Positions 1 to 64,000 of a DNA stretch of 64,000 nucleotides are shown piece after piece (position 1 is the stretch's first letter; every line of letters starts with the position of its first letter). Source of the stretch: Kineosporiaceae bacterium SCSIO 59966 (GTDB taxonomy: Bacteria > Actinomycetota > Actinomycetes > Actinomycetales > SCSIO-59966); assembly GCA_020881835.1 (NCBI GenBank), contig CP052876.1, forward strand, positions 1,612,001 to 1,676,000, in the 5' to 3' direction. The notes beneath the pieces are model-generated. The model was given only the letters and a program-made list of their open reading frames with translations. It was not told the DNA's origin and did not search any database. Position numbers and translations under genes: made by a program.

Positions 1-2742
1 ACCGGAGAGGAACCCGATGACGGAGTCGGGGACGTCGAACTGCTGGGGGTTCTCGGCGAACTCCGCCGGGTCGGCGCCGACGGCGACCAGGTGCAGGGCG
101 AGGTCGCCGACGACCTTGCTCGACGGGGTGACCTTGACCAGCCGGCCGAGGATCCGGTCAGCGGCGGCGTACATCTCCTCGATCTGCTCGAACTTCTCCC
201 CCAGGCCGAGCGCGATCGCCTGCTGGCGCAGGTTGGACAGCTGGCCGCCGGGGATCTCGTGGTCGTACACCCGGCCGGTCGGCGACGGCAGCCCGGACTC
301 GAACGGCGCGTAGACGCGGCGGACCGCCTCCCAGTACGGCTCGAGGTCCATGACCGCGCGCAGGTCGAACCCGGTGTCCCGCTCGGTGTGCGCCAGCGCG
401 GCGACCAGCGCGGACGCCGGCGGCTGGCTGGTCGTCCCCGCCATCGACGCGCTGGCGACGTCCACGGCGTCCACGCCAGCGTCGACGGCCGCGAGCAGGG
501 TCGCCAGCTGCCCGCCGGCGGTGTCGTGGGTGTGCAGGTGGACCGGCAGGTCGAAGCGCTCGCGCAGCGCGCCGACGAGGGTGCGGGCCGCCGGGGGCCG
601 CAGCAGCCCGGCCATGTCCTTGACGGCGAGCACGTGCGCGCCCGCCTCGACGATCTTCTCGGCCAGCCGCAGGTAGTAGTCGAGGGTGTAGAGCCGCTCG
701 CCGGGGTCGGTGAGGTCTGCGGTGTAGCACACGGCGACCTCGGCGACCGCCGTGCCGGTGGCGCGGACGGCGTCGATGGCCGGCCGCATCTGGTCGACGT
801 CGTTGAGGGCGTCGAAGATCCGGAACACGTCGATGCCGACCTCGGTCGCCTCCGCGACGAACGCGTCGGTCACCGCTGTCGGGTACGGGGTGTAGCCGAC
901 GGTGTTGCGGCCGCGCAGCAGCATCTGCAGGGCGAGGTTCGGCATCGCCTCGCGCAGCGCGGCCAGCCGCTCCCACGGGTCCTCCCCGAGGAAGCGCAGC
1001 GCCACGTCGTAGGTCGCCCCGCCCCAGCACTCCACGCTCCACAGGCCCGGCGTCGTCCGGGCGACGTAGGGCGCGACCGCGAGCAGGTCGCGGCTCCGTA
1101 CCCGGGTGGCCAGCAGCGACTGGTGGGCGTCGCGGAACGTCGTGTCGGTGACGGCCACCGCGGTCTGCTCCCGCAGCGCCCGGGCGAACCCCTCCGGCCC
1201 CAGGTCGCGCAACAGCTGGCGCGTACCCGCCGGCGGTTCGCGCTCCAGGTCGCACGGCGGCAGCTTCGTCGTCGGCGCGAGGGACGCGGGGGCGTCGCCG
1301 TGGGGCCGGTTGACCGTGACGTCCGCCAGCCAGGTCAGGAGCTTGGTCCCCCGGTCGGCCGGGGTGCGGGAGGTGAGCCGGTCGAGCCGTTCGTCGATGA
1401 ACGCCGTCGACAGCTCCCCGGCCAGGAACGCCGGCTCCTCGACGACCGCCTGCAGGAACGGGATGTTCGTCTGCACGCCGCGGATGCGGAACTCGGCCAG
1501 CGCGCGCCGAGCCCGACTGACCGCCGTCGGGAAGTCCCGGCCCCGGCAGGTGAGCTTGACGAGCATCGAGTCGAAGTGGGCGCTGATCTCGGCGCCGGTG
1601 TCCGCGGTCCCGCCGTCCAGCCGGACGCCGGCCCCGCCGGCCGATCGGTACGCGGTGATCTTCCCGGTGTCCGGCCGGAACCCGTTCGCGGGGTCCTCGG
1701 TGGTGATCCGGCACTGCAGGGCGGCGCCGTTGACCCGCAGGCTCTCCTGGGCGATGCCGAGGTCGGCGAGGCTCTCCCCGGACGCGATCCGCAGCTGGGA
1801 CTGGACGAGGTCGACGTCAGTGACCTCCTCGGTGACCGTGTGCTCGACCTGGATGCGCGGGTTCATCTCGATGAACACGTGCTGGCCGGCCCGCGGCCCC
1901 TCGGTCTCGACGAGGAACTCCACGGTGCCGGCGTTGACGTAGCCGAGCCGGCGCGCGAAGGCGACCGCGTCCCGGCACAGCGCGTCGCGCAGAGCGGGGT
2001 CCAGGTACGGTGCGGGCGCGATCTCGACGACCTTCTGGTGCCGGCGCTGCAACGAGCAGTCCCGCTCGAAGAGGTGAACCGTCTCGCCGGAGGCGTCGGC
2101 GAGCACCTGCACCTCGATGTGGCGGGGTCGTCCGACAGCCTGCTCGAGGAAGACGGTCGGGTCACCGAAGGCACCCTCCGCCTCGCGCATCGCCGTCGCC
2201 AACGCCTCCGGCAGCGCGCGCTCGTCGTCCACCCGGCGCATCCCCCGGCCCCCACCCCCGGCGACCGCCTTGACGAAGACCGGGAACCCGACGTCCGCGG
2301 CCGCGGCGAGCAGCTCGTCGACGTCCGCGGACGGCTGGCTGGACCGCAGCACCGGGATCCCCGCCTCGCGGGCCGCCGCGATCGCCCGGACCTTGTTGCC
2401 GGCCAGCTCCAGGACCCGCGGCGGCGGACCGACGAACGTGATCCCGGCGTCCTCGCACGCCTCGGCGAGCCGCGGGTTCTCCGACAGGAACCCGTAGCCG
2501 GGGTACACCGCGTCCGCCCCGGACTCCTGCGCCACCCGGACGATCTCCGCGACGTCCAGGTAGGCGCGCACCGGGTGGCCGCGCTCGCCGATGAGGTAGG
2601 ACTCGTCGGCCTTGATCCGGTGGACCGCGTTGCGGTCCTCGTAGGGGTACACCGCGACCGTACGGGCGCCCAGCTCGTAGGCCGCCCGAAAGGCGCGGAC
2701 GGCGATCTCGCCGCGGTTGGCGACCAGGACCTTGGTGAACAC
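1..2742 (-). CDS. pyc: Pyruvate carboxylase (partial, C-terminus beyond window)
   Basis: Biotin-dependent anaplerotic enzyme that carboxylates pyruvate to oxaloacetate in the cytosol. The frame is open for 914 codons from a GTG at 2742 (GAGGAGG just upstream) to base 1. The N-terminus MFTKVLVANRGEIAVRAFR is the biotin carboxylase start typical of pyruvate carboxylase, and ATP-grasp sequence follows to about residue 450. The carboxyltransferase barrel shows HVLAVKDMAGLL (metal-site lysine region) and LPVHLHTHDTAGG, and the visible end reads PDSVIGFLSG. Family length is about 1130 residues, so the last 200 or so, including the biotinyl AMKM domain, lie outside the window. Long ORFs on the opposite strand are GC-bias artefacts. 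No neighbour shares its strand closely; the next gene diverges 63 bp away. Confidence 0.96.
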   Translation of the reverse strand, partial: MFTKVLVANRGEIAVRAFRAAYELGARTVAVYPYEDRNAVHRIKADESYLIGERGHPVRAYLDVAEIVRVAQESGADAVYPGYGFLSENPRLAEACEDAGITFVGPPPRVLELAGNKVRAIAAAREAGIPVLRSSQPSADVDELLAAAADVGFPVFVKAVAGGGGRGMRRVDDERALPEALATAMREAEGAFGDPTVFLEQAVGRPRHIEVQVLADASGETVHLFERDCSLQRRHQKVVEIAPAPYLDPALRDALCRDAVAFARRLGYVNAGTVEFLVETEGPRAGQHVFIEMNPRIQVEHTVTEEVTDVDLVQSQLRIASGESLADLGIAQESLRVNGAALQCRITTEDPANGFRPDTGKITAYRSAGGAGVRLDGGTADTGAEISAHFDSMLVKLTCRGRDFPTAVSRARRALAEFRIRGVQTNIPFLQAVVEEPAFLAGELSTAFIDERLDRLTSRTPADRGTKLLTWLADVTVNRPHGDAPASLAPTTKLPPCDLEREPPAGTRQLLRDLGPEGFARALREQTAVAVTDTTFRDAHQSLLATRVRSRDLLAVAPYVARTTPGLWSVECWGGATYDVALRFLGEDPWERLAALREAMPNLALQMLLRGRNTVGYTPYPTAVTDAFVAEATEVGIDVFRIFDALNDVDQMRPAIDAVRATGTAVAEVAVCYTADLTDPGERLYTLDYYLRLAEKIVEAGAHVLAVKDMAGLLRPPAARTLVGALRERFDLPVHLHTHDTAGGQLATLLAAVDAGVDAVDVASASMAGTTSQPPASALVAALAHTERDTGFDLRAVMDLEPYWEAVRRVYAPFESGLPSPTGRVYDHEIPGGQLSNLRQQAIALGLGEKFEQIEEMYAAADRILGRLVKVTPSSKVVGDLALHLVAVGADPAEFAENPQQFDVPDSVIGFLSG

Positions 2743-2788
2743 TGCGCCTCCTCGGGACCGGCTCCGGTCCGCGGAGGCTACCGAGGTA

Positions 2789-2802
2789 CCTGGTAGACCA
2801 GG
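2789..2802. promoter_or_regulatory. Operator-like palindrome CCTGGT-AG-ACCAGG
   Basis: A perfect 6-bp inverted repeat with a 2-base centre lies in the 63-bp divergent gap between pyc and the F420-type gene and overlaps the region just before the latter's ATG at 2806. TGGT/ACCA arms resemble sites of GntR-type repressors. Binding is inference only; no regulator is encoded beside it. Confidence 0.3.
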
Positions 2803-2805
2803 AAC

Positions 2806-3270
2806 ATGGCACGCACGATCGCAACCAGCACCACCGTCGACCGCGAGGGTCTGCTGGAGTTCGCTCGCACCCGGCACCACGCGGTGCTGCTGACCCGTCG
2901 CCGCGACGGATCCCCCCAGGCGTCCCCGGTGACCTGCGGGGTTGACTCCGAGGGCCGGTTCGTCGTGTCGACCTACCCGGAGCGGGCCAAGACGACGAAC
3001 GCCCGCCGCGACCCGCGGGTCTCCCTCGTCGTGCTGTCCGACGACTGGGACGGTCCGTGGGTGCAGGTCGACGGCACCGCCGAGGTCCTCGACATGCCCG
3101 CCGCCATCGAGCCGCTCGTCGAGTACTTCCGCTCCATCTCCGGTGAGCACCCCGACTGGGAGGAGTACCGGGAGGCGATGCGCCGGCAGGGCAAGTCGCT
3201 GATCCGGGTCACGCCGCAGCGCTGGGGCCCGGTCGCCACCGGCGGGTTCCCGGCCAGGCTGGCCGACTGA
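2806..3270 (+). CDS. PPOX-class F420-dependent oxidoreductase
   Basis: A 154-aa split-barrel flavin/F420 protein of the Rv1155-like PPOX family. These small homodimeric enzymes reduce diverse substrates with F420H2. Typical features are an N-terminal helix, HHAVLLTRRRDGSPQASPV (first strands of the barrel), the segment RFVVSTYPERAKTTNARRDPR with the cofactor-phosphate-binding basic residues, and a C-terminal strand LIRVTPQRWGPV. Length matches the family. The ATG at 2806 is preceded by a weak AGGAA. It stands alone and is divergent from pyc. The substrate cannot be told from sequence; FMN rather than F420 use is possible. Confidence 0.85.
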   Translation: MARTIATSTTVDREGLLEFARTRHHAVLLTRRRDGSPQASPVTCGVDSEGRFVVSTYPERAKTTNARRDPRVSLVVLSDDWDGPWVQVDGTAEVLDMPAAIEPLVEYFRSISGEHPDWEEYREAMRRQGKSLIRVTPQRWGPVATGGFPARLAD

Positions 3271-3319
3271 CACCCTGCTGCGGGCGAGGCTCAGTGCCGG
3301 CTCCGCGGGTCGGGTGCGC

Positions 3320-4324
3320 CTAGTGCTGCGTCCACGCCTCGCTCTGGGTCAGCCGCAGCAGGTACACCAACGGGGGCAGGACGATGACGCCGGCCAGGAC
3401 GGCCACGAGCAGGAGCGCACGCATGGTCGCCGGGGCCCCGGCCGCCTGCTCGATGGTCAGCTCGTCGACGAGCAGCCACGGGTACTGCGCGACGCCCCAC
3501 CCGAGGATGACGGCCACCACCGCGCCGACGGCGCCGGCACGCGCGGCGGCGTACCGTCGACGAAGAAGGAGCACCAGGCCCGCGGTCCCGGCGACGACAG
3601 AGGCCACGATCAGGGGAGCCCCGCGGGTGACGAGGCCCTCGGCGAGCGTCGGTGCGTCGTCCGCGATCGGGAGCAGGACGCCCACGGCCAGCACGCCCGT
3701 CACACCGCCGACGACGAGGGTGCGCAGGCGCAGTCTCTCGGCAAGGTCCTCTCGGCCGGCGCGGGCCGCGTCGGCGGTCAGGAAGGTGCCGGCGAGGAAG
3801 GCGCAGGACGCCACGGTGAGGACGCCGATCAGCAACGAGGTGGGGTTCAGCCAGGACGACCACGCATCGCCCCCGCCGTCGGCGGGCACCCGGCCGGAGG
3901 CGATCGAGCCTGCCACGGTGCCGAGGAAGAACGGGGCGACCAAGGACGAGGAGGCGAACAGGGCTCCGTGCAGCCGCGCCTCGGCCAGGGTGGCCGAGTA
4001 CTTGCGGAAGGCGAAGCTCGCCCCTCTCAGCACGATGCCCAGCAGTGCGAGCAGGAGCGGCACGAAGAGCGTGGTCATGGCAGCAGCGAACGCCGTGGGG
4101 AACCCCGTCCACAACATGACGATCACGTAGATCAACCACACGTGGTTGGCCTCCCAGACGGGTCCGATGCTGTGGTCGACCTGGGTGCGCAGCTCCGCGC
4201 CCCGCTCGGCGCTGCCTGCGGTGAGGTCGTAGAAGCCCGAGCCGAAGTCGGCGCCTCCGAGAACGGCGTAGGCGATCACGCCGAGGAACATCGCGGCCGC
4301 AACCGCTACCGCCACCGTTGTCAT
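3320..4324 (-). CDS. cydB: Cytochrome bd ubiquinol/menaquinol oxidase subunit II
   Basis: Membrane partner of CydA in the terminal bd oxidase, which oxidises quinol and reduces oxygen with high affinity. The 334-aa protein starts MTTVAVAVAAAMFLGVIAYAV and continues with LGGADFGSGFYDL and IGPVWEANHVWLIYVIVMLW, all hallmarks of CydB. Several further hydrophobic helices follow and the length is normal. Its ATG (4324-4322) overlaps the cydA TGA in an ATGA, so translation is coupled. Downstream it converges with the F420-type gene. No cydDC assembly genes lie in this window. Confidence 0.95.
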   Translation of the reverse strand: MTTVAVAVAAAMFLGVIAYAVLGGADFGSGFYDLTAGSAERGAELRTQVDHSIGPVWEANHVWLIYVIVMLWTGFPTAFAAAMTTLFVPLLLALLGIVLRGASFAFRKYSATLAEARLHGALFASSSLVAPFFLGTVAGSIASGRVPADGGGDAWSSWLNPTSLLIGVLTVASCAFLAGTFLTADAARAGREDLAERLRLRTLVVGGVTGVLAVGVLLPIADDAPTLAEGLVTRGAPLIVASVVAGTAGLVLLLRRRYAAARAGAVGAVVAVILGWGVAQYPWLLVDELTIEQAAGAPATMRALLLVAVLAGVIVLPPLVYLLRLTQSEAWTQH

Positions 4325-5733
4325 GGCCGCGGCCCCTCGACGTCCGGCTGGTGACCGACCCGAGGAGCCGGAGCGTACGGGCTCGGCAGGTCCTCCTCGC
4401 CCTCGCGCCAGCGCCGGGCCATGGACCGCAGGACCAGGACGGCTCCGATCGTCATCGCCGTGTACACGACCGCAGTCGTGCCGAGCAGCCACCAGACCCC
4501 GTAGGAGTTGGGACCTGCCGCGTCCGTGGTCCTCAGGATGCCGTACACCGTCCACGGCTGCCGTCCGACCTCGGTGGCGACCCAGCCGGCCTCGAGCGCG
4601 ACGACGGCCAGCGGACCGGTGACGGCGACGAACCGCAGGAACCACGTGCGCTCCAGGAGATCCTGGCGCCTCCAGCGCAGGAACCAGAACAGCACCACGG
4701 CGAGGGCGAGGAGCGTGCCGATGCCGACCATCGTCTGGAACGACCAGTGCACGATGTTGACCGGTGGCCAGTTCTCCGGGGGGATCGTGTCCAGCCCTGG
4801 CACCGGCTCGGTCAACGACCCTCTGGCGATGACCGAGCCGAGGACCGGGATGTCCACGGCCCCCTTGACCTCGCCGTCCACGAGCACACCGCCGATCCGT
4901 AGCGGCGACGGGCTCTCGGTCGTGGTCGCGAGCTCGAAGGCGGCCAGCTTCGCCGGCTGGCGGTCGACGAGGTCGGTGCCGAGCACGTGGCCGGCGAAGG
5001 GCTGGATGACCGCGGCGACGCTGGCGAAGGCGAACGGGATGATGAAGCCGACCCGGTGGTGCTCGTCGCGGCGGCCCCGGAGCATCCCGACGGCGTACAC
5101 GCCGGCGACGGCGAAGCCGACGACCATGTACGCGGCCAGCCACATGTGGAAGAACTGCGGCACGGCGATGTCGTTGAACATCGCCGCCCAGGGGTCGACG
5201 TCGGTGACCTCGCCGTCGACGATGCGAAACCCTGCCGGGGCGTTCATCCACGCGTTGACCGAGATCACGCAGAACGTGCCCACCACGCCGGCGACCGTCA
5301 TGGGGACCAGCATGAGCAGGTGCAGCCGTGCCGGCATGCGCCCCCAGCCGTACAGGTAGATGCCGATGAAGATCGCCTCGACGAAGAACGAGAGACCCTC
5401 GAGCGCGAAGGCCAGACCGAGGACGTCGCCGAACCGGCCCATCAGCCCCGGCCACAGCAGCCCCATCTCGAAGCTGAGCACCGTCCCGGAGACGGCCCCC
5501 ATGGCGAACAGGACGGCCGACACCTTGGCCCAGCGCTGCGCAAGCCGCAGCCCGGTAGCGCTGTCCCGGTACACGCCACGCCAGTGGGCGACGAAGATGA
5601 TCGCCGGGAAAGCCACTCCGAAGCAGGCCAGGATGATGTGCCACCCCAGCGACAACGCCATCTGCTGACGCGCCGGCAGCAGACCCGCCGGATCCGTGAC
5701 GGTCTCGGCGAGAAGGGCCAGTGTCGGCTCCAT
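4321..5733 (-). CDS. cydA: Cytochrome bd oxidase subunit I
   Basis: Haem-bearing subunit of the bd oxidase (haems b558, b595 and d). The 470-aa multi-helix protein keeps the haem ligands: a GWH histidine at residue 32, FFHMW at about 196, and the FQTMVGIG methionine at about 335. GRQPW lies near residues 390-394. The loop between helices 6 and 7 is short, as in the cyanide-insensitive/short-Q-loop branch. The start ATG at 5733 precedes MEPTLALL; the first helix follows at about residue 24. It is the first gene of a two-gene operon, with a 60-bp gap to the ligase gene upstream on the same strand, in which I see no clear Rex-type site. Confidence 0.95.
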   Translation of the reverse strand: MEPTLALLAETVTDPAGLLPARQQMALSLGWHIILACFGVAFPAIIFVAHWRGVYRDSATGLRLAQRWAKVSAVLFAMGAVSGTVLSFEMGLLWPGLMGRFGDVLGLAFALEGLSFFVEAIFIGIYLYGWGRMPARLHLLMLVPMTVAGVVGTFCVISVNAWMNAPAGFRIVDGEVTDVDPWAAMFNDIAVPQFFHMWLAAYMVVGFAVAGVYAVGMLRGRRDEHHRVGFIIPFAFASVAAVIQPFAGHVLGTDLVDRQPAKLAAFELATTTESPSPLRIGGVLVDGEVKGAVDIPVLGSVIARGSLTEPVPGLDTIPPENWPPVNIVHWSFQTMVGIGTLLALAVVLFWFLRWRRQDLLERTWFLRFVAVTGPLAVVALEAGWVATEVGRQPWTVYGILRTTDAAGPNSYGVWWLLGTTAVVYTAMTIGAVLVLRSMARRWREGEEDLPSPYAPAPRVGHQPDVEGPRP

Positions 5734-5793
5734 GAGGCGCGACGATATGGGGCCGTCCGTGGCTCCGCACTTCGTCCTGACTCGACCCGAGTG

Positions 5794-7281
5794 CTACGGA
5801 ACCGGCCAGGTGTGTACGGGTTCGTTGCTGTGCATGTGCTCGCAGTACAGCCGCAGCATGCCGGTGAGCGCCTCGGCGCGGTCGGCCCCGCGGTCCTCCA
5901 GCGCCTGCACCGTCTCGGTCTGCCAGACAGCGCCGTTGCGTCCGGTCTTCGCCCGGGCCTCGATGACACCCAGGTAGCGGTCGCGCACTTCCGGAGCGAC
6001 ACCCCACCGTTCCAGCCCCTCGTGCGCCATCGGCAGCAGCCGGCGCAGGACGAGCTCGTCCGGGGTCACCTCACCGAGGCCGGGCCAGTAGACCGAGGCG
6101 TCCATGCCCTGGCGCGCGCAGTTGAGAAAGTTCTCCTCCGCCGTTCCGAAGGTCATCTTGGTCCAGACCGGCCGGTCCTCCTCGGCGAGTACTCGTAGCG
6201 CCCCGTAGTAGAACGCCGCGTTGGCCAGCACGTCGACGACGGTGGGGCCGGCGGGCAGCGCCCGGTTCTCCACCCGCAGGTGCGGCCGGCCGTCGACGAG
6301 GTCGTAGACCGGCCGGTTCCACCGGTACACCGTGCCGTTGTGCAGCCGCAGCTCCTGCAGCCGGGGCGCACCGCCGGCGTCCAGGACGGCCATCGGGTCC
6401 TCGTCGGTGACCTCCGGCAGCAGGGAGGGGAAGTAGCGCACGTTCTCCTCGAACAGGTCGAAGATCGAGGTGATCCACCGCTCCCCGAACCACACCCGTG
6501 GGCGCACCCCCTGGTTGCGCAGCTCGTCCGGGCGGGTGTCGGTCGCCTGGGTGAAGGCCTCGATCCGGGTCTCGTCCCACAGCCGGCGACCGAAGAAGTA
6601 CGGCGAGTTCGCACCGAGCGCGATCTGCGGCGCGAGCAGCACCTGCGCCGCGTTCCAGCTCGCGGCGAAGTCGGCCGGGGACACCTGCACGTGCAGCTGC
6701 ACGCTGGTGCACGCCGACTCCGGGGCGATGGACTTCGAGTAGAGGGTCAGCCGCTCGGCACCGGGACCCTCACCGGCGATGTCGATGAGCAGGTCCTCCC
6801 CGCGGGCGGTGGAGATGGCGGCGTCCAGGGCGGCGTACCGGGGCGACGTCGTCATCCACTCGCCCTCGAAGTGCTCCGGCATCACCGTCGGCAGGATGCC
6901 GGTCATGACGATGTGGGAGCCGGCCTGCTCGGCCTTGGCCTCGGCGGCGTTGAGGGACTCCCGCAGGTGGTCCTCGAGGTCCAGCGCGGCCCGTCCCGGC
7001 AGCGGCCGGGGAGCGACGTTGAGCTCGATGTTGTACGCGCCGATCTCGGTCTGGTACCGCTCGTCGGCGATCCGCTCGAGGACCTCGACGTTCGTGAAGG
7101 CGGGCTGGTAGTCCGCGTCGACGAGGTTGAGCTCGATCTCCATGCCGGTCATCGGCCGCTCGACGTCGAAGGTGGACCGGGCGAGCATCTGCTCGAAGAC
7201 GTCCAGGCAGAGCTGGACCTTCTCTCGGTAGCGCTGTCGCTGCTCGCGGGAGAACTCCCGGCCGCTGACCTCGTCGCCCAC
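5794..7281 (-). CDS. GCS2-type glutamate-cysteine ligase family protein
   Basis: A carboxylate-amine ligase of the GCS2 superfamily (ATP-dependent joining of glutamate to an amine such as cysteine). About 495 aa. Family marks are TGMEIELNLVD with the metal-binding glutamates, IGAYNIELNVAPRPL, ACTSVQLHVQVSP, RPRVWFGERWITSIFDLFEE and HLRVENRALPAGPT. The GTG at 7281 was chosen because GGAGG sits 6 bases upstream and because homologs begin with a short VGxEVSxxxFxxEQRQRYREKV stretch; the frame stays open further upstream but with low-quality sequence. It is not next to mycothiol or ergothioneine genes, so the actual product is uncertain. Its promoter region holds repeat cluster 1. Confidence 0.85.
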   Translation of the reverse strand: MGDEVSGREFSREQRQRYREKVQLCLDVFEQMLARSTFDVERPMTGMEIELNLVDADYQPAFTNVEVLERIADERYQTEIGAYNIELNVAPRPLPGRAALDLEDHLRESLNAAEAKAEQAGSHIVMTGILPTVMPEHFEGEWMTTSPRYAALDAAISTARGEDLLIDIAGEGPGAERLTLYSKSIAPESACTSVQLHVQVSPADFAASWNAAQVLLAPQIALGANSPYFFGRRLWDETRIEAFTQATDTRPDELRNQGVRPRVWFGERWITSIFDLFEENVRYFPSLLPEVTDEDPMAVLDAGGAPRLQELRLHNGTVYRWNRPVYDLVDGRPHLRVENRALPAGPTVVDVLANAAFYYGALRVLAEEDRPVWTKMTFGTAEENFLNCARQGMDASVYWPGLGEVTPDELVLRRLLPMAHEGLERWGVAPEVRDRYLGVIEARAKTGRNGAVWQTETVQALEDRGADRAEALTGMLRLYCEHMHSNEPVHTWPVP

Positions 7282-7468
7282 GCTCGACCTCCAGTGCCCC
7301 GGCGCTCTCCCGGACCGAGTTGTCCGGCGTCCCCTAGCCTGCCGGTCGGGCGCAGTCTCCACACCTCGGACTGCCACCTCGGCGGGCCCCTCGCGTGACG
7401 ACGTCCACGCCACGGCGGTTCGGCCGCCAGGTTGGGGGTGTCGGCCGTGTCAGCACACAACCGGGCAG

Positions 7469-7532
7469 CACAGAATGCTGGGTTCGTCACCCATCTGCCG
7501 GCGTGTTGCGCCAACAACCCAGCACTCTGTGG
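7469..7532. repeat. 62-bp palindromic element, copy A (inverted orientation)
   Basis: Begins CAGAATGCTGGGTT and ends AACCCAGCACTCTG, so its ends are inverted repeats of about 14 bp with one mismatch. Read on the minus strand it aligns with copies at 44528 and 53406 through a shared inner GGCGCAACACGCCGGC-like block. It lies in the divergent gap between the ligase and HAD genes, directly left of two 22-bp repeats. Confidence 0.75.
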
Positions 7533-7550
7533 CCGTGGCCGGCCGCGGAG

Positions 7551-7603
7551 GGTGGCGGGATTGCATGATCACGGCGAGAGGGGTGGCGGGATTGCATGAT
7601 CAC
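7551..7603. repeat. 22-bp repeat cluster 1 (two right-facing copies)
   Basis: Copies at 7551-7572 and 7582-7603 read GGTGGCGGGATTGCATGATC followed by AC. They are part of a 13-copy family in this window. The 337-bp gap 7282-7618 contains this cluster, the 62-bp element, and presumably the promoters of both divergent genes; I see nothing else in it. Confidence 0.9.
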
Positions 7604-7618
7604 GGGGAGAGGGGGGCG

Positions 7619-8098
7619 GTGGTGCTGGACCTGGACGGCGTGCTCGCCGACACCCGCCACCGGATGCACTACCTGACCGGACGGCGCAAGGACTGGGACG
7701 GCTTCTTCGCCGCCGCCGTCGACGACCCGGTGCACCCCGAGGGACTCGCCGTGGCCCGCGAGGCGCTCGCCCGCGGCAGCACCGTGGTCTACCTGTCCGG
7801 CCGCCCCGAGCACCTGCGCCGTGACACGGTGGACTGGCTGCGCTCGGTGGACGCGCCGGACGGGGAGCTGCTGCTGCGCCCCGAAGGCGACCGCCGGCCC
7901 GCCCGGCTGGTCAAGGTCGAGGCACTTCGCCGCCTGGCCGACCGCTACCGGCTGGACGTCCTCGTCGACGACGACCCGGACGTAGTCGACGCCGTCCGGT
8001 CGGCTCGACCGCCACTGGTGGCGCAGGTGCTCCTCGCCGACTGGCAGCCGCGGCAGGCGACGCTCCACGAGGCCCAGGAGGAGGACGGCCGCACCTGA
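7619..8098 (+). CDS. HAD-superfamily phosphatase (polynucleotide-kinase phosphatase-like)
   Basis: A 159-aa haloacid-dehalogenase fold hydrolase. Motif I is VVLDLDGVLADT at the N-terminus, motif II is VVYLSGRPE, motif III is a KVEAL lysine, and motif IV is VLVDDDPDVVDA. The small size and the LSGRPE form resemble the 3'-phosphatase domain of polynucleotide kinases, so the substrate may be a phosphorylated nucleic acid end or small phosphoester. GTG 7619 or GTG 7622 are both possible; the AGAGGGG just after repeat cluster 1 would act as ribosome binding site. Reading further upstream would translate the repeats themselves, which is unlikely. It converges on gcvP with a strong hairpin between. 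Confidence 0.8.
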   Translation: MVLDLDGVLADTRHRMHYLTGRRKDWDGFFAAAVDDPVHPEGLAVAREALARGSTVVYLSGRPEHLRRDTVDWLRSVDAPDGELLLRPEGDRRPARLVKVEALRRLADRYRLDVLVDDDPDVVDAVRSARPPLVAQVLLADWQPRQATLHEAQEEDGRT

Positions 8099-8162
8099 CG
8101 ATCTCTGGAGGCCTTCCGGGGTCTCAGCCACCTTCGAGACCCCGGAAGGCCTCCAGAGATCG
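8099..8162. terminator. Bidirectional hairpin terminator, 27-bp perfect stem
   Basis: Left arm 8099-8125 and right arm 8136-8162 are perfect inverted repeats with a 10-base loop, placed between the convergent HAD gene (stop at 8098) and gcvP (stop at 8181). The position and stem strength fit a terminator for both directions. There is no clear U-tract, as is common in GC-rich actinobacteria. Confidence 0.8.
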
Positions 8163-8180
8163 GGTCAGTCAGAGACCGGG

Positions 8181-11072
8181 TCAGTCGGTGAGGGCCTCGA
8201 GCGGGGGGCAGGCGCAGACGAGGTGGCGGTCGCCGTACGCGCCGTCGATCCGGCGCACCGGCGGCCAGTACTTCGCCCGCGGGTCGACGCCACCGGGGTA
8301 CACGGCGGTCCGCCGGTCGTAGGGGTGCTCCCAGGCGCCGACCAGGCTCGCCGCCGTGTGCGGGGCGTTGCGCAGCGGGTTGTCGTCGGCCGGCCACTCC
8401 CCCGCCGCGACCCGGTCGATCTCCCGCCGGATGTCGATCATGGCGTCGCAGAACCGGTCCAGCTCGGCGAGGTCCTCGCTCTCGGTCGGCTCGACCATCA
8501 GCGTGCCCGCGACCGGGAAGGACATCGTCGGCGCGTGGAACCCGTAGTCGATGAGCCGCTTGGCGACGTCGTCGACGGTCACACCGGTCCGCTTGGTGAT
8601 GTCTCGCAGGTCCAGGATGCACTCGTGCGCGACGAGCCCGCCGCGCCCGGTGTAGAGCACCGGGTAGTGCTCGCGCAGCCGGGCGGCGACGTAGTTCGCG
8701 GCGAGCACCGCCACCTGGGTGGCCCGGAGCAGACCGTCCGGCCCCATCAGCCGGATGTACGCCCACGAGATCGGCAGGATGCCGGCCGACCCGAACGGGG
8801 CCGCGGCCACCGGCCCGACCGGGGCCTCACCCGGGTCGAGGACGTCCGCCGAGGGCAGGTAGGGGGCGAGGTGGGCGCGGACGGCGACCGGCCCGACACC
8901 GGGTCCCCCGCCGCCGTGCGGGATGGTGAACGTCTTGTGCAGGTTGAGGTGCGAGACGTCGGCGCCGAAGCGGCCCGGCTGCGCCACGCCGACCAGGGCG
9001 TTGAGGTTCGCCCCGTCGACGTACACCTGGCCGCCGACGTCGTGCACGAGGGCGCAGACGTCGGTGATCGACTCCTCGAACACCCCGTGCGTCGACGGGT
9101 ACGTCACCATGATCGCGGCGAGCCGGTCCCGGTGCTGGTCCACCTTGGCACGCAGGTCGGCCATGTCGACGTTGCCGGCGTCGTCCGTGGCCACGGCGAC
9201 CACCCGCAACCCGGCCATCACGGCGCTCGCCGCGTTCGTGCCGTGAGCGGACGCCGGGATCAGGCAGACGTCGCGGCCCTCCTCACCGTTCGCCCGGTGG
9301 TAGGCCCGGATGGCCAGCAGCCCGGACAGCTCCCCCTGCGATCCCGCGTTCGGCTGCAACGACACCGCGTCGTAGCCGGTGATCGCCAGCAGCATCCGCT
9401 CGAGGTCGGCGACGAGCGCCCGGGTGCCGGCGGCGTCGGCGTCGGGGGCGAACGGGTGCAGGTCGGCGAAGCCCGGCCAGGTGATCGCCTCCATCTCCGT
9501 GGTGGCGTTGAGCTTCATCGTGCAGGACCCGAGCGGGATCATCCCTCGGTCCAGGGCGTAGTCGGCGTCGGCGAGCCGGCGCAGGTAGCGCAGCATCGCG
9601 GTCTCGGAGCGGTACGCCGAGAACACCGGGTGGGTGAGGTAGGCCGACGTGCGGCGCAGCCCGTCCGGGACCGCCCCGTCCCACCCGAACCACGCGCCCT
9701 CGGCGCGGCCGGTGAGCACGGCGACGACGGCGGCGACGTCGTCCGCGGTCGTCGTCTCGTCGCAGGCGACGCCGACGTGGTCGTCGTCGACGAGCCGCAG
9801 CAGGTACCCGGCCTGGTGGGCCTGCTCGACGAGGGCGCGGGCCCGCCCCGGCACGCGGACGAGCACCGTGTCGAAGAAGGCCTCGTGGACGACGTCCAGC
9901 CCGGCGCTGCGCAGGCCGGCGGCCAAGGACGTCGCGTGGGCGTGCACCCGCTCGGCGATCCGGCGCAGGCCGTCCGGGCCGTGGTAGACGGCGTACATCG
10001 CGGCCATGACGGCGAGCAGCACCTGGGCGGTGCAGATGTTCGAGGTCGCCCGCTCCCGGCGGATGTGCTGCTCGCGGGTCTGCAGGGCCAGCCGGTAGGC
10101 GGTGGCACCGTCGGCGTCCCGGGACACCCCCACCAGTCGCCCCGGCAGGGAGCGCTCCAGACCGCTGCGGACCGCCATGTACCCGGCGTGCGGCCCCCCG
10201 TACCCCAGCGGGACGCCGAACCGCTGGGTGGTGCCGACGGCGACGTCCGCGCCGATCTCCCCGGGCGGGCGCAGCAGCGTCATGGCCAGCAGGTCGGCGG
10301 CGACCGTGACGAGGGCTCCCCGCTCGTGGGCGGCGGCGACGAGGCCGGCGTCGTCACGGACGACGCCGCTGGCGCCGGGGTACTGCAGCAGCACCCCGAA
10401 CACGTCGCCGTCCGGGATCCCGTCGCGCAGGTCGGCGACGACGACCGGCAGGCCCAGGGCCCCGGCCCGGGTCCGCAGCACCGACAGGGTCTGCGGCAGC
10501 ACCTCGGTGTCGACGACGAGCGCGGCCTGCTGCGAGGCCCGCGAGGCACGGCGCATGAGAGTCATCGCCTCCGCCGCCGCGGTGGCCTCGTCGAGCACGG
10601 AGGCGTTGGCGACGTCGAGCCCGGTGAGGTCGGCGACCATCGTCTGGAAGTTCAGCAGCGCCTCCAGCCGGCCCTGGGAGATCTCCGGCTGGTAGGGCGT
10701 GTAGGCGGTGTACCAGGCGGGGTTCTCCAGCACGTTGCGGCGGATCACCCCGGGGGTGTGGGTGCCGTAGTAGCCCAGGCCGATCATCGGCCGCCGGACG
10801 GTGTTCGCGGCCGCCAGGGCGCGCAGCTCGTCGAGGACGGCGGCCTCGGACGCCGCGGGCGGCAGGTCCAGCGGACCGTCCATCCGGATGCCGGCCGGGA
10901 CGGCGGCGGCCACGAGCGCCTCGAGGTCGGGGTACCCGACCACCTCGAGCATGCGCGCGACCTCGGCGCCGTCCGGCCCGACGTGCCGGTCGGTGAACCG
11001 CTCGACGCGGTGGCCCTCGCTGGCGGGGTAGGGGCTCGTCGTGCGGTGCGGGCTGCTGGTGGGCTGGGTCAT
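8181..11072 (-). CDS. gcvP: Glycine dehydrogenase (decarboxylating), P protein
   Basis: PLP enzyme of the glycine cleavage system. It decarboxylates glycine and passes the aminomethyl group to lipoyl-GcvH. The 963-aa single-chain form is normal for the family. After a short leader comes [14 protein letters not shown]; the N-terminal half has [11 protein letters not shown] and [17 protein letters not shown]; the catalytic half has the PLP-lysine region [24 protein letters not shown] 11072 is preceded by GAGGAGA. A glycine riboswitch lies in the leader, so expression should rise with glycine. gcvH is about 4 kb upstream on the same strand; gcvT is not in the window. Confidence 0.97.
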
Positions 11073-11138
11073 CCGGAGGCTCTCCTCGTCACCCGGCGTC
11101 CCGGGTACACGGACCTGCCTCCCCCTCTGTCGCCGGTC

Positions 11139-11256
11139 GCTCCAGAGTCGCCTCGCCCGCACGGTCCGGGCGCCTGAGAGGTTCCGGGGAGTTTGCCCCT
11201 TCGGCGCCCCGTCGCCGGCCCGGGGCCGGTCGCGGGGACTCTCCCGCGCGGGGTCT
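11139..11256 (-). ncRNA. Glycine riboswitch (single aptamer visible)
   Basis: On the minus strand the gcvP leader contains GCGGGAGAGTCCCCGCG, then GGCGCCGAAGGGGCAA, then CCTCTCAGGC and finally GACTCTGGAG, in the order and spacing of the glycine aptamer consensus. Only one full aptamer is apparent before the gcvP ribosome binding site. Edges are approximate to about 10 bases. It very probably controls gcvP in response to glycine. Confidence 0.88.
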
Positions 11257-11313
11257 TCGACAGCGCGGACGCTACCAGGGCCGGCGCCCTGCCCTCCACG
11301 GGGCGCCGGTACC

Positions 11314-12144
11314 GTGACGCGCGTGCTGGTTCTGAGCGTCGTCAGCCTCAAGGGCGGGGTGGGCAAGACGTCGGTCGCACTGGGGCTGGCCTCCGCAGCC
11401 CGGCACCGCGGGGTACGCACTCTCGTCGTCGACCTGGACCCCCAGGGGGACGCGACCACCGGTCTCGCAGTCGACCTGGGCGAGGTCGAGGACGCCGGCG
11501 GCGGCCAGACCGCGGACGTCCTGCAGTCCTCTCGTTCCTCCGTCGTCCGCCGGGCGGTCCGGGTCAGCGGCTGGGACGCCGCCCTGGACGGCGACGGGGT
11601 CGTGCACGTCCTGCCCGGCGGCCCCCGGACCGCGACCCACGACGTCCCGGAGCTGCACGGCCGGCGGTTGCACCGACTCGGCAACGCCCTGGCGCACCTC
11701 GAGGACGACTACCGGCTCGTCATCGTCGACTGCCCGCCGTCCCTCGGCGGCCTGACCCGGGCCGGCCTGGCCGCGGCGGACCGGGCCCTCGTCGTCACCG
11801 AGCCGGGCCTGTTCGCCCTCAACGCGGCAGACGGAGCGCTGCGGGCGGTCGCCGACCTGCGCCAGGGCCCGGCGCCGGACCTGCAGCCGCTCGGGATCCT
11901 GGTGAACCGGGTGCGCAGCCGCTCGAGCGAGCACGACTACCGGCTCAGCGAGCTCAAGGGGCTGTTCGGACCGCTGGTGCTCTCCCCCATGGTGCCCGAG
12001 CGCAGCGCACTGCAGCAGGCGCAGGGCAGCTCGACGCCGCTGCACGAGTTCCCGGGTCACGGGGCCGCCGAGCTGGCCGGTCTGTTCGACCAGCTCCTGG
12101 GCCGGGTGCTGCGGGTGCGTCAGCGCCGGCGCCGACCGGACTGA
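11314..12144 (+). CDS. ParA/MinD-like ATPase (orphan)
   Basis: A 276-aa deviant-Walker P-loop ATPase of the ParA family. [16 protein letters not shown] is the Walker A with both lysines, [15 protein letters not shown] is A', and [18 protein letters not shown] is Walker B. GTG 11314 was chosen because it gives the usual short N-terminus before the first strand; GTG 11323 is an alternative. No parB-like gene follows. It sits between gcvP (divergent) and a merR gene (convergent), interrupting the gene order found in mycobacteria. Its cargo is unknown. Confidence 0.85.
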
Positions 12145-12152
12145 GCTGGTTC

Positions 12153-12734
12153 TCAGCCGGTGCGCCGGCTGCGCCGGACGGCGAGCTCGTCGCCGGGGTG
12201 GTCCGCGGGCGGCTCCTCGCCGGCGCGCTCGCTGGGCAGCGCGGCCAGGGAGCCCTCGACCTCCCGCCACACCCGGCCGACAGCGATCCCGAAGACCCCC
12301 TGACCGCCCTGCACCAGGTCGACCACCTCGTCGGCGGAGGTGCACTCGTAGACGCTGGCGCCGTCACTCATCAGGGTGATCTGGGCCAGGTCCTCCACGC
12401 CGCGCTCGCGCAGGTGCGCGACCGCCGTCCGGATCTGCTGGAGGGACACCCCGGTGTCCAGGAGCCGCTTGACGACCTTGAGCACGAGGATGTCGCGGAA
12501 GCTGTACAGCCGCTGGGTGCCCGAGCCCGTCGCGGGACGGATGCTCGGCTGCACCAGTCCGGTGCGGGCCCAGTAGTCGAGCTGCCGGTAGGTGATGCCG
12601 GCGGCCTTGCAGGCGGTCGGCCCGCGGTAGCCGGAGTCCTCGTCGAGGACCGGCAGGTCGTCGTCGAAGAGGAGTCCCTGCGTCCGTACGGGCACGCCGC
12701 GCGCCGTGTCGCCCGTCGCGTCGGTGCCGCTCAC
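12153..12734 (-). CDS. MerR-family transcriptional regulator (Rv1830-like)
   Basis: DNA-binding regulator of about 193 aa. After a non-conserved N-terminus with GLLFDDDLPVLDEDSGYRGP, the winged helix reads ACKAAGITYRQLDYWARTGLV, then SGTQRLYSFRDILVLKVVKRLL, as in Rv1830-type MerR proteins. The C-terminal part has a short effector-like region. GTG 12734 was chosen because GGGAGG sits 6 bases upstream; an earlier in-frame GTG at 12761 lacks one. It belongs to the conserved gcvH-garA-ftsR-nuclease-merR row. The upstream 165-bp gap to the nuclease stop presumably carries its promoter. Confidence 0.88.
   Translation of the reverse strand: MSGTDATGDTARGVPVRTQGLLFDDDLPVLDEDSGYRGPTACKAAGITYRQLDYWARTGLVQPSIRPATGSGTQRLYSFRDILVLKVVKRLLDTGVSLQQIRTAVAHLRERGVEDLAQITLMSDGASVYECTSADEVVDLVQGGQGVFGIAVGRVWREVEGSLAALPSERAGEEPPADHPGDELAVRRSRRTG
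12154..12171. terminator. Short hairpin at the convergent parA-like/merR ends
   Basis: CAGCCGG-TGCG-CCGGCTG is a perfect 7-bp stem with a 4-base loop, overlapping the last codons of the merR gene and lying 9 bases after the ParA-like stop. It could terminate both genes, but its overlap with coding sequence keeps confidence low. Confidence 0.35.
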
Positions 12735-12899
12735 GCCGACCTCCCTGTCCTGTCCTGGCACGAGGTCCCACCGGCAGGTGCGGCGGCGGGGCGGTGTCGG
12801 GACGCTGTCTGTGCTCGCACGGTACGGCCGGTGGGGGGGCGGGTCAACGAGGCGGCGTTCCTCGCGGCGGGCGTGTCGCCGGACAGGTGACCTTCGACC

Positions 12900-13391
12900 T
12901 CAACCTGAGGTCTGCTCTCCGCCCGGCGGGGACTCGAAGTCCTCGGCACTGACCTGGTCGAGGAACTCGCGGAACTTCTCCACCTCGTCCTCGTCCTCCT
13001 CGGGCACCGGGATGCCGCCGGCGTCCAGCACGCTCTCGGCGCCGAGGATGGGACAGCCCACCCGCAGCGCCAGCGCGATCGCGTCGGAGGTGCGCGAGCT
13101 GACGGTGAGCCCGCCGTCGAGCACCAGCTCGGCGTAGTAGACGTTGTCCCGGACGTCGACGATGTCCACCCGCTCGAGGGTGCGACCGACCGCCTCGATG
13201 ACGTCCTTGAGCAGGTCGTGGGTCAGCGGCCGGGGCGGGACGACGCCCTGCTGGGCGAAGGCGATGGCGCTCGCCTCCGGGACGCCGATCCAGATCGGCA
13301 GGTAGCGGTCCCCGTCCCGCTCCCGCAGCAGCACGATGGGGTTGTTCGAGGGCATCTCCACCCTCACACCGACGACGTCGAGCTCTCGCAC
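12900..13391 (-). CDS. Bifunctional nuclease family protein (DUF151)
   Basis: A 163-aa protein of the DUF151/bifunctional nuclease family (mycobacterial counterpart Rv1829, about 164 aa). The N-terminus RELDVVGVRVEMPSNNPIVL, the segment RYLPIWIGVPEASAIAFAQQ and the central RPLTHDLLKDVIEAVG are family marks; the C-terminus is acidic. GTG 13391 matches homolog length. Some members cut DNA and RNA, but the role of the actinobacterial branch is not settled. It lies downstream of ftsR with a 40-bp gap. Confidence 0.88.
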   Translation of the reverse strand: MRELDVVGVRVEMPSNNPIVLLRERDGDRYLPIWIGVPEASAIAFAQQGVVPPRPLTHDLLKDVIEAVGRTLERVDIVDVRDNVYYAELVLDGGLTVSSRTSDAIALALRVGCPILGAESVLDAGGIPVPEEDEDEVEKFREFLDQVSAEDFESPPGGEQTSG

Positions 13392-13431
13392 GAGCCCACG
13401 GTAACCCCCCGGCGGCAGCCCGGCGACGGGG

Positions 13432-14184
13432 TCACCCGTTGGGCCCGCCGAGGGCGCTACGCACCAGCGTGGCGTGCAGCCGGACGCACAGCGCCGAGAT
13501 CTCCCGTGCCACCTCGTCGGCGCGGGCACCCGCACCGGCCTGCCGCTGCCGGCGCAACGGGCTGACGACCTGCTCGACCAGGCCGACCTCCCGGTCGGCC
13601 GCGGTGCGGAACGGGCGCAGGTGCCGGGCCTCGATCCCGAAACCGCGCAGCTCGGCCGCCACCGTCGCCACCTCCAGGTCGTCGGCGTCGTACCAGCCGC
13701 CCGAGCCGGCGGACACCAGCCCGTAGCTCTCCAGCGCGGTGAGGAGGTCCTCGTCGGCCCCGGCGGCCTCGCACAGCTCGGCGCGGGTGAGCCGCAGCCG
13801 GCGGGCCGCGGGCGCGAACCTCTCCGGGCCCGGAGTGGAGTGGTCCGGCACCACGCGGGGGGCACGCGGTGCGCCCCCCGGCAGCTCCGGTGGCTCCAGG
13901 CCCCGGTCGAGGGCGTCGAGGTACTCCCGGATCACCCGCAGCGGCAGGTACCGGTCCCGTTGCAGCGCGAGCACGAGCCGGAGCCGTTCGACGTCCTGGG
14001 GAGAGAACTTGCGGTAGCCGGACGGCGTCCGCTGAGGCTCCACGAGCCCCTGGTCCTCCAGGAACCGGATCTTGGAGTGGGTGACGTCCGGGAAGTCGGG
14101 CTGCAGGGCGGCGAGCACCTCACCGATGGTGTGCAGCCGGGGTTCGCCGCGACCGGCGGCCCGGCGGGAGGCGGCCGTACTCAC
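13432..14184 (-). CDS. ftsR: MerR-family regulator FtsR
   Basis: A 250-aa MerR-like regulator. FtsR (Rv1828 type) is known in corynebacteria as an activator of the ftsZ cell-division gene. The N-terminal winged helix reads RLHTIGEVLAALQPDFPDV, then THSKIRFLEDQGLVEPQRT and SGYRKFSPQDVERLRLVL; a second helical domain with LRLTRAELCEAAGADEDLL follows. Its GTG (14184) overlaps the garA stop as GTGA, so the two are translationally coupled. Assignment rests on sequence and on its place between garA and the nuclease. Confidence 0.9.
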   Translation of the reverse strand: MSTAASRRAAGRGEPRLHTIGEVLAALQPDFPDVTHSKIRFLEDQGLVEPQRTPSGYRKFSPQDVERLRLVLALQRDRYLPLRVIREYLDALDRGLEPPELPGGAPRAPRVVPDHSTPGPERFAPAARRLRLTRAELCEAAGADEDLLTALESYGLVSAGSGGWYDADDLEVATVAAELRGFGIEARHLRPFRTAADREVGLVEQVVSPLRRQRQAGAGARADEVAREISALCVRLHATLVRSALGGPNG

Positions 14185-14684
14185 TGCGCGGTGCCACCGG
14201 TGGCGTGACGGTGGGGGTGGAAGGTCATCCGGAACTTGCCGATCTGGACCTCGTCCCCGGCCGCGAGCAGGACGTCGTCCACCCGGTCGCGGTTGACGTA
14301 CGTGCCGTTGAGGCTGCCGACGTCCCGCAGCCGGAACCGGTCGCCCTCGCGGAGGAACTCGGCGTGCTTGCGGGAGACGGTGACGTCGTCGAGGAAGATG
14401 TCCGAGGCGGGGTGACGGCCGGCGGTGGTGCGGTCGGAGTCCAGCAGGAAGCGGGCCCCCGCGTTCGGGCCGCGGCTCACGACAAGGAGCGCCGAGCCGG
14501 GCGGCAGGGCGTCGACGGCCCGCTGCTCGTCGCGCGAGAGCGTGGTCTGCTCGGCCTCCCCCTCGGCGACGGACCCGCCCCAGGACACCGTGGTGTCGGG
14601 CCCGGACCGCTGGGGCTCTGCGGGCGGTTCTGCCTGGGGCTCTGCGGGCGGTTCTGCCGCGGCCGGGTCGTCCTCGGACGCCAT
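14181..14684 (-). CDS. garA: FHA-domain protein GarA (glycogen accumulation regulator/OdhI type)
   Basis: Phosphothreonine-binding regulator that in mycobacteria and corynebacteria inhibits 2-oxoglutarate dehydrogenase and controls glutamate metabolism according to phosphorylation by PknB/PknG. About 167 aa. The N-terminal tail is proline/glutamate rich with a repeated PPAEPQ motif (about residues 11-25), then a QTTLS stretch near residue 47 where ETTS-type phosphothreonines lie in GarA, then the FHA domain with TTAGRHPASDIFLDD, VTVSRKHAEF and GSLNGTYVN. ATG 14684 was chosen over GTG 14687 for better spacing to GGAGG. Directly downstream of gcvH. Confidence 0.92.
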   Translation of the reverse strand: MASEDDPAAAEPPAEPQAEPPAEPQRSGPDTTVSWGGSVAEGEAEQTTLSRDEQRAVDALPPGSALLVVSRGPNAGARFLLDSDRTTAGRHPASDIFLDDVTVSRKHAEFLREGDRFRLRDVGSLNGTYVNRDRVDDVLLAAGDEVQIGKFRMTFHPHRHATGGTAQ

Positions 14685-14801
14685 CACGACCTCCTCCCCC
14701 TGTCTCGTCGGCTCACGCCGTGGTGCGGCACACCCTAACCCTCGCCTGGAGGGTCGAGGTAGACGTGCGACGTCGTCGTCGCGGCTGCTGTCCCGGTGCG
14801 G

Positions 14802-15188
14802 TCAGGACAGGCTCTGGCGGTACCCGTCGGCGTCGAGCAGCCCGTCGAGCGCGGCCGGGTCCTGGGGCTGCATCTCGAACAGCCACCCGTCGCCGTACGG
14901 GTCGGAGTTGACGAGCTCAGGGCTGGCGTCCACGGCGTCGTTGACCGCGGTGACCGTCCCGTCGACAGGCGCGTAGACGTCACTCACGCTCTTGGTCGAC
15001 TCGATCTCCCCGCAGGGGCTGCCCGCGTTGACGACGTCCCCGACGGCCGGCAGCTGCAGGTAGACGATGTCCCCGAGCGCGTCCTGGGCGTAGGCGGTGA
15101 TGCCGACCCGGACGACGTCCCCGGCGCGGCGGACCCACTCGTGCTCGGCGGTGTACCGCAGGTCCTCCGGGTACTCGAACTGGGCCAT
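14802..15188 (-). CDS. gcvH: Glycine cleavage system H protein
   Basis: Lipoyl carrier that shuttles the aminomethyl intermediate between P, T and L proteins. 128 aa, normal length. The start is [16 protein letters not shown], the lipoylation site is [16 protein letters not shown] (lysine near residue 66), and the C-terminus carries [14 protein letters not shown]. It lies upstream of garA on the same strand with a 117-bp gap. The glycine riboswitch of gcvP is not repeated here. Confidence 0.96.
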
Positions 15189-15213
15189 GTCGGGGCTGCT
15201 CCTGTCTGCGGGG

Positions 15214-15261
15214 ACTGCTCTACGGACTGTTCGACGAACTGTTCTACGGACTGTTCTACGG
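15214..15261. repeat. Four tandem 12-bp units between DUF881 gene and gcvH
   Basis: Units ACTGCTCTACGG, ACTGTTCGACGA, ACTGTTCTACGG and ACTGTTCTACGG lie at 15214, 15226, 15238 and 15250. The last unit contains the stop codon of the upstream DUF881 gene. It fills most of the 67-bp gap and looks like slippage-derived repeat DNA. Confidence 0.8.
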
Positions 15262-16026
15262 GGACGGCGGCGGAGGGGGGTCCACCGGCTCGGCCGGGCG
15301 AGCGTACTGAGGCTCCTCGAGCGGCCGCAACGCGTCGATCAGCACCTCGTCGTGCTGGGTGACGACCGCGCTGCCGTCGCGCTCGACCTTGTCCACCACC
15401 CCGTCGGGGAAGGACATCGCGGTCGCCAGCGTCTGCGGGTCGCCGATCGCCCGGAACACGTACGGCTGCTCGACGACTCTGCCGTCCACCTCGAGCCGGC
15501 CGCCCGGCAGGTCGACGAACGGCGTGCTCGCGACCACGCGCACGTCGTTGACCTGGATCGCCTCGGCCCCGGCGTCCCGCAGCTCCTGGACGACGTCGAC
15601 GACGAGCCGGGCGTCCACACCGTCCCCGCGAAGGGTCAGGTGGATTCCCGGCCCCCGGGCCGGAGCGGTGCCGGCGAGGATGGACAGCACCTCGACCCGC
15701 TCCTGCGCCTGCAGCCGGGCGGCTTCACGGCTGTCACTGCCGGAGAGCAGCTCGTCCCGCGTCGCGGCGAGCTCAGCGGCCTCCTCGTCCAGCCGGTCGG
15801 ACCGCTCGGTGACGTCGTCGAGAATCCGCACGAGGTCCGACTGGCGCAGCCCGGACAGGTCGGCCTCGTCCGTGGACCCCACCTGGACGACGAGGGCGAA
15901 CCCGAGCAGGCCGAGCAGCAGGCCGGCGAGGAGCTGGCCGCGTGAGGCCCGGGGCCGCAGGCTCTCCGCGAGCCGCTGCCAGGCCTGGGACCGCTGGGGG
16001 TCCTGCGGGGATCCGGTGCTGCTCAT
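15256..16026 (-). CDS. DUF881 membrane-anchored protein (second copy)
   Basis: A 256-aa protein with an N-terminal cytosolic tail, one membrane helix at about residues 31-50 ([18 protein letters not shown]), a coiled coil ([19 protein letters not shown]) and an outside DUF881 domain with [20 protein letters not shown] and the IGDP segment. DUF881 proteins are conserved in actinobacteria beside the phosphatidyltransferase and small basic protein; their role is unknown, perhaps cell-envelope related. The ATG overlaps the stop of the small basic protein gene. The last residues are a proline run. Confidence 0.88.
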
Positions 16027-16355
16027 GCCCGGAACAGGTGCCGCCGGATGGCCGCGGCGTTGGAGAAGATCCGGATGCCGAGGACGACGACGACGCCGGT
16101 GGAGAGCTGGGCGCCCACGCCGAGCTGGTCACCGAGGTAGACGATGAGCGCGGCGACGACGACGTTGGACAGGAACGACACGACGAACACCCGGTCGTCG
16201 AAGATGCCGTCGAGGACGGCGCGGAACCCGCCGAACACCGCGTCGAGGGCGGCGACGACGGCGATGGGCAGGTACGGCTGCAGGGCGAGCGGCACCGCTG
16301 GCTGGAAGACCAGGCCCAGGACGATGCCGACGAGCAGTCCGAGCGCCGGGATCAC
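16023..16355 (-). CDS. Small basic protein (Sbp, DUF1290 family)
   Basis: A 110-aa protein with three hydrophobic segments (GLLVGIVLGLVF, VSFLSNVVVAALIVYLG, STGVVVVLGIRIFSNAAAI). In Firmicutes the homolog Sbp sits next to division genes; the actinobacterial copy always lies between two DUF881 genes. The start GTG overlaps the upstream DUF881 stop and its own stop overlaps the next ATG, so the three are one coupled unit. Function unknown. Confidence 0.88.
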   Translation of the reverse strand: MIPALGLLVGIVLGLVFQPAVPLALQPYLPIAVVAALDAVFGGFRAVLDGIFDDRVFVVSFLSNVVVAALIVYLGDQLGVGAQLSTGVVVVLGIRIFSNAAAIRRHLFRA

Positions 16356-17245
16356 GAGCTCACCTCCGTGGGGTCCATCGTCTCACCGCTGCCCCGCGCC
16401 GAGGCGCCGTCGGGCACCTCGGCGTACCGCAGCCGCAGCGTGCCGGTGCCGGGCAGCTCCAGGTGGTCCTCGGTCTGGACCGACACCCGTAACCCGTACC
16501 TGTCCTGCACGAACGCGAGGTAGCTGGCGGCGGAGGACTCGGCGAGACCGGTGCGCAGCGCGGCCGGGTCGCCGATGGCCTGGACCCGGTAGGGGGGCTG
16601 CAGCGGCCGGAAGCCGACGAGGACGGCGCCGCCGGCGGACCGGATCGCCGACAGCGACGTCAGTCGCTGGTCGTTGACGGCGATCGCCTCGGCGCCGGCC
16701 TCCCACAGCCCGTTCACGGTCACCTGCACGTCGGCGTCCACGACGCGGTCGTCCTCGGCGTCGCTCTCCCGGGGGTCCTCGGCGAGCGGGTCCCGGACCC
16801 GGGAGGCGTCGTCCAGGGTGACGACGAGGCCGGGCCCGGTGACCGGGACGACGCCGGCGTCCTGGGAGAGCCGGCGGGCCAGCTCGAGCACCTCGGGCTC
16901 CCCCTGCAGGGCCTCGGCCTGCAGTGCCTCCACCTCGGCACGCAGCGCGTCGACACGCTCGCGGGTGTCGTCGGCGTGCTCGGACCGGGCGGAGATCTCC
17001 TCGAGCAGGATGGTGCGGGCGTCCCCGGGCTCGGGACGGCGCAGGTCGAGCACGGCCGCGCCGAGCAGCGTCCCGGTGACGACCGCGGCGAGGGTCCACA
17101 GCACCAGGCGCCGGCCGCGGGTGGGGGGCACCCGGCCTTCGCGGCGGTCCTGCGCCGCGAGGGCGTACCCGGGGTCGAGGGGGTTCTCCATCACCTCGGT
17201 CAGCAACGACATCGAGTCGTCGCGGCGACGAGTCGGGGTGCTCAC
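16352..17245 (-). CDS. DUF881 membrane-anchored protein (first copy)
   Basis: A 297-aa paralog of the downstream DUF881 protein with the same plan: cytosolic tail including MENPLDPGYALAA, one helix at about 47-66 (LVLWTLAAVVTGTLLGAAVL), a coiled coil and an outside DUF881 domain with NGLWEAGAEAIAVNDQRLT and AIGDPAALRTGL. The start at 17245 is preceded by the phosphatidyltransferase stop 10 bases upstream; an inner ATG at 17212 is an alternative. It contains an acidic insertion (DPRESDAEDDRVVD) not seen in its partner. Confidence 0.88.
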   Translation of the reverse strand: MSTPTRRRDDSMSLLTEVMENPLDPGYALAAQDRREGRVPPTRGRRLVLWTLAAVVTGTLLGAAVLDLRRPEPGDARTILLEEISARSEHADDTRERVDALRAEVEALQAEALQGEPEVLELARRLSQDAGVVPVTGPGLVVTLDDASRVRDPLAEDPRESDAEDDRVVDADVQVTVNGLWEAGAEAIAVNDQRLTSLSAIRSAGGAVLVGFRPLQPPYRVQAIGDPAALRTGLAESSAASYLAFVQDRYGLRVSVQTEDHLELPGTGTLRLRYAEVPDGASARGSGETMDPTEVSS

Positions 17246-17255
17246 CGGCCGGCCC

Positions 17256-17870
17256 TCACGCAGGCTCGCCGACGCGGGTGCCGGCGAGCAGCAGGCGCAT
17301 CTGACGCAGGTAGAGCAGGCCGGCCCACCAGTACAGTCCCGTCCCCCACCAGGCGAACGCCCAGCCGAGGGGGCGGGCGACGTCGCCGACGAGGCCCGGC
17401 CACTCCCCCAGCAGGATCAGCGGGAAGGCGTAGAGCAGGTTGAACGTCGCGGCCTTGCCGAGGAAGTGCACGGGCAGTGGCCCGTAGCCGTGCCGCGCGA
17501 GCACCGGCATGGTCAGCGCCAGCAGCACGTCGCGGGAGACGATGAGGGCCACCAGCCACCACGGGATGAGGTCCCGCCAGGCGAGGCCGAGGAGGGTGGA
17601 CAGGATGTAGAGCCGGTCGGCGGCCGGGTCGAGGAGCTGCCCGACCCTGGAGATCTGCTGCCACCGACGGGCGAGGTACCCGTCCAACCAGTCGGTGAGC
17701 CCGGACACGGCGAGGACGAGCAGCGCCCAGCCGTCCTGCTCGGCGACGATGAGGACGGCGAACACCGGGACGAGCAGCAGGCGGAGCAGGCTCAGGGCGT
17801 TCGGGATCGTCAGCACCCGGTCCGTCGTCGCGACATCCACGAGCTGGGACCTCCTGATCCTCACCCCCAC
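17256..17870 (-). CDS. CDP-alcohol phosphatidyltransferase (PgsA2-like)
   Basis: Integral membrane enzyme that joins an alcohol phosphate to CDP-diacylglycerol. 204 aa. The catalytic motif DG-X2-AR-X8-G-X3-D-X3-D is present as DGYLARRWQQISRVGQLLD followed by PAADR. At least four hydrophobic helices follow. Placed like Rv1822 (PgsA2) upstream of the DUF881-Sbp-DUF881 trio, with a 10-bp gap. The alcohol substrate (glycerol phosphate, another glycerolipid or inositol phosphate) cannot be told. Confidence 0.9.
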   Translation of the reverse strand: MGVRIRRSQLVDVATTDRVLTIPNALSLLRLLLVPVFAVLIVAEQDGWALLVLAVSGLTDWLDGYLARRWQQISRVGQLLDPAADRLYILSTLLGLAWRDLIPWWLVALIVSRDVLLALTMPVLARHGYGPLPVHFLGKAATFNLLYAFPLILLGEWPGLVGDVARPLGWAFAWWGTGLYWWAGLLYLRQMRLLLAGTRVGEPA

Positions 17871-17892
17871 TGACGTGCGCAGCCTATGCCAG

Positions 17893-18999
17893 TCAGCACG
17901 TGGAGCCGGGAGGCGCCCACCCTGCGGCGGCGTCCTGCTGGGGGCCGGTGGGGTACGGCAGGCCGTCGGTGATCCGCATCGGCTGCCAGCGGGCGTCCTG
18001 GACGCCGTCGACGCCGACCTGCAGGGTCAGCACCCCGGAGGACCGGGCCGGCTCGCGGAAGGCATAGAACACGAAGTTTCCCAGGCCGTAGTGGACGTAG
18101 ACCCCGTCCGGACGCCGCTCGGCCGGCAACGGGACGTGGGCGTGGCTGCCGACGACGGCGTCCGCGCCGGCCTCGGCCAGCGCGTCGGCGAGCTGGACCT
18201 GGCGGTCGGTGGGACAGGCCTCGTACTCGCGGCCCCAGTGGGCGACGACGACGACGACGTCCGCGGCGGCCGCCTCCTGCCGGACGGCGCGCAGCAGCCG
18301 GGCCTCGTCCGCGCCCTTGCTGGACGCCATCCCCGGCCGGTCCCCGCGAGCCACCCAGGCGTCGATCGCGAACGCGTCGAGGACGTCGGTGACCGCGAGC
18401 ACGGACACGTCGAGCCCGTCGACCGTCGTCCGCAACGGCGCGTACGCGGCGTCCTCGTCGCGGCCGGCGCCGATCACCTGGACGCCTGCGTCCTCGGCGG
18501 CGGCAAGGGTGTCGTGGAGGCCGACCGCTCCGTAGTCCATCGCGTGGTTGTTGGCGAGGGAGACGGCGTCCACCCCCGCGTCGGCGAGGACGTCGAAGGC
18601 GCGGTCGTCCGTGCGGAAGACGTACGTCTTGGGCGCCGGGGTGCCGCGGTCGGTGACGGCGGTCTCGAGGTTCACCACCGCGAGGTCCGCGGCGGCGAGC
18701 ACGTCGGCGGCCGGGCCGATGCCCTCGGTGAGAGCCCGCGCCGACACGCCCTCGAAGTGGACGTCGCCGGCGACGGCGAGGGTCGCCGTCCCGGTCGGCA
18801 CCGGCTCGGCGGTCACCACGGCGTCCGCGGGGACGGCGGCCGCGGCCGGAGCGGCGGGAGCGGTCACAGGGGGCCTGGTGGGGGTCCCGGCCGGCTCGGG
18901 CGTGCCCACGGCCTCCTGGGCGGCTGCCCCGCCGCTGCAGGCGGCGAGGGTCAGCGCGGCGCAGACGGCCGTGGCGACGAGGCCGGGGCGGGCAGGCAC
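17893..18999 (-). CDS. CapA-family lipoprotein (poly-gamma-glutamate synthesis/metallophosphatase-like)
   Basis: A 368-aa exported protein. From GTG 18999 (GGGGGA 7 bases upstream) it reads a short positive start, a hydrophobic stretch and the lipobox LTLAAC with the cysteine at residue 21, then an Ala/Pro-rich linker. The CapA domain has LAVAGDVHFEG, LAVVNLETAVTDRG, VSLANNHAMDYG, VVVVAHWGREYE and VVGSHAHVPLP, the metal-binding pattern of a calcineurin-like fold. Role in capsule or wall metabolism is inferred from the family only. Longer versions starting at 19059 or 19134 are possible but place poor sequence before the signal. Confidence 0.85.
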   Translation of the reverse strand: MPARPGLVATAVCAALTLAACSGGAAAQEAVGTPEPAGTPTRPPVTAPAAPAAAAVPADAVVTAEPVPTGTATLAVAGDVHFEGVSARALTEGIGPAADVLAAADLAVVNLETAVTDRGTPAPKTYVFRTDDRAFDVLADAGVDAVSLANNHAMDYGAVGLHDTLAAAEDAGVQVIGAGRDEDAAYAPLRTTVDGLDVSVLAVTDVLDAFAIDAWVARGDRPGMASSKGADEARLLRAVRQEAAAADVVVVVAHWGREYEACPTDRQVQLADALAEAGADAVVGSHAHVPLPAERRPDGVYVHYGLGNFVFYAFREPARSSGVLTLQVGVDGVQDARWQPMRITDGLPYPTGPQQDAAAGWAPPGSTC

Positions 19000-19021
19000 A
19001 GGCAGGTCCCCCTGGGTGGTC

Positions 19022-19067
19022 GTGGTGTGGCTGTGCTGGTCGCGGTGTGGCTGTGTCATGTGTGGCT
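19022..19067. repeat. Short direct repeats GTGTGGCTGTG upstream of capA-like gene
   Basis: Three near copies of GTGTGGCTGTG lie within 46 bp, just upstream of the chosen start of the CapA-like gene. The 198-bp gap to tRNA-Pro holds this repeat and presumably promoters for both; nothing else is evident. Confidence 0.6.
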
Positions 19068-19197
19068 GTGTGCGTCTCGGCGCGGGCCGGCGACGGGCGG
19101 GCGACGGACCGGCGCGCCCCAGGGTACGTGACACCTCACCGGCGTCCCCCGTCCCGGCGAGGGGCGGCGTGGCGGACGTGTAGCATTCCGGCCGTCG

Positions 19198-19274
19198 CGG
19201 GCTGTGGCGCAGCTTGGTAGCGCACCTGACTGGGGGTCAGGGGGTCGTGGGTTCAAATCCCGCCAGCCCGACCA
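19198..19274 (+). tRNA. tRNA-Pro (anticodon GGG)
   Basis: 77 nt including encoded CCA. Acceptor arms CGGGCTG and CAGCCCG pair fully; the D arm contains AGCTTGGTAGC; the anticodon stem CCTGA/TCAGG encloses loop CTGGGGG, giving anticodon GGG; the T arm is GGGTTCAAATCCC-like. Its 3' half overlaps the 3' end of a recombinase remnant on the other strand, typical of an integration site. Confidence 0.97.
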
Positions 19275-19801
19275 GGTGAGGCTTACTGCAAACACCGACC
19301 CTATGGGCCGGGTTTGGAGGAGCTTCCAGGGTCAACGAAGTAAGGGAGTCGCCCATGTGGGCGGCTCCCTTCTTCTTCGCCTGGTAATGCTTGGCCCAGG
19401 AGGCCTGGGCGAGGTCGTGCAGGCGGCCAGGCGGTGCTCCGATGGTGCTGGCATGGTAGATCGTCTGGACGGTGAAGAGGTCACCGAGCGGATCCTCAAG
19501 GTCGTGGTCGATGATCTCGTCGTGGTCGATGAAGATGTGCTTGAAGATGGCCTGGTTGAGGCGTCGGCGGACTTCGTCGCTGGCGTTCATGTACAGCTCG
19601 TAGGGGTCTTCGAGTAGGCACAGGTTGGTCTCGATGAACTCGACGGCGTCTTTGAGGGTGTCGACGGTGGCTTGGAGCTGGGCGGTGAGGCGTTCGCGCT
19701 CGGTGCCGATCTCGCGGAGCTTGGCGCGGATCTTCTCCTTGGGGATCGTGTCGTCGACGGCCAGCTCCAGGAGGTTGCTCTCCTGAGTTTGGTCATTCGG
19801 T
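19237..19801 (-). pseudogene. Large serine recombinase, C-terminal remnant
   Basis: The minus-strand frame reads NDQTQESNLLELAVDD, then a coiled coil (KIRAKLREIGTERERLTAQL), then DEVRRRLNQAIFKHIFIDHDE and ends LAGFEPTTP inside tRNA-Pro. The helical stretch and the RRRLNQAIFxxIxIDxD segment are those of the C-terminus of actinobacterial site-specific serine recombinases. The frame hits a stop at the border with the IS1380-type element, and no N-terminal catalytic part is found on the other side. It is therefore the broken integrase that probably brought the island to this tRNA. Later deletion or IS activity removed the rest. Confidence 0.75.
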
Positions 19802-21506
19802 TAGCCCGGCGCTTTCGTCGCGGTCCGGCCTGACGGCGCGTTCATCACATGAAAAGTGCTCCTGACCTGGGATGATGTGGCTTGTCGAAGGTCCACGCGT
19901 TCCAGATCGAGGAGCACCTTTCAGGTGAAGCAGCGTAGCCGGTTCTATCCGCGTCTCCACGTCGACACGACCGGTACCGGTGGGGTCGGCCACGGCGGCG
20001 GAACGGTGATCACCGAGACGGTCGCCACGACCGGGCTGGATGCGGCGCTGTCGCAGGCGCTGGCGCCGTGGCGCAAGCCGCTGGCGATCCACGATCCGGC
20101 CAAGGTGGTACTGGACCTGGCGGTCAGCCTGGTGCTCGGCGGGGACTGCCTGGCCGACGTCGCGGTGCTGCGCGCCGCACCTGAGGTGTACGGCCCGGTC
20201 GCGTCGGACCCGACGGTGTCACGGACGATCAGCGCGCTGGCCCAGGACGCCCCCGCAGCACTGAAGGCGATCAATGCGGCGCGGCAGGTCGCGCGCACGA
20301 CGGCGTGGCGGCTGGCCGGCAGGCATGCTCCGGACGCCGGCACCAGCAGGGACCGGCCGCTGGTCATCGACTTGGACGCCACGCTGGTGACCTCGCACAG
20401 CGAAAAGGAGTCCGCCGCGCCGACCTTCAAACGGGGATACGGCTTCCACCCGTTGTGCTCGTTCGTCGACCATGGGGCCGACGGGACCGGGGAGCCGCTG
20501 TCGGTGCTGCTGCGGCCCGGGAACGCCGGTTCGAACACCGCCGCCGACCACATCACCGTCACCCGCGAGGCGTTGCGGCAGCTGCCGTCCCACCACAAGG
20601 GCACCCGGGCCGGGCGCAAGGTGCTGATCCGCACCGACGCCGCCGGGGCCACCCACGAGTTCCTGAACTGGGTCGTGTCCCAACGCTTGTCGTACTCGGT
20701 CGGGTTCACCCTGCCGGCCGACTTCGAGCCGACTCTGAAGCTGATTCCGAAGCAGGCGTGGACCCCCGCCTACGACGGCGACGGTGACGTCCGCGAGGGA
20801 GCCTGGGTCACCGAGGTCACCCACCTCCTGGATCTGTCGACGTGGCCGAAAGGCATGCGGGTCATCATCCGCAAAGAACGCCCGCACCCCGGCGCGCAGC
20901 TGCGCATCACCGACGTCGACGGGCACCGCATCACCGCGTTCGCCACCAACACCGGCCCCGGCGGCCCGGGCACCCAGCTGGCCGACCTGGAACTGCGGCA
21001 CCGCCGCCGGGCTCGCGCCGAGGACCGCATCCGCTGCGCCAAGGACACCGGTCTGGCGAACCTGCCGCTGCACGACTTCGCGCAGAACCAGATCTGGTGC
21101 GCCATCGTCGCTCTCGCCGCGGAGCTCACCGCGTGGATGCAGATGCTGGCTCTCACCGGGCACGACGCCCGGCGCTGGGAGCCCAAACGGCTACGACTGC
21201 GGTTGTTCACCGTCCCGGCCACCCTGGCACGCACCGGCCGCCGGGTCGTCCTGCACGTCAAGACGACCGCGCCCTGGGGACACCTCGTCGACGACGGCGT
21301 CCGCCAACTCCGTGCCCTCGCCGCCCCCGGGTGAGCGCCGGCCCACCCGTCCCGACAAACCCAAGGACCCCACCGGCCAGTGGAACCGGCGACCACCCGA
21401 GACGACACTCGGGGCGCTGTCACACCCTCCTGCCAGAATCACCCCACGCCGCGGTCACGACCCGCAGCGCCATGATCAACACCGGTGGGATGAAAGATCC
21501 GGGCTA
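19802..21506 (+). mobile_element. IS1380-family insertion sequence
   Basis: About 1.7 kb. Ends are inverted repeats: left TAGCCCGGCGCTTTCGTC, right (complement) TAGCCCGGATCTTTCATC. One transposase gene fills it. No target duplication is seen: left flank ATTCGGT and right flank GCAGTGT differ, suggesting that one side was lost by deletion, in line with the missing half of the recombinase. Confidence 0.8.
19925..21334 (+). CDS. IS1380-family transposase
   Basis: A DDE transposase of 469 aa. GTG 19925 follows a GGAG about 10 bases upstream and gives the N-terminus KQRSRFYPRLHVDTTGTGG. Typical stretches are AKVVLDLAVSLVLGGDCLAD, PLVIDLDATLVTSHSEKE (first catalytic Asp), GYGFHPLCSFVD, VLIRTDAAGATHEFL (second Asp) and a late HDFAQNQIWCAIVALAAEL with the glutamine/glutamate region. 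It appears full length and intact. Confidence 0.9.
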   Translation: MKQRSRFYPRLHVDTTGTGGVGHGGGTVITETVATTGLDAALSQALAPWRKPLAIHDPAKVVLDLAVSLVLGGDCLADVAVLRAAPEVYGPVASDPTVSRTISALAQDAPAALKAINAARQVARTTAWRLAGRHAPDAGTSRDRPLVIDLDATLVTSHSEKESAAPTFKRGYGFHPLCSFVDHGADGTGEPLSVLLRPGNAGSNTAADHITVTREALRQLPSHHKGTRAGRKVLIRTDAAGATHEFLNWVVSQRLSYSVGFTLPADFEPTLKLIPKQAWTPAYDGDGDVREGAWVTEVTHLLDLSTWPKGMRVIIRKERPHPGAQLRITDVDGHRITAFATNTGPGGPGTQLADLELRHRRRARAEDRIRCAKDTGLANLPLHDFAQNQIWCAIVALAAELTAWMQMLALTGHDARRWEPKRLRLRLFTVPATLARTGRRVVLHVKTTAPWGHLVDDGVRQLRALAAPG

Positions 21507-21593
21507 GCAGTGTCAGAGGCCGCCGGTAGCGTAGGACACGGCACTATGAGCACAACTTAAGACGCGCCCTCGGCGCGGAGGAGACCACGACAA

Positions 21594-23156
21594 ATGGCGC
21601 GAGCAGCGAAGCCGAAACCACAGAAGACCTTGGAGCAGACCCTCTGGGAGGCTGCCGACAAGCTGCGCGGCAACCAAGAGCCGAGCGAGTACAAGCACGT
21701 CGTGCTGGGCTTGGTGTTCCTCAAGTACATCTCTGACCGCTTCGAGGAGCGACGGGCAACGCTCGAGGCCGAGCTGGCTGCGGAGGGCATCAAGCCGGAG
21801 CGGCTGCCGGACTTCCTCGAAGACCGCGACGAGTACACCAGCCACAACGTGTTCTGGGTGCCGGAGCTAGCGCGCTGGGGCTACATCCAGTCCGTGGCGA
21901 AGCAGCCCGAGATCGGTCAGCAAATCGACCAGGCAATGGATCTCATCGAGAAGGAGAACCCTTCCCTGCGTGGCGTTCTCCCGCGCAACTACGGCCGCGA
22001 CGGCCTCGACAAGCGACGCCTGGGCGAGCTCGTCGACCTGATCGGATCGATCGGCTTCACCGAGACGGACGACCACGGCGCCGATGACGTGCTGGGCCGC
22101 GTGTACGAGTACTTCCTCGGTCAGTTTGCCGGCAAGGAGACCGGCAAGGACGCCGGGGCCTTCTACACGCCGCGTTCGGTGGTGAAGACGCTGGTCGAGA
22201 TGCTGGAGCCCTACCAGGGCCGCGTGTATGACCCTGCGGCGGGCTCGGGCGGCATGTTCGTGCAGTCGGCCGAGTTCGTGAAAGCCCACGGCGGCAAGCG
22301 CACCGACATCTCCGTCTACGGCCAGGAGTTCACGGACACGACGTGGAAGCTCGCGAAGATGAACCTGGCGTTGCGAGGTATCGAGGCCGACATGGGGCCG
22401 CGCTCGGCGGACTCATTCACTGATGACCTGCACCCTGACCTGCGCGCCGACTTCGTGATTGCCAACCCTCCCTTCAACGTCTCCGACTGGTGGGACGCGA
22501 AGCTCGAGGGCGACCCGCGCTGGCAGTACGGCACCCCGCCCCAGGGGAACGCGAACTTCGCGTGGGTGCAACACTTCATCCACCACCTGAGCCCACGAGG
22601 CACAGCCGGCTTCGTGCTGGCGAACGGGTCGCTGTCGTCGAAGACAGGCGGCGAGGGCGAGATCCGCCGCAAGCTTGTCGAGGCCGACCTCGTCGACTGC
22701 ATCGTGGCGATGCCCGACAAGCTGTTCTTCAACACCGGCATTCCCGTCTCGCTCTGGTTTGTCTCGAAGGCCCGTCACGGCAACGGCCACAGGGAGCGTC
22801 GCGGTGAGGTGCTCTTCATCGACGCCCGAAAGCTCGGCACGATGGAGTCACGCCGCCTGCGCGTGCTCACCGACGACGACATCGCGAAGATAGCTGGTAC
22901 CTACCATTCCTGGCGCAACCACGACGGCGGCTACGAGGACCTGCCGGGCTTCGCGAAGGCCGCCTCGCTGGAAGAGATCGCCAAGCACGATTACGTGCTC
23001 ACCCCAGGCCGCTACGTCGGTGCCGCCGAGGCCGAGGCCGACGACGAACCGATCGACGAGAAGATCGAGCGATTGACGAAGGAACTGTTCGCCGAGTTCG
23101 AACGCGGGCGCGAGCTGGAGGACGAGGTTCGGCGACGGCTGGGGGTTCTGGAGTAA
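21594..23156 (+). CDS. hsdM: Type I restriction-modification system, methyltransferase subunit
   Basis: N6-adenine DNA methyltransferase subunit of a type I R-M enzyme. 520 aa. The N-terminal helical domain has [20 protein letters not shown]; the SAM motif is DPAAGSGG at residues 213-220; the catalytic motif is NPPF at 291-294; [18 protein letters not shown] precedes motif I. ATG 21594 has GGAGGAG upstream. First gene of a run in which each gene overlaps the next. The 87 bp between the IS end and this start should hold the promoter; I see no certain -10 or -35. Confidence 0.97.
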
Positions 23157-24313
23157 TGAGCATGTGGGAATCGAAGACGCTCGGTGACCTTTGCTCATTC
23201 CAAGCCGGAGGCGCGTTCCCGAGATCCGAGCAGGGCCATGTCTCAGGTGACTATCCGTTCATCAAGGTCAGTGACATGACGTTGCCCGCGAATAGTAAGC
23301 GCATCGTCGAAGCTAACAACTGGGTTTCCATTGACGCAGCTGAACGGATGAGACTCAAGCTCGTCCCCGCGGGCGCTGTCGCCTTCGCGAAAATTGGCGA
23401 AGGCCTTAAGGCTGAGCGACTCCGCCAGATCACTCGCGCTACGGCGATGGATAACAACATGATGGCCGCAGTGCCTAAGCCTGGAAAGGTCGACGAACGC
23501 TTTCTGTTGTATCTCATCGAGAGCGTGAACATAGCGTCTTGGGCTCAAGGAAGCGCACTTCCCTACCTGAGTCAGACTGTCCTGTCGGAAATTCCGGTTC
23601 GGGTGCCCGACCTTCCAGAGCAGCGCGCCATCGCCGCGACACTCGGCGCGCTCGACGACAAGATCGAGTCGAACCGGCGAACGGTCGCGTTGATCCCTCA
23701 GCTCGTTCGCGCTCGAGTAGATGCTTCGATTTCTCAAGCGGGTGACCGAATCGCAGTCGCTGAGCTCGCGCACTTCGTCAACGGCGGCGCTTACACAAAA
23801 GTTGCGACCGGAACGGGGCGCATGGTGATCCGAATTGCTGAGCTGAACTCCGGGCCCGGAGGTTCGACTGTGTATAACGACATTGACGTGCCGGATGAGA
23901 AGGTCGCGCGTGCTGGTGACATCTTGATGTCTTGGTCGGGATCACTCGGGGTGTACCGCTGGTTCCGCGACGAGGCGATCGTCAACCAGCACATCTTCAA
24001 GGTGATCCCGACGGGGTATCCAGCCTGGCTCGTGTTCGACCGCCTCGACGCGGTGATGCCGATCTTCCGAGGAGTTGCCGCCGACAAGGCCACCACCATG
24101 GGTCACATCCAGAGAGGGCATCTGGAGAGCACGAACGTCGAGATTCCGGTTGTCTCCGAGATCGAGCAGCTGAACGAGATGCTGTCGCCGCTCTGGGGAC
24201 GTTTGCTCTCGGCGGAGCGCGAAGTCGTCCGCCTTACTAAGCTTCGCGACGCCCTCCTCCCTGAATTACTCTCCGGTCGCATGCGCGTCCCTGCTGAAGG
24301 AGTCGCCGCATGA
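23156..24313 (+). CDS. hsdS: Type I restriction-modification system, specificity subunit
   Basis: DNA-recognition subunit, 385 aa, with the two-repeat HsdS plan. Target domain 1 covers about residues 1-150 (LGDLCSFQAGGAFPRSEQG, PFIKVSDMT), the first spacer helix follows LPEQRAIAATLGALDDKIE (about 158-176), target domain 2 spans about 195-335, and the second spacer ends LRDALLPELLSGRMRV. Its ATG shares a base with the hsdM stop (TAATG). A/T-richer codons than any neighbour. The recognised sequence cannot be predicted by eye. Confidence 0.93.
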   Translation: MSMWESKTLGDLCSFQAGGAFPRSEQGHVSGDYPFIKVSDMTLPANSKRIVEANNWVSIDAAERMRLKLVPAGAVAFAKIGEGLKAERLRQITRATAMDNNMMAAVPKPGKVDERFLLYLIESVNIASWAQGSALPYLSQTVLSEIPVRVPDLPEQRAIAATLGALDDKIESNRRTVALIPQLVRARVDASISQAGDRIAVAELAHFVNGGAYTKVATGTGRMVIRIAELNSGPGGSTVYNDIDVPDEKVARAGDILMSWSGSLGVYRWFRDEAIVNQHIFKVIPTGYPAWLVFDRLDAVMPIFRGVAADKATTMGHIQRGHLESTNVEIPVVSEIEQLNEMLSPLWGRLLSAEREVVRLTKLRDALLPELLSGRMRVPAEGVAA

Positions 24314-25050
24314 CAGGGATCAATGTCGAGTGGGCTCTTGGTGAGCTGGACAAGTTCATCCAGCAGACCGTGATGACGAACAACAGCTATGTCGGTAACG
24401 GAGTCGTGTCGCTCTCCAACAAGTCCAGCACCGCGGCTACGGACGCCGAGGTGGCGCAGCAAGCACAGGTCGTGGAGAAGATCTTTGACCGGGTCGTGCC
24501 GAGCTGGCGCACCGACATCGAGCTACGTAAGAGCAACCGCTGGACACGGCACCGTGAGGCGGCTATTCGCGTGAAGGCAGAGCTGGAGCGTCAGGAGGAG
24601 GTCCGCAAGAACCTTGGCGATGACGCCCCGGAGTTGTCGGCTGCGAACCTGCATCCGTGGGTCTGGGACGGCGCGTCGTCGCTGTGGCACTCGGGGCACT
24701 TCCGCGAGGCCGTAGAAGGCGCGATTCGCAAGTTGAACGCCGAGACGCAGAACAAGCTCGGTCGTCGTGATGTGAGCGAGACAGATCTCTTCAACCAGGC
24801 GTTCAGCGAACAGCCCGCTGCTGCGAAGAATCCGCGTCTGCACCGTATGCCGGATGACGGTAGTAAGACCTTCAGGTCGGTGCAGCGTGGTGCTCGCATG
24901 TTTGCCGAGGGCGTGTTCGCTGGTATCCGTAACCCGCTTGCTCACGAGGCTGACCAGGAGATGCCCGAACAGCAAGCCCTTGAGTACTTGGCGGCGCTCA
25001 GTGTGCTGGCGCGCTGGGTGGATGAATCGACGTTGGAGGTTGCATCGTGA
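24310..25050 (+). CDS. TIGR02391 (Ymh) HEPN-like protein inside the hsd operon
   Basis: A 246-aa protein with the TIGR02391/Ymh domain in its C-terminal half: [28 protein letters not shown] (given in parts), then [19 protein letters not shown] and the motif RNPLAH at residues 207-212, an Rx4H signature of HEPN ribonucleases. The N-terminal half is helical and charged without known features. It overlaps hsdS by ATGA and hsdR by GTGA, so it is made together with the R-M subunits. Inferred role: RNA-cutting effector or regulator tied to the R-M complex, comparable in position to prrC in EcoprrI. Not proven. Confidence 0.75.
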
Positions 25051-28000
25051 GCGCGTTCAACGAGAACACCGTCGAGCTGGCGGCGCTGGAGTACTTCGCG
25101 GAGCTGGGCTACCACACCCTGCACGGCCCGGACATCGCACCGGGCGAGCCGGGCGCGGAGCGTGACTCCTATGAGGAGGTGTTCCTCTGGGGCCGGCTGC
25201 GTGATGCGATCAGGCGGATCAATCCCGGGACTTCCCCTGCCCTGATCGACGAGGCGATCAAGCGCGTGCGGCGTGCGGAGTCGCAGAGCCCAATCGATGA
25301 GAACTATCGACTGCATCAGCTCATCACGGAGGGCGTGCCTGTTGAGCGTCGGGATGCTGACGGTGCGCTGCGGACGACCAGGTTGTGGCTGGTCGACTTC
25401 GAGCAGCCGGAGAACAACGACTGGGTGGCGATTAACCAGTTCACGATCGTCGAGAACGGCAAGAACCGCCGGCCTGACGTGCTGGTGCTCGTCAATGGTA
25501 TGCCGTTGGCGCTGCTGGAGTTGAAGAACCCGACTGCCGAGCACGCCACGCTGAAGTCGGCGTGGAACCAGGTACAGACGTACCGGCAGGACATCCCGTC
25601 CGTGTTCGTGCCCAATGCCGTGACGGTCATCTCGGATGGCACGTCGGCGGCGATGAGCAGCTACGCCGGAGCGTTCGAACACTATGCGCCGTGGAAGACC
25701 ATCGAGGGCCGCGAGGTGGTCAGTGACCGCCCGGCTCTTGAAGTGCTGATCAAGGGAGTGTTCGAGCCGAAGCGGTTCCTTGATTTGCTGCAAAACTTCA
25801 TCGTCTTCAGCGACGAGACCGCCACCGACAAGGCCACTGGGCAGCCGACACGGGTGCTGGTGAAGCGGGTGGCGAAGTACCACCAGTACTGGGCGGTGAA
25901 CGCGGCGGTCGAGTCGACCGTGCAGGCGTCCCGGCCTGATGGTGATCGTCGTGGAGGCGTGGTCTGGCACACCCAGGGGTCGGGCAAGAGCTTCGAGATG
26001 GTGTTCTATGCCGCGAAGATCATGCGCGATCCTCGGATGGCGAATCCGACGCTGGTGTTCATCACGGATCGCAACGACTTGGACGACCAGCTGTTCGGCG
26101 AGACGTTCGCCCCTGCTCGTATCCTCCCGGAGACCCCTGTGCAGGCCGCGACTCGTACTGATCTGCGGACGAAGCTGAAGCGCGCGTCGGGTGGCATCGT
26201 CTTCACGACACTGCAGAAGTTCGCTCCAGGTGAGGATGGCGATGCCAACCCGGTGCTGACGGATCGTCGCAACGTGGTGGTTGTGGCGGACGAGGCGCAT
26301 CGTAGCCAGTACGGCTTCGGTGAGACGCTGGATCGTCACGGGCGCTTGCGCTCAGGTCTGGCGAAGCACATGCGAGATGCGTTGCCTGGTGCTACCTACA
26401 TCGGCTTCACTGGTACACCGATCGAATCGAACGACAAGTCCACGCGCTCGGTGTTCGGCGACTACATCGACGTCTACGACCTCACGCGTGCGGTCGAGGA
26501 CGGCGCGACGGTGAAGATCTTCTACGAATCGCGCCTGGCGAAGATCGACCTGTCCGACGATGACCTCGCCGCGCTCGACGAGTTGGCGGACGAGATCACG
26601 GAGACCGTCGAAGAGGATGCCGCCACGGCGGCGAAGTCCCGCTGGTCGCGCCTGGAGGCCATCGTCGGTGCTGACTCGCGGCTCGATCTCATTGCTCGGG
26701 ACATCGTCGAGCACTGGGAGAAGCGGCGAGAAGCGCTGTTCGGTAAGGGCATGATCGTGACGATGAGCCGTCGTATCGCGGTGCGGCTCTATGAGAAGAT
26801 CGTCGCGCTTCGCCCCGACTGGCATTCGGACGATCCCGCTAAGGGAAAGATCAAGGTCGTCATGACCGGCTCGGCCGCGGACCCGGCCGAGTTCCAGCCG
26901 CACATCCACTCCAAGGACGTCCGCAAAGACCTCAAGCTCCGGGCCAAGAACCCCGACGACGAACTTGAACTGGTGATCGTCCGCGACATGTGGCTGACCG
27001 GCTTCGATGCGCCCAGCATGCACACGATGTACGTCGACAAGACCATGCAGGGTGCAGGGCTCATGCAGGCCATCGCTCGAGTCAACCGCACCTTCCGGGA
27101 CAAGCCCGGCGGGCTCATCGTCGACTACATCGGCGTGTTCGCGAACCTTCAGGCGGCCCTCCAGGAGTACTCACCCTCCGACCGTGACCAGGCAGGCGTA
27201 CCGATCGACGACATGGTCGCCGTCATGCTGGAGAAGCACGACATCATCCGGGGACTGCTGCACGGCGTCGATTACAACTCCTCGCCAGCTCTCACCGCCC
27301 CCCAGCGCCTGGCAGAGTACGCCAAGGTGCTCGACTTCGTCATGGCCGACCCCGACCGCACCAAGCGCTTCAACGACCAGGTGCTCGCACTGGCTAAGGC
27401 GTTCGCTCTGGCTGGAGCGCGCGACGAGGCGGCAGCGATCCGCAACGACGTGCGCTTGTTCACTGACGTGCGTGCCGCCATCTTGAAGATCCAGAATCCG
27501 GATTCTGGGCGTGGCGGATCTGGGGCTGTCGAGATCGACACGGCGCTCGGGCAGCTGCTCAACGAGGCGGTCGCTGCCGACCAGGTGGTCGACATTTACA
27601 AGCTCGCTGGTGTCGAGACGCCGGAGCTGTCGATCCTGAGCGATGAGTTCCTTGACTCGCTCGCGGAGAAGGACAAGCCGAACCTGCAGATGGGGTTGCT
27701 GCGGCGCCTTCTCAACGACCAGATTCGCACTGTGCAGCGCACCAACCTTGTGCAGGCACGGAAGTTCTCCGAACTGCTCGACGAGGCGATCAATCGGTAC
27801 ACGAACCGATCGCTGACGACGGCGGAGATCATCGCGGAGTTGGTGAAGCTCGCCAAGCAGATGCGCGACGACCAGAAGCGGCATGACGAGTTGGGGCTGC
27901 GGGAGGACGAGGTCGCGTTCTACGACGCCATCGTGCAGAACGATGCCGCCGTGCTGGAGCTTGGCGACGAGGTACTCAAGGAGATCGCGCAGAAGCTCGT

Positions 28001-28181
28001 CAAGGCTGTGCGGGAGTCCGCGACCATCGACTGGAATCTCAAGGATTCCGTCCGAGCCACCATGCGCACCAAGGTGCGGCGCCTGCTGGCACGCTACGAC
28101 TACCCGCCTGACGCTGAGGCGAAAGCCATTGAACTGGTGCTCGAGCAGGCCGAGCTGTTTGCTAAGGGGGAGGCCGACTGA
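25047..28181 (+). CDS. hsdR: Type I restriction endonuclease subunit R
   Basis: Motor and nuclease subunit, 1044 aa. N-terminal PD-(D/E)xK nuclease: [20 protein letters not shown], with D144, E158 and K160. SF2 translocase: [13 protein letters not shown] (Walker A, 311-315), [25 protein letters not shown], then motif VI region [15 protein letters not shown]. The C-terminal helical part ends [11 protein letters not shown]. All key residues are present, so it should be active. The start GTG overlaps the HEPN gene stop and its TGA shares a base with the next ATG. Confidence 0.96.
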
Positions 28182-29587
28182 TGCCTGAGCTCGACACGAC
28201 CCGCGCGCCGCGAGGCGTTCTGGCAGCTCAGGCGCTTGTGGCAGCCGTCGCAGAGCAAGGTGACCTGGCCGAGCGTCACTACCTTGAGCTGAAGAGCACG
28301 CTTGATCTGTCGACGAAGAAGGACAAGGAGAAGATCGCCAAGTTCATCCTCGGCGCTGCTAACCGTATGCCAGACGTGGCAGCTACGGCCTTCGAGGGGT
28401 ACGGCGTCATGATCATCGGTGTGGCGCAGGGCGCTATCACCGGCATCCCGCCCGTCGAGATGATGGAGATCTCGAAGGTGATCCAGAAGTATGTCGGCGC
28501 CGCCGGCCCTCGCTGGGACATCGTGTGGGTGCCGGTAGAAGGGTCGACAAACCAAGTGCTCGTGATCATCGTGGATCCGCCGAAGCTTGGACAGGCGCCC
28601 TTCCCTTGCCGCGCGACTGGGGACTCACTCACAGACGGCCGCATCTACATACGCGCTGACGGCGAGACGCGAGAAGCGAACTCTGAAGAGCTCGATCTTC
28701 TGATTCAGCGTGGCTCAGCAGGAGCACAAGTCGAAATTGACTTCGCAGTTGAGGTACTCGGTGAGATTGCTTCCGTAGCCGTTGACGAGGAAAGCACCCT
28801 CGATGAGTACTTGAGCAAGATGCGTGCGCGTCTCATCGATGCGATGCCGAGGCCTGAACCGCAATCGACGGATGCGGCTTCTCTGAGAGCTGGTCTCGCT
28901 GGACTATCTGCGTACAGGGCCGCCATCGATGGCTTGTCACCAGTAGTCAGTGCCCTGATGGAACCTGAGCAACGTTCTGAGGAGGAGTACCTCGAGTCGA
29001 TCGATCGTTGGGAGTCGAAGTTCCGCGCAGCATGGACAGCGGCGCTCCCCAAGATCGCAGCAAGCCAGCTTCGCCCGGCCATCATCAGGATCACGAACCG
29101 AACGACGACGTTCTTCCACGATGTCGAGGTAAACCTTCACCTCGAAGGGGATATCTTTGCCTTCGACTACAGCGAACCCGAATGGGCGGACGACTTCTCT
29201 GACCTTGAGCTGCCTCATCCGCCGCGCAAGTGGGGGCCGACGCAGCGATCACTTGGCATCCCGAACTACGCGAACATGGGCCAGCTCTACACGCCGAGCG
29301 CGACGCAGTACATCCCGCCCTCGATCAGCTACAAGAACGGCGGCTCGGTCGACCTCAACCTGGACGTGGGCGAACTACGGCCGCGCGGAACATATGAGTC
29401 CGAAGACGAGGAGATCGTGCTGGTCGTCGCCGATCGTTCGCTTACGTCGATTCGCGGTACATGGGAGCTCACCGCTCGCGACCACCACGATGTTTACACA
29501 GGAGAGATCGACGTGGCCGTGGCGGGGAATCGCGACTTGACGGCTGTCGCACGTCAGATCCTGGCTCTGGAGGAGGCTGTCGAGTGA
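28181..29587 (+). CDS. AlbA_2 (Schlafen-type) domain protein
   Basis: A 468-aa protein coupled to hsdR (TGATG overlap). Residues 33-90 carry the AlbA_2 core: HYLELKSTLD, KEKIAKFILGAANRM, GYGVMIIGVAQGAITGI; the YIRADGETREANSEELDLL segment (about 151-169) is the usual end of this domain. The remaining 300 residues are unassigned: a helical middle and a beta-rich C-terminus (IIRITNRTTTFFHDVEVNLHL). AlbA_2/Schlafen folds bind nucleic acid or nucleotide and some cut tRNA. Being the fifth gene of an R-M operon it is probably a defence component; the exact role is unknown. Confidence 0.75.
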   Translation: MPELDTTRAPRGVLAAQALVAAVAEQGDLAERHYLELKSTLDLSTKKDKEKIAKFILGAANRMPDVAATAFEGYGVMIIGVAQGAITGIPPVEMMEISKVIQKYVGAAGPRWDIVWVPVEGSTNQVLVIIVDPPKLGQAPFPCRATGDSLTDGRIYIRADGETREANSEELDLLIQRGSAGAQVEIDFAVEVLGEIASVAVDEESTLDEYLSKMRARLIDAMPRPEPQSTDAASLRAGLAGLSAYRAAIDGLSPVVSALMEPEQRSEEEYLESIDRWESKFRAAWTAALPKIAASQLRPAIIRITNRTTTFFHDVEVNLHLEGDIFAFDYSEPEWADDFSDLELPHPPRKWGPTQRSLGIPNYANMGQLYTPSATQYIPPSISYKNGGSVDLNLDVGELRPRGTYESEDEEIVLVVADRSLTSIRGTWELTARDHHDVYTGEIDVAVAGNRDLTAVARQILALEEAVE

Positions 29588-29666
29588 GGTCACGCTCCGC
29601 TCACTGGAAGCGATCGAGATCGCTCAACACGCCAGCGACGCACTCCCAGTCAGAAGGTCGTTCGGT

Positions 29667-32432
29667 ATGGCAACGGTAGAGCAGCAGGTTCTGGACTCGA
29701 GCAACGCGATCGACCAGAACATCTCGGTGATCACGACCGACCGCGGGTTCCTGTCACAGAACCTGCTGCAATACCTGCGCCATCTCGTCGAGGGCTTGGT
29801 CGTCTATGCGCACGTTCCAGATCGGTCGGTCACGTACAACTACCAGACGCAGTTTGAAGCCGCGCGGGACGCAGTGAACGGCGATGCCCGTTATCGCCTG
29901 CTGACGCGCTTCCACAACCTGCTTCAGATCAGCGTCTCGCACTACACCCTCGACCGGGATCCCTCTGAGCGCCTGATGCTCAAGTACTACGAGTACCTGC
30001 TACGCACGCGTGACCTCGCGAAGCAGCACCTTGGCCTGGACATCCTCCGGAATCTCGAGCAGTTCCCGCTTCATGAGGATCCGGCGCTTCGCGCATACTA
30101 CGAGAAAATTGCTGGTCGAATCGAGGCATCAAAGCACGACCTGCTGACCGGCAAGACGGAGCGCTACTACATCAACAGCTCGCGGCCGTTCTTCATCGGC
30201 GGCCGAATCTACTACGAGGTCACCTTCAGCCTCGCCCACAACCGGACGAGCAAGTTCGATCGGATCATCGGCTTCACCGACATAGACGTGAGCGACTACT
30301 ACGCCGCGAAACTCGAGCTCGCGAACGACTCGATCGACGTACTTGGTCAGACGATGCCGATCATCATCGTCCGCGACTGGTCGGTGTCGATCCGTCCGTG
30401 CGAGTTCGACAACTTCGCTCGGCTCCTCGGCCAGCAGACCAAGGTACAGTCAGGTCACGTCGAGTACCGCAACCTGATGCAGTACCTAACGCTGACACGT
30501 CACAATCTGCTCGACCTCATTGACTCGTCAGACGCGGTGTACAACCAGGTGAAGACCTGGGCCCTCGCGAACGCCCAGCGGACGCCGCTCATCTTCCCTG
30601 CACTGGACGCGGCGAGGGCAATCATCCAGCGAAACCGTCCAGGAACCCGACTCCTGCGTTACCTGATACTCCGCATGAACAACCAGATCCTGAAGGCGCA
30701 GTACAGCGTCGGTGAGTGCTCCAGGCTCTCCAGCCTCCATGTTGTATGGGGTTGCGTTCCGTTCGATACGATGCCCTTCTGTACGTTCCTCGTCGACCAC
30801 AAGCCGCGTTTTGTTGATGTAGCCGCGAGCGTTTCGGCGACTGGGCGGGAACATGAGCTCCTGGCCCGCAGAGTGCGCAATAACGTCGAACAGCGTGGAA
30901 TGATCTACACCCCAGACTCCGAGCTCACGGATCTTGGCGACATCGATAGCTTGATTAGCGCCTACAACGGGAATGTGTACTACAAGCATGCGAATCGCAG
31001 GATTAAGCATGACAACGGCCACGTTTTCATCACGGGGTACGAGGATGGCACGGTAGAGATCATCGAGCAGCTCCAGAAGATCGCCTCGGGCGGTATCGAT
31101 GACTATGTGGACAATGTCGCCGCATGGCTCGACGAGAACGCGAAGCTTCCGGACGGTGATCCGCAGAAGGTTGACGATGACATCAAGGCTGATGCCCTGC
31201 GGAAGCTCTTCGCCCACTCGAAGGTCGCCCTGATCTACGGCGCAGCCGGCACCGGCAAGTCCACGATGGTCAACCACATCGCGAACTACTTCGAGAGTGA
31301 GCGGAAGCTCTTCCTGGCACACACCAACCCGGCCGTCGACAACCTGAAGCGCCGCGTCGACGCTCCCAACGCACACTTCAGCACGATCTCCAAGCATGTG
31401 CGGGGCGACTGGGACACATCAGGTCATTTCGATGTCGTAGTCATCGATGAATGCAGTACGGTCAGCAACGCTGCGTTCCTCGAGGTGCTCGCCAACACCG
31501 ACTTCGATCTGCTGGTGCTAGTCGGTGATGTCTACCAGATCGAGTCCATCGAGTTCGGGAACTGGTTTGGCACAATTCGCTCGTACATCCCGCCGGAGTC
31601 AGTGCACGAACTGACACACCCGTTCCGCACGACCGACGAGGCGCTCCTGACCCTCTGGGATCGCGTGCGCGACCTTGACGACAGGATCGAAGAATCGCTG
31701 TCGAAGAACGAGTACTCCAAGGAACTGGGGGAGTCGCTCTTTACGCGGCACGGCGCCGACGAGATCGTGCTCTGCCTCAACTACGACGGCTTGTACGGAA
31801 TCAATAACGTCAACCGCTTCATTCAAGCAAACAACCCAAACCCGGCATACGTCTGGGGTGAAGCTGTCTACAAGGTTGGTGATCCGGTGCTCTTCAATGA
31901 GACGGATCGCTTCCGTCCGCTGATCTTCAACAACATGAAGGGCAAGATTGTCGGAATCAGCCAGGCGCCCGGGAAGATTACCTTCGACGTCGACCTTGGG
32001 CTCGGGCGCGACGTGACAGCGATGGAGGCGATGCACTCGAACCTCCGCGTCGTCGGAGGCTCCGTGGTCCAGTTCGACGTCATCGAGCGCCCAGACACGG
32101 ACGAGGACGATGACTCGACGACGACCATCGTGCCATTCCAGATTGCCTACGCGGTCTCGATCCACAAGGCGCAGGGTCTCGAGTTCGACTCGGTGAAGGT
32201 CGTCATCACGGAAGCCAACGAAGAGAACATCTCGCACAGCATCTTCTACACAGCGATTACGCGGGCTCGGAAGCACCTCGAGGTCTACTGGACGCCATCG
32301 ACGCAGAAGCGGATTCTGGATCGGCTCGAGGTTCGAGAGAACAGGAAGGATGAGAACCTGCTTCAGCAGCGTCGTGGGGTGATCCCTGTTACCAAGGTGC
32401 CCAAGCGCCAGAAGGTGCGCCAAAGACCGTAA
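29667..32432 (+). CDS. SF1 DNA helicase (UvrD/RecD-like) with large unassigned N-terminus
   Basis: A 921-aa protein. The C-terminal 400 residues form an SF1 helicase: IYGAAGTGKSTMVNH (about 523-537), VVVIDECSTVS (about 590-600), LVGDVYQIESI (motif III), HPFRTTDEA, AYAVSIHKAQGLEFDSVKVV (motif V) and FYTAITRARKHLEVYW (motif VI). The first 500 residues hold no motif I can name; notable are YYEVTFSLAHNRTSKFDRI and SVSIRPCEFDNF. The frame stays open upstream of this ATG to 29541 with protein-like sequence but without ATG or GTG in frame, so the true start is uncertain. Last gene of the R-M-linked set; follows the AlbA_2 gene by 79 bp. Confidence 0.82.
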   Translation: MATVEQQVLDSSNAIDQNISVITTDRGFLSQNLLQYLRHLVEGLVVYAHVPDRSVTYNYQTQFEAARDAVNGDARYRLLTRFHNLLQISVSHYTLDRDPSERLMLKYYEYLLRTRDLAKQHLGLDILRNLEQFPLHEDPALRAYYEKIAGRIEASKHDLLTGKTERYYINSSRPFFIGGRIYYEVTFSLAHNRTSKFDRIIGFTDIDVSDYYAAKLELANDSIDVLGQTMPIIIVRDWSVSIRPCEFDNFARLLGQQTKVQSGHVEYRNLMQYLTLTRHNLLDLIDSSDAVYNQVKTWALANAQRTPLIFPALDAARAIIQRNRPGTRLLRYLILRMNNQILKAQYSVGECSRLSSLHVVWGCVPFDTMPFCTFLVDHKPRFVDVAASVSATGREHELLARRVRNNVEQRGMIYTPDSELTDLGDIDSLISAYNGNVYYKHANRRIKHDNGHVFITGYEDGTVEIIEQLQKIASGGIDDYVDNVAAWLDENAKLPDGDPQKVDDDIKADALRKLFAHSKVALIYGAAGTGKSTMVNHIANYFESERKLFLAHTNPAVDNLKRRVDAPNAHFSTISKHVRGDWDTSGHFDVVVIDECSTVSNAAFLEVLANTDFDLLVLVGDVYQIESIEFGNWFGTIRSYIPPESVHELTHPFRTTDEALLTLWDRVRDLDDRIEESLSKNEYSKELGESLFTRHGADEIVLCLNYDGLYGINNVNRFIQANNPNPAYVWGEAVYKVGDPVLFNETDRFRPLIFNNMKGKIVGISQAPGKITFDVDLGLGRDVTAMEAMHSNLRVVGGSVVQFDVIERPDTDEDDDSTTTIVPFQIAYAVSIHKAQGLEFDSVKVVITEANEENISHSIFYTAITRARKHLEVYWTPSTQKRILDRLEVRENRKDENLLQQRRGVIPVTKVPKRQKVRQRP

Positions 32433-32661
32433 CTGTCTTGAGTTTGTGACCCTGTTGGAACTCCCGCTTCGCCACGCTCTACCTGCCCCGCTGGGTGTCG
32501 ATCACTGGTGAGCAGGCGCGAACGAAGTGCCGGGCACTCGGGATGCGATCGAATGACATCGACACCATCGCGGGCGCCGCATCATGGGAAAGGAGGGCTT
32601 CGCGACTGCTGAGCCTTCCGACGAGGAGTAGGTGCTGTTCATCACCGGCGCAACACTCGCC
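32433..32661. other. Gap between helicase and IS1634-type element
   Basis: Contains the displaced 3' end of the HTH gene on the minus strand (stop TGA at 32642-32644). The remaining 200 bp have a plus-strand frame reading FATLYLPRWVSITGEQ that I cannot assign and that lacks a convincing start. No hairpin terminator is evident after the helicase. Confidence 0.5.
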
Positions 32662-32725
32662 TGATCGTCGACTCGCTCACTCCGTACATCTCCATCAGAT
32701 CGCGACGGGTCGCCCCGTCATCGAA
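32662..32725. repeat. 64-bp target-site duplication, left copy
   Basis: Identical to 34414-34477. Both copies begin TGATCGTCGACTCGCTCAC and end CCCCGTCATCGAA and directly abut the IS1634-type element ends. Very long target duplications are a known trait of the IS1634/IS1549 group. Confidence 0.92.
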
Positions 32726-34413
32726 CCTGACTCGTGCCGATTTAGTGTGTCGGCCACTTGACACCTACAGCGTCGATGATCGTGCGGGCGGTGTCGGTGA
32801 GGGGGTCGCTGGCGGGATGTTCGTGTCCGGCGATGTTGACGGTGATCTGCTGCAGCGGGCGTAACGCCTGGATGATCTTCTTGAGGCTCATCCCGGTCGT
32901 GTTCTGCAGGTGACGGGCGACGGCGAGGGCGGCCATGACGACAGTGAGGTGGGCCTCGATCGCGTCGCGGTCGTGGTGGAACACCGGACGGGCCCGTAGG
33001 TCGCTCTTGCTCATGCGGAACGAGGCCTCGACCTGCCACAACGAGTGGTAGGAGTCGATGACCTCACTGGCCGCCATGAGCGTGGCGGGCACGTTGGTGA
33101 TGTAGCCCTTCAACCCGACGAGCCGGCGGGCGCGGTCCAGGGCCGCCTGGTCGAGACTGACTGCGCCGTTCGCCGTCGTGACGAACCGGGGTGTGCGGGC
33201 GGCCTTCTCCCCGGAGACCACTGCCCTGGCCCTGTTCTCCTGCGCGGTGAGGGTCCTGCCGTCGCGGGCGGCTCGCTTGCTGGAGTACGACCACACTGCC
33301 CGCCACGACCGCTCGTGCACGGCCGGGTCCCACACGGGTTCGGCGCGCTTGGTGGTGTCGTTGCTGCTGCGGGCGGTGCCGGTGGACAAGCGTGGGGTGA
33401 TCGTGTCGATGACCTGCCCATCGGTGAACGCGTCCCCGTGCCAGCGGAAGTGGGAGGCCAGGTCGACCGGCGCCTTGGTGACCCGCGAGCCGACGATGAA
33501 CCGCAGGTTCGCCTCGTCCAGTTCCCGCAGGTTCGCCGCCGACAGCATCCCCGCGTCGGCGACGACGACCATGTCCGCGACCTGGTGGCGGGCCTGGAAC
33601 TGCTGGATGATCGGCAGGATCGTGGTCGTCTCGGCCTTGTTGCCCTGAAAGCAGCCGACCTCGAGCGGGAACCCGGCCCGGTCCACGAGCAGCCCAACGA
33701 CGATCTGCGGGTCCACGCGGCGTTCCTTGGAGTACCCGACCCGCCGCAGGTCGTCCTCCTTCTCAGCCTCGAAGTACAAGGTGGTGACGTCGTACAGCAC
33801 CAGCGACAGATCACCGTGGACACTGGCGTGCTCGAAGCACGCCCTGGCGATCTGGTCCCGGTACCCACGCTCCTGGCAGCGGGCCAGCGACCGGAACATC
33901 GTGCGCAGCGAGGCGTGAGCGACCCCCAGCTCGTCCAGGACACGCACAGAGTCGGCCTTGCTGGTCGGCTCGACCAGCCGGGCCAGCACCAGCTGCTTGA
34001 ACGCCTCGTCCCCGAGCGCGTCGAACCCCAACCGCGCGTACGTGCTGACCAGGACGTGCCACAGCAGGGCACTGGACCGGCTGGTGATGACCGCCTGACC
34101 AGCGGGCACCGACCCACCGCTGAGGTCCAGTTCGCCCTGACCCGGGCGGATCTTGCGGCGGGCGACCTCCAGCAGCGCCGTCAGCTCCTGCGCCGTGCGC
34201 GCCGACCCCACGTGCTCCAGCACCCGGTCACGCCCGCCCGCCCGCTCAGCGATCTGCACCGCCGTCGCCCCCGACCCCGTCCGCACCTTCCGAACGAACA
34301 CCACCCGGCGACACTACCCACCGATTAGTGTGTCGCAGCCCCCCTACTCAACCCTCTGACCAGCAGCGATCCCCCCGCACCCACCAGATCCCGGAGAAGT
34401 GGCACGAGTCAGG
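32726..34413 (-). mobile_element. IS1634-family insertion sequence
   Basis: 1688 bp with 13-bp terminal inverted repeats CCTGACTCGTGCC at 32726 and, as complement, ending at 34413. It encodes one transposase. It interrupts an HTH protein gene a few codons before its stop and is flanked by an exact 64-bp duplication of the target, so the insertion is recent and unrearranged. Confidence 0.92.
32742..34304 (-). CDS. IS1634-family transposase
   Basis: A 520-aa DDE transposase of the IS1634 group (IS4-like superfamily). Marks: LSLVLYDVTTLYFEAEKEDD (first Asp), VVVADAGMLSAANLREL (second Asp) and YHSLWQVEASFRMSKSDL, the Y(2)R(3)E(6)K signature with the catalytic Glu. The GTG at 34304 (or the next GTG) gives the N-terminus FVRKVRTGSGATAVQIAE. 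Full length, no internal break. Confidence 0.93.
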   Translation of the reverse strand: MVFVRKVRTGSGATAVQIAERAGGRDRVLEHVGSARTAQELTALLEVARRKIRPGQGELDLSGGSVPAGQAVITSRSSALLWHVLVSTYARLGFDALGDEAFKQLVLARLVEPTSKADSVRVLDELGVAHASLRTMFRSLARCQERGYRDQIARACFEHASVHGDLSLVLYDVTTLYFEAEKEDDLRRVGYSKERRVDPQIVVGLLVDRAGFPLEVGCFQGNKAETTTILPIIQQFQARHQVADMVVVADAGMLSAANLRELDEANLRFIVGSRVTKAPVDLASHFRWHGDAFTDGQVIDTITPRLSTGTARSSNDTTKRAEPVWDPAVHERSWRAVWSYSSKRAARDGRTLTAQENRARAVVSGEKAARTPRFVTTANGAVSLDQAALDRARRLVGLKGYITNVPATLMAASEVIDSYHSLWQVEASFRMSKSDLRARPVFHHDRDAIEAHLTVVMAALAVARHLQNTTGMSLKKIIQALRPLQQITVNIAGHEHPASDPLTDTARTIIDAVGVKWPTH

Positions 34414-34840
34414 TGATCGTCGACTCGCTCACTCCGTACATCTCCATCAGATCGCGACGGGTCGCCCCGTCATCGAACAGGCGTCGCGCCTCTGCCTTCT
34501 GTTCCTCGCTGAGGGCTGCACGCTTCGCCTTGACAGTGAGGTCGAACCCTGCGCGGCGGAGCGTGTCGCGGACGGTGTTGCGTCGCACGTTGTACCGCTC
34601 GGCAAGCTCGTACGTCGAGGCGCCGGCCTCGTAGTCCTCGATCAGGAGCTTGACGACTGACCTGTGAAGGGCGTTCTGCTGGGGGAGCGGGCGGTTGTCG
34701 ACCTCTCGTGTCGACTCGCGCGCCGTGGTCAGGAGTTCGGCCAGTTCCGCGGTTTTCCGGGCTTGTTGGCAGTAGTTTCGCAGCAGCCCGACGTTGTGGC
34801 GTGAGGTCCCCGCCTGCCCCGCTCCCCCTTCCCACGTCAT
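34409..34840 (-). pseudogene. Double helix-turn-helix protein, 3' end split off by IS1634-type insertion
   Basis: Small DNA-binding protein of the kind found beside serine recombinases in actinobacteria. It carries LAELLTTARESTREVDNRP, one HTH (GASTYELAERYNVRRNTVRD) and a second (GATRRDLMEMYGVSESTI). The insertion cuts after the second HTH. Joining 34414 to the left flank restores ...STIRRVLRR and a TGA at 32642-32644, so only about six residues are displaced; in the present form the frame ends STIT. The protein may still work. The start is uncertain: ATG 34840 or 34882, the latter inside the der hairpin. It could be a recombination directionality or regulatory partner of the lost recombinase (inference). 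Confidence 0.7.
34414..34477. repeat. 64-bp target-site duplication, right copy
   Basis: Exact partner of 32662-32725; here it still belongs to the reading frame of the HTH gene, encoding the segment up to GVSESTI. Confidence 0.92.
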
Positions 34841-34896
34841 GCGGCCTGGACGTGGCTGCGACCCCCGCCGAAGGCACCTCAAGGCCGCATGACGTG
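34833..34896. terminator. Hairpin downstream of der
   Basis: CACGTCATGCGGCCT (34833-34847) and AGGCCGCATGACGTG (34882-34896) form a perfect 15-bp stem around a 34-base loop that itself has some pairing. It lies 6 bases after the der stop (34903, minus strand), so it should terminate the der operon and marks the likely right limit of the island. Confidence 0.7.
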
Positions 34897-34902
34897 AGGT
34901 GG

Positions 34903-36363
34903 TCAGCGCGCGGGACGGCCGCGCCGCTTCTCCCGCACCCGCACGGACACCTCGATCGGCGTCCCGGTGAACCCGAACGTCTCACGCAGCCGGCGCTCGA
35001 TGAAGCGGCGGTACCCCGCCTCGAGGAAGCCGGAGGCGAAGATCACGAACCGGGGCGGCCGGGTGGCGGCCTGGGTGGCGAACAGGATCCGCGGCTGCTT
35101 GCCACCACGGACCGGGTGCGGGTGCGCCGCCACGAGCTCACCGAGGAACGCGTTGAGCCGGCCGGTGGGGACCCGGGCGTCCCACGACTCCAGCGCCGTG
35201 TCGAGCGCCGGCACCAGCCGCTCGACGTGCCGCCCCGTCCGGGCCGAGACGTTGACCCGCGGCGCCCACTGCACCTGGACGAGGTCCCGCTCGATCTCCC
35301 GCTCCAGGTAGCGACGGCGCTCGTCGTCGAGCAGGTCCCACTTGTTGTAGGCGATGACCAGCGCCCGGCCCGCCTCGACGACCATCGAGATGATCCGGGT
35401 GTCCTGCTCGGTCAGGGTCTCGCTGGCGTCGATGAGGACGACGGCCACCTCGGCCTTCTCCAGCGCGGCCTGGGTGCGCAGCGAGGCGTAGAAGTCTGCG
35501 CCGCGGGTCTGGTGCACCCGGCGGCGGATGCCGGCGGTGTCGACGAGCTGCCACGTGCGCCCACCGAGCTCGACGAGCTCGTCGACCGGGTCCCGGGTGG
35601 TGCCCGCGGTGGCGTCGACGACGACCCGCTCGCTGCCGGCGAGGCGGTTGAGCAGACTGGACTTGCCGACGTTCGGCCTGCCGACGAGGGCCACCCGCCG
35701 CGGCCCCCCGGCGACCGGACCCAGCCGCTCGCGCGGGGTCTGCGGCAGAACCTCCAGGACGGCGTCCAGCAGGTCCCCCGAGCCGCGCCCGTGCAGGGCG
35801 GAGACCGGGTGCGGCAGCCCGAGGCCGAGCGACCACAGCGAGGCGGCCTCCAGCTCCCCGCGCTCGTCGTCCACCTTGTTGGCCACCAGCAGCACGGGCT
35901 TGCCGCTGCGGCGCAGCAGCCGGACCACGGACTCGTCGGTGCTCGTCGGCCCGACCGTGGCGTCGACGACGAACAGGACGGCGTCCGCCAGCTCGACGGC
36001 GATCTCCGCCTGCTCGGCAACCCGGGCGTCGAGGCCCGCGACGTCCACCTCCCAGCCTCCGGTGTCCATGACCGTGAAGCTGCGCCCGGCCCACGTCGCG
36101 GGGTAGGTCACCCGGTCCCGGGTGACCCCGGGGACGTCCTCGACGACGGCCTCCCGCCGTCCGAGGATGCGGTTGACCAGGGAGGACTTGCCGACGTTGG
36201 GACGCCCGACGACGGCGAGCACCGGCAGCGGGCCGGCGTCGCCGCCGGGCAGGTCCTCCGGTGCGGCCTCGAGCAGCGAGAGGTCGGACTCGTCGAGCTC
36301 GTAGTCCTCCAGCCCGGCGCGCAAGGCCTCTGTCGGGTCGACGGCATCGTTCCGGTCGGTCAT
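34903..36363 (-). CDS. der: Ribosome biogenesis GTPase Der (EngA)
   Basis: Double-GTPase needed for 50S subunit maturation. 486 aa. A short acidic actinobacterial leader precedes G domain 1 ([28 protein letters not shown]) and G domain 2 ([34 protein letters not shown]); the C-terminal KH-like domain ends [15 protein letters not shown]. The ATG overlaps the cmk stop by ATGA. Last gene of the tyrA-cmk-der row. Confidence 0.97.
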
Positions 36364-37055
36364 CGTGGCTCCCCGGTGCGGTCGGCGACGACCTGGAGGA
36401 CGGCGTCCACCGCCTGCTCGAGAGTGAGGGTCGAGGTGTCCACGGTGACGACCCCGTCGGCTGCTACGTGGAAGGTGGAGACGGTGGCGTCGTCGCGGTC
36501 GCGGCGCAGCACCTCGTCCCGGGTGGCAGCGAGCGCCTCCTGGGCGCTGTGGCCGTGCAGCTCGAGAGCGCGGCGGGTCAGTCGCGCCTCCTCGTCCGCG
36601 GTGAGCAGCACCCGCACGTCGGCCTGCGGCGCGACGACCGTGGTGATGTCCCGGCCCTCCGCGACGATGCCGGCCGGGGCGGCGGCGATGATCTCCTGCT
36701 GCCGGTGGACGAGCTCGGCACGGACGGCGAGGTTCGTGGCGACCAGGCTGACCTGCCGGGAGATCCGGCTCTCCCGGATGGCGGCGCCGACGTCCTGACC
36801 GTCGACGAGGACCCGGGGGTCGGCCGGGTCGGTCCCCATCCGCAGGGGCAGGCGGCGGGCCTCCTGCGCGACGGCCTCGACGTCGGTCAGGTCGATGCCC
36901 CGCTCGAGGCACCACCAGCACACCGCCCGGTACATCGCCCCGGTGTCGAGGTACGCCAGCCCGAGCCGGCGGGCCACCTCTCGGCTGACCGTCGACTTGC
37001 CCGAGCCGGACGGACCGTCGATCGCGACGACGATGCGGCGCTGCAGGGCGGGCAC
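36360..37055 (-). CDS. cmk: Cytidylate kinase
   Basis: Phosphorylates CMP/dCMP with ATP. 231 aa. P-loop [18 protein letters not shown] at the N-terminus, [11 protein letters not shown], the NMP-binding region with [25 protein letters not shown] and the lid RRDRDDA. GTG 37055 is preceded by GAGGAG. Coupled to der. Its upstream region contains repeat cluster 2, which separates it from tyrA. Confidence 0.96.
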
Positions 37056-37146
37056 GTGCGACTCCTCGACGGTTCGGTGGGGGCTGTGCCGAGCCTAGTG
37101 GAGTACGCCCGCACCCCCCGCCCTTCGGCCTCCACCCCCCTCCCTC

Positions 37147-37334
37147 GTGATCATGCAATCCCGCCACCCTCGCCCCGCCCCCTCCCCTCGTGATCATGCA
37201 ATCCCGCCACCCTCGTGAGGCGTGGTGCAGCTGTTCCACCAGCACAGGCAAGGGTGGCGGGATTGCATGATCACCGAAGGGGAGTATCCACGATCACCGA
37301 AGGGGCGCTGGGGGTGGCGGGATTGCATGATCAC
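37147..37334. repeat. 22-bp repeat cluster 2 (two left-facing, two right-facing)
   Basis: Left-facing copies at 37147-37168 and 37190-37211, right-facing at 37253-37274 and 37313-37334, so the whole cluster is an inverted repeat about a centre near 37232. The centre holds a small hairpin (TGGTG/CACCA) instead of the 62-bp element. Degenerate units with a TGATC core and CCCC/GGGG runs lie between and after. The 299-bp gap from 37056 to 37354 holds nothing else recognisable. Confidence 0.9.
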
Positions 37335-37354
37335 CAATAGGGGTGTTCGAGCGA

Positions 37355-38485
37355 TCAGCGAGGGGAGGAGTGGACGACCCAGCCGCGGTGGCTCAGGGCG
37401 GTCTCGAGCCGCTCCCGGGCGGCGGGGACCACCGACAGCTCGGCCAGACCCACCGGCTGGCCCGGAGAGTGCTCCAGACGCAGGTCCTCGAGGTTGACCC
37501 CGATCTCCCCCATGTCGGAGAACAGCCGCCCGAGCTCACCAGGCCGGTCCGGGACGACGACCGTGACGACGGCGTACGGCGTGGGCGGCGCCCCGTGCTT
37601 GCCCGGAATGCGCGCGTGCCCGTCGTTGCCGGCAGCCACCACGGCGGCGAGCGCGGCACTCGCGCCGACCGCTGGGCCGCCGTCCCCCGCGGCAGCACCC
37701 GCGCCCTCGCCCGCCAGGCGGTCCAGGGCGTCCAGGACGACGTCGAGGTCGTCGCGCAGCGCACCGAGCACTCGGCGGACCGGGGCGGCGTTTCCCCCGA
37801 GGATCTGCACCCACAGCGCGGGGTCGCTGGCGGCGATCCGGGTGACGTCCCGCAGCCCCTGACCGGCCAGGGCGACGGCCTCGGCAGGGGCGTCGCGCAG
37901 CCGGGCCGCCACGAGGCTCGCCGCGACCTGCGGGACGTGCGAGACGACCGCGACGGCCTCGTCGTGCGCCGCCGCCGACAGCGCCACGGGGGTCGCGCCG
38001 AGGTCGGTGACGAGGTCCTCGACCCGGCGCACGGCGGCCGCCGTCGCACCCGGGACGACGACCCACGGCCGGCCGGCGAACAGGTCCGCGCGTGCGGCGA
38101 CCGCGCCGCCGCGCTCGCGCCCCGCCAGGGGGTGACCGGGCACGTAGCGCGCCAGGTCACCGCCGCGGTCGGCTACCCGGCGCAGCGGACCGGACTTGAC
38201 GCTCGCGACGTCGGTGACGACGGCGTCCGGCCAGCGCGCCAGCTCCTCGGCGACGACGTCCCCGGTGACGTCCGGCGGGGCGGCGACGACGACGAGGGCC
38301 GGCGGCGGGTCGTCGTCCGTGGCGGGTCGGCCCGCGCCGAGGTCACGGGCGAGAACCACGGCGGACGGCGAGGGGTCGGCGAGCAGGACGTCGACCCCCC
38401 GAGTCGCCAGGGCGAGGCCCACGGACGTGCCGAGCAGCCCGGTGCCGACGACGCGCACCGGTCCGCGGGTACGGGTGAGGCTCAC
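37355..38485 (-). CDS. tyrA: Prephenate dehydrogenase with C-terminal ACT domain
   Basis: NAD(P)-dependent step of tyrosine synthesis. 376 aa. Rossmann start VRVVGTGLLGTSVGLALA, DVASVKSGPLR, PGHPLAGRERGG, and the helical domain with DEAVAVVSHVPQVAASLVA. The ACT domain begins at about residue 300 (AVVTVVVPDRPGELGRLFSD), pointing to amino-acid feedback. An Ala/Gly-rich linker separates the two. Follows the chorismate mutase gene by 4 bp, so both act in the same branch. Confidence 0.95.
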   Translation of the reverse strand: MSLTRTRGPVRVVGTGLLGTSVGLALATRGVDVLLADPSPSAVVLARDLGAGRPATDDDPPPALVVVAAPPDVTGDVVAEELARWPDAVVTDVASVKSGPLRRVADRGGDLARYVPGHPLAGRERGGAVAARADLFAGRPWVVVPGATAAAVRRVEDLVTDLGATPVALSAAAHDEAVAVVSHVPQVAASLVAARLRDAPAEAVALAGQGLRDVTRIAASDPALWVQILGGNAAPVRRVLGALRDDLDVVLDALDRLAGEGAGAAAGDGGPAVGASAALAAVVAAGNDGHARIPGKHGAPPTPYAVVTVVVPDRPGELGRLFSDMGEIGVNLEDLRLEHSPGQPVGLAELSVVPAARERLETALSHRGWVVHSSPR

Positions 38486-38489
38486 GGGC

Positions 38490-38852
38490 CTACTGCGCGA
38501 GGTCCCGGCGCAGCACCTCGGCGCCGCGCAGGTAGACGTGCTGCACCTGGCTGCGGGGAACGTCCAGCTCCGCGTGCGCCATGAGCCGGACGACGCGGGG
38601 CAGGGCGCCGGGCACGTCGACCTCGACCGTGCACAGCAGCGGGACGTCGCCGAGGCCGAGCTCGCGGGCCGCCAGCGCGGGGAACTCGCTGCGCAGGTCG
38701 GCGGTGACGGTGAAGATGATCGAGATGAGGGCGTCCCGGTCGAGGCGGTTCGCCTCGAGCACCTGGGTGACCAGCTCGCGGGTGCGCTCGAGCAGGTGCT
38801 CGCGCTCGTCCACCTCGAGCTGGGTGGCCCCGCGGATGGCCCGCACCGCCAT
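38490..38852 (-). CDS. aroH: Chorismate mutase, AroH type
   Basis: Monofunctional trimeric chorismate mutase, converting chorismate to prephenate for TyrA. 120 aa. The start AVRAIRGATQLEVDEREHLL, the segment SIIFTVTADLRSEFPALAAR and LLCTVEVDVPGALPRVVRLM are AroH features; the C-terminus HVYLRGAEVLR holds the late active-site arginine. ATG 38852 has AGGAGGGG upstream. The frame is open further upstream but without ribosome binding site. Confidence 0.94.
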   Translation of the reverse strand: MAVRAIRGATQLEVDEREHLLERTRELVTQVLEANRLDRDALISIIFTVTADLRSEFPALAARELGLGDVPLLCTVEVDVPGALPRVVRLMAHAELDVPRSQVQHVYLRGAEVLRRDLAQ

Positions 38853-38981
38853 CGGTACCCCTCCTCGCGTCGTCCGCTGTCGGGACGAGCCTACCGACGC
38901 ATCCACCTGCTGAGACGCCATGACCACCACCCGGACCACGGCGCCCCGCGCTCGCCGGCGTCCCTCACCGGCACACCGACG

Positions 38982-39860
38982 TCACAGCCCGGTGTCGAGC
39001 AGCAGGGCACTCAGCTCGGCCCGGGTCAGCGGCCGGGTGCTGCCGGGGCGCAGGTCCCCGAGCCGCACCGGGCCGACCTCGGTGCGCACCAGGCGTGTCA
39101 CCGGGTGACCGACCTCGGCGAGCAGGCGGCGGACGACGTGCTTGCGGCCCTCGTGCAGGACCACCTCGACGAGGGTGCGCCCGCCGGCGGCGTCCACGAC
39201 CCGGAAGGAGTCGACCGCGACCGGCCCGTCCTCGAGGTCGACCCCTGCCCGCAGCCGGCGGCCGACGTCCTTGGAGACCCGACCCTCGACCTCGGCCAGG
39301 TAGGTCTTGCGGACGCCGTAGGAGGGGTGCTGCAGCCGGTGGGCGAGCTCCCCGTCGTTGGTCAGCAGCAGCAGGCCCTCGGTGTCGGCGTCCAGACGGC
39401 CGACGTGGAACAACCGGTCCCCGCGATCACCGAGCAGGTCGGCCAGGCACGGCCGGCCCTGCGGGTCCTCCATCGTGGACAGCACGCCGCGCGGCTTGTT
39501 GAGGACCAGGTAGGTCCTCGACTCGTCCAGCTGGAGTCGCACCCCGTCGACCGTGATCACCGCCGTGGTGGGGTCGACCCGCACGCCGAGCTCGGTGACG
39601 ACGTGGCCGTCCACGGTGACCCGGCCGGCCGCGATGAGCGCCTCGCAGGCCCGCCGGGAGCCGACCCCGGCGTGCGCGAGAACCTTCTGCAGCCGGACGC
39701 CGTCCGGGTCGTGGACGTCGACCGCGGGCTCGACCGGCTGGGCCGGCCCCGGACGACGAACCCGCTGCCTGGCCGGTCCGGCGGACGGCCGGCCGGTGGG
39801 CCGGCCGGGGCGCCCGCGGTGACCGCCTCGGCCCTGCCCGCGGCCGTCAGGCGGGCTCAC
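38982..39860 (-). CDS. rluB: Pseudouridine synthase RluB/RsuA family
   Basis: Makes pseudouridine in 23S rRNA. 292 aa. A basic Gly/Arg/Pro-rich N-terminal tail of about 50 residues, S4 domain (RLQKVLAHAGVGSRRACEAL), catalytic motif HVGRLDADTEGLLLLTNDG with the active Asp, and the C-terminal RTEVGPVRLGDLRPG. GTG start overlaps the scpB stop (GTGA). The arginine-rich tail is common in actinobacterial members. Confidence 0.94.
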   Translation of the reverse strand: MSPPDGRGQGRGGHRGRPGRPTGRPSAGPARQRVRRPGPAQPVEPAVDVHDPDGVRLQKVLAHAGVGSRRACEALIAAGRVTVDGHVVTELGVRVDPTTAVITVDGVRLQLDESRTYLVLNKPRGVLSTMEDPQGRPCLADLLGDRGDRLFHVGRLDADTEGLLLLTNDGELAHRLQHPSYGVRKTYLAEVEGRVSKDVGRRLRAGVDLEDGPVAVDSFRVVDAAGGRTLVEVVLHEGRKHVVRRLLAEVGHPVTRLVRTEVGPVRLGDLRPGSTRPLTRAELSALLLDTGL

Positions 39861-40519
39861 CGCTCCTCTCCCGCCAGCTGTTCGAGGACGTCAGCGTCGG
39901 GCAGGTACGGGGCCAGCGGTGGCAGGTCGTCCACCGACGTCAGCCCCATCCGCTCGAGGAAGTAGCTCGTCGTCCGGTAGAGGACGGCGCCGCTGTCGGG
40001 GTCGTGGCCGGCCTCCTCGACCAGACCGCGACTGCTGAGGGTGCGCATCACGCCGTCGACGTTGACCCCCCGGATCGCAGACACTCGTGCCCTGGACACC
40101 GGCTGACGGTAGGCGACGACGGCGAGGGTCTCCAGAGCGGCCTGGGTGAGCCGGGCCGTCTGCCCGTCGCGGACGAACCGCTCGACCACCGGGGCGACGT
40201 CCGGCCGGCTGAAGATCCGCCAGCCCCCGGCGACCTCCCTCAGCTCGAAGCCGCGGTGCTGCTCGGCGTAGTCGGCGACGAGCTCGGCCAGGAGCGCCTC
40301 CACCCGCTCCACGGGCAGGACGAGAGCGGACGCCAGCTGGAGCACGGGCACCGGTTCGTCGACCACCATGAGGACGGCCTCCAGAGCAGCCCGCGCCCCG
40401 CCGGGGAGCACGTCGAGGTCGAGGCCCTCGGCCACCGGGTCGTCCTCCCCTGCCGTCCGGCTCGTCGACCCCTGTGCTGCCGCGTTCGCCGCGTCGCTGT
40501 GCGTGCCGGCGTCGGTCAC
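39857..40519 (-). CDS. scpB: Segregation and condensation protein B
   Basis: Subunit of the SMC-ScpAB condensin complex. 220 aa. After a variable 35-residue N-terminus come two winged helices: ALEAVLMVVDEPVPVLQLAS and QTARLTQAALETLAVVAYRQ with SRARVSAIRGVNVDGVMRTL, then YRTTSYFLERMGL. Start overlaps scpA, stop overlaps rluB. Confidence 0.95.
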   Translation of the reverse strand: MTDAGTHSDAANAAAQGSTSRTAGEDDPVAEGLDLDVLPGGARAALEAVLMVVDEPVPVLQLASALVLPVERVEALLAELVADYAEQHRGFELREVAGGWRIFSRPDVAPVVERFVRDGQTARLTQAALETLAVVAYRQPVSRARVSAIRGVNVDGVMRTLSSRGLVEEAGHDPDSGAVLYRTTSYFLERMGLTSVDDLPPLAPYLPDADVLEQLAGEER

Positions 40520-41391
40520 GGTGCCACCTCCTGCTCGGCGTCCCGGCCGGCGAGCCGCACGCCGTCCGGGTCTGTCTGGTCGAACTCGTCGTCCACCTCG
40601 ACGTCACCATCCTCGCTGCCCGTCCAGCGGACGCTGAGCTCCGCCAGGGCCTCGACCTGGTCGAACGCCACGGCGCCGTCGCGGAACAGCTCGAGCAGTG
40701 CGAGGAAGCGGGCGACGACGACCGTCGTCGAGGTGGCGTCGGCGACGAGCGCGCGAAAGGTGGTGCGACGGCTGCGACGCAACCGGTCGGCGAGGACCTG
40801 CGCCTGCTCCCGGACGCTGACCCGGGCACTGTGCAGGTGGGCCAGGCTGACCCCCTCCGGCTGCGGACGGGGTGCCAGCGCCCGCGCTGCCGCGGTGGCC
40901 AGCTGATCGGGCGTGGTGCTCATGACGAGCTCGGGCAGCAGGTTCGCCAGGTGCGGTTCGAGCGGCACCGAGCGGGGGTACCGGCGGCCCTCGGTGGCCA
41001 GGCGCTCCGCCAGGGAGGCGGCGACCTGCTTGAACGCCCGGTACTGCAGCAGCCGCGCGAAGAGCAGGTCGCGCGCCTCCAGCCGGGCGACGTCCTCGTC
41101 GTCGTCGACCTCGCCGGCGGGCAGCAGGCGGGCTGCCTTCAGGTCCAGCAGGGTCGCGGCGACGACGAGGAACTCGCTGGCCTGCCCGAGGTCCCAGCCG
41201 CCGTCGGCGGCCGAGCGGATGTGCGCGACGAACTCGTCGGTGACGGTTGCCAGGGCGATCTCGGTGATGTCGAGCTTGTGCTTGGCGATGAGGGACAGCA
41301 GCAGGTCGAACGGCCCGCTGAAGTTCTCCAGGTGGACCTCGAAGGAGCGTCCGGCGGGGCTGCCCGGCCCCTGCTCAGGCGGCGTCACCAC
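40516..41391 (-). CDS. scpA: Segregation and condensation protein A
   Basis: Kleisin subunit bridging SMC heads. 291 aa. FEVHLENFSGPFDLLLSLIA and KHKLDITEIALATVTDEFV form the N-terminal SMC-binding domain; the C-terminal winged helix reads TTVVVARFLALLELFRDGAV. An acidic tail ends the protein. The GTG at 41391 (or 41388) lies within the end of parA, a 17-base overlap; start moderately certain. Confidence 0.94.
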   Translation of the reverse strand: MVTPPEQGPGSPAGRSFEVHLENFSGPFDLLLSLIAKHKLDITEIALATVTDEFVAHIRSAADGGWDLGQASEFLVVAATLLDLKAARLLPAGEVDDDEDVARLEARDLLFARLLQYRAFKQVAASLAERLATEGRRYPRSVPLEPHLANLLPELVMSTTPDQLATAAARALAPRPQPEGVSLAHLHSARVSVREQAQVLADRLRRSRRTTFRALVADATSTTVVVARFLALLELFRDGAVAFDQVEALAELSVRWTGSEDGDVEVDDEFDQTDPDGVRLAGRDAEQEVAP

Positions 41392-42253
41392 GGGCGATGA
41401 GCTCGCGGGCGAGCTGCCGGTAGGACTCGGCCGCCGGATGGCCCGGCGCGTACGAGGTGATCGGCTCCGCGGCGACGGACGCGTCCGGGAACTTCACCGT
41501 GCGGGCGATGACGGTGTGGAAGACCCGGTCGCCGAACGCCTCCACGACCCGGGCGACGACCTCCCTGCTGTGCAGCGTGCGCGAGTCGTACATCGTGGCG
41601 AGGATGCCGTCGATCTGCAGCGCGGGGTTCAGCCGGTCCTGGACCTTCTCGATGGTCTCCACCAGCAGCGCCACCCCGCGCAGGGCGAAGAACTCGCACT
41701 CCAGGGGGATGACGACGCCGTGGGCGGCGGTCAGCGCGTTGACGGTCAGCAGGCCCAGGGAGGGCTGGCAGTCGATGAGGACGACGTCGTAGTCGTCGGC
41801 CACCGGGCGCAGCACCCGGGCGAGCACCGTCTCGCGGGCCACCTCGCCGACGAGCTGAACCTCCGCCGCGGACAGGTCGATGTTCGCCGGCAGCAGGTCG
41901 AGTCCGGCGACCGCGGTGGGACGGATGACCTCCCGGACGTCGCTGGAGCGCTCCATGAGCAGGTTGTAGATGGTCCGGTCGAGCTCGTGCGGGTTCACCC
42001 CGAGCCCCACCGACAGTGCGCCCTGGGGGTCGAAGTCGACGAGGAGCACCCGGCGGCCGTACTCGGCCAGGGCAGCACCCAGGTTGATGGTCGTCGTCGT
42101 CTTGCCGACGCCGCCCTTCTGGTTGCACATCGCGATGATCCGAGCTGGACCGTGCCCCGCCAGCGGGGCGGGTTCGGGGAAGGCGGGCAGTGGGCGGCCG
42201 GTCGGGCCGACCGTCTCCCCGGCAGGCACCACGGTGGTGTCACTGCTGCTCAC
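41375..42253 (-). CDS. parA: ParA-family ATPase upstream of scpAB
   Basis: A 292-aa P-loop ATPase, as is usual upstream of scpA in actinobacteria. Deviant Walker A IIAMCNQKGGVGKTTTTINLG, A' VLLVDFDPQGALSVGLG, Walker B VVLIDCQPSLGLLTVNAL. A proline/glycine-rich lead of about 38 residues precedes. No parB follows, so it is not the main partition pair; its target is unknown. Confidence 0.93.
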   Translation of the reverse strand: MSSSDTTVVPAGETVGPTGRPLPAFPEPAPLAGHGPARIIAMCNQKGGVGKTTTTINLGAALAEYGRRVLLVDFDPQGALSVGLGVNPHELDRTIYNLLMERSSDVREVIRPTAVAGLDLLPANIDLSAAEVQLVGEVARETVLARVLRPVADDYDVVLIDCQPSLGLLTVNALTAAHGVVIPLECEFFALRGVALLVETIEKVQDRLNPALQIDGILATMYDSRTLHSREVVARVVEAFGDRVFHTVIARTVKFPDASVAAEPITSYAPGHPAAESYRQLARELIARGDAA

Positions 42254-42320
42254 AGGTGCTCTCGTCTCCTGCTCGGACGGCGGTCAGATCGCAGCGACCC
42301 TACCCCAGCAGCACCGCGGG

Positions 42321-43235
42321 TCAGCGGGCCCGCGGGTGCGCGGCGGCGTACACCTCGCGCAGGGTGTCGACGGTGACGAGCGTGTAGACCTGCGTGGTCG
42401 TCACCGAGGCGTGGCCGAGGAGCTCCTGGACCACCCGGACGTCGGCGCCGCCCTCGAGCAGGTGGGTCGCGAAGGAGTGCCGCAGGGTGTGCGGGGAGAC
42501 GTGCTCGGACAGCCCGGCCCGCTGAGCGGCCGAGCGCAGCACCGCCCACGCGCTCTGGCGCGACAGCCGTCCGCCCCGGCTGTTGAGGAAGACCGCCGGG
42601 GTCCCCCGCCCGGCCCGGGCCAGCACCGGGCGGGACCGGACGAGGTAGGCCTCGAGCGCCTGCACGGCGTAGGACCCGAGCGGCACCAGCCGCTCCTTGC
42701 CGCCCTTGCCGACGAGCCGCACGGCGGCGCCGACGCCCCCGTCGTCCCCGGTGAGCACGTCGTCGACGTCGAGCCCGACGGCCTCACTGATCCGGGCGCC
42801 GGAGCCGTAGAGCAGCTCGAGCAGCGCCCGGTCCCGCAGCGCGGCGGCGGTGTCGCCGACGGACGCGGCCTCGAGCAGCCGGGTGACCGCGGCGACGCTG
42901 ATGGCCTTGGGCAGCCGCTTGGGCGGTGTCGGCGGGCGGACGTCCCGGGCCGGGTCGGCGACCGTCGTCCCCTCGAGGGCGAGAAAGCGGTGCAGGCCGC
43001 GCACGGCGACGACGGTGCGCGCCGCCGACGCGGCGGACAGCGCCGGGCGGCCGTCCTGCCCGGTGCGGATGGTGGCGAGGAAGTCGCTGACGTCCTGGGC
43101 CACGACGTCGCCGGGGTCACGCCGGCCCTGTCCCTCCAGGAACGCCACGTACCGCTCGAGGTCCCGGCGGTAGGCACCGAGGGTGTTCACCGACAGTCCG
43201 CGCTCAACGGTGAGGTGCTCGAGGTAGCCGGCCAC
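42321..43235 (-). CDS. xerD: Site-specific tyrosine recombinase XerD
   Basis: Resolves chromosome dimers at dif with XerC. About 304 aa. N-terminal SAM-like domain ([20 protein letters not shown]), catalytic Arg in [10 protein letters not shown], Lys in [41 protein letters not shown] and the C-terminal AAHPRAR, all typical. GTG 43235 is the only conventional start near the expected site but has no clear ribosome binding site and makes the N-terminus a few residues short; a CTG at 43283 overlapping the ald stop is possible. Sits downstream of ald. Confidence 0.93.
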
Positions 43236-43279
43236 CGCGCGGGCCAGGCCGCTCGGTGGTGCTGGCCGCCGCGGGCTCG

Positions 43280-44395
43280 TCAGGAGAGCACCTCGGCCAG
43301 CGGGACGGCGTCCAGCCCGTGGGCCTCCGCGACCGGGGCGTACGTCACCGCCCCGGCGTGGGTGTTGAGCCCGAGGGACAGCGGCTCGTCGTCGCGCATC
43401 GCCTGCTGCCAGCCCTTGTCGGCCAGCTCCAGGGCGTACGGCAAGGTGACGTTCGTCAAGGCGTAGGTGGAGGTGTGCGGGACGGCGCCGGGCATGTTCG
43501 CGACGCAGTAGAAGACCGAGTCGTGCACCCGGTAGGTGGGTTCCGCGTGCGTGGTCGGGCGGGAGTCCTCGAAGCAGCCGCCCTGGTCGATGGAGATGTC
43601 GACGAGCACGCTGCCGGGCTTCATCCGGGAGACCAGCTCGGTGCTGACCAGCTTGGGTGCCCTGGCGCCCGGGACGAGGACCGCGCCGATGACGACGTCG
43701 GCGTCCAGGACGGCCCGCTCGATCTCGTAGGTGTTGCTCGCGACCGTCTGGCAGTGCCCCTGGTAGATCGCGTCCACCTGGCGCAGCCGGGCGACGTTCT
43801 TGTCGAGCAGGAGCACCTCGGCCTGCATACCGAGCGCGATGGCGGCCGCGTTGAACCCGGCCACGCCGGCTCCGATGACGACGACCTTGGCGGCGTAGGT
43901 GCCCGGCACACCGCCCATGAGGACCCCGCGGCCGCCCTGGGCGCGCATGAGGGTGTGCGCGCCGACCTGCGGGGCGAGCCGGCCGGCGACCTCGCTCATC
44001 GGGGCGAGCAGCGGCAGCGAGTGGTCCGGCAGCTCCACGGTCTCGTAGGCGATGGCGGTCACCTTGCGCTCGACGAGCTCGGTGGTGAGCCGGGCGTCGG
44101 CGGCCAGGTGCAGGTAGGTGAAGAGAGTCTGCCCCTCGCGCATCCGGTGGTACTCCGACGCCACCGGCTCCTTGACCTTGAGCACGAGGTCGGCCTCGGC
44201 CCACACGTCGTCGGGTGAGTCCAGGATCTGGGCTCCCGCGCCGGCGAAGTCCTCGTCGGAGATCGAGGACCCGGTCCCGGCGTCCGTCTCGACGTACACC
44301 TGGTGACCGTGGCGGACCAGCTCGTGGACGCCGGAGGGGGTGGCGGCCACCCGGTACTCGTTGTTCTTGACCTCGCGCGGGATGCCGATCTTCAC
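43280..44395 (-). CDS. ald: Alanine dehydrogenase
   Basis: NAD-dependent conversion of alanine to pyruvate and ammonium. 371 aa. [20 protein letters not shown], the catalytic lysine region [46 protein letters not shown] (nucleotide binding) and [19 protein letters not shown]. Normal length, intact. Start ATG 44395. The divergent gap in front of it carries repeat cluster 3. Confidence 0.97.
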
Positions 44396-44495
44396 GAGCC
44401 GTCACTCTAGTGTCATCTGCGTCACCTCCCGCCACGTCCGCGCTCGGCGGTCCGTCAGCCGACCACCCTCGGTGGTCAGTCGACAATCCCCCCTC

Positions 44496-44706
44496 GTGAT
44501 CATGCAATCCCGCCACCCACCCGCTCGCAGAATGCTGGGTTGTGGGCGCGACACGCCGGCCAGGCCGTGCTGAGCGCAGCATTCTGTGGTGGAGGCGCGC
44601 CACCCGACGTGAGGCTGACATGGCAACCAAGACCACCTCGGAGGGTGGCGGGATTGCATGATCACCGAGGGGTGGGGCTCGGAGGGTGGCGGGATTGCAT
44701 GATCAC
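44496..44706. repeat. 22-bp repeat cluster 3 (one left-facing, two right-facing)
   Basis: Left-facing copy 44496-44517, right-facing copies 44644-44665 and 44685-44706, with the 62-bp element between. A degenerate unit GTCAGTCGACAATCCCCC precedes the first copy and matches one in cluster 4. The 346-bp gap 44396-44741 between divergent ald and the next gene holds this cluster and presumably both promoters. Confidence 0.9.
44528..44589. repeat. 62-bp palindromic element, copy B
   Basis: Starts CAGAATGCTGGGTTG, contains GGGCGCGACACGCCGGC and ends CAGCATTCTGTGG. End inverted repeats about 10 bp. Aligns along its length with copy A (reversed) and copy C. Confidence 0.75.
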
Positions 44707-44741
44707 GGCGAGGGGAGGGTGTGGGGGTGGGGAGGGTGGGG

Positions 44742-45584
44742 ATGGGGAGCCGGCAGCGTGACCGCCGTGGGCACAGCGACCGGTCAGGACCGGTGGAGGG
44801 CGAGTACCCGATCGACACCGGCACGGTTCGCCTGACCCGCGACGGCGCCGACCCTGACGCATGGACGGTCTGGGTCAACGGGGTGCCGAGCTCGCCGGTC
44901 AACCTGCGCGACCCGACAGTCCTGGAGTTCGAGTACCTGCAGTGGATGGCGGACGTCGTCGAGGTCGCGGCCGCGCCGGCTCCCCAGCCGCTCGACGTCG
45001 TCCACCTCGGCGGCGGCGGGTGCGCCCTGGCCCGGCACCTGGACGCCGTCCGGCCGGGGTCCCGGCAGGTCGTCGTCGAGCTGGACGCCGAGCTGAACCG
45101 GCTCGTCCGAGGCTGGTTCGGCCTGCCCCGCTCCCCTCGCCTGCGGCTGCAGTCCGGGGACGCCCGAGAGGGCCTGGCGAGGCGTCCGGACGCCAGCGCG
45201 GACGTCGTCGTCCGGGACGTGTTCGCGGGCGCGAGGACTCCCTCGCACCTGACGACGGCCGAGTTCGTGGCCTGCGTCGCCCGGGTGCTGCGCCCGGGCG
45301 CGGTCTACCTCGCGAACATCGCCGACCCCGGGGCCCTGGAGGAGCTGCGCGTCGAGATCGCTTCGGCGACAGCCGTTTTCGAGTCCGTCGCCGTGCTTGC
45401 CGAACCGGCGGCGCTACGGCGCCGGCGGTGGGCGAACGCCGTCCTCATCGGGTCGCACGTCCCCCTGCCGGTCGCAGCCCTCGCGCGTCGGGCGGCGTCC
45501 GGGGCGGTGCGGGCCCGACTGGTGCACGGGGACGCCCTGGTCCAGCTGCGGGCCGGCGCCCGGCCGCGGCACGACCCGCAGTGA
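44742..45584 (+). CDS. Spermidine-synthase-like methyltransferase-fold protein
   Basis: A 280-aa Rossmann-fold protein of the polyamine-synthase-like group. EGEYPIDTGTVRLTRD, VWVNGVPSSPVNLRDPTVLE, the SAM-type motif LDVVHLGGGGCALARHLDAV, VVVELDAELNRLVRGWF, and LQSGDAREGL followed by DVVVRDVFAGARTPSHLTT. The asparates that bind polyamine are only partly kept, so synthase activity is doubtful, as for many actinobacterial members. ATG 44742 has GGAGGG 5 bases upstream; GTG 44793 is an alternative closer to the conserved start. Confidence 0.82.
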   Translation: MGSRQRDRRGHSDRSGPVEGEYPIDTGTVRLTRDGADPDAWTVWVNGVPSSPVNLRDPTVLEFEYLQWMADVVEVAAAPAPQPLDVVHLGGGGCALARHLDAVRPGSRQVVVELDAELNRLVRGWFGLPRSPRLRLQSGDAREGLARRPDASADVVVRDVFAGARTPSHLTTAEFVACVARVLRPGAVYLANIADPGALEELRVEIASATAVFESVAVLAEPAALRRRRWANAVLIGSHVPLPVAALARRAASGAVRARLVHGDALVQLRAGARPRHDPQ

Positions 45585-45594
45585 GCGCGCCGCG

Positions 45595-45618
45595 GCCGGC
45601 TCTGTCTCACAGGCCGGC
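45595..45618. terminator. Possible hairpin between convergent genes
   Basis: GCCGGC, 12-base loop, GCCGGC lies just after the spermidine-synthase-like stop and over the last codons of the DUF885 gene. Weak evidence; the arms are self-palindromic. Confidence 0.25.
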
Positions 45619-47370
45619 GAGCACCTCGGTGAGGTCGTCCAGGCCCAGGGAGCCGGCCGACAGGGCCGCCATGTGCCAGGCCTTGAGGTCAAAGCCGTCG
45701 CCCCGGCGGCGGCGAGCCTCCTCCCGCCCCGCGAGCCACGCGCGCTCCCCCAGCTTGTAGCTGATCGCCTGCCCGGGCCAGCCCAGGTACCGGACGACCT
45801 CACTGTCGATGAAGGCGGCCTCACGCCCGCTGTGGGCTCCGAAGAACTCCCTGGCCAGCTCCGGCGTCCAGGTCTCCCCGGGGTGGAACGTGGAGTCCTC
45901 CGGCACGCTGAGCCGCAGGTGCATGCCGATGTCGATGACGACCCGGACGGCGCGCATCATCTGCGCGTCGAGGTAGCCAAGCCGGGCGCCCGGGTCGGCG
46001 AGGTAGCCGAGCTCGTCCATAAGGCGTTCGGCGTACAGGGCCCATCCCTCGGTGTTCGCGCTGACCGATCCCACCGTCGTCTGGTAGGTGGACAGCTGTG
46101 GCGCCACGTAGGCCCACTGCGCCAGCTGCAGGTGGTGGCCCGGAACTCCCTCGTGGTACCAGGTCGAGACCAGGTTCCACAGCGGGAACCGGTTCTGCCC
46201 CAAGGTCGGCAGCCAGGTACGGCCCGGCCGGGAGAAGTCGAGGGTGGGGCGGGTGTAGTACGGCGCGGCAGCGCTGCCCGGTGGGGCGATGCGGGCCTCG
46301 ACGACCTTCACCGGGTCCGCGATGTCGAAGTGCGTCCCGTCGAGGTCGGCGACGGCGCCGTCGAGCATCTGCTGCAACCGCTCCCGGACCGCCTCGACGC
46401 CCTCCACCGCCTCGCCCTCGGCGTCCAGGTGCCGCATCGCCTCGAGCGGTGTGGCGCCGGGTAGAACGCGCTCGGCCTCCTCGCGAATCTCGGCGTCCAG
46501 GCGCAGGTACTCCTGCCACCCCCAGCGGTAGGCCTCCTCGAGGTCGAGGTCGGCACCGGTGGACAGCCGCGCGAGCAGTCGGTAGCGCTCGGCGCCGACG
46601 GCGTCCGGGGTGCCCTCGGTGGCCGGCAGGTACTCGTGCAGCAGGACCCCCCGCAGGTCGGCGGTGGCCCGGTTGGCCGACTCGGCGGCGCGCGTCAGGT
46701 CGCTCCGCAGGCTCGCGGGGAGGTCGGCGGGCGCCTCCTCGACGAACCCGGTGAACCAGCCACGACCGCCGGCCGCCTCCAGCCAGTCCCCGAGCTGGTC
46801 GGCGAGCGTGCGCACCTGCCGGGGCGCGGCGTACAGACCACGCCGGCCTCCTGCGCGCAGCGACTCGACGTACCCGGCGAAGGACTCGTCGACCCGGGAC
46901 ATCCGCCGGGCGATGACTGCCCAGTCCTCCGGTGTGCGCGCCGGCATCATCGAGAACAGCTGCCGCACCGCCTGGGGCGGTCCGAAGATGTTGCGCACCT
47001 GGCGCAGGTGCTCACCAGCAGCACTGACGGCGAGCTGGGCCTCGAGCCGCTCCCGCAGCAGCCGGGCGGCCCGCGCCTCCAGGGGGTCCTCGGCCGCGCC
47101 GGCGGCCTCGGCCGCCGCGAGCCGTCCGAGTGCCCGGCGGGCGGCGTCGTCCTTGGCGTCCTGGGCCTGCGGCGACAGGTCGGGGGCCCGGTCGTCGCCG
47201 GGACGTCGTCCGAGGGAGGTGGCGACCAGCGGGTCGAGCTCGACGAGCTCGTCGACGTAGGCGTCGGCGACGGCCCGCGGGGTCCGCGGGCCGTCGTCCT
47301 GTGGGCCGCCGTCCTGTGGCCCGGTGCTGGGGCCCGTGCTTCCGCTCGGCCCGGTCGTGATGGGTGGCAT
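45607..47370 (-). CDS. DUF885 family protein (putative metallopeptidase)
   Basis: A 587-aa DUF885 protein with a zincin-like motif HEGVPGHHLQLAQW (HExxxH) near residue 414, followed by NTEGWALYAERLMDELG with the likely third ligand glutamate. The N-terminus is preceded by a Gly/Pro/Ser stretch rather than a signal peptide, so it is probably cytosolic. Typical length. Peptidase activity is assumed from the fold; the substrate is unknown. Diverges from the sugar-importer operon. Confidence 0.85.
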   Translation of the reverse strand: MPPITTGPSGSTGPSTGPQDGGPQDDGPRTPRAVADAYVDELVELDPLVATSLGRRPGDDRAPDLSPQAQDAKDDAARRALGRLAAAEAAGAAEDPLEARAARLLRERLEAQLAVSAAGEHLRQVRNIFGPPQAVRQLFSMMPARTPEDWAVIARRMSRVDESFAGYVESLRAGGRRGLYAAPRQVRTLADQLGDWLEAAGGRGWFTGFVEEAPADLPASLRSDLTRAAESANRATADLRGVLLHEYLPATEGTPDAVGAERYRLLARLSTGADLDLEEAYRWGWQEYLRLDAEIREEAERVLPGATPLEAMRHLDAEGEAVEGVEAVRERLQQMLDGAVADLDGTHFDIADPVKVVEARIAPPGSAAAPYYTRPTLDFSRPGRTWLPTLGQNRFPLWNLVSTWYHEGVPGHHLQLAQWAYVAPQLSTYQTTVGSVSANTEGWALYAERLMDELGYLADPGARLGYLDAQMMRAVRVVIDIGMHLRLSVPEDSTFHPGETWTPELAREFFGAHSGREAAFIDSEVVRYLGWPGQAISYKLGERAWLAGREEARRRRGDGFDLKAWHMAALSAGSLGLDDLTEVLAGL

Positions 47371-47618
47371 GTCCTCATCGTGCCGGAGCCAGTCGCCGGA
47401 GCGCTCGTCGAGTCACGATCACCCGTGTGCGGCGATATGTCGATGTCCGCGGTGATTGGCCGTTCTCGTCAGGGCACCCGACCCTGCGGTCACCGCGCAC
47501 GTGACCGGATTGTTACGCCGATGTTGACGAGTCTGCTTGCCGCTCACGGCCCTGGGGAGTTGGCTCGTGACGCACTGTGCGGCAACCCCGCCGCAGTCCC
47601 GATGGAAGGACCAGGTTC

Positions 47619-48980
47619 ATGGCATTCAGTACGCGCAGACGTCGTTCTGCCGCGGTCGCGGGCGGTCTGGGCATCGCCCTCGTCCTGACCGCCTGCGGCG
47701 GCGACAGCGGCGACGGCGGAGACGGCGACGCCGAGGCCGGCGGCGAGGTCGACTGCTCGGCGTTCGAGGAGTTCGGCGACCTGGAGGGCGAGACGGTCTC
47801 GGTCTACACCTCGATCGTCTCCCCCGAGGACGCCCCGCACATCGAGTCCTACAAGCCGTTCGAGGAGTGCACCGGGGCCGAGATCGACTACGAGGGCTCC
47901 CGCGAGTTCGAGGCCCAGCTCGTCGTCCGGATCCAGTCCGGCAACGCCCCGGACATCGCCTACATCCCCCAGCCGGGCCTGCTGCAGACGCTGGTGCGTG
48001 ACACCGGAGCAGTCGTCCCGGCCCCGGACAGCGTCGCGGCCAACGTCGACGAGTTCTGGAACGAGGACTGGAAGGCGTACGGCTCGGTCGACGGCACCTT
48101 CTACGCGGCCCCGATCGGCGCGAACGTCAAGTCGTTCGTCTGGTACTCCCCCTCGATGTTCGAGGAGGCGGGCTACGAGATCCCGCAGACCTGGGACGAG
48201 CTCATCGACCTGTCCGACCAGATCGTCGCCGACGGCGGCGTGCCGTGGTGCGCCGGCATCGGGTCCGGCGACGCGACGGGCTGGCCGGCCACCGACTGGC
48301 TGGAGGACCTCGTGCTGCGCACCGCGGGCCCGGAGGTCTACGACCAGTGGGTCGCTCACGAGATCCCGTTCGACGACCCGCAGATCGCGGAGGCGCTCGC
48401 GGAGGTCGGCTCGATCCTCAAGAACGAGGAGTACGTCAACGGTGGCCTGGGCGGGGTCCAGAGCATCGCCTCCACCGAGTTCGGCGACGCCGGCCTGCCG
48501 ATCCTCGACGGGGCGTGCTGGATGCACCGCCAGGCGTCCTTCTACCAGGCCAACTGGCCTGAGGGCACCGAGGTGGCCGAGGACGGCGACGTCTTCGCGT
48601 TCTACCTCCCGTCGATGGACGACACCCGGCCGCTGCTCGGCGGTGGCGAGTTCGCCGCCGCGTTCTCGGACCGGCCGGCCGTGCAGGCGTTCCAGACCTA
48701 CCTGTCCTCGGACGACTGGGCGAACGAGAAGGCGAAGGTCAGCGGGCCGGGCTGGGTGAGCTCGAACACCGGCCTGGACCCGGCGAACCTCGAGTCGCCG
48801 ATCGACCAGCTGTCCGCCGAGCTGTTCCAGGACGAGGAGGCCGTCTTCCGGTTCGACGCCTCCGACCTCATGCCCGGTGAGGTCGGTGCCGGCAGCTTCT
48901 GGACCGAGATGACGAACTGGATCGCCAACGACAAGGACGACCAGGCCGTTCTCGAGGCCATCGAGGCGTCCTGGCCGTGA
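47619..48980 (+). CDS. ABC sugar transporter substrate-binding lipoprotein (AglE-like)
   Basis: Extracellular binding protein of a carbohydrate importer. 453 aa. Lipoprotein signal AFSTRRRRSAAVAGGLGIA followed by LVLTAC (cysteine at residue 26), an acidic linker, then the type 1 binding-protein fold (ETVSVYTSIVSPEDAPHIES, YIPQPGLLQTLV, VKSFVWYSPSMFEEAGYEIP, ACWMHRQASFY). Resembles the alpha-glucoside-type AglE group. ATG 47619 gives the signal. The 248-bp upstream region should hold the promoter; TTGACG at 47523 is a possible -35, unproven. Confidence 0.88.
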   Translation: MAFSTRRRRSAAVAGGLGIALVLTACGGDSGDGGDGDAEAGGEVDCSAFEEFGDLEGETVSVYTSIVSPEDAPHIESYKPFEECTGAEIDYEGSREFEAQLVVRIQSGNAPDIAYIPQPGLLQTLVRDTGAVVPAPDSVAANVDEFWNEDWKAYGSVDGTFYAAPIGANVKSFVWYSPSMFEEAGYEIPQTWDELIDLSDQIVADGGVPWCAGIGSGDATGWPATDWLEDLVLRTAGPEVYDQWVAHEIPFDDPQIAEALAEVGSILKNEEYVNGGLGGVQSIASTEFGDAGLPILDGACWMHRQASFYQANWPEGTEVAEDGDVFAFYLPSMDDTRPLLGGGEFAAAFSDRPAVQAFQTYLSSDDWANEKAKVSGPGWVSSNTGLDPANLESPIDQLSAELFQDEEAVFRFDASDLMPGEVGAGSFWTEMTNWIANDKDDQAVLEAIEASWP

Positions 48981-49034
48981 CGGTCGAGTGACCCGGACGT
49001 CGTCCTGATGTCGTCCTGATGTCGTCCGGCCGGG

Positions 49035-49069
49035 AGTGCCGGGGCCTGTGGCAAGGTGGCCCCGGCACT
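49035..49069 (+). terminator. Intra-operon stem-loop between binding protein and permease genes
   Basis: AGTGCCGGGGCC (49035-49046) and GGCCCCGGCACT (49058-49069) form a perfect 12-bp stem with an 11-base loop, placed 55 bases after the binding-protein stop and 34 bases before the permease start. Such elements usually lower permease relative to binding-protein expression. Short direct repeats GTCGTCCTGAT precede it. Confidence 0.7.
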
Positions 49070-49103
49070 TCCGGTCCGGGCGGCACGCAGCGAGGAGAAC
49101 GAG

Positions 49104-50093
49104 ATGGACTGGTTGCTCGACGCCGGGACGCCCGGCGAGAAGTTCCTCGTGATGGCGTTCGCCATCGCGCTGTTCGTCGTCGTCATGGCCGGCATCCTGT
49201 TCGCCGTCGACCGGCCCAAGCGCATCCCGAACTGGGTGGTCGTGGCCGGGTTCCTCGGGCCGTCCGTGCTGATGCTGGTCCTCGGCCTCATCTACCCGGC
49301 GATCCGCACGATCGTGGACTCCTTCTACGACCGGACCGGGGAGAACTTCATCGGCCTGGACAACTACGCGACCATCTTCACCCAGGAGGGCTTCCAGGTC
49401 GTCCTGCGGAACACGGCGATCTGGGTGCTCGTCGTGCCGATCGCGGCGACGTTCCTCGGCCTCGTCTACGCCGTCCTGGTCGACCGCTCACGCTTCGAGT
49501 CGTTCGCCAAGGCGCTCATCTTCCTGCCGATGGCCATCTCCATGGTCGGCGCGAGCGTCATCTGGAAGTTCGTCTACGAGTTCCGTCCCGACCAGCCGGG
49601 CGTCAGCCAGATCGGCTTGGCCAACCAGGTGCTCGTCTGGCTCGGCCTGGAGCCCTACCAGTTCCTCATCAGCACGCCGTGGAACACGTTCTTCCTCATC
49701 GTCGTCTTCATCTGGATCCAGGCCGGCTTCGCCATGACGGTGCTGTCCGCGGCCATCAAGGCCATCCCCGACGACATCATCGAGGCCGCGCGTCTCGACG
49801 GCGTCGGCGGCGTGCGGATGTTTCGCTACGTGACCGTGCCGAGCATCCGCCCGGCGATCGTCGTCGTCTTCACCACCATCGCCATCGTCACGCTGAAGGT
49901 CTTCGACATCGTCCGGACGATGACCGGCGGGAACTTCCAGACCAGCGTGGTCGCGAACGAGTTCTACGTGCAGGCCTTCCGGCAGTTCAACACCGGCCTG
50001 GGCGCGGCGCTCGCCGTCATCCTCTTCGTGCTTGTCGTCCCCATCGTCGTCTACAACGTCCGGCAGATGCGCCTCTCCGAGGAGATCCGGTGA
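49104..50093 (+). CDS. ABC sugar transporter permease (AglF-like)
   Basis: Inner-membrane permease, 329 aa, with an extra N-terminal helix before the usual six ([20 protein letters not shown], then [20 protein letters not shown]). The EAA loop reads [23 protein letters not shown] 49104 is preceded by CGAGGAGAA. Its stop overlaps the next gene's GTG. Forms a heterodimer with the following permease. Confidence 0.92.
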
Positions 50094-51025
50094 GCACGAC
50101 CACACCCGCCGCTACCGCCACCGCCGTCGAGACCTCGCGCCAGAACCGCAAGGCGGCCAAACGAGCCCAGCGCTCTGCCGAGGCGAAGACGAAGCTCAGC
50201 TCCCCGTGGGCGTCGGGCATCGCCATCGTCATGGCGATCCTGTGGACGATCCCGACTCTCGGCCTGCTCATCACGTCGTTCCGCCCGGAGATCGACATCC
50301 GCCGATCCGGGTGGTGGGAGTTCCCCTTCGAGCCCGAGGTCACGCTCGCCAACTACGAGCAGGCGCTGTTCGGCACCGGCGTGAACTTCTCCACGTTCTT
50401 CGTCAACTCGGTCGTCATCACGATCCCCGCCGTGGTCATCCCGATCACGCTGGCGCTGCTGGCGGCGTACGCCTTCGCGTGGATCGACTTCAAGGGGCGG
50501 GACACGCTGTTCGTCGCCGTGTTCGCCCTGCAGATCGTCCCGATCCAGGTGACGCTCATCCCGCTGCTGACCCTCTACGTCGACTGGGGTCTGGCCGGCT
50601 CGTTCTGGACGGTCTGGCTGTCCCACTCGATCTTCGCGCTGCCGCTGGCCATCTTCCTGCTGCACAACTTCATGAAGGACATCCCGCGCTCGCTCATCGA
50701 GGCCGCCCGGATGGACGGCGCGGGACACGTGAAGATCTTCTTCCAGGTGCTGTTCCCGCTGCTCGTGCCGGCCATCGCCGCGTTCGGCATCTTCCAGTTC
50801 CTCTGGGTGTGGAACGACCTGCTGGTGGCCCTGACCTTCGCCGGCGGCGACCAGGACGTCGCCCCGCTCACCGTGCAGCTCGCGAACATGGTCGGCACCC
50901 GCGGGTCGGAGTGGCACCTGCTGTCAGCCGGTGCCTTCATCGCGATGATCGTCCCGCTCATCGTGTTCGTCACCCTGCAGCGGTACTTCGTGCGGGGACT
51001 GCTCGCCGGTGGCGTGAAGGGCTGA
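50090..51025 (+). CDS. ABC sugar transporter permease (AglG-like)
   Basis: Second permease, 311 aa, with a charged N-terminal extension of about 40 residues, six helices and EAA loop [20 protein letters not shown]. The C-terminus [14 protein letters not shown] is typical of MalG-type permeases. No ATPase gene follows; actinobacterial importers often share a common MsiK-type ATPase coded elsewhere, which is assumed here. No sugar hydrolase or LacI regulator is in the neighbourhood, so the sugar stays unknown. Confidence 0.92.
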
Positions 51026-51102
51026 TCCACCGGGACGGCGCTCGCAGCGCGGAGGGGCGGCCGGTCGACCTCGTTGTCGGTGGCCGCCCCTACGCTCGCC
51101 GC

Positions 51103-53232
51103 ATGCCGAGCGCCGCACCCCCTGTCCCCGCGTCCGAGGACGCCCTGAGCCTGCTGCGCCGCCTCACCGGGAACCAGGACGCGACCTTCCGTGAGGGCCA
51201 GGACGACGCGGTCCGGGTGCTGGTCGAGGACCGCGCCCGGGCCCTGGTCGTCCAGCGCACCGGGTGGGGGAAGTCCGCGGTGTACTTCGTCGCCACCGCG
51301 CTGCTGCGCGGCCGCGGCGCCGGCCCGACGCTGCTGGTGTCCCCGTTGCTCGCCCTGATGCGCGACCAGGTCGCGGCCGCGGGCCGCGCCGGAGTGCGCG
51401 CGGTGGAGATCAGCTCCTCGAACGTCACCGAGTGGGACGACGTGGCGGCCGCTCTCCACCGCGACGAGGTCGACGTCCTGCTGGTGTCACCGGAGCGACT
51501 CACCAACCCGCGGTTCGCCGCCGAGCAGCTGCCCGACCTGCTTCGGCGCTGCGGGCTGCTCGTCGTCGACGAGGCGCACTGCGTCTCCGACTGGGGGCAC
51601 GACTTCCGACCGGACTACCGCCGGATCGGTGACCTGCTCGACCGTCTGCCCGCGGGCACGCCGGTTCTGGCCACCACGGCGACGGCGAACGCCCGGGTCG
51701 TCGAGGACGTGGCCGAGCAGCTGGGTCGCGGCGGCGTGCGGGTCACGACGATCAGGGGGCCGCTGGCCCGCACCTCGCTGCGTCTCGGTGTGCTGAGGCT
51801 GCCGAGTGCCGAGGACCGGCTCGGCTGGCTGGCCACGCACCTGCCCGCACTGCCCGGCAGCGGGATCGTCTACACGCTCACCGTCAGCGCCGCGGAGGAC
51901 ACCGCCGCGCTGCTGCGCGAGGCCGGTCACGACGTCCGGGTCTACACCGGCCGCACCGACGACACCGAGCGCCGCGAGGCCGAGGAGGCCTTGCGCGACA
52001 ACCGGGTCAAGGCGTTGGTGGCGACCTCGGCGCTGGGCATGGGCTTCGACAAGCCGGACCTTGGCTTCGTCGTGCACCTCGGAGCGCCGTCCTCGCCGGT
52101 GACCTACTACCAGCAGGTGGGTCGGGCTGGTCGTGCGGTGAGCACCGCGGACGTGCTGCTGCTGCCGGGTCCGGAGGACCGCGAGATCTGGCGCTACTTC
52201 GCCACAGCAGCCATGCCTCGCCGCGAGGACGCCGAGGCGGTGCTCTCCGCGCTGGCCGCAGCAGACCGGCCGCTGTCCGTCCCCGCCCTGGAGACGGTCG
52301 CCGACGTCCGTCGCACCCGACTGGAGCTGTTGCTCAAGGTCCTCGCCGTGGACGGCGCCGTCCAGCGGGTGGGCGGCGGCTGGACGGCGACCGGCCGGCC
52401 GTGGGTCTTCGACGCCGAGCGGTACGAGCGGGTGGCGCAGGCACGCGTGGCCGAGCAGGACGCCATGGTCGCCTACCAGCACGGCGAGTCCTGCCGGATG
52501 GCGTTCCTCCAGCAGCAGCTCGACGACGAGACCGCCGCACCGTGCGGCCGCTGCGACGTCTGCGCCGGGCCCTGGTACCCCACCGCGGTCCCCACCGAGG
52601 TACGACAGTCGGCCGGCGCCGCGATCCGCCGGGTGGGGGTGCAGGTCGACCCCCGGACGACGTGGCCCACCGGGATGAGCCGGCTCGGCGTCCCCGTCCA
52701 GGGACGGATCCCCGTGCAGGAGCAGGTGGCGCCGGGACGCGCCGTCGCACGGCTCACCGACCTGGGCTGGGGGCAGCGCCTGCGGGGACTGCTCGCGGAC
52801 GAGGCCGAGGACCGTCCCGCCGACGACGAGCTCGTCCGGGCCTGCGTCGACGTCCTGGCCGGGTGGGGCTGGCAGGTGCGGCCGGCCGCCGTCGTGACGG
52901 TCCCGTCGCGCCGCCGCGGGCGCCTCGTCGCCTCGGTCGCCGAGCAGATCGGGGCACTGGGCAGGTTGCCGGTGCTCGGGTCGCTCGTTGCCGTCGACGG
53001 TGGTCCGGTCGGTGCCCGCGGTGGCAACAGCGCCTTCCGGCTAGCGGGCGTGTGGGACCGGTTCGAGGTGCCGCCGGACATGGCCGCGGAGGTGCGCCGG
53101 CTCGCTCCGGCGCCCGTGCTCCTCGTCGACGACCTCGTCGACTCCAGGTGGACGCTGACGGTCGCGGGGCGGCTGCTGCGAGTGGCCGGTGCGGGTGGCG
53201 TACTGCCGTTCGCCCTCGCCGTCGCCGCCTGA
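51103..53232 (+). CDS. recQ: RecQ-family DNA helicase with C-terminal phosphoribosyltransferase-like domain
   Basis: 3'-5' DNA helicase, 709 aa. Helicase core: [31 protein letters not shown] (variant Walker A, residues 51-62), [57 protein letters not shown] zinc site CxxCxxC (PCGRCDVC) follows. The last 150 residues do not look like an HRDC domain: they read [20 protein letters not shown] and [20 protein letters not shown], the PRPP-loop pattern of ComF-type phosphoribosyltransferases. Starts at ATG 51103, 77 bp after the permease. Confidence 0.9.
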
Positions 53233-53405
53233 CCCCTCGCCGCCGCCTGACCCCTCTGCGGGGCAGCCCAGGCCGCTCTGCGTGATCAGTCGACTAACCC
53301 CGTCACGATCCGTCGACCACCCTTCGTGATCAGCTGCGAATCCCCTGTTCGTGATCATGCAATCCCGCCACCCCTGGCCGCACGGCTCCCGGGTCCGCCA
53401 CCTCG

Positions 53406-53467
53406 CAGAATGCTGGGTCGCAGGCACGACACGCCGCTAGAACGATGCCGGAGCCAGGCATTTTGTG
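53406..53467. repeat. 62-bp palindromic element, copy C
   Basis: Starts CAGAATGCTGGGTCG, contains GGCACGACACGCCG and ends GGCATTTTGTG. More diverged at its right end than copies A and B but in the same position relative to the 22-bp repeats as copy B. Confidence 0.7.
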
Positions 53468-53470
53468 CTG

Positions 53471-53550
53471 GGGTGGCGGGATTGCATGATCACCGGGGGG
53501 TGCCGGCCTGGGGTGGCGGGATTGCATGATCACCGGGGGGTGCCGGCCTG
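53471..53550. repeat. Two exact 40-bp tandem units within cluster 4
   Basis: 53471-53510 and 53511-53550 are identical, each made of one 22-bp repeat plus the spacer CGGGGGGTGCCGGCCTG. A third, partial unit follows. Sign of recent local duplication. Confidence 0.9.
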
Positions 53551-53569
53551 GGGTGGCGGGATTGCATGA

Positions 53570-53773
53570 TCACGGGGTGGGGGGGTCGTGGGGGTCGGGC
53601 GCGCTGCCGTCGCCGTCGGCAGGATCCTTGGACGCGGACTGCGGCTCCGGGGCGGTGCGCCGCTCCTCCTCGGGCTCCTCGCGGTGGAAGGGCTCGGCCT
53701 CCGCTGCTCGGTCGGCGGCCTCCTTCGCCCGCTCCACGGCCTCTCGCGAACGCTCCAGCGGTTCCTCACTCAT
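53570..53773 (-). CDS. Small acidic protein (hypothetical)
   Basis: A 67-aa frame: SEEPLERSREAVERAKEAAD, an Ala/Glu-rich helix, then an acidic and proline-rich tail. No known domain. Its stop codon lies inside the last 22-bp repeat of cluster 4, so the repeat insertion may have set its end. It is 37 bp downstream of the alcohol dehydrogenase gene on the same strand. No strong ribosome binding site. Could be a real short protein of the EAxxRAxEAA type seen in actinobacteria, or chance. Confidence 0.45.
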   Translation of the reverse strand: MSEEPLERSREAVERAKEAADRAAEAEPFHREEPEEERRTAPEPQSASKDPADGDGSAPDPHDPPTP

Positions 53774-53810
53774 GACACCGAACGTACCGGCGGTCCCCCG
53801 ACCCGGCACC

Positions 53811-54851
53811 TCACGGCACGGCCACCGTGATCCCGGCGCCGAGCCGCCCCTCACCGAGGGCGGCCAGCGCCGCGGGGACCTCCTCGAGCGACACGGTCCG
53901 GTGCACCAGGGCAGCCCGGGGCAGCCGACCGGAGGTGACGAGGTCGAGCAGGGGCGGGTAGTCGGCGGCCGCCATCCCGTGACTGCCCAGGAGGTCGAGC
54001 TCGTAGGCGATGACCCGCTCCATCGGGACCCGCGGGTGGCCGGTCGCGGCCGGCAGCAGCCCCACCTGCACCTGGCGGCCGCGCCGGCGCAGCGAGAGCA
54101 CCGAGTCGGCGCAGGTGACGGCGGAGCCGAACGCGTCGAGGGCGACGTGTGCTCCGCCCCCGGTGGCGGCGACGACAGCAGCGGGCACGTCGCCGTCCGT
54201 GGTGGCGTCCAGGACCACCTCGGCGCCGAGCTCCCGCGCCGCGGACAGCGCCTCGGGGCGGACGTCCACGGCGACGACGCGCGCTCCGACCGCGACGCCG
54301 ATGGCCACGGCCGCCAGGCCCACACCGCCGCAGCCGTGCACGGACAGCCACTCCCCCGGCTGCACCCGGCCGCGCGTCACGACGGCCCGGTGGGCCGTGG
54401 CGACCCGGCAGCCCAGGCCCGCTGCGGTGACCGAGTCGAGGTCGTCAGGCAGTGCGACGAGGTTGGTGTCGGCGTGCTCGAGGGCGACGAGCTCGGCGAA
54501 GGACCCCCACCCGGTGAAGCCCGGTTGGGTCTGGTGCGGGCACACCTGGCCGTCACCGGCCCGGCAGACCTCGCACGTCCCGCACGCGCAGACGAACGGG
54601 ACAGTGACCCGCTGCCCCACGGTCCAGCGGACGACGTCAGGGCCGACGGCGACGACCGTGCCGGCGAGCTCGTGCCCCGGCACGTGCGGCAGGACGACGT
54701 CGGGGTCGTGCCCCTGCCAGGCGTGCCAGTCGCTGCGGCAGATGCCGGTGGCCTCGACCCGGACCACCACGCCGGCCGGCGACGGCACCGGGTCGGGTAC
54801 CTCCCGCAGCACGGGCGGCACGCCGACCTCCTCGACCACGACCGCGCGCAT
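53811..54851 (-). CDS. Zinc-dependent alcohol dehydrogenase
   Basis: Medium-chain dehydrogenase/reductase, 346 aa. Catalytic zinc: ATGICRSDWHAWQGHD and the GHE motif VPGHELAGTVV. Structural zinc: CACGTCEVCRAGDGQVC with four cysteines. NAD-binding LSVHGCGGVGLAAVAIGVAV and VVAVDVRPEALSAARELGA. ATG 54851 overlaps the stop of the kinase gene (TGATG). Substrate unknown. One of three coupled genes with the kinase and the aldo-keto reductase, which suggests carbohydrate or small-alcohol handling. Confidence 0.9.
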   Translation of the reverse strand: MRAVVVEEVGVPPVLREVPDPVPSPAGVVVRVEATGICRSDWHAWQGHDPDVVLPHVPGHELAGTVVAVGPDVVRWTVGQRVTVPFVCACGTCEVCRAGDGQVCPHQTQPGFTGWGSFAELVALEHADTNLVALPDDLDSVTAAGLGCRVATAHRAVVTRGRVQPGEWLSVHGCGGVGLAAVAIGVAVGARVVAVDVRPEALSAARELGAEVVLDATTDGDVPAAVVAATGGGAHVALDAFGSAVTCADSVLSLRRRGRQVQVGLLPAATGHPRVPMERVIAYELDLLGSHGMAAADYPPLLDLVTSGRLPRAALVHRTVSLEEVPAALAALGEGRLGAGITVAVP

Positions 54852-55378
54852 CAGGTACTCGCCGGGTCGAGGCCGACGGCGGCACGCGCCCTGGCGAGCA
54901 CCTCCTCGACCGGCGCCGAGGCGTCCAGCACGACGTCCGCGACCTGCGTGAACAACGGCCGGCGCACCGGGTCCTGTCGACGCAGCAGTTCCAGCGGGTC
55001 GCTGCCGAACCGGGGCCGGTAGTCGTCGGCGCCGAACCGCGCCGCGAGCACCTCCGGCGGGGCGTCCAGCCACAGCACGAACGCGTCCGCCAGCGCCGCC
55101 CGGCACCTGGGTACCTCCACGGTGCTGGCCGCTGCCGCGACCACCACCGCCGGTCGCTCCGCCACACCGGTGAGGAGGTGCTCGGCCTCCCACCGGTGCA
55201 GGGCGTCGACCCCGTCCCGGTCGGCGAGCGTCGCGGTGTCGATGCCGTGCTCACGCAGCAGGTCGGTGTCGCTGTCGCGCAGCGGCCGGTCCAGCGCGCT
55301 GGCAAGGTCCGAGGCCACGGTGCTCTTGCCGGAGCCCATCAGCCCCAGGACGACGACGGCCCGGTCGCGCACCGTCAT
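54851..55378 (-). CDS. Shikimate/gluconate-kinase-like small P-loop kinase
   Basis: A 175-aa kinase. P-loop AVVVLGLMGSGKSTVASDLA, LRDSDTDLL (substrate Asp region), a WEAEHLLTGV helix, and AAAASTVEVPRCRAAL, LWLDAPPEVLAARF (Walker B-like), with a lid region. It resembles shikimate kinase but is not next to aro genes and lacks the clear arginine set, so the substrate is open. ATG 55378 overlaps the aldo-keto reductase stop by ATGA. Confidence 0.75.
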   Translation of the reverse strand: MTVRDRAVVVLGLMGSGKSTVASDLASALDRPLRDSDTDLLREHGIDTATLADRDGVDALHRWEAEHLLTGVAERPAVVVAAAASTVEVPRCRAALADAFVLWLDAPPEVLAARFGADDYRPRFGSDPLELLRRQDPVRRPLFTQVADVVLDASAPVEEVLARARAAVGLDPAST

Positions 55379-56406
55379 GCCTGCCGGGAGGACGCCCACA
55401 GGTCGATCCCGGTGTCCACGGCGTGCTCGTCGATCGCGGCCAGCTCGTCGTCGGTGAACGCCGGCGCCCGCGTCGCCCCCAGGTTCTCCTCGAGCTGCTC
55501 CACGCTGCTGGCGCCGATGAGCACCGAGGTGACCCGCTCGTCGCGCAGCGCCCAGGCCAGCGCCATCTGCGCCAGGGTCTGACCGCGAGCGGCGGCGATC
55601 CCGTTCAGCGCCCGGACGTGCTCTATCGCCTCGTCCGTGAGCAGCTCGCTCGACAGAGAGCTGTCGCGGGCTGCGCGGGACCCCTCGGGCACGCCGTCCA
55701 GGTACTTCGTCGTCAGCATCCCCTGAGCCAACGGCGAGAACGCGATGCAGCCGGCACCCACCTCCTCCAGGACGTCGAGCAGTCCCTCGGTCTCGATCCA
55801 GCGGTTGAGCATCGAGTACGACGGCTGGTGGATCAGCAGCGGTGTGCCGAGGTCCGACAGGATCCTGGCGGCCTCGCGGGTGCGCTCAGGGCCGTAGGAG
55901 GAGATCCCGACGTACAGGGCCTTGCCGGAGCGGACGGCGGTGTCGAGCGCGCCCATCGTCTCCTCCAGCGGCGTCGTCGGGTCGTACCGGTGGGAGTAGA
56001 AGATGTCGACGTAGTCCAGGCCGAGACGCCGCAGGGACTGGTCCAGGCTGGCCAGCAGGTACTTGCGCGAGCCGCCACCTTGCCCGTACGGGCCCGGCCA
56101 CATGTCGTAGCCGGCCTTCGTCGAGACGATGAGCTCGTCCCGGTACGGCCGCAGGTCCTCACGCATCACCCGGCCGAAGTTCAGCTCGGCCGAACCGTAC
56201 GGCGGCCCGTAGTTGTTCGCCAGGTCGATGTGAGTGACGCCGAGGTCCACCGCGCGACGCAGGATGGCGCGCTGGGTGTCCAGCGGCCGGTCGTCACCGA
56301 AGTTGTGCCACAGCCCGAGGGAGACGGCCGGCAGGTCCAGGCCGCTGCGCCCGCACCGGCGGTAGGTCATCGTGTCGTACCGGTCCGGTGCCGCCGGGTA
56401 GCTCAT
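55375..56406 (-). CDS. Aldo-keto reductase (YghZ/L-glyceraldehyde-3-phosphate reductase type)
   Basis: NADPH-dependent reductase, 343 aa, (beta/alpha)8 barrel. RRCGRSGLDLPAVSLGLWHN, HIDLANNYGPPYGSAELNFG (catalytic Asp and Tyr), VSTKAGYDMWPGPYG (Lys), VDIFYSHRYDPTTPLEET (His), and IGASSVEQLEENLGA (cofactor site). The WHNFGDD and GPPYGSAE forms are those of the YghZ group, which reduces methylglyoxal and L-glyceraldehyde phosphate. First gene of the three-gene run. Confidence 0.93.
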   Translation of the reverse strand: MSYPAAPDRYDTMTYRRCGRSGLDLPAVSLGLWHNFGDDRPLDTQRAILRRAVDLGVTHIDLANNYGPPYGSAELNFGRVMREDLRPYRDELIVSTKAGYDMWPGPYGQGGGSRKYLLASLDQSLRRLGLDYVDIFYSHRYDPTTPLEETMGALDTAVRSGKALYVGISSYGPERTREAARILSDLGTPLLIHQPSYSMLNRWIETEGLLDVLEEVGAGCIAFSPLAQGMLTTKYLDGVPEGSRAARDSSLSSELLTDEAIEHVRALNGIAAARGQTLAQMALAWALRDERVTSVLIGASSVEQLEENLGATRAPAFTDDELAAIDEHAVDTGIDLWASSRQA

Positions 56407-56434
56407 CCGCCCATCCTGGCAGGACCTCCCCGAG

Positions 56435-56490
56435 CTGCCGACTCGACCCCGGACTGCCGACTCGACCCCGGGCTCCCGACTCGACCCGAA
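56435..56490. repeat. Three 19-bp tandem units upstream of the aldo-keto reductase
   Basis: Units starting at 56435, 56454 and 56473 share CTGCCGACTCGACCCCGG; the third is less exact. They fill the 94-bp gap between the aldo-keto reductase start and the App1-like gene stop. Confidence 0.75.
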
Positions 56491-56500
56491 GCGGTGTCCC

Positions 56501-57547
56501 TCACAGCAGACCGGCGCGGCGCAGCGCGTCGCCCAGGCCGGTGCCGTCCGGAGCGCGCACCTCCGGCACCGGAGCCTCGGCGGGCCCGTGGTCCTCGGGC
56601 CTCGGGCCGGTCGTGCCCCGGGACAGCACCCGCTCCCCCGTGGTCAGCTGGCGGATCGCGATCCCGCGAACGTGCTGGGGGTACTCCCGGGCGAAGTCCA
56701 GGTAGATGTCCGGGTCGTGCTGCCCGTCGTCCCCGATGAGCAGCCAGCGCACCTGGGGCAGCTCGCGAGCCAGCCGGCGCAGCGTCGCCGCCTTGTGCTG
56801 GCGCCCGGAGCGGAACCACCCGGTGTTCGTGGGACCCCAGTCGGTGAGCAGCAGCGGCCCGGCCGGGTACCCGTGGCGGGTGAGGAACCGGGACAGCGTC
56901 GGGGCCACGTTGAACGCCCCGGTCGACAGGTAGACCACGAGGGTCCCCGGCTGCCGGACGACGATCTCCCGGTACAGCGGCGCCATCCCCGGCACCACGT
57001 ACCGGGCCTGCTCGTGCAGGACGAACGTGTTCCAGGCGGCGATGAGCGGGCGCGGCAAGGACGTGATCATGACGGTGTCGTCGATGTCGCTGACCACGCC
57101 GAGGGTCTGCTGCGCGCCGACGACGGTGACGACGGCCGAAGTGGGCTCCCCGTCGGGCAGCCGGAGCGTCACCTCGTGCGTACCGGCGGGCAGGTCGCAC
57201 TCGACGACGGCGTCGACGTACCCGCTGCGGTTGGTCCGCACCGTCCCAGTGGACGACCCGGCGGTGACCACCACCTGCGCGCCCGCGACGGGCGCGGTGA
57301 CGAAGCTGCGCCAGCCCCGGACGAGCCCCTGCCGACGCGGCTGCCCGGCGGTCCCGGGGCGCGAGAGCAGCACCCGGCCGAGCACCCGGATCCAGCCGGG
57401 CGCGCCGTCCCGGGCGACCGAGCCGTATCCGGGGTAGGCGACGACGTGCGGAACCCAGCCACGCCCACGCAGGACCTGCTCGACGACGGCGTCCGCACGG
57501 GCCTCCAGGACGGCGGCGAGGTGCGGCTTGGCCCTGGACTCGGTCAC
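56501..57547 (-). CDS. App1-type phosphatidate phosphatase (DUF2183)
   Basis: A 348-aa protein with an N-terminal beta domain (VTAPVAGAQVVVTAGSSTG) and a C-terminal HAD-like App1 catalytic domain: GVVSDIDDTVMITSLPRPL (DxDxT motif), VVYLSTGAFNVAPTLSRFL, LLLTDWGPTNTGWFRSG, and LLIGDDGQHDPDIYLDFARE. Yeast App1 removes phosphate from phosphatidate; bacterial members are uncharacterised. The last 50 residues are variable. GTG start at 57547. Confidence 0.88.
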   Translation of the reverse strand: MTESRAKPHLAAVLEARADAVVEQVLRGRGWVPHVVAYPGYGSVARDGAPGWIRVLGRVLLSRPGTAGQPRRQGLVRGWRSFVTAPVAGAQVVVTAGSSTGTVRTNRSGYVDAVVECDLPAGTHEVTLRLPDGEPTSAVVTVVGAQQTLGVVSDIDDTVMITSLPRPLIAAWNTFVLHEQARYVVPGMAPLYREIVVRQPGTLVVYLSTGAFNVAPTLSRFLTRHGYPAGPLLLTDWGPTNTGWFRSGRQHKAATLRRLARELPQVRWLLIGDDGQHDPDIYLDFAREYPQHVRGIAIRQLTTGERVLSRGTTGPRPEDHGPAEAPVPEVRAPDGTGLGDALRRAGLL

Positions 57548-57566
57548 GCGGCCGGAGTCTGCCGCC

Positions 57567-57650
57567 TCAGGGCTGGAAGAGCACCTTCACCGCGCCGTCC
57601 TGCTTCTTCTCGAACATGTCCTTCTTCTCGGACACGTCCGACGCCTGCGG
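57567..57650 (-). pseudogene. C-terminal remnant of a zinc alcohol dehydrogenase
   Basis: The minus-strand frame ends KKDMFEKKQDGAVKVLFQP and a stop, matching the last 20-25 residues of medium-chain zinc dehydrogenases (pattern MFxxKxDGxVKVxxxP). Upstream sequence in this frame is antisense to gpgS and has no dehydrogenase features. It appears to be what is left after deletion of a full gene in the gap between the App1-like gene and gpgS. Confidence 0.6.
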
Positions 57651-57740
57651 CGCCCGCCCCGGAGTGGGACTGCGCCACGCGCGGGTGCCTGGGCTTACCC
57701 GCGCCCCTCCCCCGAAAGCCCCACCGGTTAGGTTCCTGCC

Positions 57741-58709
57741 GTGGACCCGCGAGCGGCTGGCTGGTTCGAGCGGCGCACGTCGACGGCCGGGGACTGGCCT
57801 CTGGAGCGGTGCCTGCGGTTGCGCGACGAGACCGGCACCAGGGTGAGCGTGGTCGTCCCGGCCCGGGACGAGGCGGCCACGATCGGAGAGGTCGTCGGGA
57901 CGCTGCGCCGGGACGTCCTCGACGTGGGACTGGTCGACGAGCTCGTCGTCATCGACTCCGACTCCACCGACGACACCGCCGCGGTCGCGGCGGCCGCGGG
58001 GGCCGTCGTCCACGCCTCCCGGGACGTGGCGCCCGAGCTGGGCACGCTGTCGGGCAAGGGCGAGGCGCTGTGGAAGTCGCTGCTCGTCACCACCGGTGAC
58101 GTGCTCGTGTTCGTCGACGCCGACCTCACCGAGTGGGGACCGCACTTCGTCACCGGGCTGATAGGCCCACTGCTGGCCGACCCCGGGGTGCGGCTGGTCA
58201 AGGGCTTCTACGACCGGGTGCTCGACGACGCAGCGGCGCCTGCCGGCGACGGCACCGGACCGGCCGGCGGTGGTCCGTCGACGGACGGCGGCAGAGTCAC
58301 CGAGCTCGTCGCCCGCCCCCTGCTGTCACTGTGGTGGCCGCACCTGGCCGCGGTCGTCCAGCCGCTGGCCGGCGAGTGGGCGGTGCGCCGGTCGCTGGCC
58401 GTCGAGCTGCCGTTCCCGGCCGGGTACGGCGTCGAGCTGGCCACCCTCATCGACACCGTCGACCGGTACGGGCTGGACGCCGTCGCCCAGGTCGACCTGG
58501 GCAGCCGCGGCCACCGCCACCAGGCCGTGCACGACCTGGCCGTCATGGCCGGCGAGCTGCTCGCGGTCGCCGACACCCGGTACCCGACGCCGCGGGGCGT
58601 ACCGGCCGAGCCGGTGCTGCACCAGTACCGCCGCGCCGAGGGCGGCTGGCGGGCCCGCCCGGTGCCGGTCGCCGAACGGCCCGCGCTGCGGGAGGTGCTG
58701 GGGTGCTGA
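57741..58709 (+). CDS. gpgS: Glucosyl-3-phosphoglycerate synthase
   Basis: GT81 glycosyltransferase that makes glucosyl-3-phosphoglycerate from NDP-glucose and 3-phosphoglycerate, the first step toward methylglucose lipopolysaccharides or glucosylglycerate. 322 aa. VSVVVPARDEAATIGEVVGT, ELVVIDSDSTDDTA, LSGKGEALWKSLLVT, VFVDADLTEWGPHFV (metal-binding Asp), VKGFYDR, PLAGEWAVRR and PFPAGYGVELATLID. A Gly/Pro insert near 170-185 is unusual but tolerated. Neighbour of folP2 as in mycobacteria (Rv1208-Rv1207). GTG start 57741. Confidence 0.94.
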   Translation: MDPRAAGWFERRTSTAGDWPLERCLRLRDETGTRVSVVVPARDEAATIGEVVGTLRRDVLDVGLVDELVVIDSDSTDDTAAVAAAAGAVVHASRDVAPELGTLSGKGEALWKSLLVTTGDVLVFVDADLTEWGPHFVTGLIGPLLADPGVRLVKGFYDRVLDDAAAPAGDGTGPAGGGPSTDGGRVTELVARPLLSLWWPHLAAVVQPLAGEWAVRRSLAVELPFPAGYGVELATLIDTVDRYGLDAVAQVDLGSRGHRHQAVHDLAVMAGELLAVADTRYPTPRGVPAEPVLHQYRRAEGGWRARPVPVAERPALREVLGC

Positions 58710-59563
58710 GGCTGGGCCGGCGGGTGTTCGGCGACACCGAGCTGCTCGTCATGGCGATCGTGAACCGGACGCCGGACTCGTTCTACGACCGGGGCGCCAC
58801 GTACGCCGAGGACGCCGCGCTGGACCGGGTGGACGAGGTGGTCGCCGCCGGGGCGCAGATCGTGGACGTCGGCGGGGTCAAGGCCGCGCCGGGCGAGGAG
58901 GTGGACGCCGCGGAGGAGATCCGCCGGACCGCGGGCTTCGTCGCCCGGGTCCGTGACCGGCACCCCGACGTCGTCATCAGCGTGGACACCTGGCGCTCGG
59001 AGGTCGCCCGGGTGGTCTGCGGCGAGGGCGCCGACCTGCTCAACGACGCCTGGGGCGGGGTGGACCCGGTGCTGGCGGAGGTCGCCGCCGCCCACGACGT
59101 GGGCCTCGTGTGCACCCACGCCGGCGGCCAGCAGCCACGCACCAGGCCGCACCGGGTGGCCTACGACGACGTCGTCGCGGACGTCGTCGAGCGGACCACG
59201 GCCCTGGCCCGCCGGGCCGTCGGCCTCGGCGTCGCAGCGCAGTCGGTCCTCATCGACCCGGGCCACGACTTCGGCAAGAACACCTGGCACTCCCTGGAGG
59301 TCACCCGCCGGCTCGACGAGGTGGTCGCCACCGGCTGGCCGGTGCTGGTGTCGTTGTCCCACAAGGACTTCGTCGGCGAGACCCTCGACGCGCCGGTGAC
59401 CGAGCGCCTGGTCGGGACGCTCGCCACCACTGCCGTGTGCGCCTGGCACGGCGCCCGCGTCTACCGGGCGCACGACGTGGTGCAGACCCGCGAGGTGCTC
59501 GACATGGTGGCCACCCTGCGCGGGACGCGGCCACCGGCACGCACGGTGCGAGGACTGGCGTGA
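58703..59563 (+). CDS. folP2: FolP2, dihydropteroate-synthase-like protein
   Basis: A 286-aa TIM barrel of the DHPS family. MAIVNRTPDSFYDRGATYAE is the pterin-loop motif, but the second loop reads IVDVGGVKAAPGEEVDAAEE where true DHPS has SxRPG, so the Ser-Thr-Arg-Pro-Gly element is missing. Later motifs LNDAWGG, IDPGHDFGKN, LVSLSHKDFVG and RAHDV remain. Mycobacterial FolP2 likewise lacks DHPS activity. Its GTG 58703 has GGGAGG upstream and overlaps the gpgS end by 7 bases, suggesting a joint role with GpgS rather than folate. Confidence 0.88.
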   Translation: MLRLGRRVFGDTELLVMAIVNRTPDSFYDRGATYAEDAALDRVDEVVAAGAQIVDVGGVKAAPGEEVDAAEEIRRTAGFVARVRDRHPDVVISVDTWRSEVARVVCGEGADLLNDAWGGVDPVLAEVAAAHDVGLVCTHAGGQQPRTRPHRVAYDDVVADVVERTTALARRAVGLGVAAQSVLIDPGHDFGKNTWHSLEVTRRLDEVVATGWPVLVSLSHKDFVGETLDAPVTERLVGTLATTAVCAWHGARVYRAHDVVQTREVLDMVATLRGTRPPARTVRGLA

Positions 59564-60255
59564 GCCGTCCGCCGGTGGCGCTGTGCCCGCACCCTCCGCT
59601 GCTCCTGCCCGGCCTCACCGGCGCCGCCGACCCGGTGCCCGACCTGCGGGCGGCCTGCCGGGACGCGGTCGGCGTCCTGCTCACCGACGCGCCGGGCCGG
59701 GTGCACCTCGTCGGCGCGGACGGCCCGGCCGTCGACGCCGCGTCCTTCGCCCCCGGCGCCAGTCCACCGGCACCCACCGCTGACCGGGCAGGCCCGATGT
59801 CCGCCGCCCCGCTGCCACTGCTCGTCGGGCGTGCGCTGCTGGCCGGCGCCGGGTGGACCGGCCCGGTGACCGAGCACGCCGTTGCGGCGTCGTCCGCTGT
59901 CGCCGACCGGGTCGCCCTCGGCCGGCAGCTGTCGGCCGGGGGCGACCCGGTGCTGGTGCTCGGCGACGGCAGCGCCCGCCGGGGGGTCAAGGCCCCCGGG
60001 TACGTGGACGAGCGGGCGGTGCCGTTCGACGCCGCCGTGCTCGCCGCCCTGCGCGCCGCGGACACCGCCACGCTCGCCCAGGTCGACGACGACACCGCCG
60101 CGGAGCTGCTCGCTGCCGGCACCGTCGCCTGGCACGTGCTCGCCGGGCTGATCGACGGCCTGCCACCGGCGCAGGTGCGCTACGCCGGCGACCCGTTCGG
60201 GGTGGCCTACGTCGTGGCGACCTGGTCCGACCCGTCGTCCGGTCCCTCCCGCTGA
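59560..60255 (+). CDS. LigB-like (class III extradiol dioxygenase subunit B fold) protein
   Basis: A 231-aa protein starting PPVALCPHPPLLLPGLTG, a form typical of actinobacterial LigB-like proteins. Then DLRAACRDAVGVLL, RVHLVGADGP, LLVGRALLAGAGW, PVLVLGDGSARRGVKAPGYV and VRYAGDPFGVAYVVATW. The metal-binding histidines of true dioxygenases are mostly absent, so catalysis is doubtful. Its GTG overlaps the folP2 stop (GTGA). Its 3' end overlaps the convergent DUF72 gene by 49 bp. Confidence 0.8.
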   Translation: MSRPPVALCPHPPLLLPGLTGAADPVPDLRAACRDAVGVLLTDAPGRVHLVGADGPAVDAASFAPGASPPAPTADRAGPMSAAPLPLLVGRALLAGAGWTGPVTEHAVAASSAVADRVALGRQLSAGGDPVLVLGDGSARRGVKAPGYVDERAVPFDAAVLAALRAADTATLAQVDDDTAAELLAAGTVAWHVLAGLIDGLPPAQVRYAGDPFGVAYVVATWSDPSSGPSR

Positions 60256-61139
60256 CCGGTGCCCGGACCAGTGCCCGGAGAGCCGGCCGGCGCGTCACCC
60301 CACGGCGCGGGGACGAGGTCGCGGACCCGTTCGGACAGGGCCAGGGCGTCGAACGGGGCACGGACCTTGGCGTCGTTGTCGAAGTACACGTAGACGTCCC
60401 GGCCGTCACCGGCCCACCGGCGGACCCGCTGCGCCCAGAGGTCGAGCGCCTCGGCCGAGTAGCCGCTGGCGTACAGCTCGGTGTCCCCGTGCAGGCGGAC
60501 GTAGACGAAGTCGGCGGTGGCCTGCAGGAACAGCGGCCACCGCCCGGCGGTGTCCGCCACGACGAGCCCGATCCCCTTGTCCCGCAGCAGGTCCGGGAAC
60601 GCGTCGGTGACGAAGCTCGGGTGGCGCACCTCGACCGCGTGCCGCAGCGGGCGGTCGGCGTCCGTCGTCGTCCACGACCGGTCCGCGAGCCGCTCGTCGT
60701 GCCCGGCCGCCAGCACGGCGGCCTCGGTCGTCGTCCGGGGCAACAGGTCGAGAAAGGCCCCGACCCGCCCAGGGTCGAACGCCAGCGTGGGCGGCAGCTG
60801 CCACAGGAACGGGCCGAGCCGGTCCCCGAGGGCGAGCGGCCCGGAGGCCAGGAAGTTGGCCAGCGGCACCTCGACGTCCCGGAGCTTCTTCATGTGGGTG
60901 ATGAACCGGCCGCCCTTGACGGCGAGGACCGAGCCGTCCGGCGTCTGCGCGCGCCAGGTGAGGTAGGTCGTCGGCCGCTGCAGCGCGTAGAAGGACCCGT
61001 TGACCTCCAGGCTGCTCATCCGCTGCGCCGCGTACTCCAGCTCGCGTCCCGCAGGCAGCCCCGGCGGGTAGAACACCCCCCGCCACGGGCGGTACCGCCA
61101 CCCGGAGATCCCGACCCGGACGACGGACCGCCTGGCCAT
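60207..61139 (-). CDS. DUF72 family protein
   Basis: A 310-aa TIM-barrel-like DUF72 protein (YecE type). VRVGISGWRYRPWRGVFYPP, AQRMSSLEVNGSFYALQRPT, FLWQLPPTLAFD, HAVEVRHPSF, YVRLHGDTELYASGYS and VYVYFDNDAK are family features. Function unknown; structures suggest a nuclease- or isomerase-like barrel. The ATG follows the upstream gene's stop by 4 bases, so they form an operon. The C-terminal 30 residues (Gly/Pro rich) are antisense to the LigB-like gene. Confidence 0.88.
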   Translation of the reverse strand: MARRSVVRVGISGWRYRPWRGVFYPPGLPAGRELEYAAQRMSSLEVNGSFYALQRPTTYLTWRAQTPDGSVLAVKGGRFITHMKKLRDVEVPLANFLASGPLALGDRLGPFLWQLPPTLAFDPGRVGAFLDLLPRTTTEAAVLAAGHDERLADRSWTTTDADRPLRHAVEVRHPSFVTDAFPDLLRDKGIGLVVADTAGRWPLFLQATADFVYVRLHGDTELYASGYSAEALDLWAQRVRRWAGDGRDVYVYFDNDAKVRAPFDALALSERVRDLVPAPWGDAPAGSPGTGPGTGQREGPDDGSDQVATT

Positions 61140-61143
61140 GGGG

Positions 61144-62271
61144 TCAGGAACGGCCGGGTACCGGCGGACGGACGTCGAAGCGCAGCAGCGCGCCGACGCC
61201 CCCCTCCAGGACGTCGGTGCCCTCGACGAGCTCGATGTCGCCGCGCTGGGCGACCAGGGCCCGCAGCAGGACGGCGTCCGCCCGGTCGCTCGTCGCCGAC
61301 GTGGAACCCAGGGCGGCGACCTCCTGCTCGGTCCGGCCGATCTGCAGCGGCTGGTCACCGGCCCACAGCCGCTCGGTCGAGGACGGGTCGTCGGCGAGCA
61401 GCAGGACGTCCACGGCACCGGCGCGCAGCGCCTCGACGACGGCCGGCAGCCCGTGGGCCACCGAGTCGTCCCGGCCCAGGTGCTCGGTGTACCGGGCGAG
61501 CAGCTCGCCCGTCGCGGCCTGGCGGTGCCGGCGCAGCGCCCCCTCCACCGCCTCCTGGAACGCCTCCTCGTGCACCCCCTCGGCGCGGCCTCCGCTCTCG
61601 AGGTCGGTCAGCAGCTCGGCGACCCGGCCGGTGGCGTGCCGGTGGACGAGGCTGCGGACCTGCGGGTCACCGGCGAGCAGCAGCAGCGCGGGCCGGTGCT
61701 GCGCGACGACCCGGTCCAGACCGTCGGCGACCGCGGCGGCGTTGCGCTCCCAGGAGTCCTCGACCCGCATCTGGAAGCGGCGGTGCGACCACCCCCCGCC
61801 GCCGAACTTGTGCAGCACGTCGTGACCGCCCTCGATCTCCCGCTCGAGCACCGGCTGGCCGAGCGCGCCGACGAGGGTGACGTCGGCGCCCGCCGCGTCG
61901 ACCTCGACCACCGCGTAGGGGACGGCGTCCACGAGCCCGCGGACCAGGGGCATGAGGTGCGGCACCGGACCGTAGGAGCCGCTGTCGCGCACCGGCCGGC
62001 GGGGCAGGACGCGGTCCAGGACGACGCCGGCGGGGCCGGCGATCACCGTGCGGCCCTGCTCCCCGGGCAGGCCCGTCTCGGACAGCACGACGTCCTCGAC
62101 GACGCCGACGACGTCCTGCGGCGCGCCCTGCTCCAGCAGCGACTGACGTACAGCAGCCCAGCGCAGCCGGAGCTCCTCGGCCGAGGTGGGCTGGTCCCGG
62201 GTGACGTCGAGGTGGACGCTGGCGAAGGGGCCGTCGGCCTCGACGACCTCCTGGAGCCATCCGGTCTGCAT
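61144..62271 (-). CDS. Vms1/baeRF-like protein (Rv2629 family)
   Basis: A 375-aa protein of the bacterial release-factor-like group related to Vms1 and Rv2629. FASVHLDVTRDQPTSAEELR is the usual N-terminus; GGGGWSHRRFQMRVEDSWER and ALLLLAGDPQVRSLV are family marks; the C-terminal half has the eRF1 domain 3-like DVLLLADDP. Related proteins act on stalled ribosomes or peptidyl-tRNA, and Rv2629 is linked to the dormancy response. Start ATG 62271 has GGAGA upstream. The position of a catalytic glutamine is unclear. Confidence 0.82.
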   Translation of the reverse strand: MQTGWLQEVVEADGPFASVHLDVTRDQPTSAEELRLRWAAVRQSLLEQGAPQDVVGVVEDVVLSETGLPGEQGRTVIAGPAGVVLDRVLPRRPVRDSGSYGPVPHLMPLVRGLVDAVPYAVVEVDAAGADVTLVGALGQPVLEREIEGGHDVLHKFGGGGWSHRRFQMRVEDSWERNAAAVADGLDRVVAQHRPALLLLAGDPQVRSLVHRHATGRVAELLTDLESGGRAEGVHEEAFQEAVEGALRRHRQAATGELLARYTEHLGRDDSVAHGLPAVVEALRAGAVDVLLLADDPSSTERLWAGDQPLQIGRTEQEVAALGSTSATSDRADAVLLRALVAQRGDIELVEGTDVLEGGVGALLRFDVRPPVPGRS

Positions 62272-62455
62272 CGGGTCTCCTCTCTGCGAACGGCCGTGTC
62301 GGTCCTGCCGCTACCCGATCACGGCGGCGGCGAACCGGCCACCGGAAACCGGCCGGAACCGGGTGCTCAGCGGCGGCGCCGCCGCGTCCCCCGCCGTTAC
62401 AGTGAGTGCCGGTCCGGCACCCCGCCGGAGACGTGTGAGGTGGAGGCGCGGTCGG

Positions 62456-64000
62456 ATGCTCGACGAGGCCACGATCGGTCGCGTCCTCACCGCGGTCTCG
62501 GACGTCTCCCCCTACGGCATGTGCGTCATCGACGCCGACGCCGTCGTCGTGCACGCCAACCCGGCGATGGGCCAGCTGCTCGGGACCGCCGACGAGGACC
62601 TGCCCGGCGCCGTCCTGACCTCGTGGCTGCGGCCCGCCGACCGGGCCGACGAGCAGCCGGTGGACGGTGCCCTCGCCGCCGGCAGCACCCGTGAGGACGG
62701 CCGCCGGCTGCGCCGCCGGGTCGTGCGCTCCGACGGCCGCGAACGCGTCGTCACCCTGCTGCTGTGGGACGTTCCGGCAGACGTGGCCGGCCGGGAGCTG
62801 TTCGTCGTCCAGGTGCTGCCGGACGCCGAGGACGCCTGGTCCGTCGGGCCCGCCCCGGCGTCCCGGGTGCCGTTGCGGGTGGTGCAGGCCCGGGCCGTCG
62901 AGGAGGCGGCGACGGCGCTCGCCGGCGCCGTGACCGTCGCGGACGTCACCGCGGTGATGGAGCGCCAGCTGCAGGCGTTCGACGCCCAGGGCCTGCTGAT
63001 CTCGCTCGCGGACGGGCCCCGGCTGCGGCTGGCGTCCAGCCGCGGCTACCCCGACCCCGTCCGGAAGGTGCTGGAGGACCAGCCGATGGCCGAGCGCTCA
63101 CCGATGGTCGAGGCCGTCCTGGAACGCAGCCCGATCTTCGTGGAGACCTTCGAGGACTACGTCGCCCGATACCCGCAGCGACAGGCGGTCGCCCGGGCCG
63201 CGGGCAAGGGAGCGTGGGCGTTCCTGCCGATGATCGCCGGGGGCGAGGTGATCGGGTCGTGGTGCCTGAGCTTCGACGGTCCGCACCGGTTCACGGTCTC
63301 CGAGCGGGCACTGCTGACGACGCTGTCCGGCCTGCTGGCCCAGGCCGTCGCCCGCTCCGAGGTGCTGGCCGCTGAACGGTCGCTGACCCGGACACTGCAA
63401 CGGTCCCTGCTCCCGCAGCACCTGCCGGACGTCCCCGGCTGCGCCATCGCGGTCCGGTACCAGACCGCTGTCGCCGGTCTCGAGGTCGGCGGCGACTTCT
63501 ACGACGTCATCCCCCTGCCCAAGGGGGGCACCGGCATCGTCATCGGCGACGCCCAGGGCCACTCCGCTGCGGCCGCGGCACTGATGGGCCAGGTCCGCGG
63601 GGCGCTGCGGGCCTACGCCGCCGAGGGGCACGACCCGGCCACCATCGTCGCCCGGGCCAACCGCTTCCTGCTCACCGCGGGCGCGGACTCCTTCGTCACG
63701 TGCACCTACGCCGCGCTGGACGCGACCCACGACGGCCTCACCATCGTGCGGGCCGGGCACCCGCAGCCGCTGCTCGTCATGCCGGACGGCACGGCCGGGT
63801 CGCTCGACGTCCCCGGCGGACTGCCGCTGGGCATCGACCCCCAGGCGTCCTACCCGGTCACCTGGGTGCCGCTGACCGAGGGCTGCCGGGTCGTCCTCTA
63901 CACCGACGGCCTCGTCGAGCGCCGCGACCTGGACCTCGGACGCGGCGAGGCGGCCCTGCTCGCCCGGGCCCGCTCCGCCGTCCGGGAGCCGCTGCCGGCG
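62456..64000 (+). CDS. PAS-GAF-SpoIIE (PP2C) phosphatase, partial
   Basis: Sensor phosphatase of the RsbU/SpoIIE type, 515 codons in the window and open at the end. PAS-like domain at about 10-120 (VSPYGMCVIDADAVVVHANP), GAF at about 150-300 (AQGLLISLADGPRLRLASSR, FLPMIAGGEVIGSWCLSFDG), then a linker LTRTLQRSLLPQHLPDVPG and the SpoIIE domain: EVGGDFYDVIPL, GIVIGDAQGHSAAAAALMGQ, RAGHPQPLL, VLYTDGLVERRD. Metal-binding aspartates are present. It probably acts on an anti-anti-sigma factor. ATG 62456 has GGAGG 9 bases upstream; the 184-bp gap before it shows no clear promoter. The C-terminus is outside the window; an extra kinase domain is possible. Confidence 0.9.
   Translation, partial: MLDEATIGRVLTAVSDVSPYGMCVIDADAVVVHANPAMGQLLGTADEDLPGAVLTSWLRPADRADEQPVDGALAAGSTREDGRRLRRRVVRSDGRERVVTLLLWDVPADVAGRELFVVQVLPDAEDAWSVGPAPASRVPLRVVQARAVEEAATALAGAVTVADVTAVMERQLQAFDAQGLLISLADGPRLRLASSRGYPDPVRKVLEDQPMAERSPMVEAVLERSPIFVETFEDYVARYPQRQAVARAAGKGAWAFLPMIAGGEVIGSWCLSFDGPHRFTVSERALLTTLSGLLAQAVARSEVLAAERSLTRTLQRSLLPQHLPDVPGCAIAVRYQTAVAGLEVGGDFYDVIPLPKGGTGIVIGDAQGHSAAAAALMGQVRGALRAYAAEGHDPATIVARANRFLLTAGADSFVTCTYAALDATHDGLTIVRAGHPQPLLVMPDGTAGSLDVPGGLPLGIDPQASYPVTWVPLTEGCRVVLYTDGLVERRDLDLGRGEAALLARARSAVREPLPA

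Follow-up and report, generated by a model that had tools for sequence, protein, structure and literature searches.

Exact 5-bp and long target duplications made by the same insertion sequence of the IS1634 family

We found that an insertion sequence (IS) of the IS1634 family in Kineosporiaceae bacterium SCSIO 59966 makes 5-bp as well as long target duplications. Across this element and its relatives, long insertions were asymmetric: one junction was TCNGA-like, whereas the other was unlike it and carried G at the second flank base. Sequential strand transfer is our best reading of the long insertions, and we regard this inferred mechanism as somewhat probable. The copy that we started from lies in a stretch of 64,000 nucleotides, hereafter the window, and has the following features.

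32642-32661, minus strand: cut-off 3' end of the target gene, RRVLRR plus stop in the uninterrupted allele
32662-32725, no strand: left copy of the 64-bp target duplication, bounded on the right by the TCNGA-like junction at 32725/32726 (outward TTCGA)
32726-34413, minus strand: IS1634-family insertion sequence, 1688 bp
32726-32738, plus strand: terminal inverted repeat CCTGACTCGTGCC
32742-34304, minus strand: transposase, 520 aa, frame intact (NF033559, 398 bits, and Pfam DDE_Tnp_1)
34401-34413, plus strand: second terminal inverted repeat GGCACGAGTCAGG
34414-34477, no strand: right copy of the 64-bp target duplication; 34413/34414 is the opposite junction (outward TGATC, G at the second base)
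34409-34882, minus strand: target gene for a two-HTH protein (HTH_23 and others), start codon uncertain, now ending ...SESTIT

The first-pass annotation had described an IS1634-type element with 13-bp inverted ends between identical 64-bp repeats, and each part of that description was confirmed. Direct reading and a repeat search both returned the element at these positions, its perfect 13-bp ends and the 64 identical bases on either side; a 65th matching base (C at 32726/34478) is the first base of the element itself. An exact 64-bp repeat directly adjoining both element ends is not a chance finding. The transposase scored 398.3 bits against the NCBIfam model NF033559 (IS1634 family transposase; residues 25-516 of 520), for which the cut-off is 100 bits. 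Elsewhere in the window, we observed short repeats, direct as well as inverted, that cluster around GTGATCATGCAATCCCGCCACCC (37117-37351), downstream of which lie genes that, by the look of their frames, we take to be of the cmk/der type. A glycine riboswitch aptamer above the Rfam gathering score was found on the minus strand at 11152-11256.

Other characteristics were compared with those of the family. The length of the element falls inside the family range of 1500-2000 bp. Of the catalytic DDE triad, one D was conserved in 116 of 117 aligned proteins, and the other D and the E in all of them. The family signature is YREK, usually without its R (PMC2266710); Y and K were present in all 117 aligned proteins, and the R position is occupied by L in the window protein. 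When the end pattern C-----YT was compared with CCTGACTC, C at position 1 and T at position 7 fitted and C at position 8 did not, T being found there in many relatives. The repeats departed from the 5-6 bp AT-rich form usual in the family, at 64 bp for the window copy and at 5 bp with the sequence TCNGA for the short class in our survey. Such a repeat is not required for membership, given the two long-repeat members of the family, and the trait of that subgroup, long direct repeats specific to each copy, was found at four copies in this one genome (64, 128, 365 and 165 bp). The element is a new member of a known family.

The element inserted into the last codons of the HTH gene, duplicating 64 bp of the target. 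In the present allele, the HTH frame runs to a TGA stop within the element's own end. Removal of the element and one repeat by script restored a frame ending ...SESTIRRVLRR, in agreement with the first-pass annotation, and the rejoined sequence matched an intact locus of a relative, G028, in one unbroken alignment (469 bp, 84% identity). There the 64 bp are present once, and the end of the homologue, ...SESTIRRVLRPRR, matches the restored one. The search for an uninterrupted locus covered 149 genomes including the window's own, and G028 was the only relative with a match. An empty site in relatives had been put forward as a check, and a 64-bp repeat present there without the IS as grounds for rejection; the empty site was found and held a single copy, which shows that the insertion created the repeat. 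The window also contains a 28-nt inverted repeat with an 8-nt loop (34833-34896), close to the 5' part of this HTH frame; the core of the inverted repeat is unique within the window.

Comparing duplication lengths at other copies of the same IS had been suggested as a further check, and the genome of the window provided it. Three full copies were found beyond the window copy, with repeats of 128, 365 and 5 bp (the last reading CCTCA); the copy with 128 bp had landed within an earlier copy of the element. A further, split copy had an outer repeat of 165 bp (166 counting the common end base). Near-identical elements within one genome have therefore produced very different repeats, each with its own sequence, as expected of target duplication. 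In the split copy (L010:3862-7113, G000:C1:1267001-1278000), the interruption spans about 3.25 kb and holds three reading frames in succession; the same 18 bp of the IS occur on either side of it. These frames have the look of integrases or tyrosine recombinases and are, we presume, reminiscent of recombinase-in-trio elements.

We surveyed insertions of related elements using a scan of genome contigs (80 loci), whole-genome searches, plasmids (20 loci taken from 60 matches listed) and one viral contig. From 317 transposase places, 281 were near full length and 177 distinct insertions were retained. Retained insertions had ends near CCTGA...TCAGG, an inverted-repeat score of at least 7, an element of 1550-1900 bp, at least 30 bp of flank per side and no N at the junctions; duplicates of one insertion were merged. 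The repeat was exactly 5 bp in 34 insertions, 17-738 bp in 97 and 8 bp in one, and 45 had no usable repeat (41 with none and four with 3 bp). None of the 177 distinct insertions had a repeat of 4, 6, 7 or 9-16 bp. Six of the 97 long repeats were detected only by gapped search and were omitted from junction statistics, leaving 91. The lengths of long repeats were broadly and roughly log-normally distributed, and a fit to the 91 exactly called ones (median 81) expects only about two in the range 6-16 bp; the striking feature is thus the separate sharp peak at 5 bp. No helical phasing of repeat lengths was seen (R at most 0.07 at periods 10-11). Long repeats were free of mismatches in 83 of 91 cases. 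Long repeats extended to distant relatives whose ends are of the same type (33 bp in Persicobacter, 680 bp in Aliarcobacter).

Empty sites were sought for seven insertions (window, L213, L208, L212, L216, L072 and L248). None was found for L208, L212, L216, L072 or L248; the window copy and L213 each gave one, both in single copy. L213, on a plasmid of Rhodococcus sp. AH-ZY2, has a 147-bp repeat that occurs only once in the homologous plasmid of Rhodococcus sp. p52, where the slightly diverged flanks overlap by 144 bp. On a Corynebacterium faecale plasmid (L219:1-6497), two direct copies of IS1634-family transposase surround a TetR-type regulator and two SMR-type transporters, an arrangement like that of a composite transposon.

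Both length classes were present together in seven further genomes: G028 (96 and 5 bp), G932 (184, 23, 58, 32, 222 and 5 bp), G913 (17, 182, 83, 130 and 5 bp), G1076 (20, 607 and 5 bp), G1005 (55, 41 and 5 bp), G1181 (81, 43, 122, 75, 181 and 5 bp) and G1111 (115, 30 and 5 bp). In some of them, the copies belong to two or more transposase clusters. A tree of transposases, built from the 168 of 177 insertions with a frame of at least 430 aa, comprised 118 clusters, and single clusters carried both 5-bp and long labels. Two clades (support 1.0 and 0.998) held 13 5-bp insertions and no long ones. A transposase segment of about 19 residues, missing from these two clades, was considered as a determinant of the mode and rejected: it was absent from all seven clusters with 5-bp repeats only and present in 64 of 68 long-making clusters, with four long-makers lacking it. 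In G913 (L240, C1:2863000-2876500), two IS copies with repeats of 5 and 17 bp have 2,212 identical bp in common in their outer flanks, perhaps a larger duplication that the pair carries.

The two classes differed in their junctions. The 5-bp repeats had the consensus TCNGA, with C and G each at 0.85 and T and A at 0.72 (n = 34). For long insertions, we scored the first five flank bases of each end against TCNGA. The scores of the two ends were anticorrelated (Spearman -0.46, n = 91, p = 4e-6), both in the first set (n = 58, -0.44, p = 6e-4) and in 33 insertions collected later (-0.49, p = 0.0035). On average, the better end scored 2.49 of 4 and the worse end 0.87, with a background of 1.00. 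At the worse end, the second flank base was G in 59 of 79 cases (matched null 0.41 +/- 0.06) and in 25 of 28 of the new set. In a test independent of end labels, 68 of 91 insertions had G at this base at one end only, four had it at both and 19 at neither (Fisher p = 3e-7). Sites of 5-bp insertions outscored even the better end of long insertions (3.15 vs 2.49, p = 7e-5), and a similar result came from the 15 5-bp insertions whose proteins were at least 55% identical to the query (3.07, p = 0.007).

Some of the copies without a usable repeat could be accounted for. L254 and L257 (G1076:C1, about 331 kb and 497 kb) are inverted copies on the two sides of dnaA and the origin, and their flanks have been swapped: each left flank finds its repeat in the right flank of the partner copy (159 and 318 bp), the outcome that recombination between copies would give. 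Such a swap implies that about 165 kb spanning the origin has been inverted. At L212 the repeat is split by an IS3 element, and L248 adjoins another repeated sequence. L279 and L280 have the first six right-flank bases in common, and their ends may have been miscalled; several other repeat-less copies have short flanks. These cases make up only a minority of the 45, and target deletions may therefore be among the rest.

In sequential strand transfer, the transposase would bind a TCNGA-like target and join one IS end to one strand. At a good site, the other end would join the opposite strand 5 nt away in a concerted manner, which would give the 5-bp repeat. At a poorer site, the second joining would be uncoupled: tens to hundreds of nucleotides off, the other end would attack the opposite strand at a site with a weak motif of its own (G at the second flank base). 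A polymerase extending the free 3' ends would copy the whole interval and leave one long repeat per side. Synthesis and strand displacement from the first nick, were they to precede the second joining, would explain why the outcome is a duplication. The order of joining, the role of synthesis and the reason for a duplication are what we infer from the two kinds of junction and the two length classes. More tentatively, and at slightly less than even odds, we propose that a large subgroup of the IS1634 family has two discrete modes: a good palindromic TCNGA would lead to 5 bp, and a weaker one to ends joined 17-740 bp apart, with host synthesis making the repeat.

The main rival to sequential transfer is a single concerted complex with a very wide and variable stagger, for example on unwound DNA, followed by gap repair and involving no sequential step. 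It yields an identical end product and fits the broad, roughly log-normal lengths, but on its own predicts neither one TCNGA-like and one unlike junction nor a separate sharp 5-bp class of the same element, and we consider it rather unlikely. Less probable again is a joining of the ends to both sister DNAs behind a replication fork but at unequal positions, so that one product would gain a duplication and the other suffer a deletion. A distant IS1634-family transposase, that of Acidiphilium, binds the sliding clamp (PMC4549789), and one of the origin-based tests was biased, with the fork running from the good to the bad end in 8 of 30 cases (p = 0.016; 9 of 31 in the other test). Tests based on GC skew, however, leaned the opposite way (n = 47, p = 0.05; n = 64, p = 0.09). 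Sister joining also predicts about as many deletions as duplications, but the 45 repeat-less insertions, partly explained otherwise, compare with 97 long ones. Elements were co-directional with the fork in 26 of 37 long and 12 of 20 5-bp insertions, a bias that is suggestive only. A simple pattern search revealed no clear beta-clamp motif among the 32 transposase C-termini inspected, and the link to replication thus rests on the distant family member. A role of replication in long-repeat insertion is plausible given that clamp binding, but the direction tests disagree.

Two nearby 5-bp insertions in sister DNAs, followed by recombination between the IS copies, are a very improbable source of long repeats: the exchange between L254 and L257 demonstrates that copies do recombine, but this route predicts TCNGA at both junctions, where one good and one background-level end were seen, and needs two close events each time, yet long repeats are the commoner class. 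No support was found for an older tandem duplication, later entered by the element, as the origin of the 64-bp repeat, and this reading can practically be dismissed, given the single copy in G028, the different repeats of other copies and the identity of the repeat copies here and in most long cases.

If true, the two-mode reading would account for the long repeats known from IS1549 and IS1634. The survey makes an old question testable, as it distinguishes two discrete modes with unlike junction rules and points to genomes where a single element uses both. Repeat finders set for 5-6 bp will overlook most insertions of this subgroup. Long repeats should also favour precise loss of copies by recombination.

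Long repeats in the IS1634 family were already known, as the first-pass annotation had noted for IS1634 and IS1549: the family norm is 5-6 bp, with these two as exceptions at 8-514 bp, and the 2008 review, in the part available, states that the variable long repeats had been given no mechanistic model (PMC2266710). We found no report of the two-mode pattern or of unlike junctions in the titles and abstract openings of the open-access literature searched. The TCNGA short sites are unlike the AT-rich 5-6 bp repeats given for the family as a whole (PMC2266710). Other members by transposase have short repeats or sites, as reported in the available parts of the sources: 6 bp for ISPfe2 (PMC3281130) and ISGka5 (PMC8024623) and six-letter site sequences for Acidiphilium IS1634-1 (PMC4549789). 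Insertions of restriction-modification genes (Nobusato et al. 2000, as cited in the accessible text of PMC3031569) likewise make long variable target duplications but have no IS1634-family transposase. The closest likeness is to IS1549 of Mycobacterium smegmatis and IS1634 of Mycoplasma mycoides, which belong to the same family and make long variable direct repeats on insertion; their accounts in the available part of PMC2266710 mention neither an exact 5-bp class of the same element nor unlike junctions, and the element in the window is a different one, in a different host.
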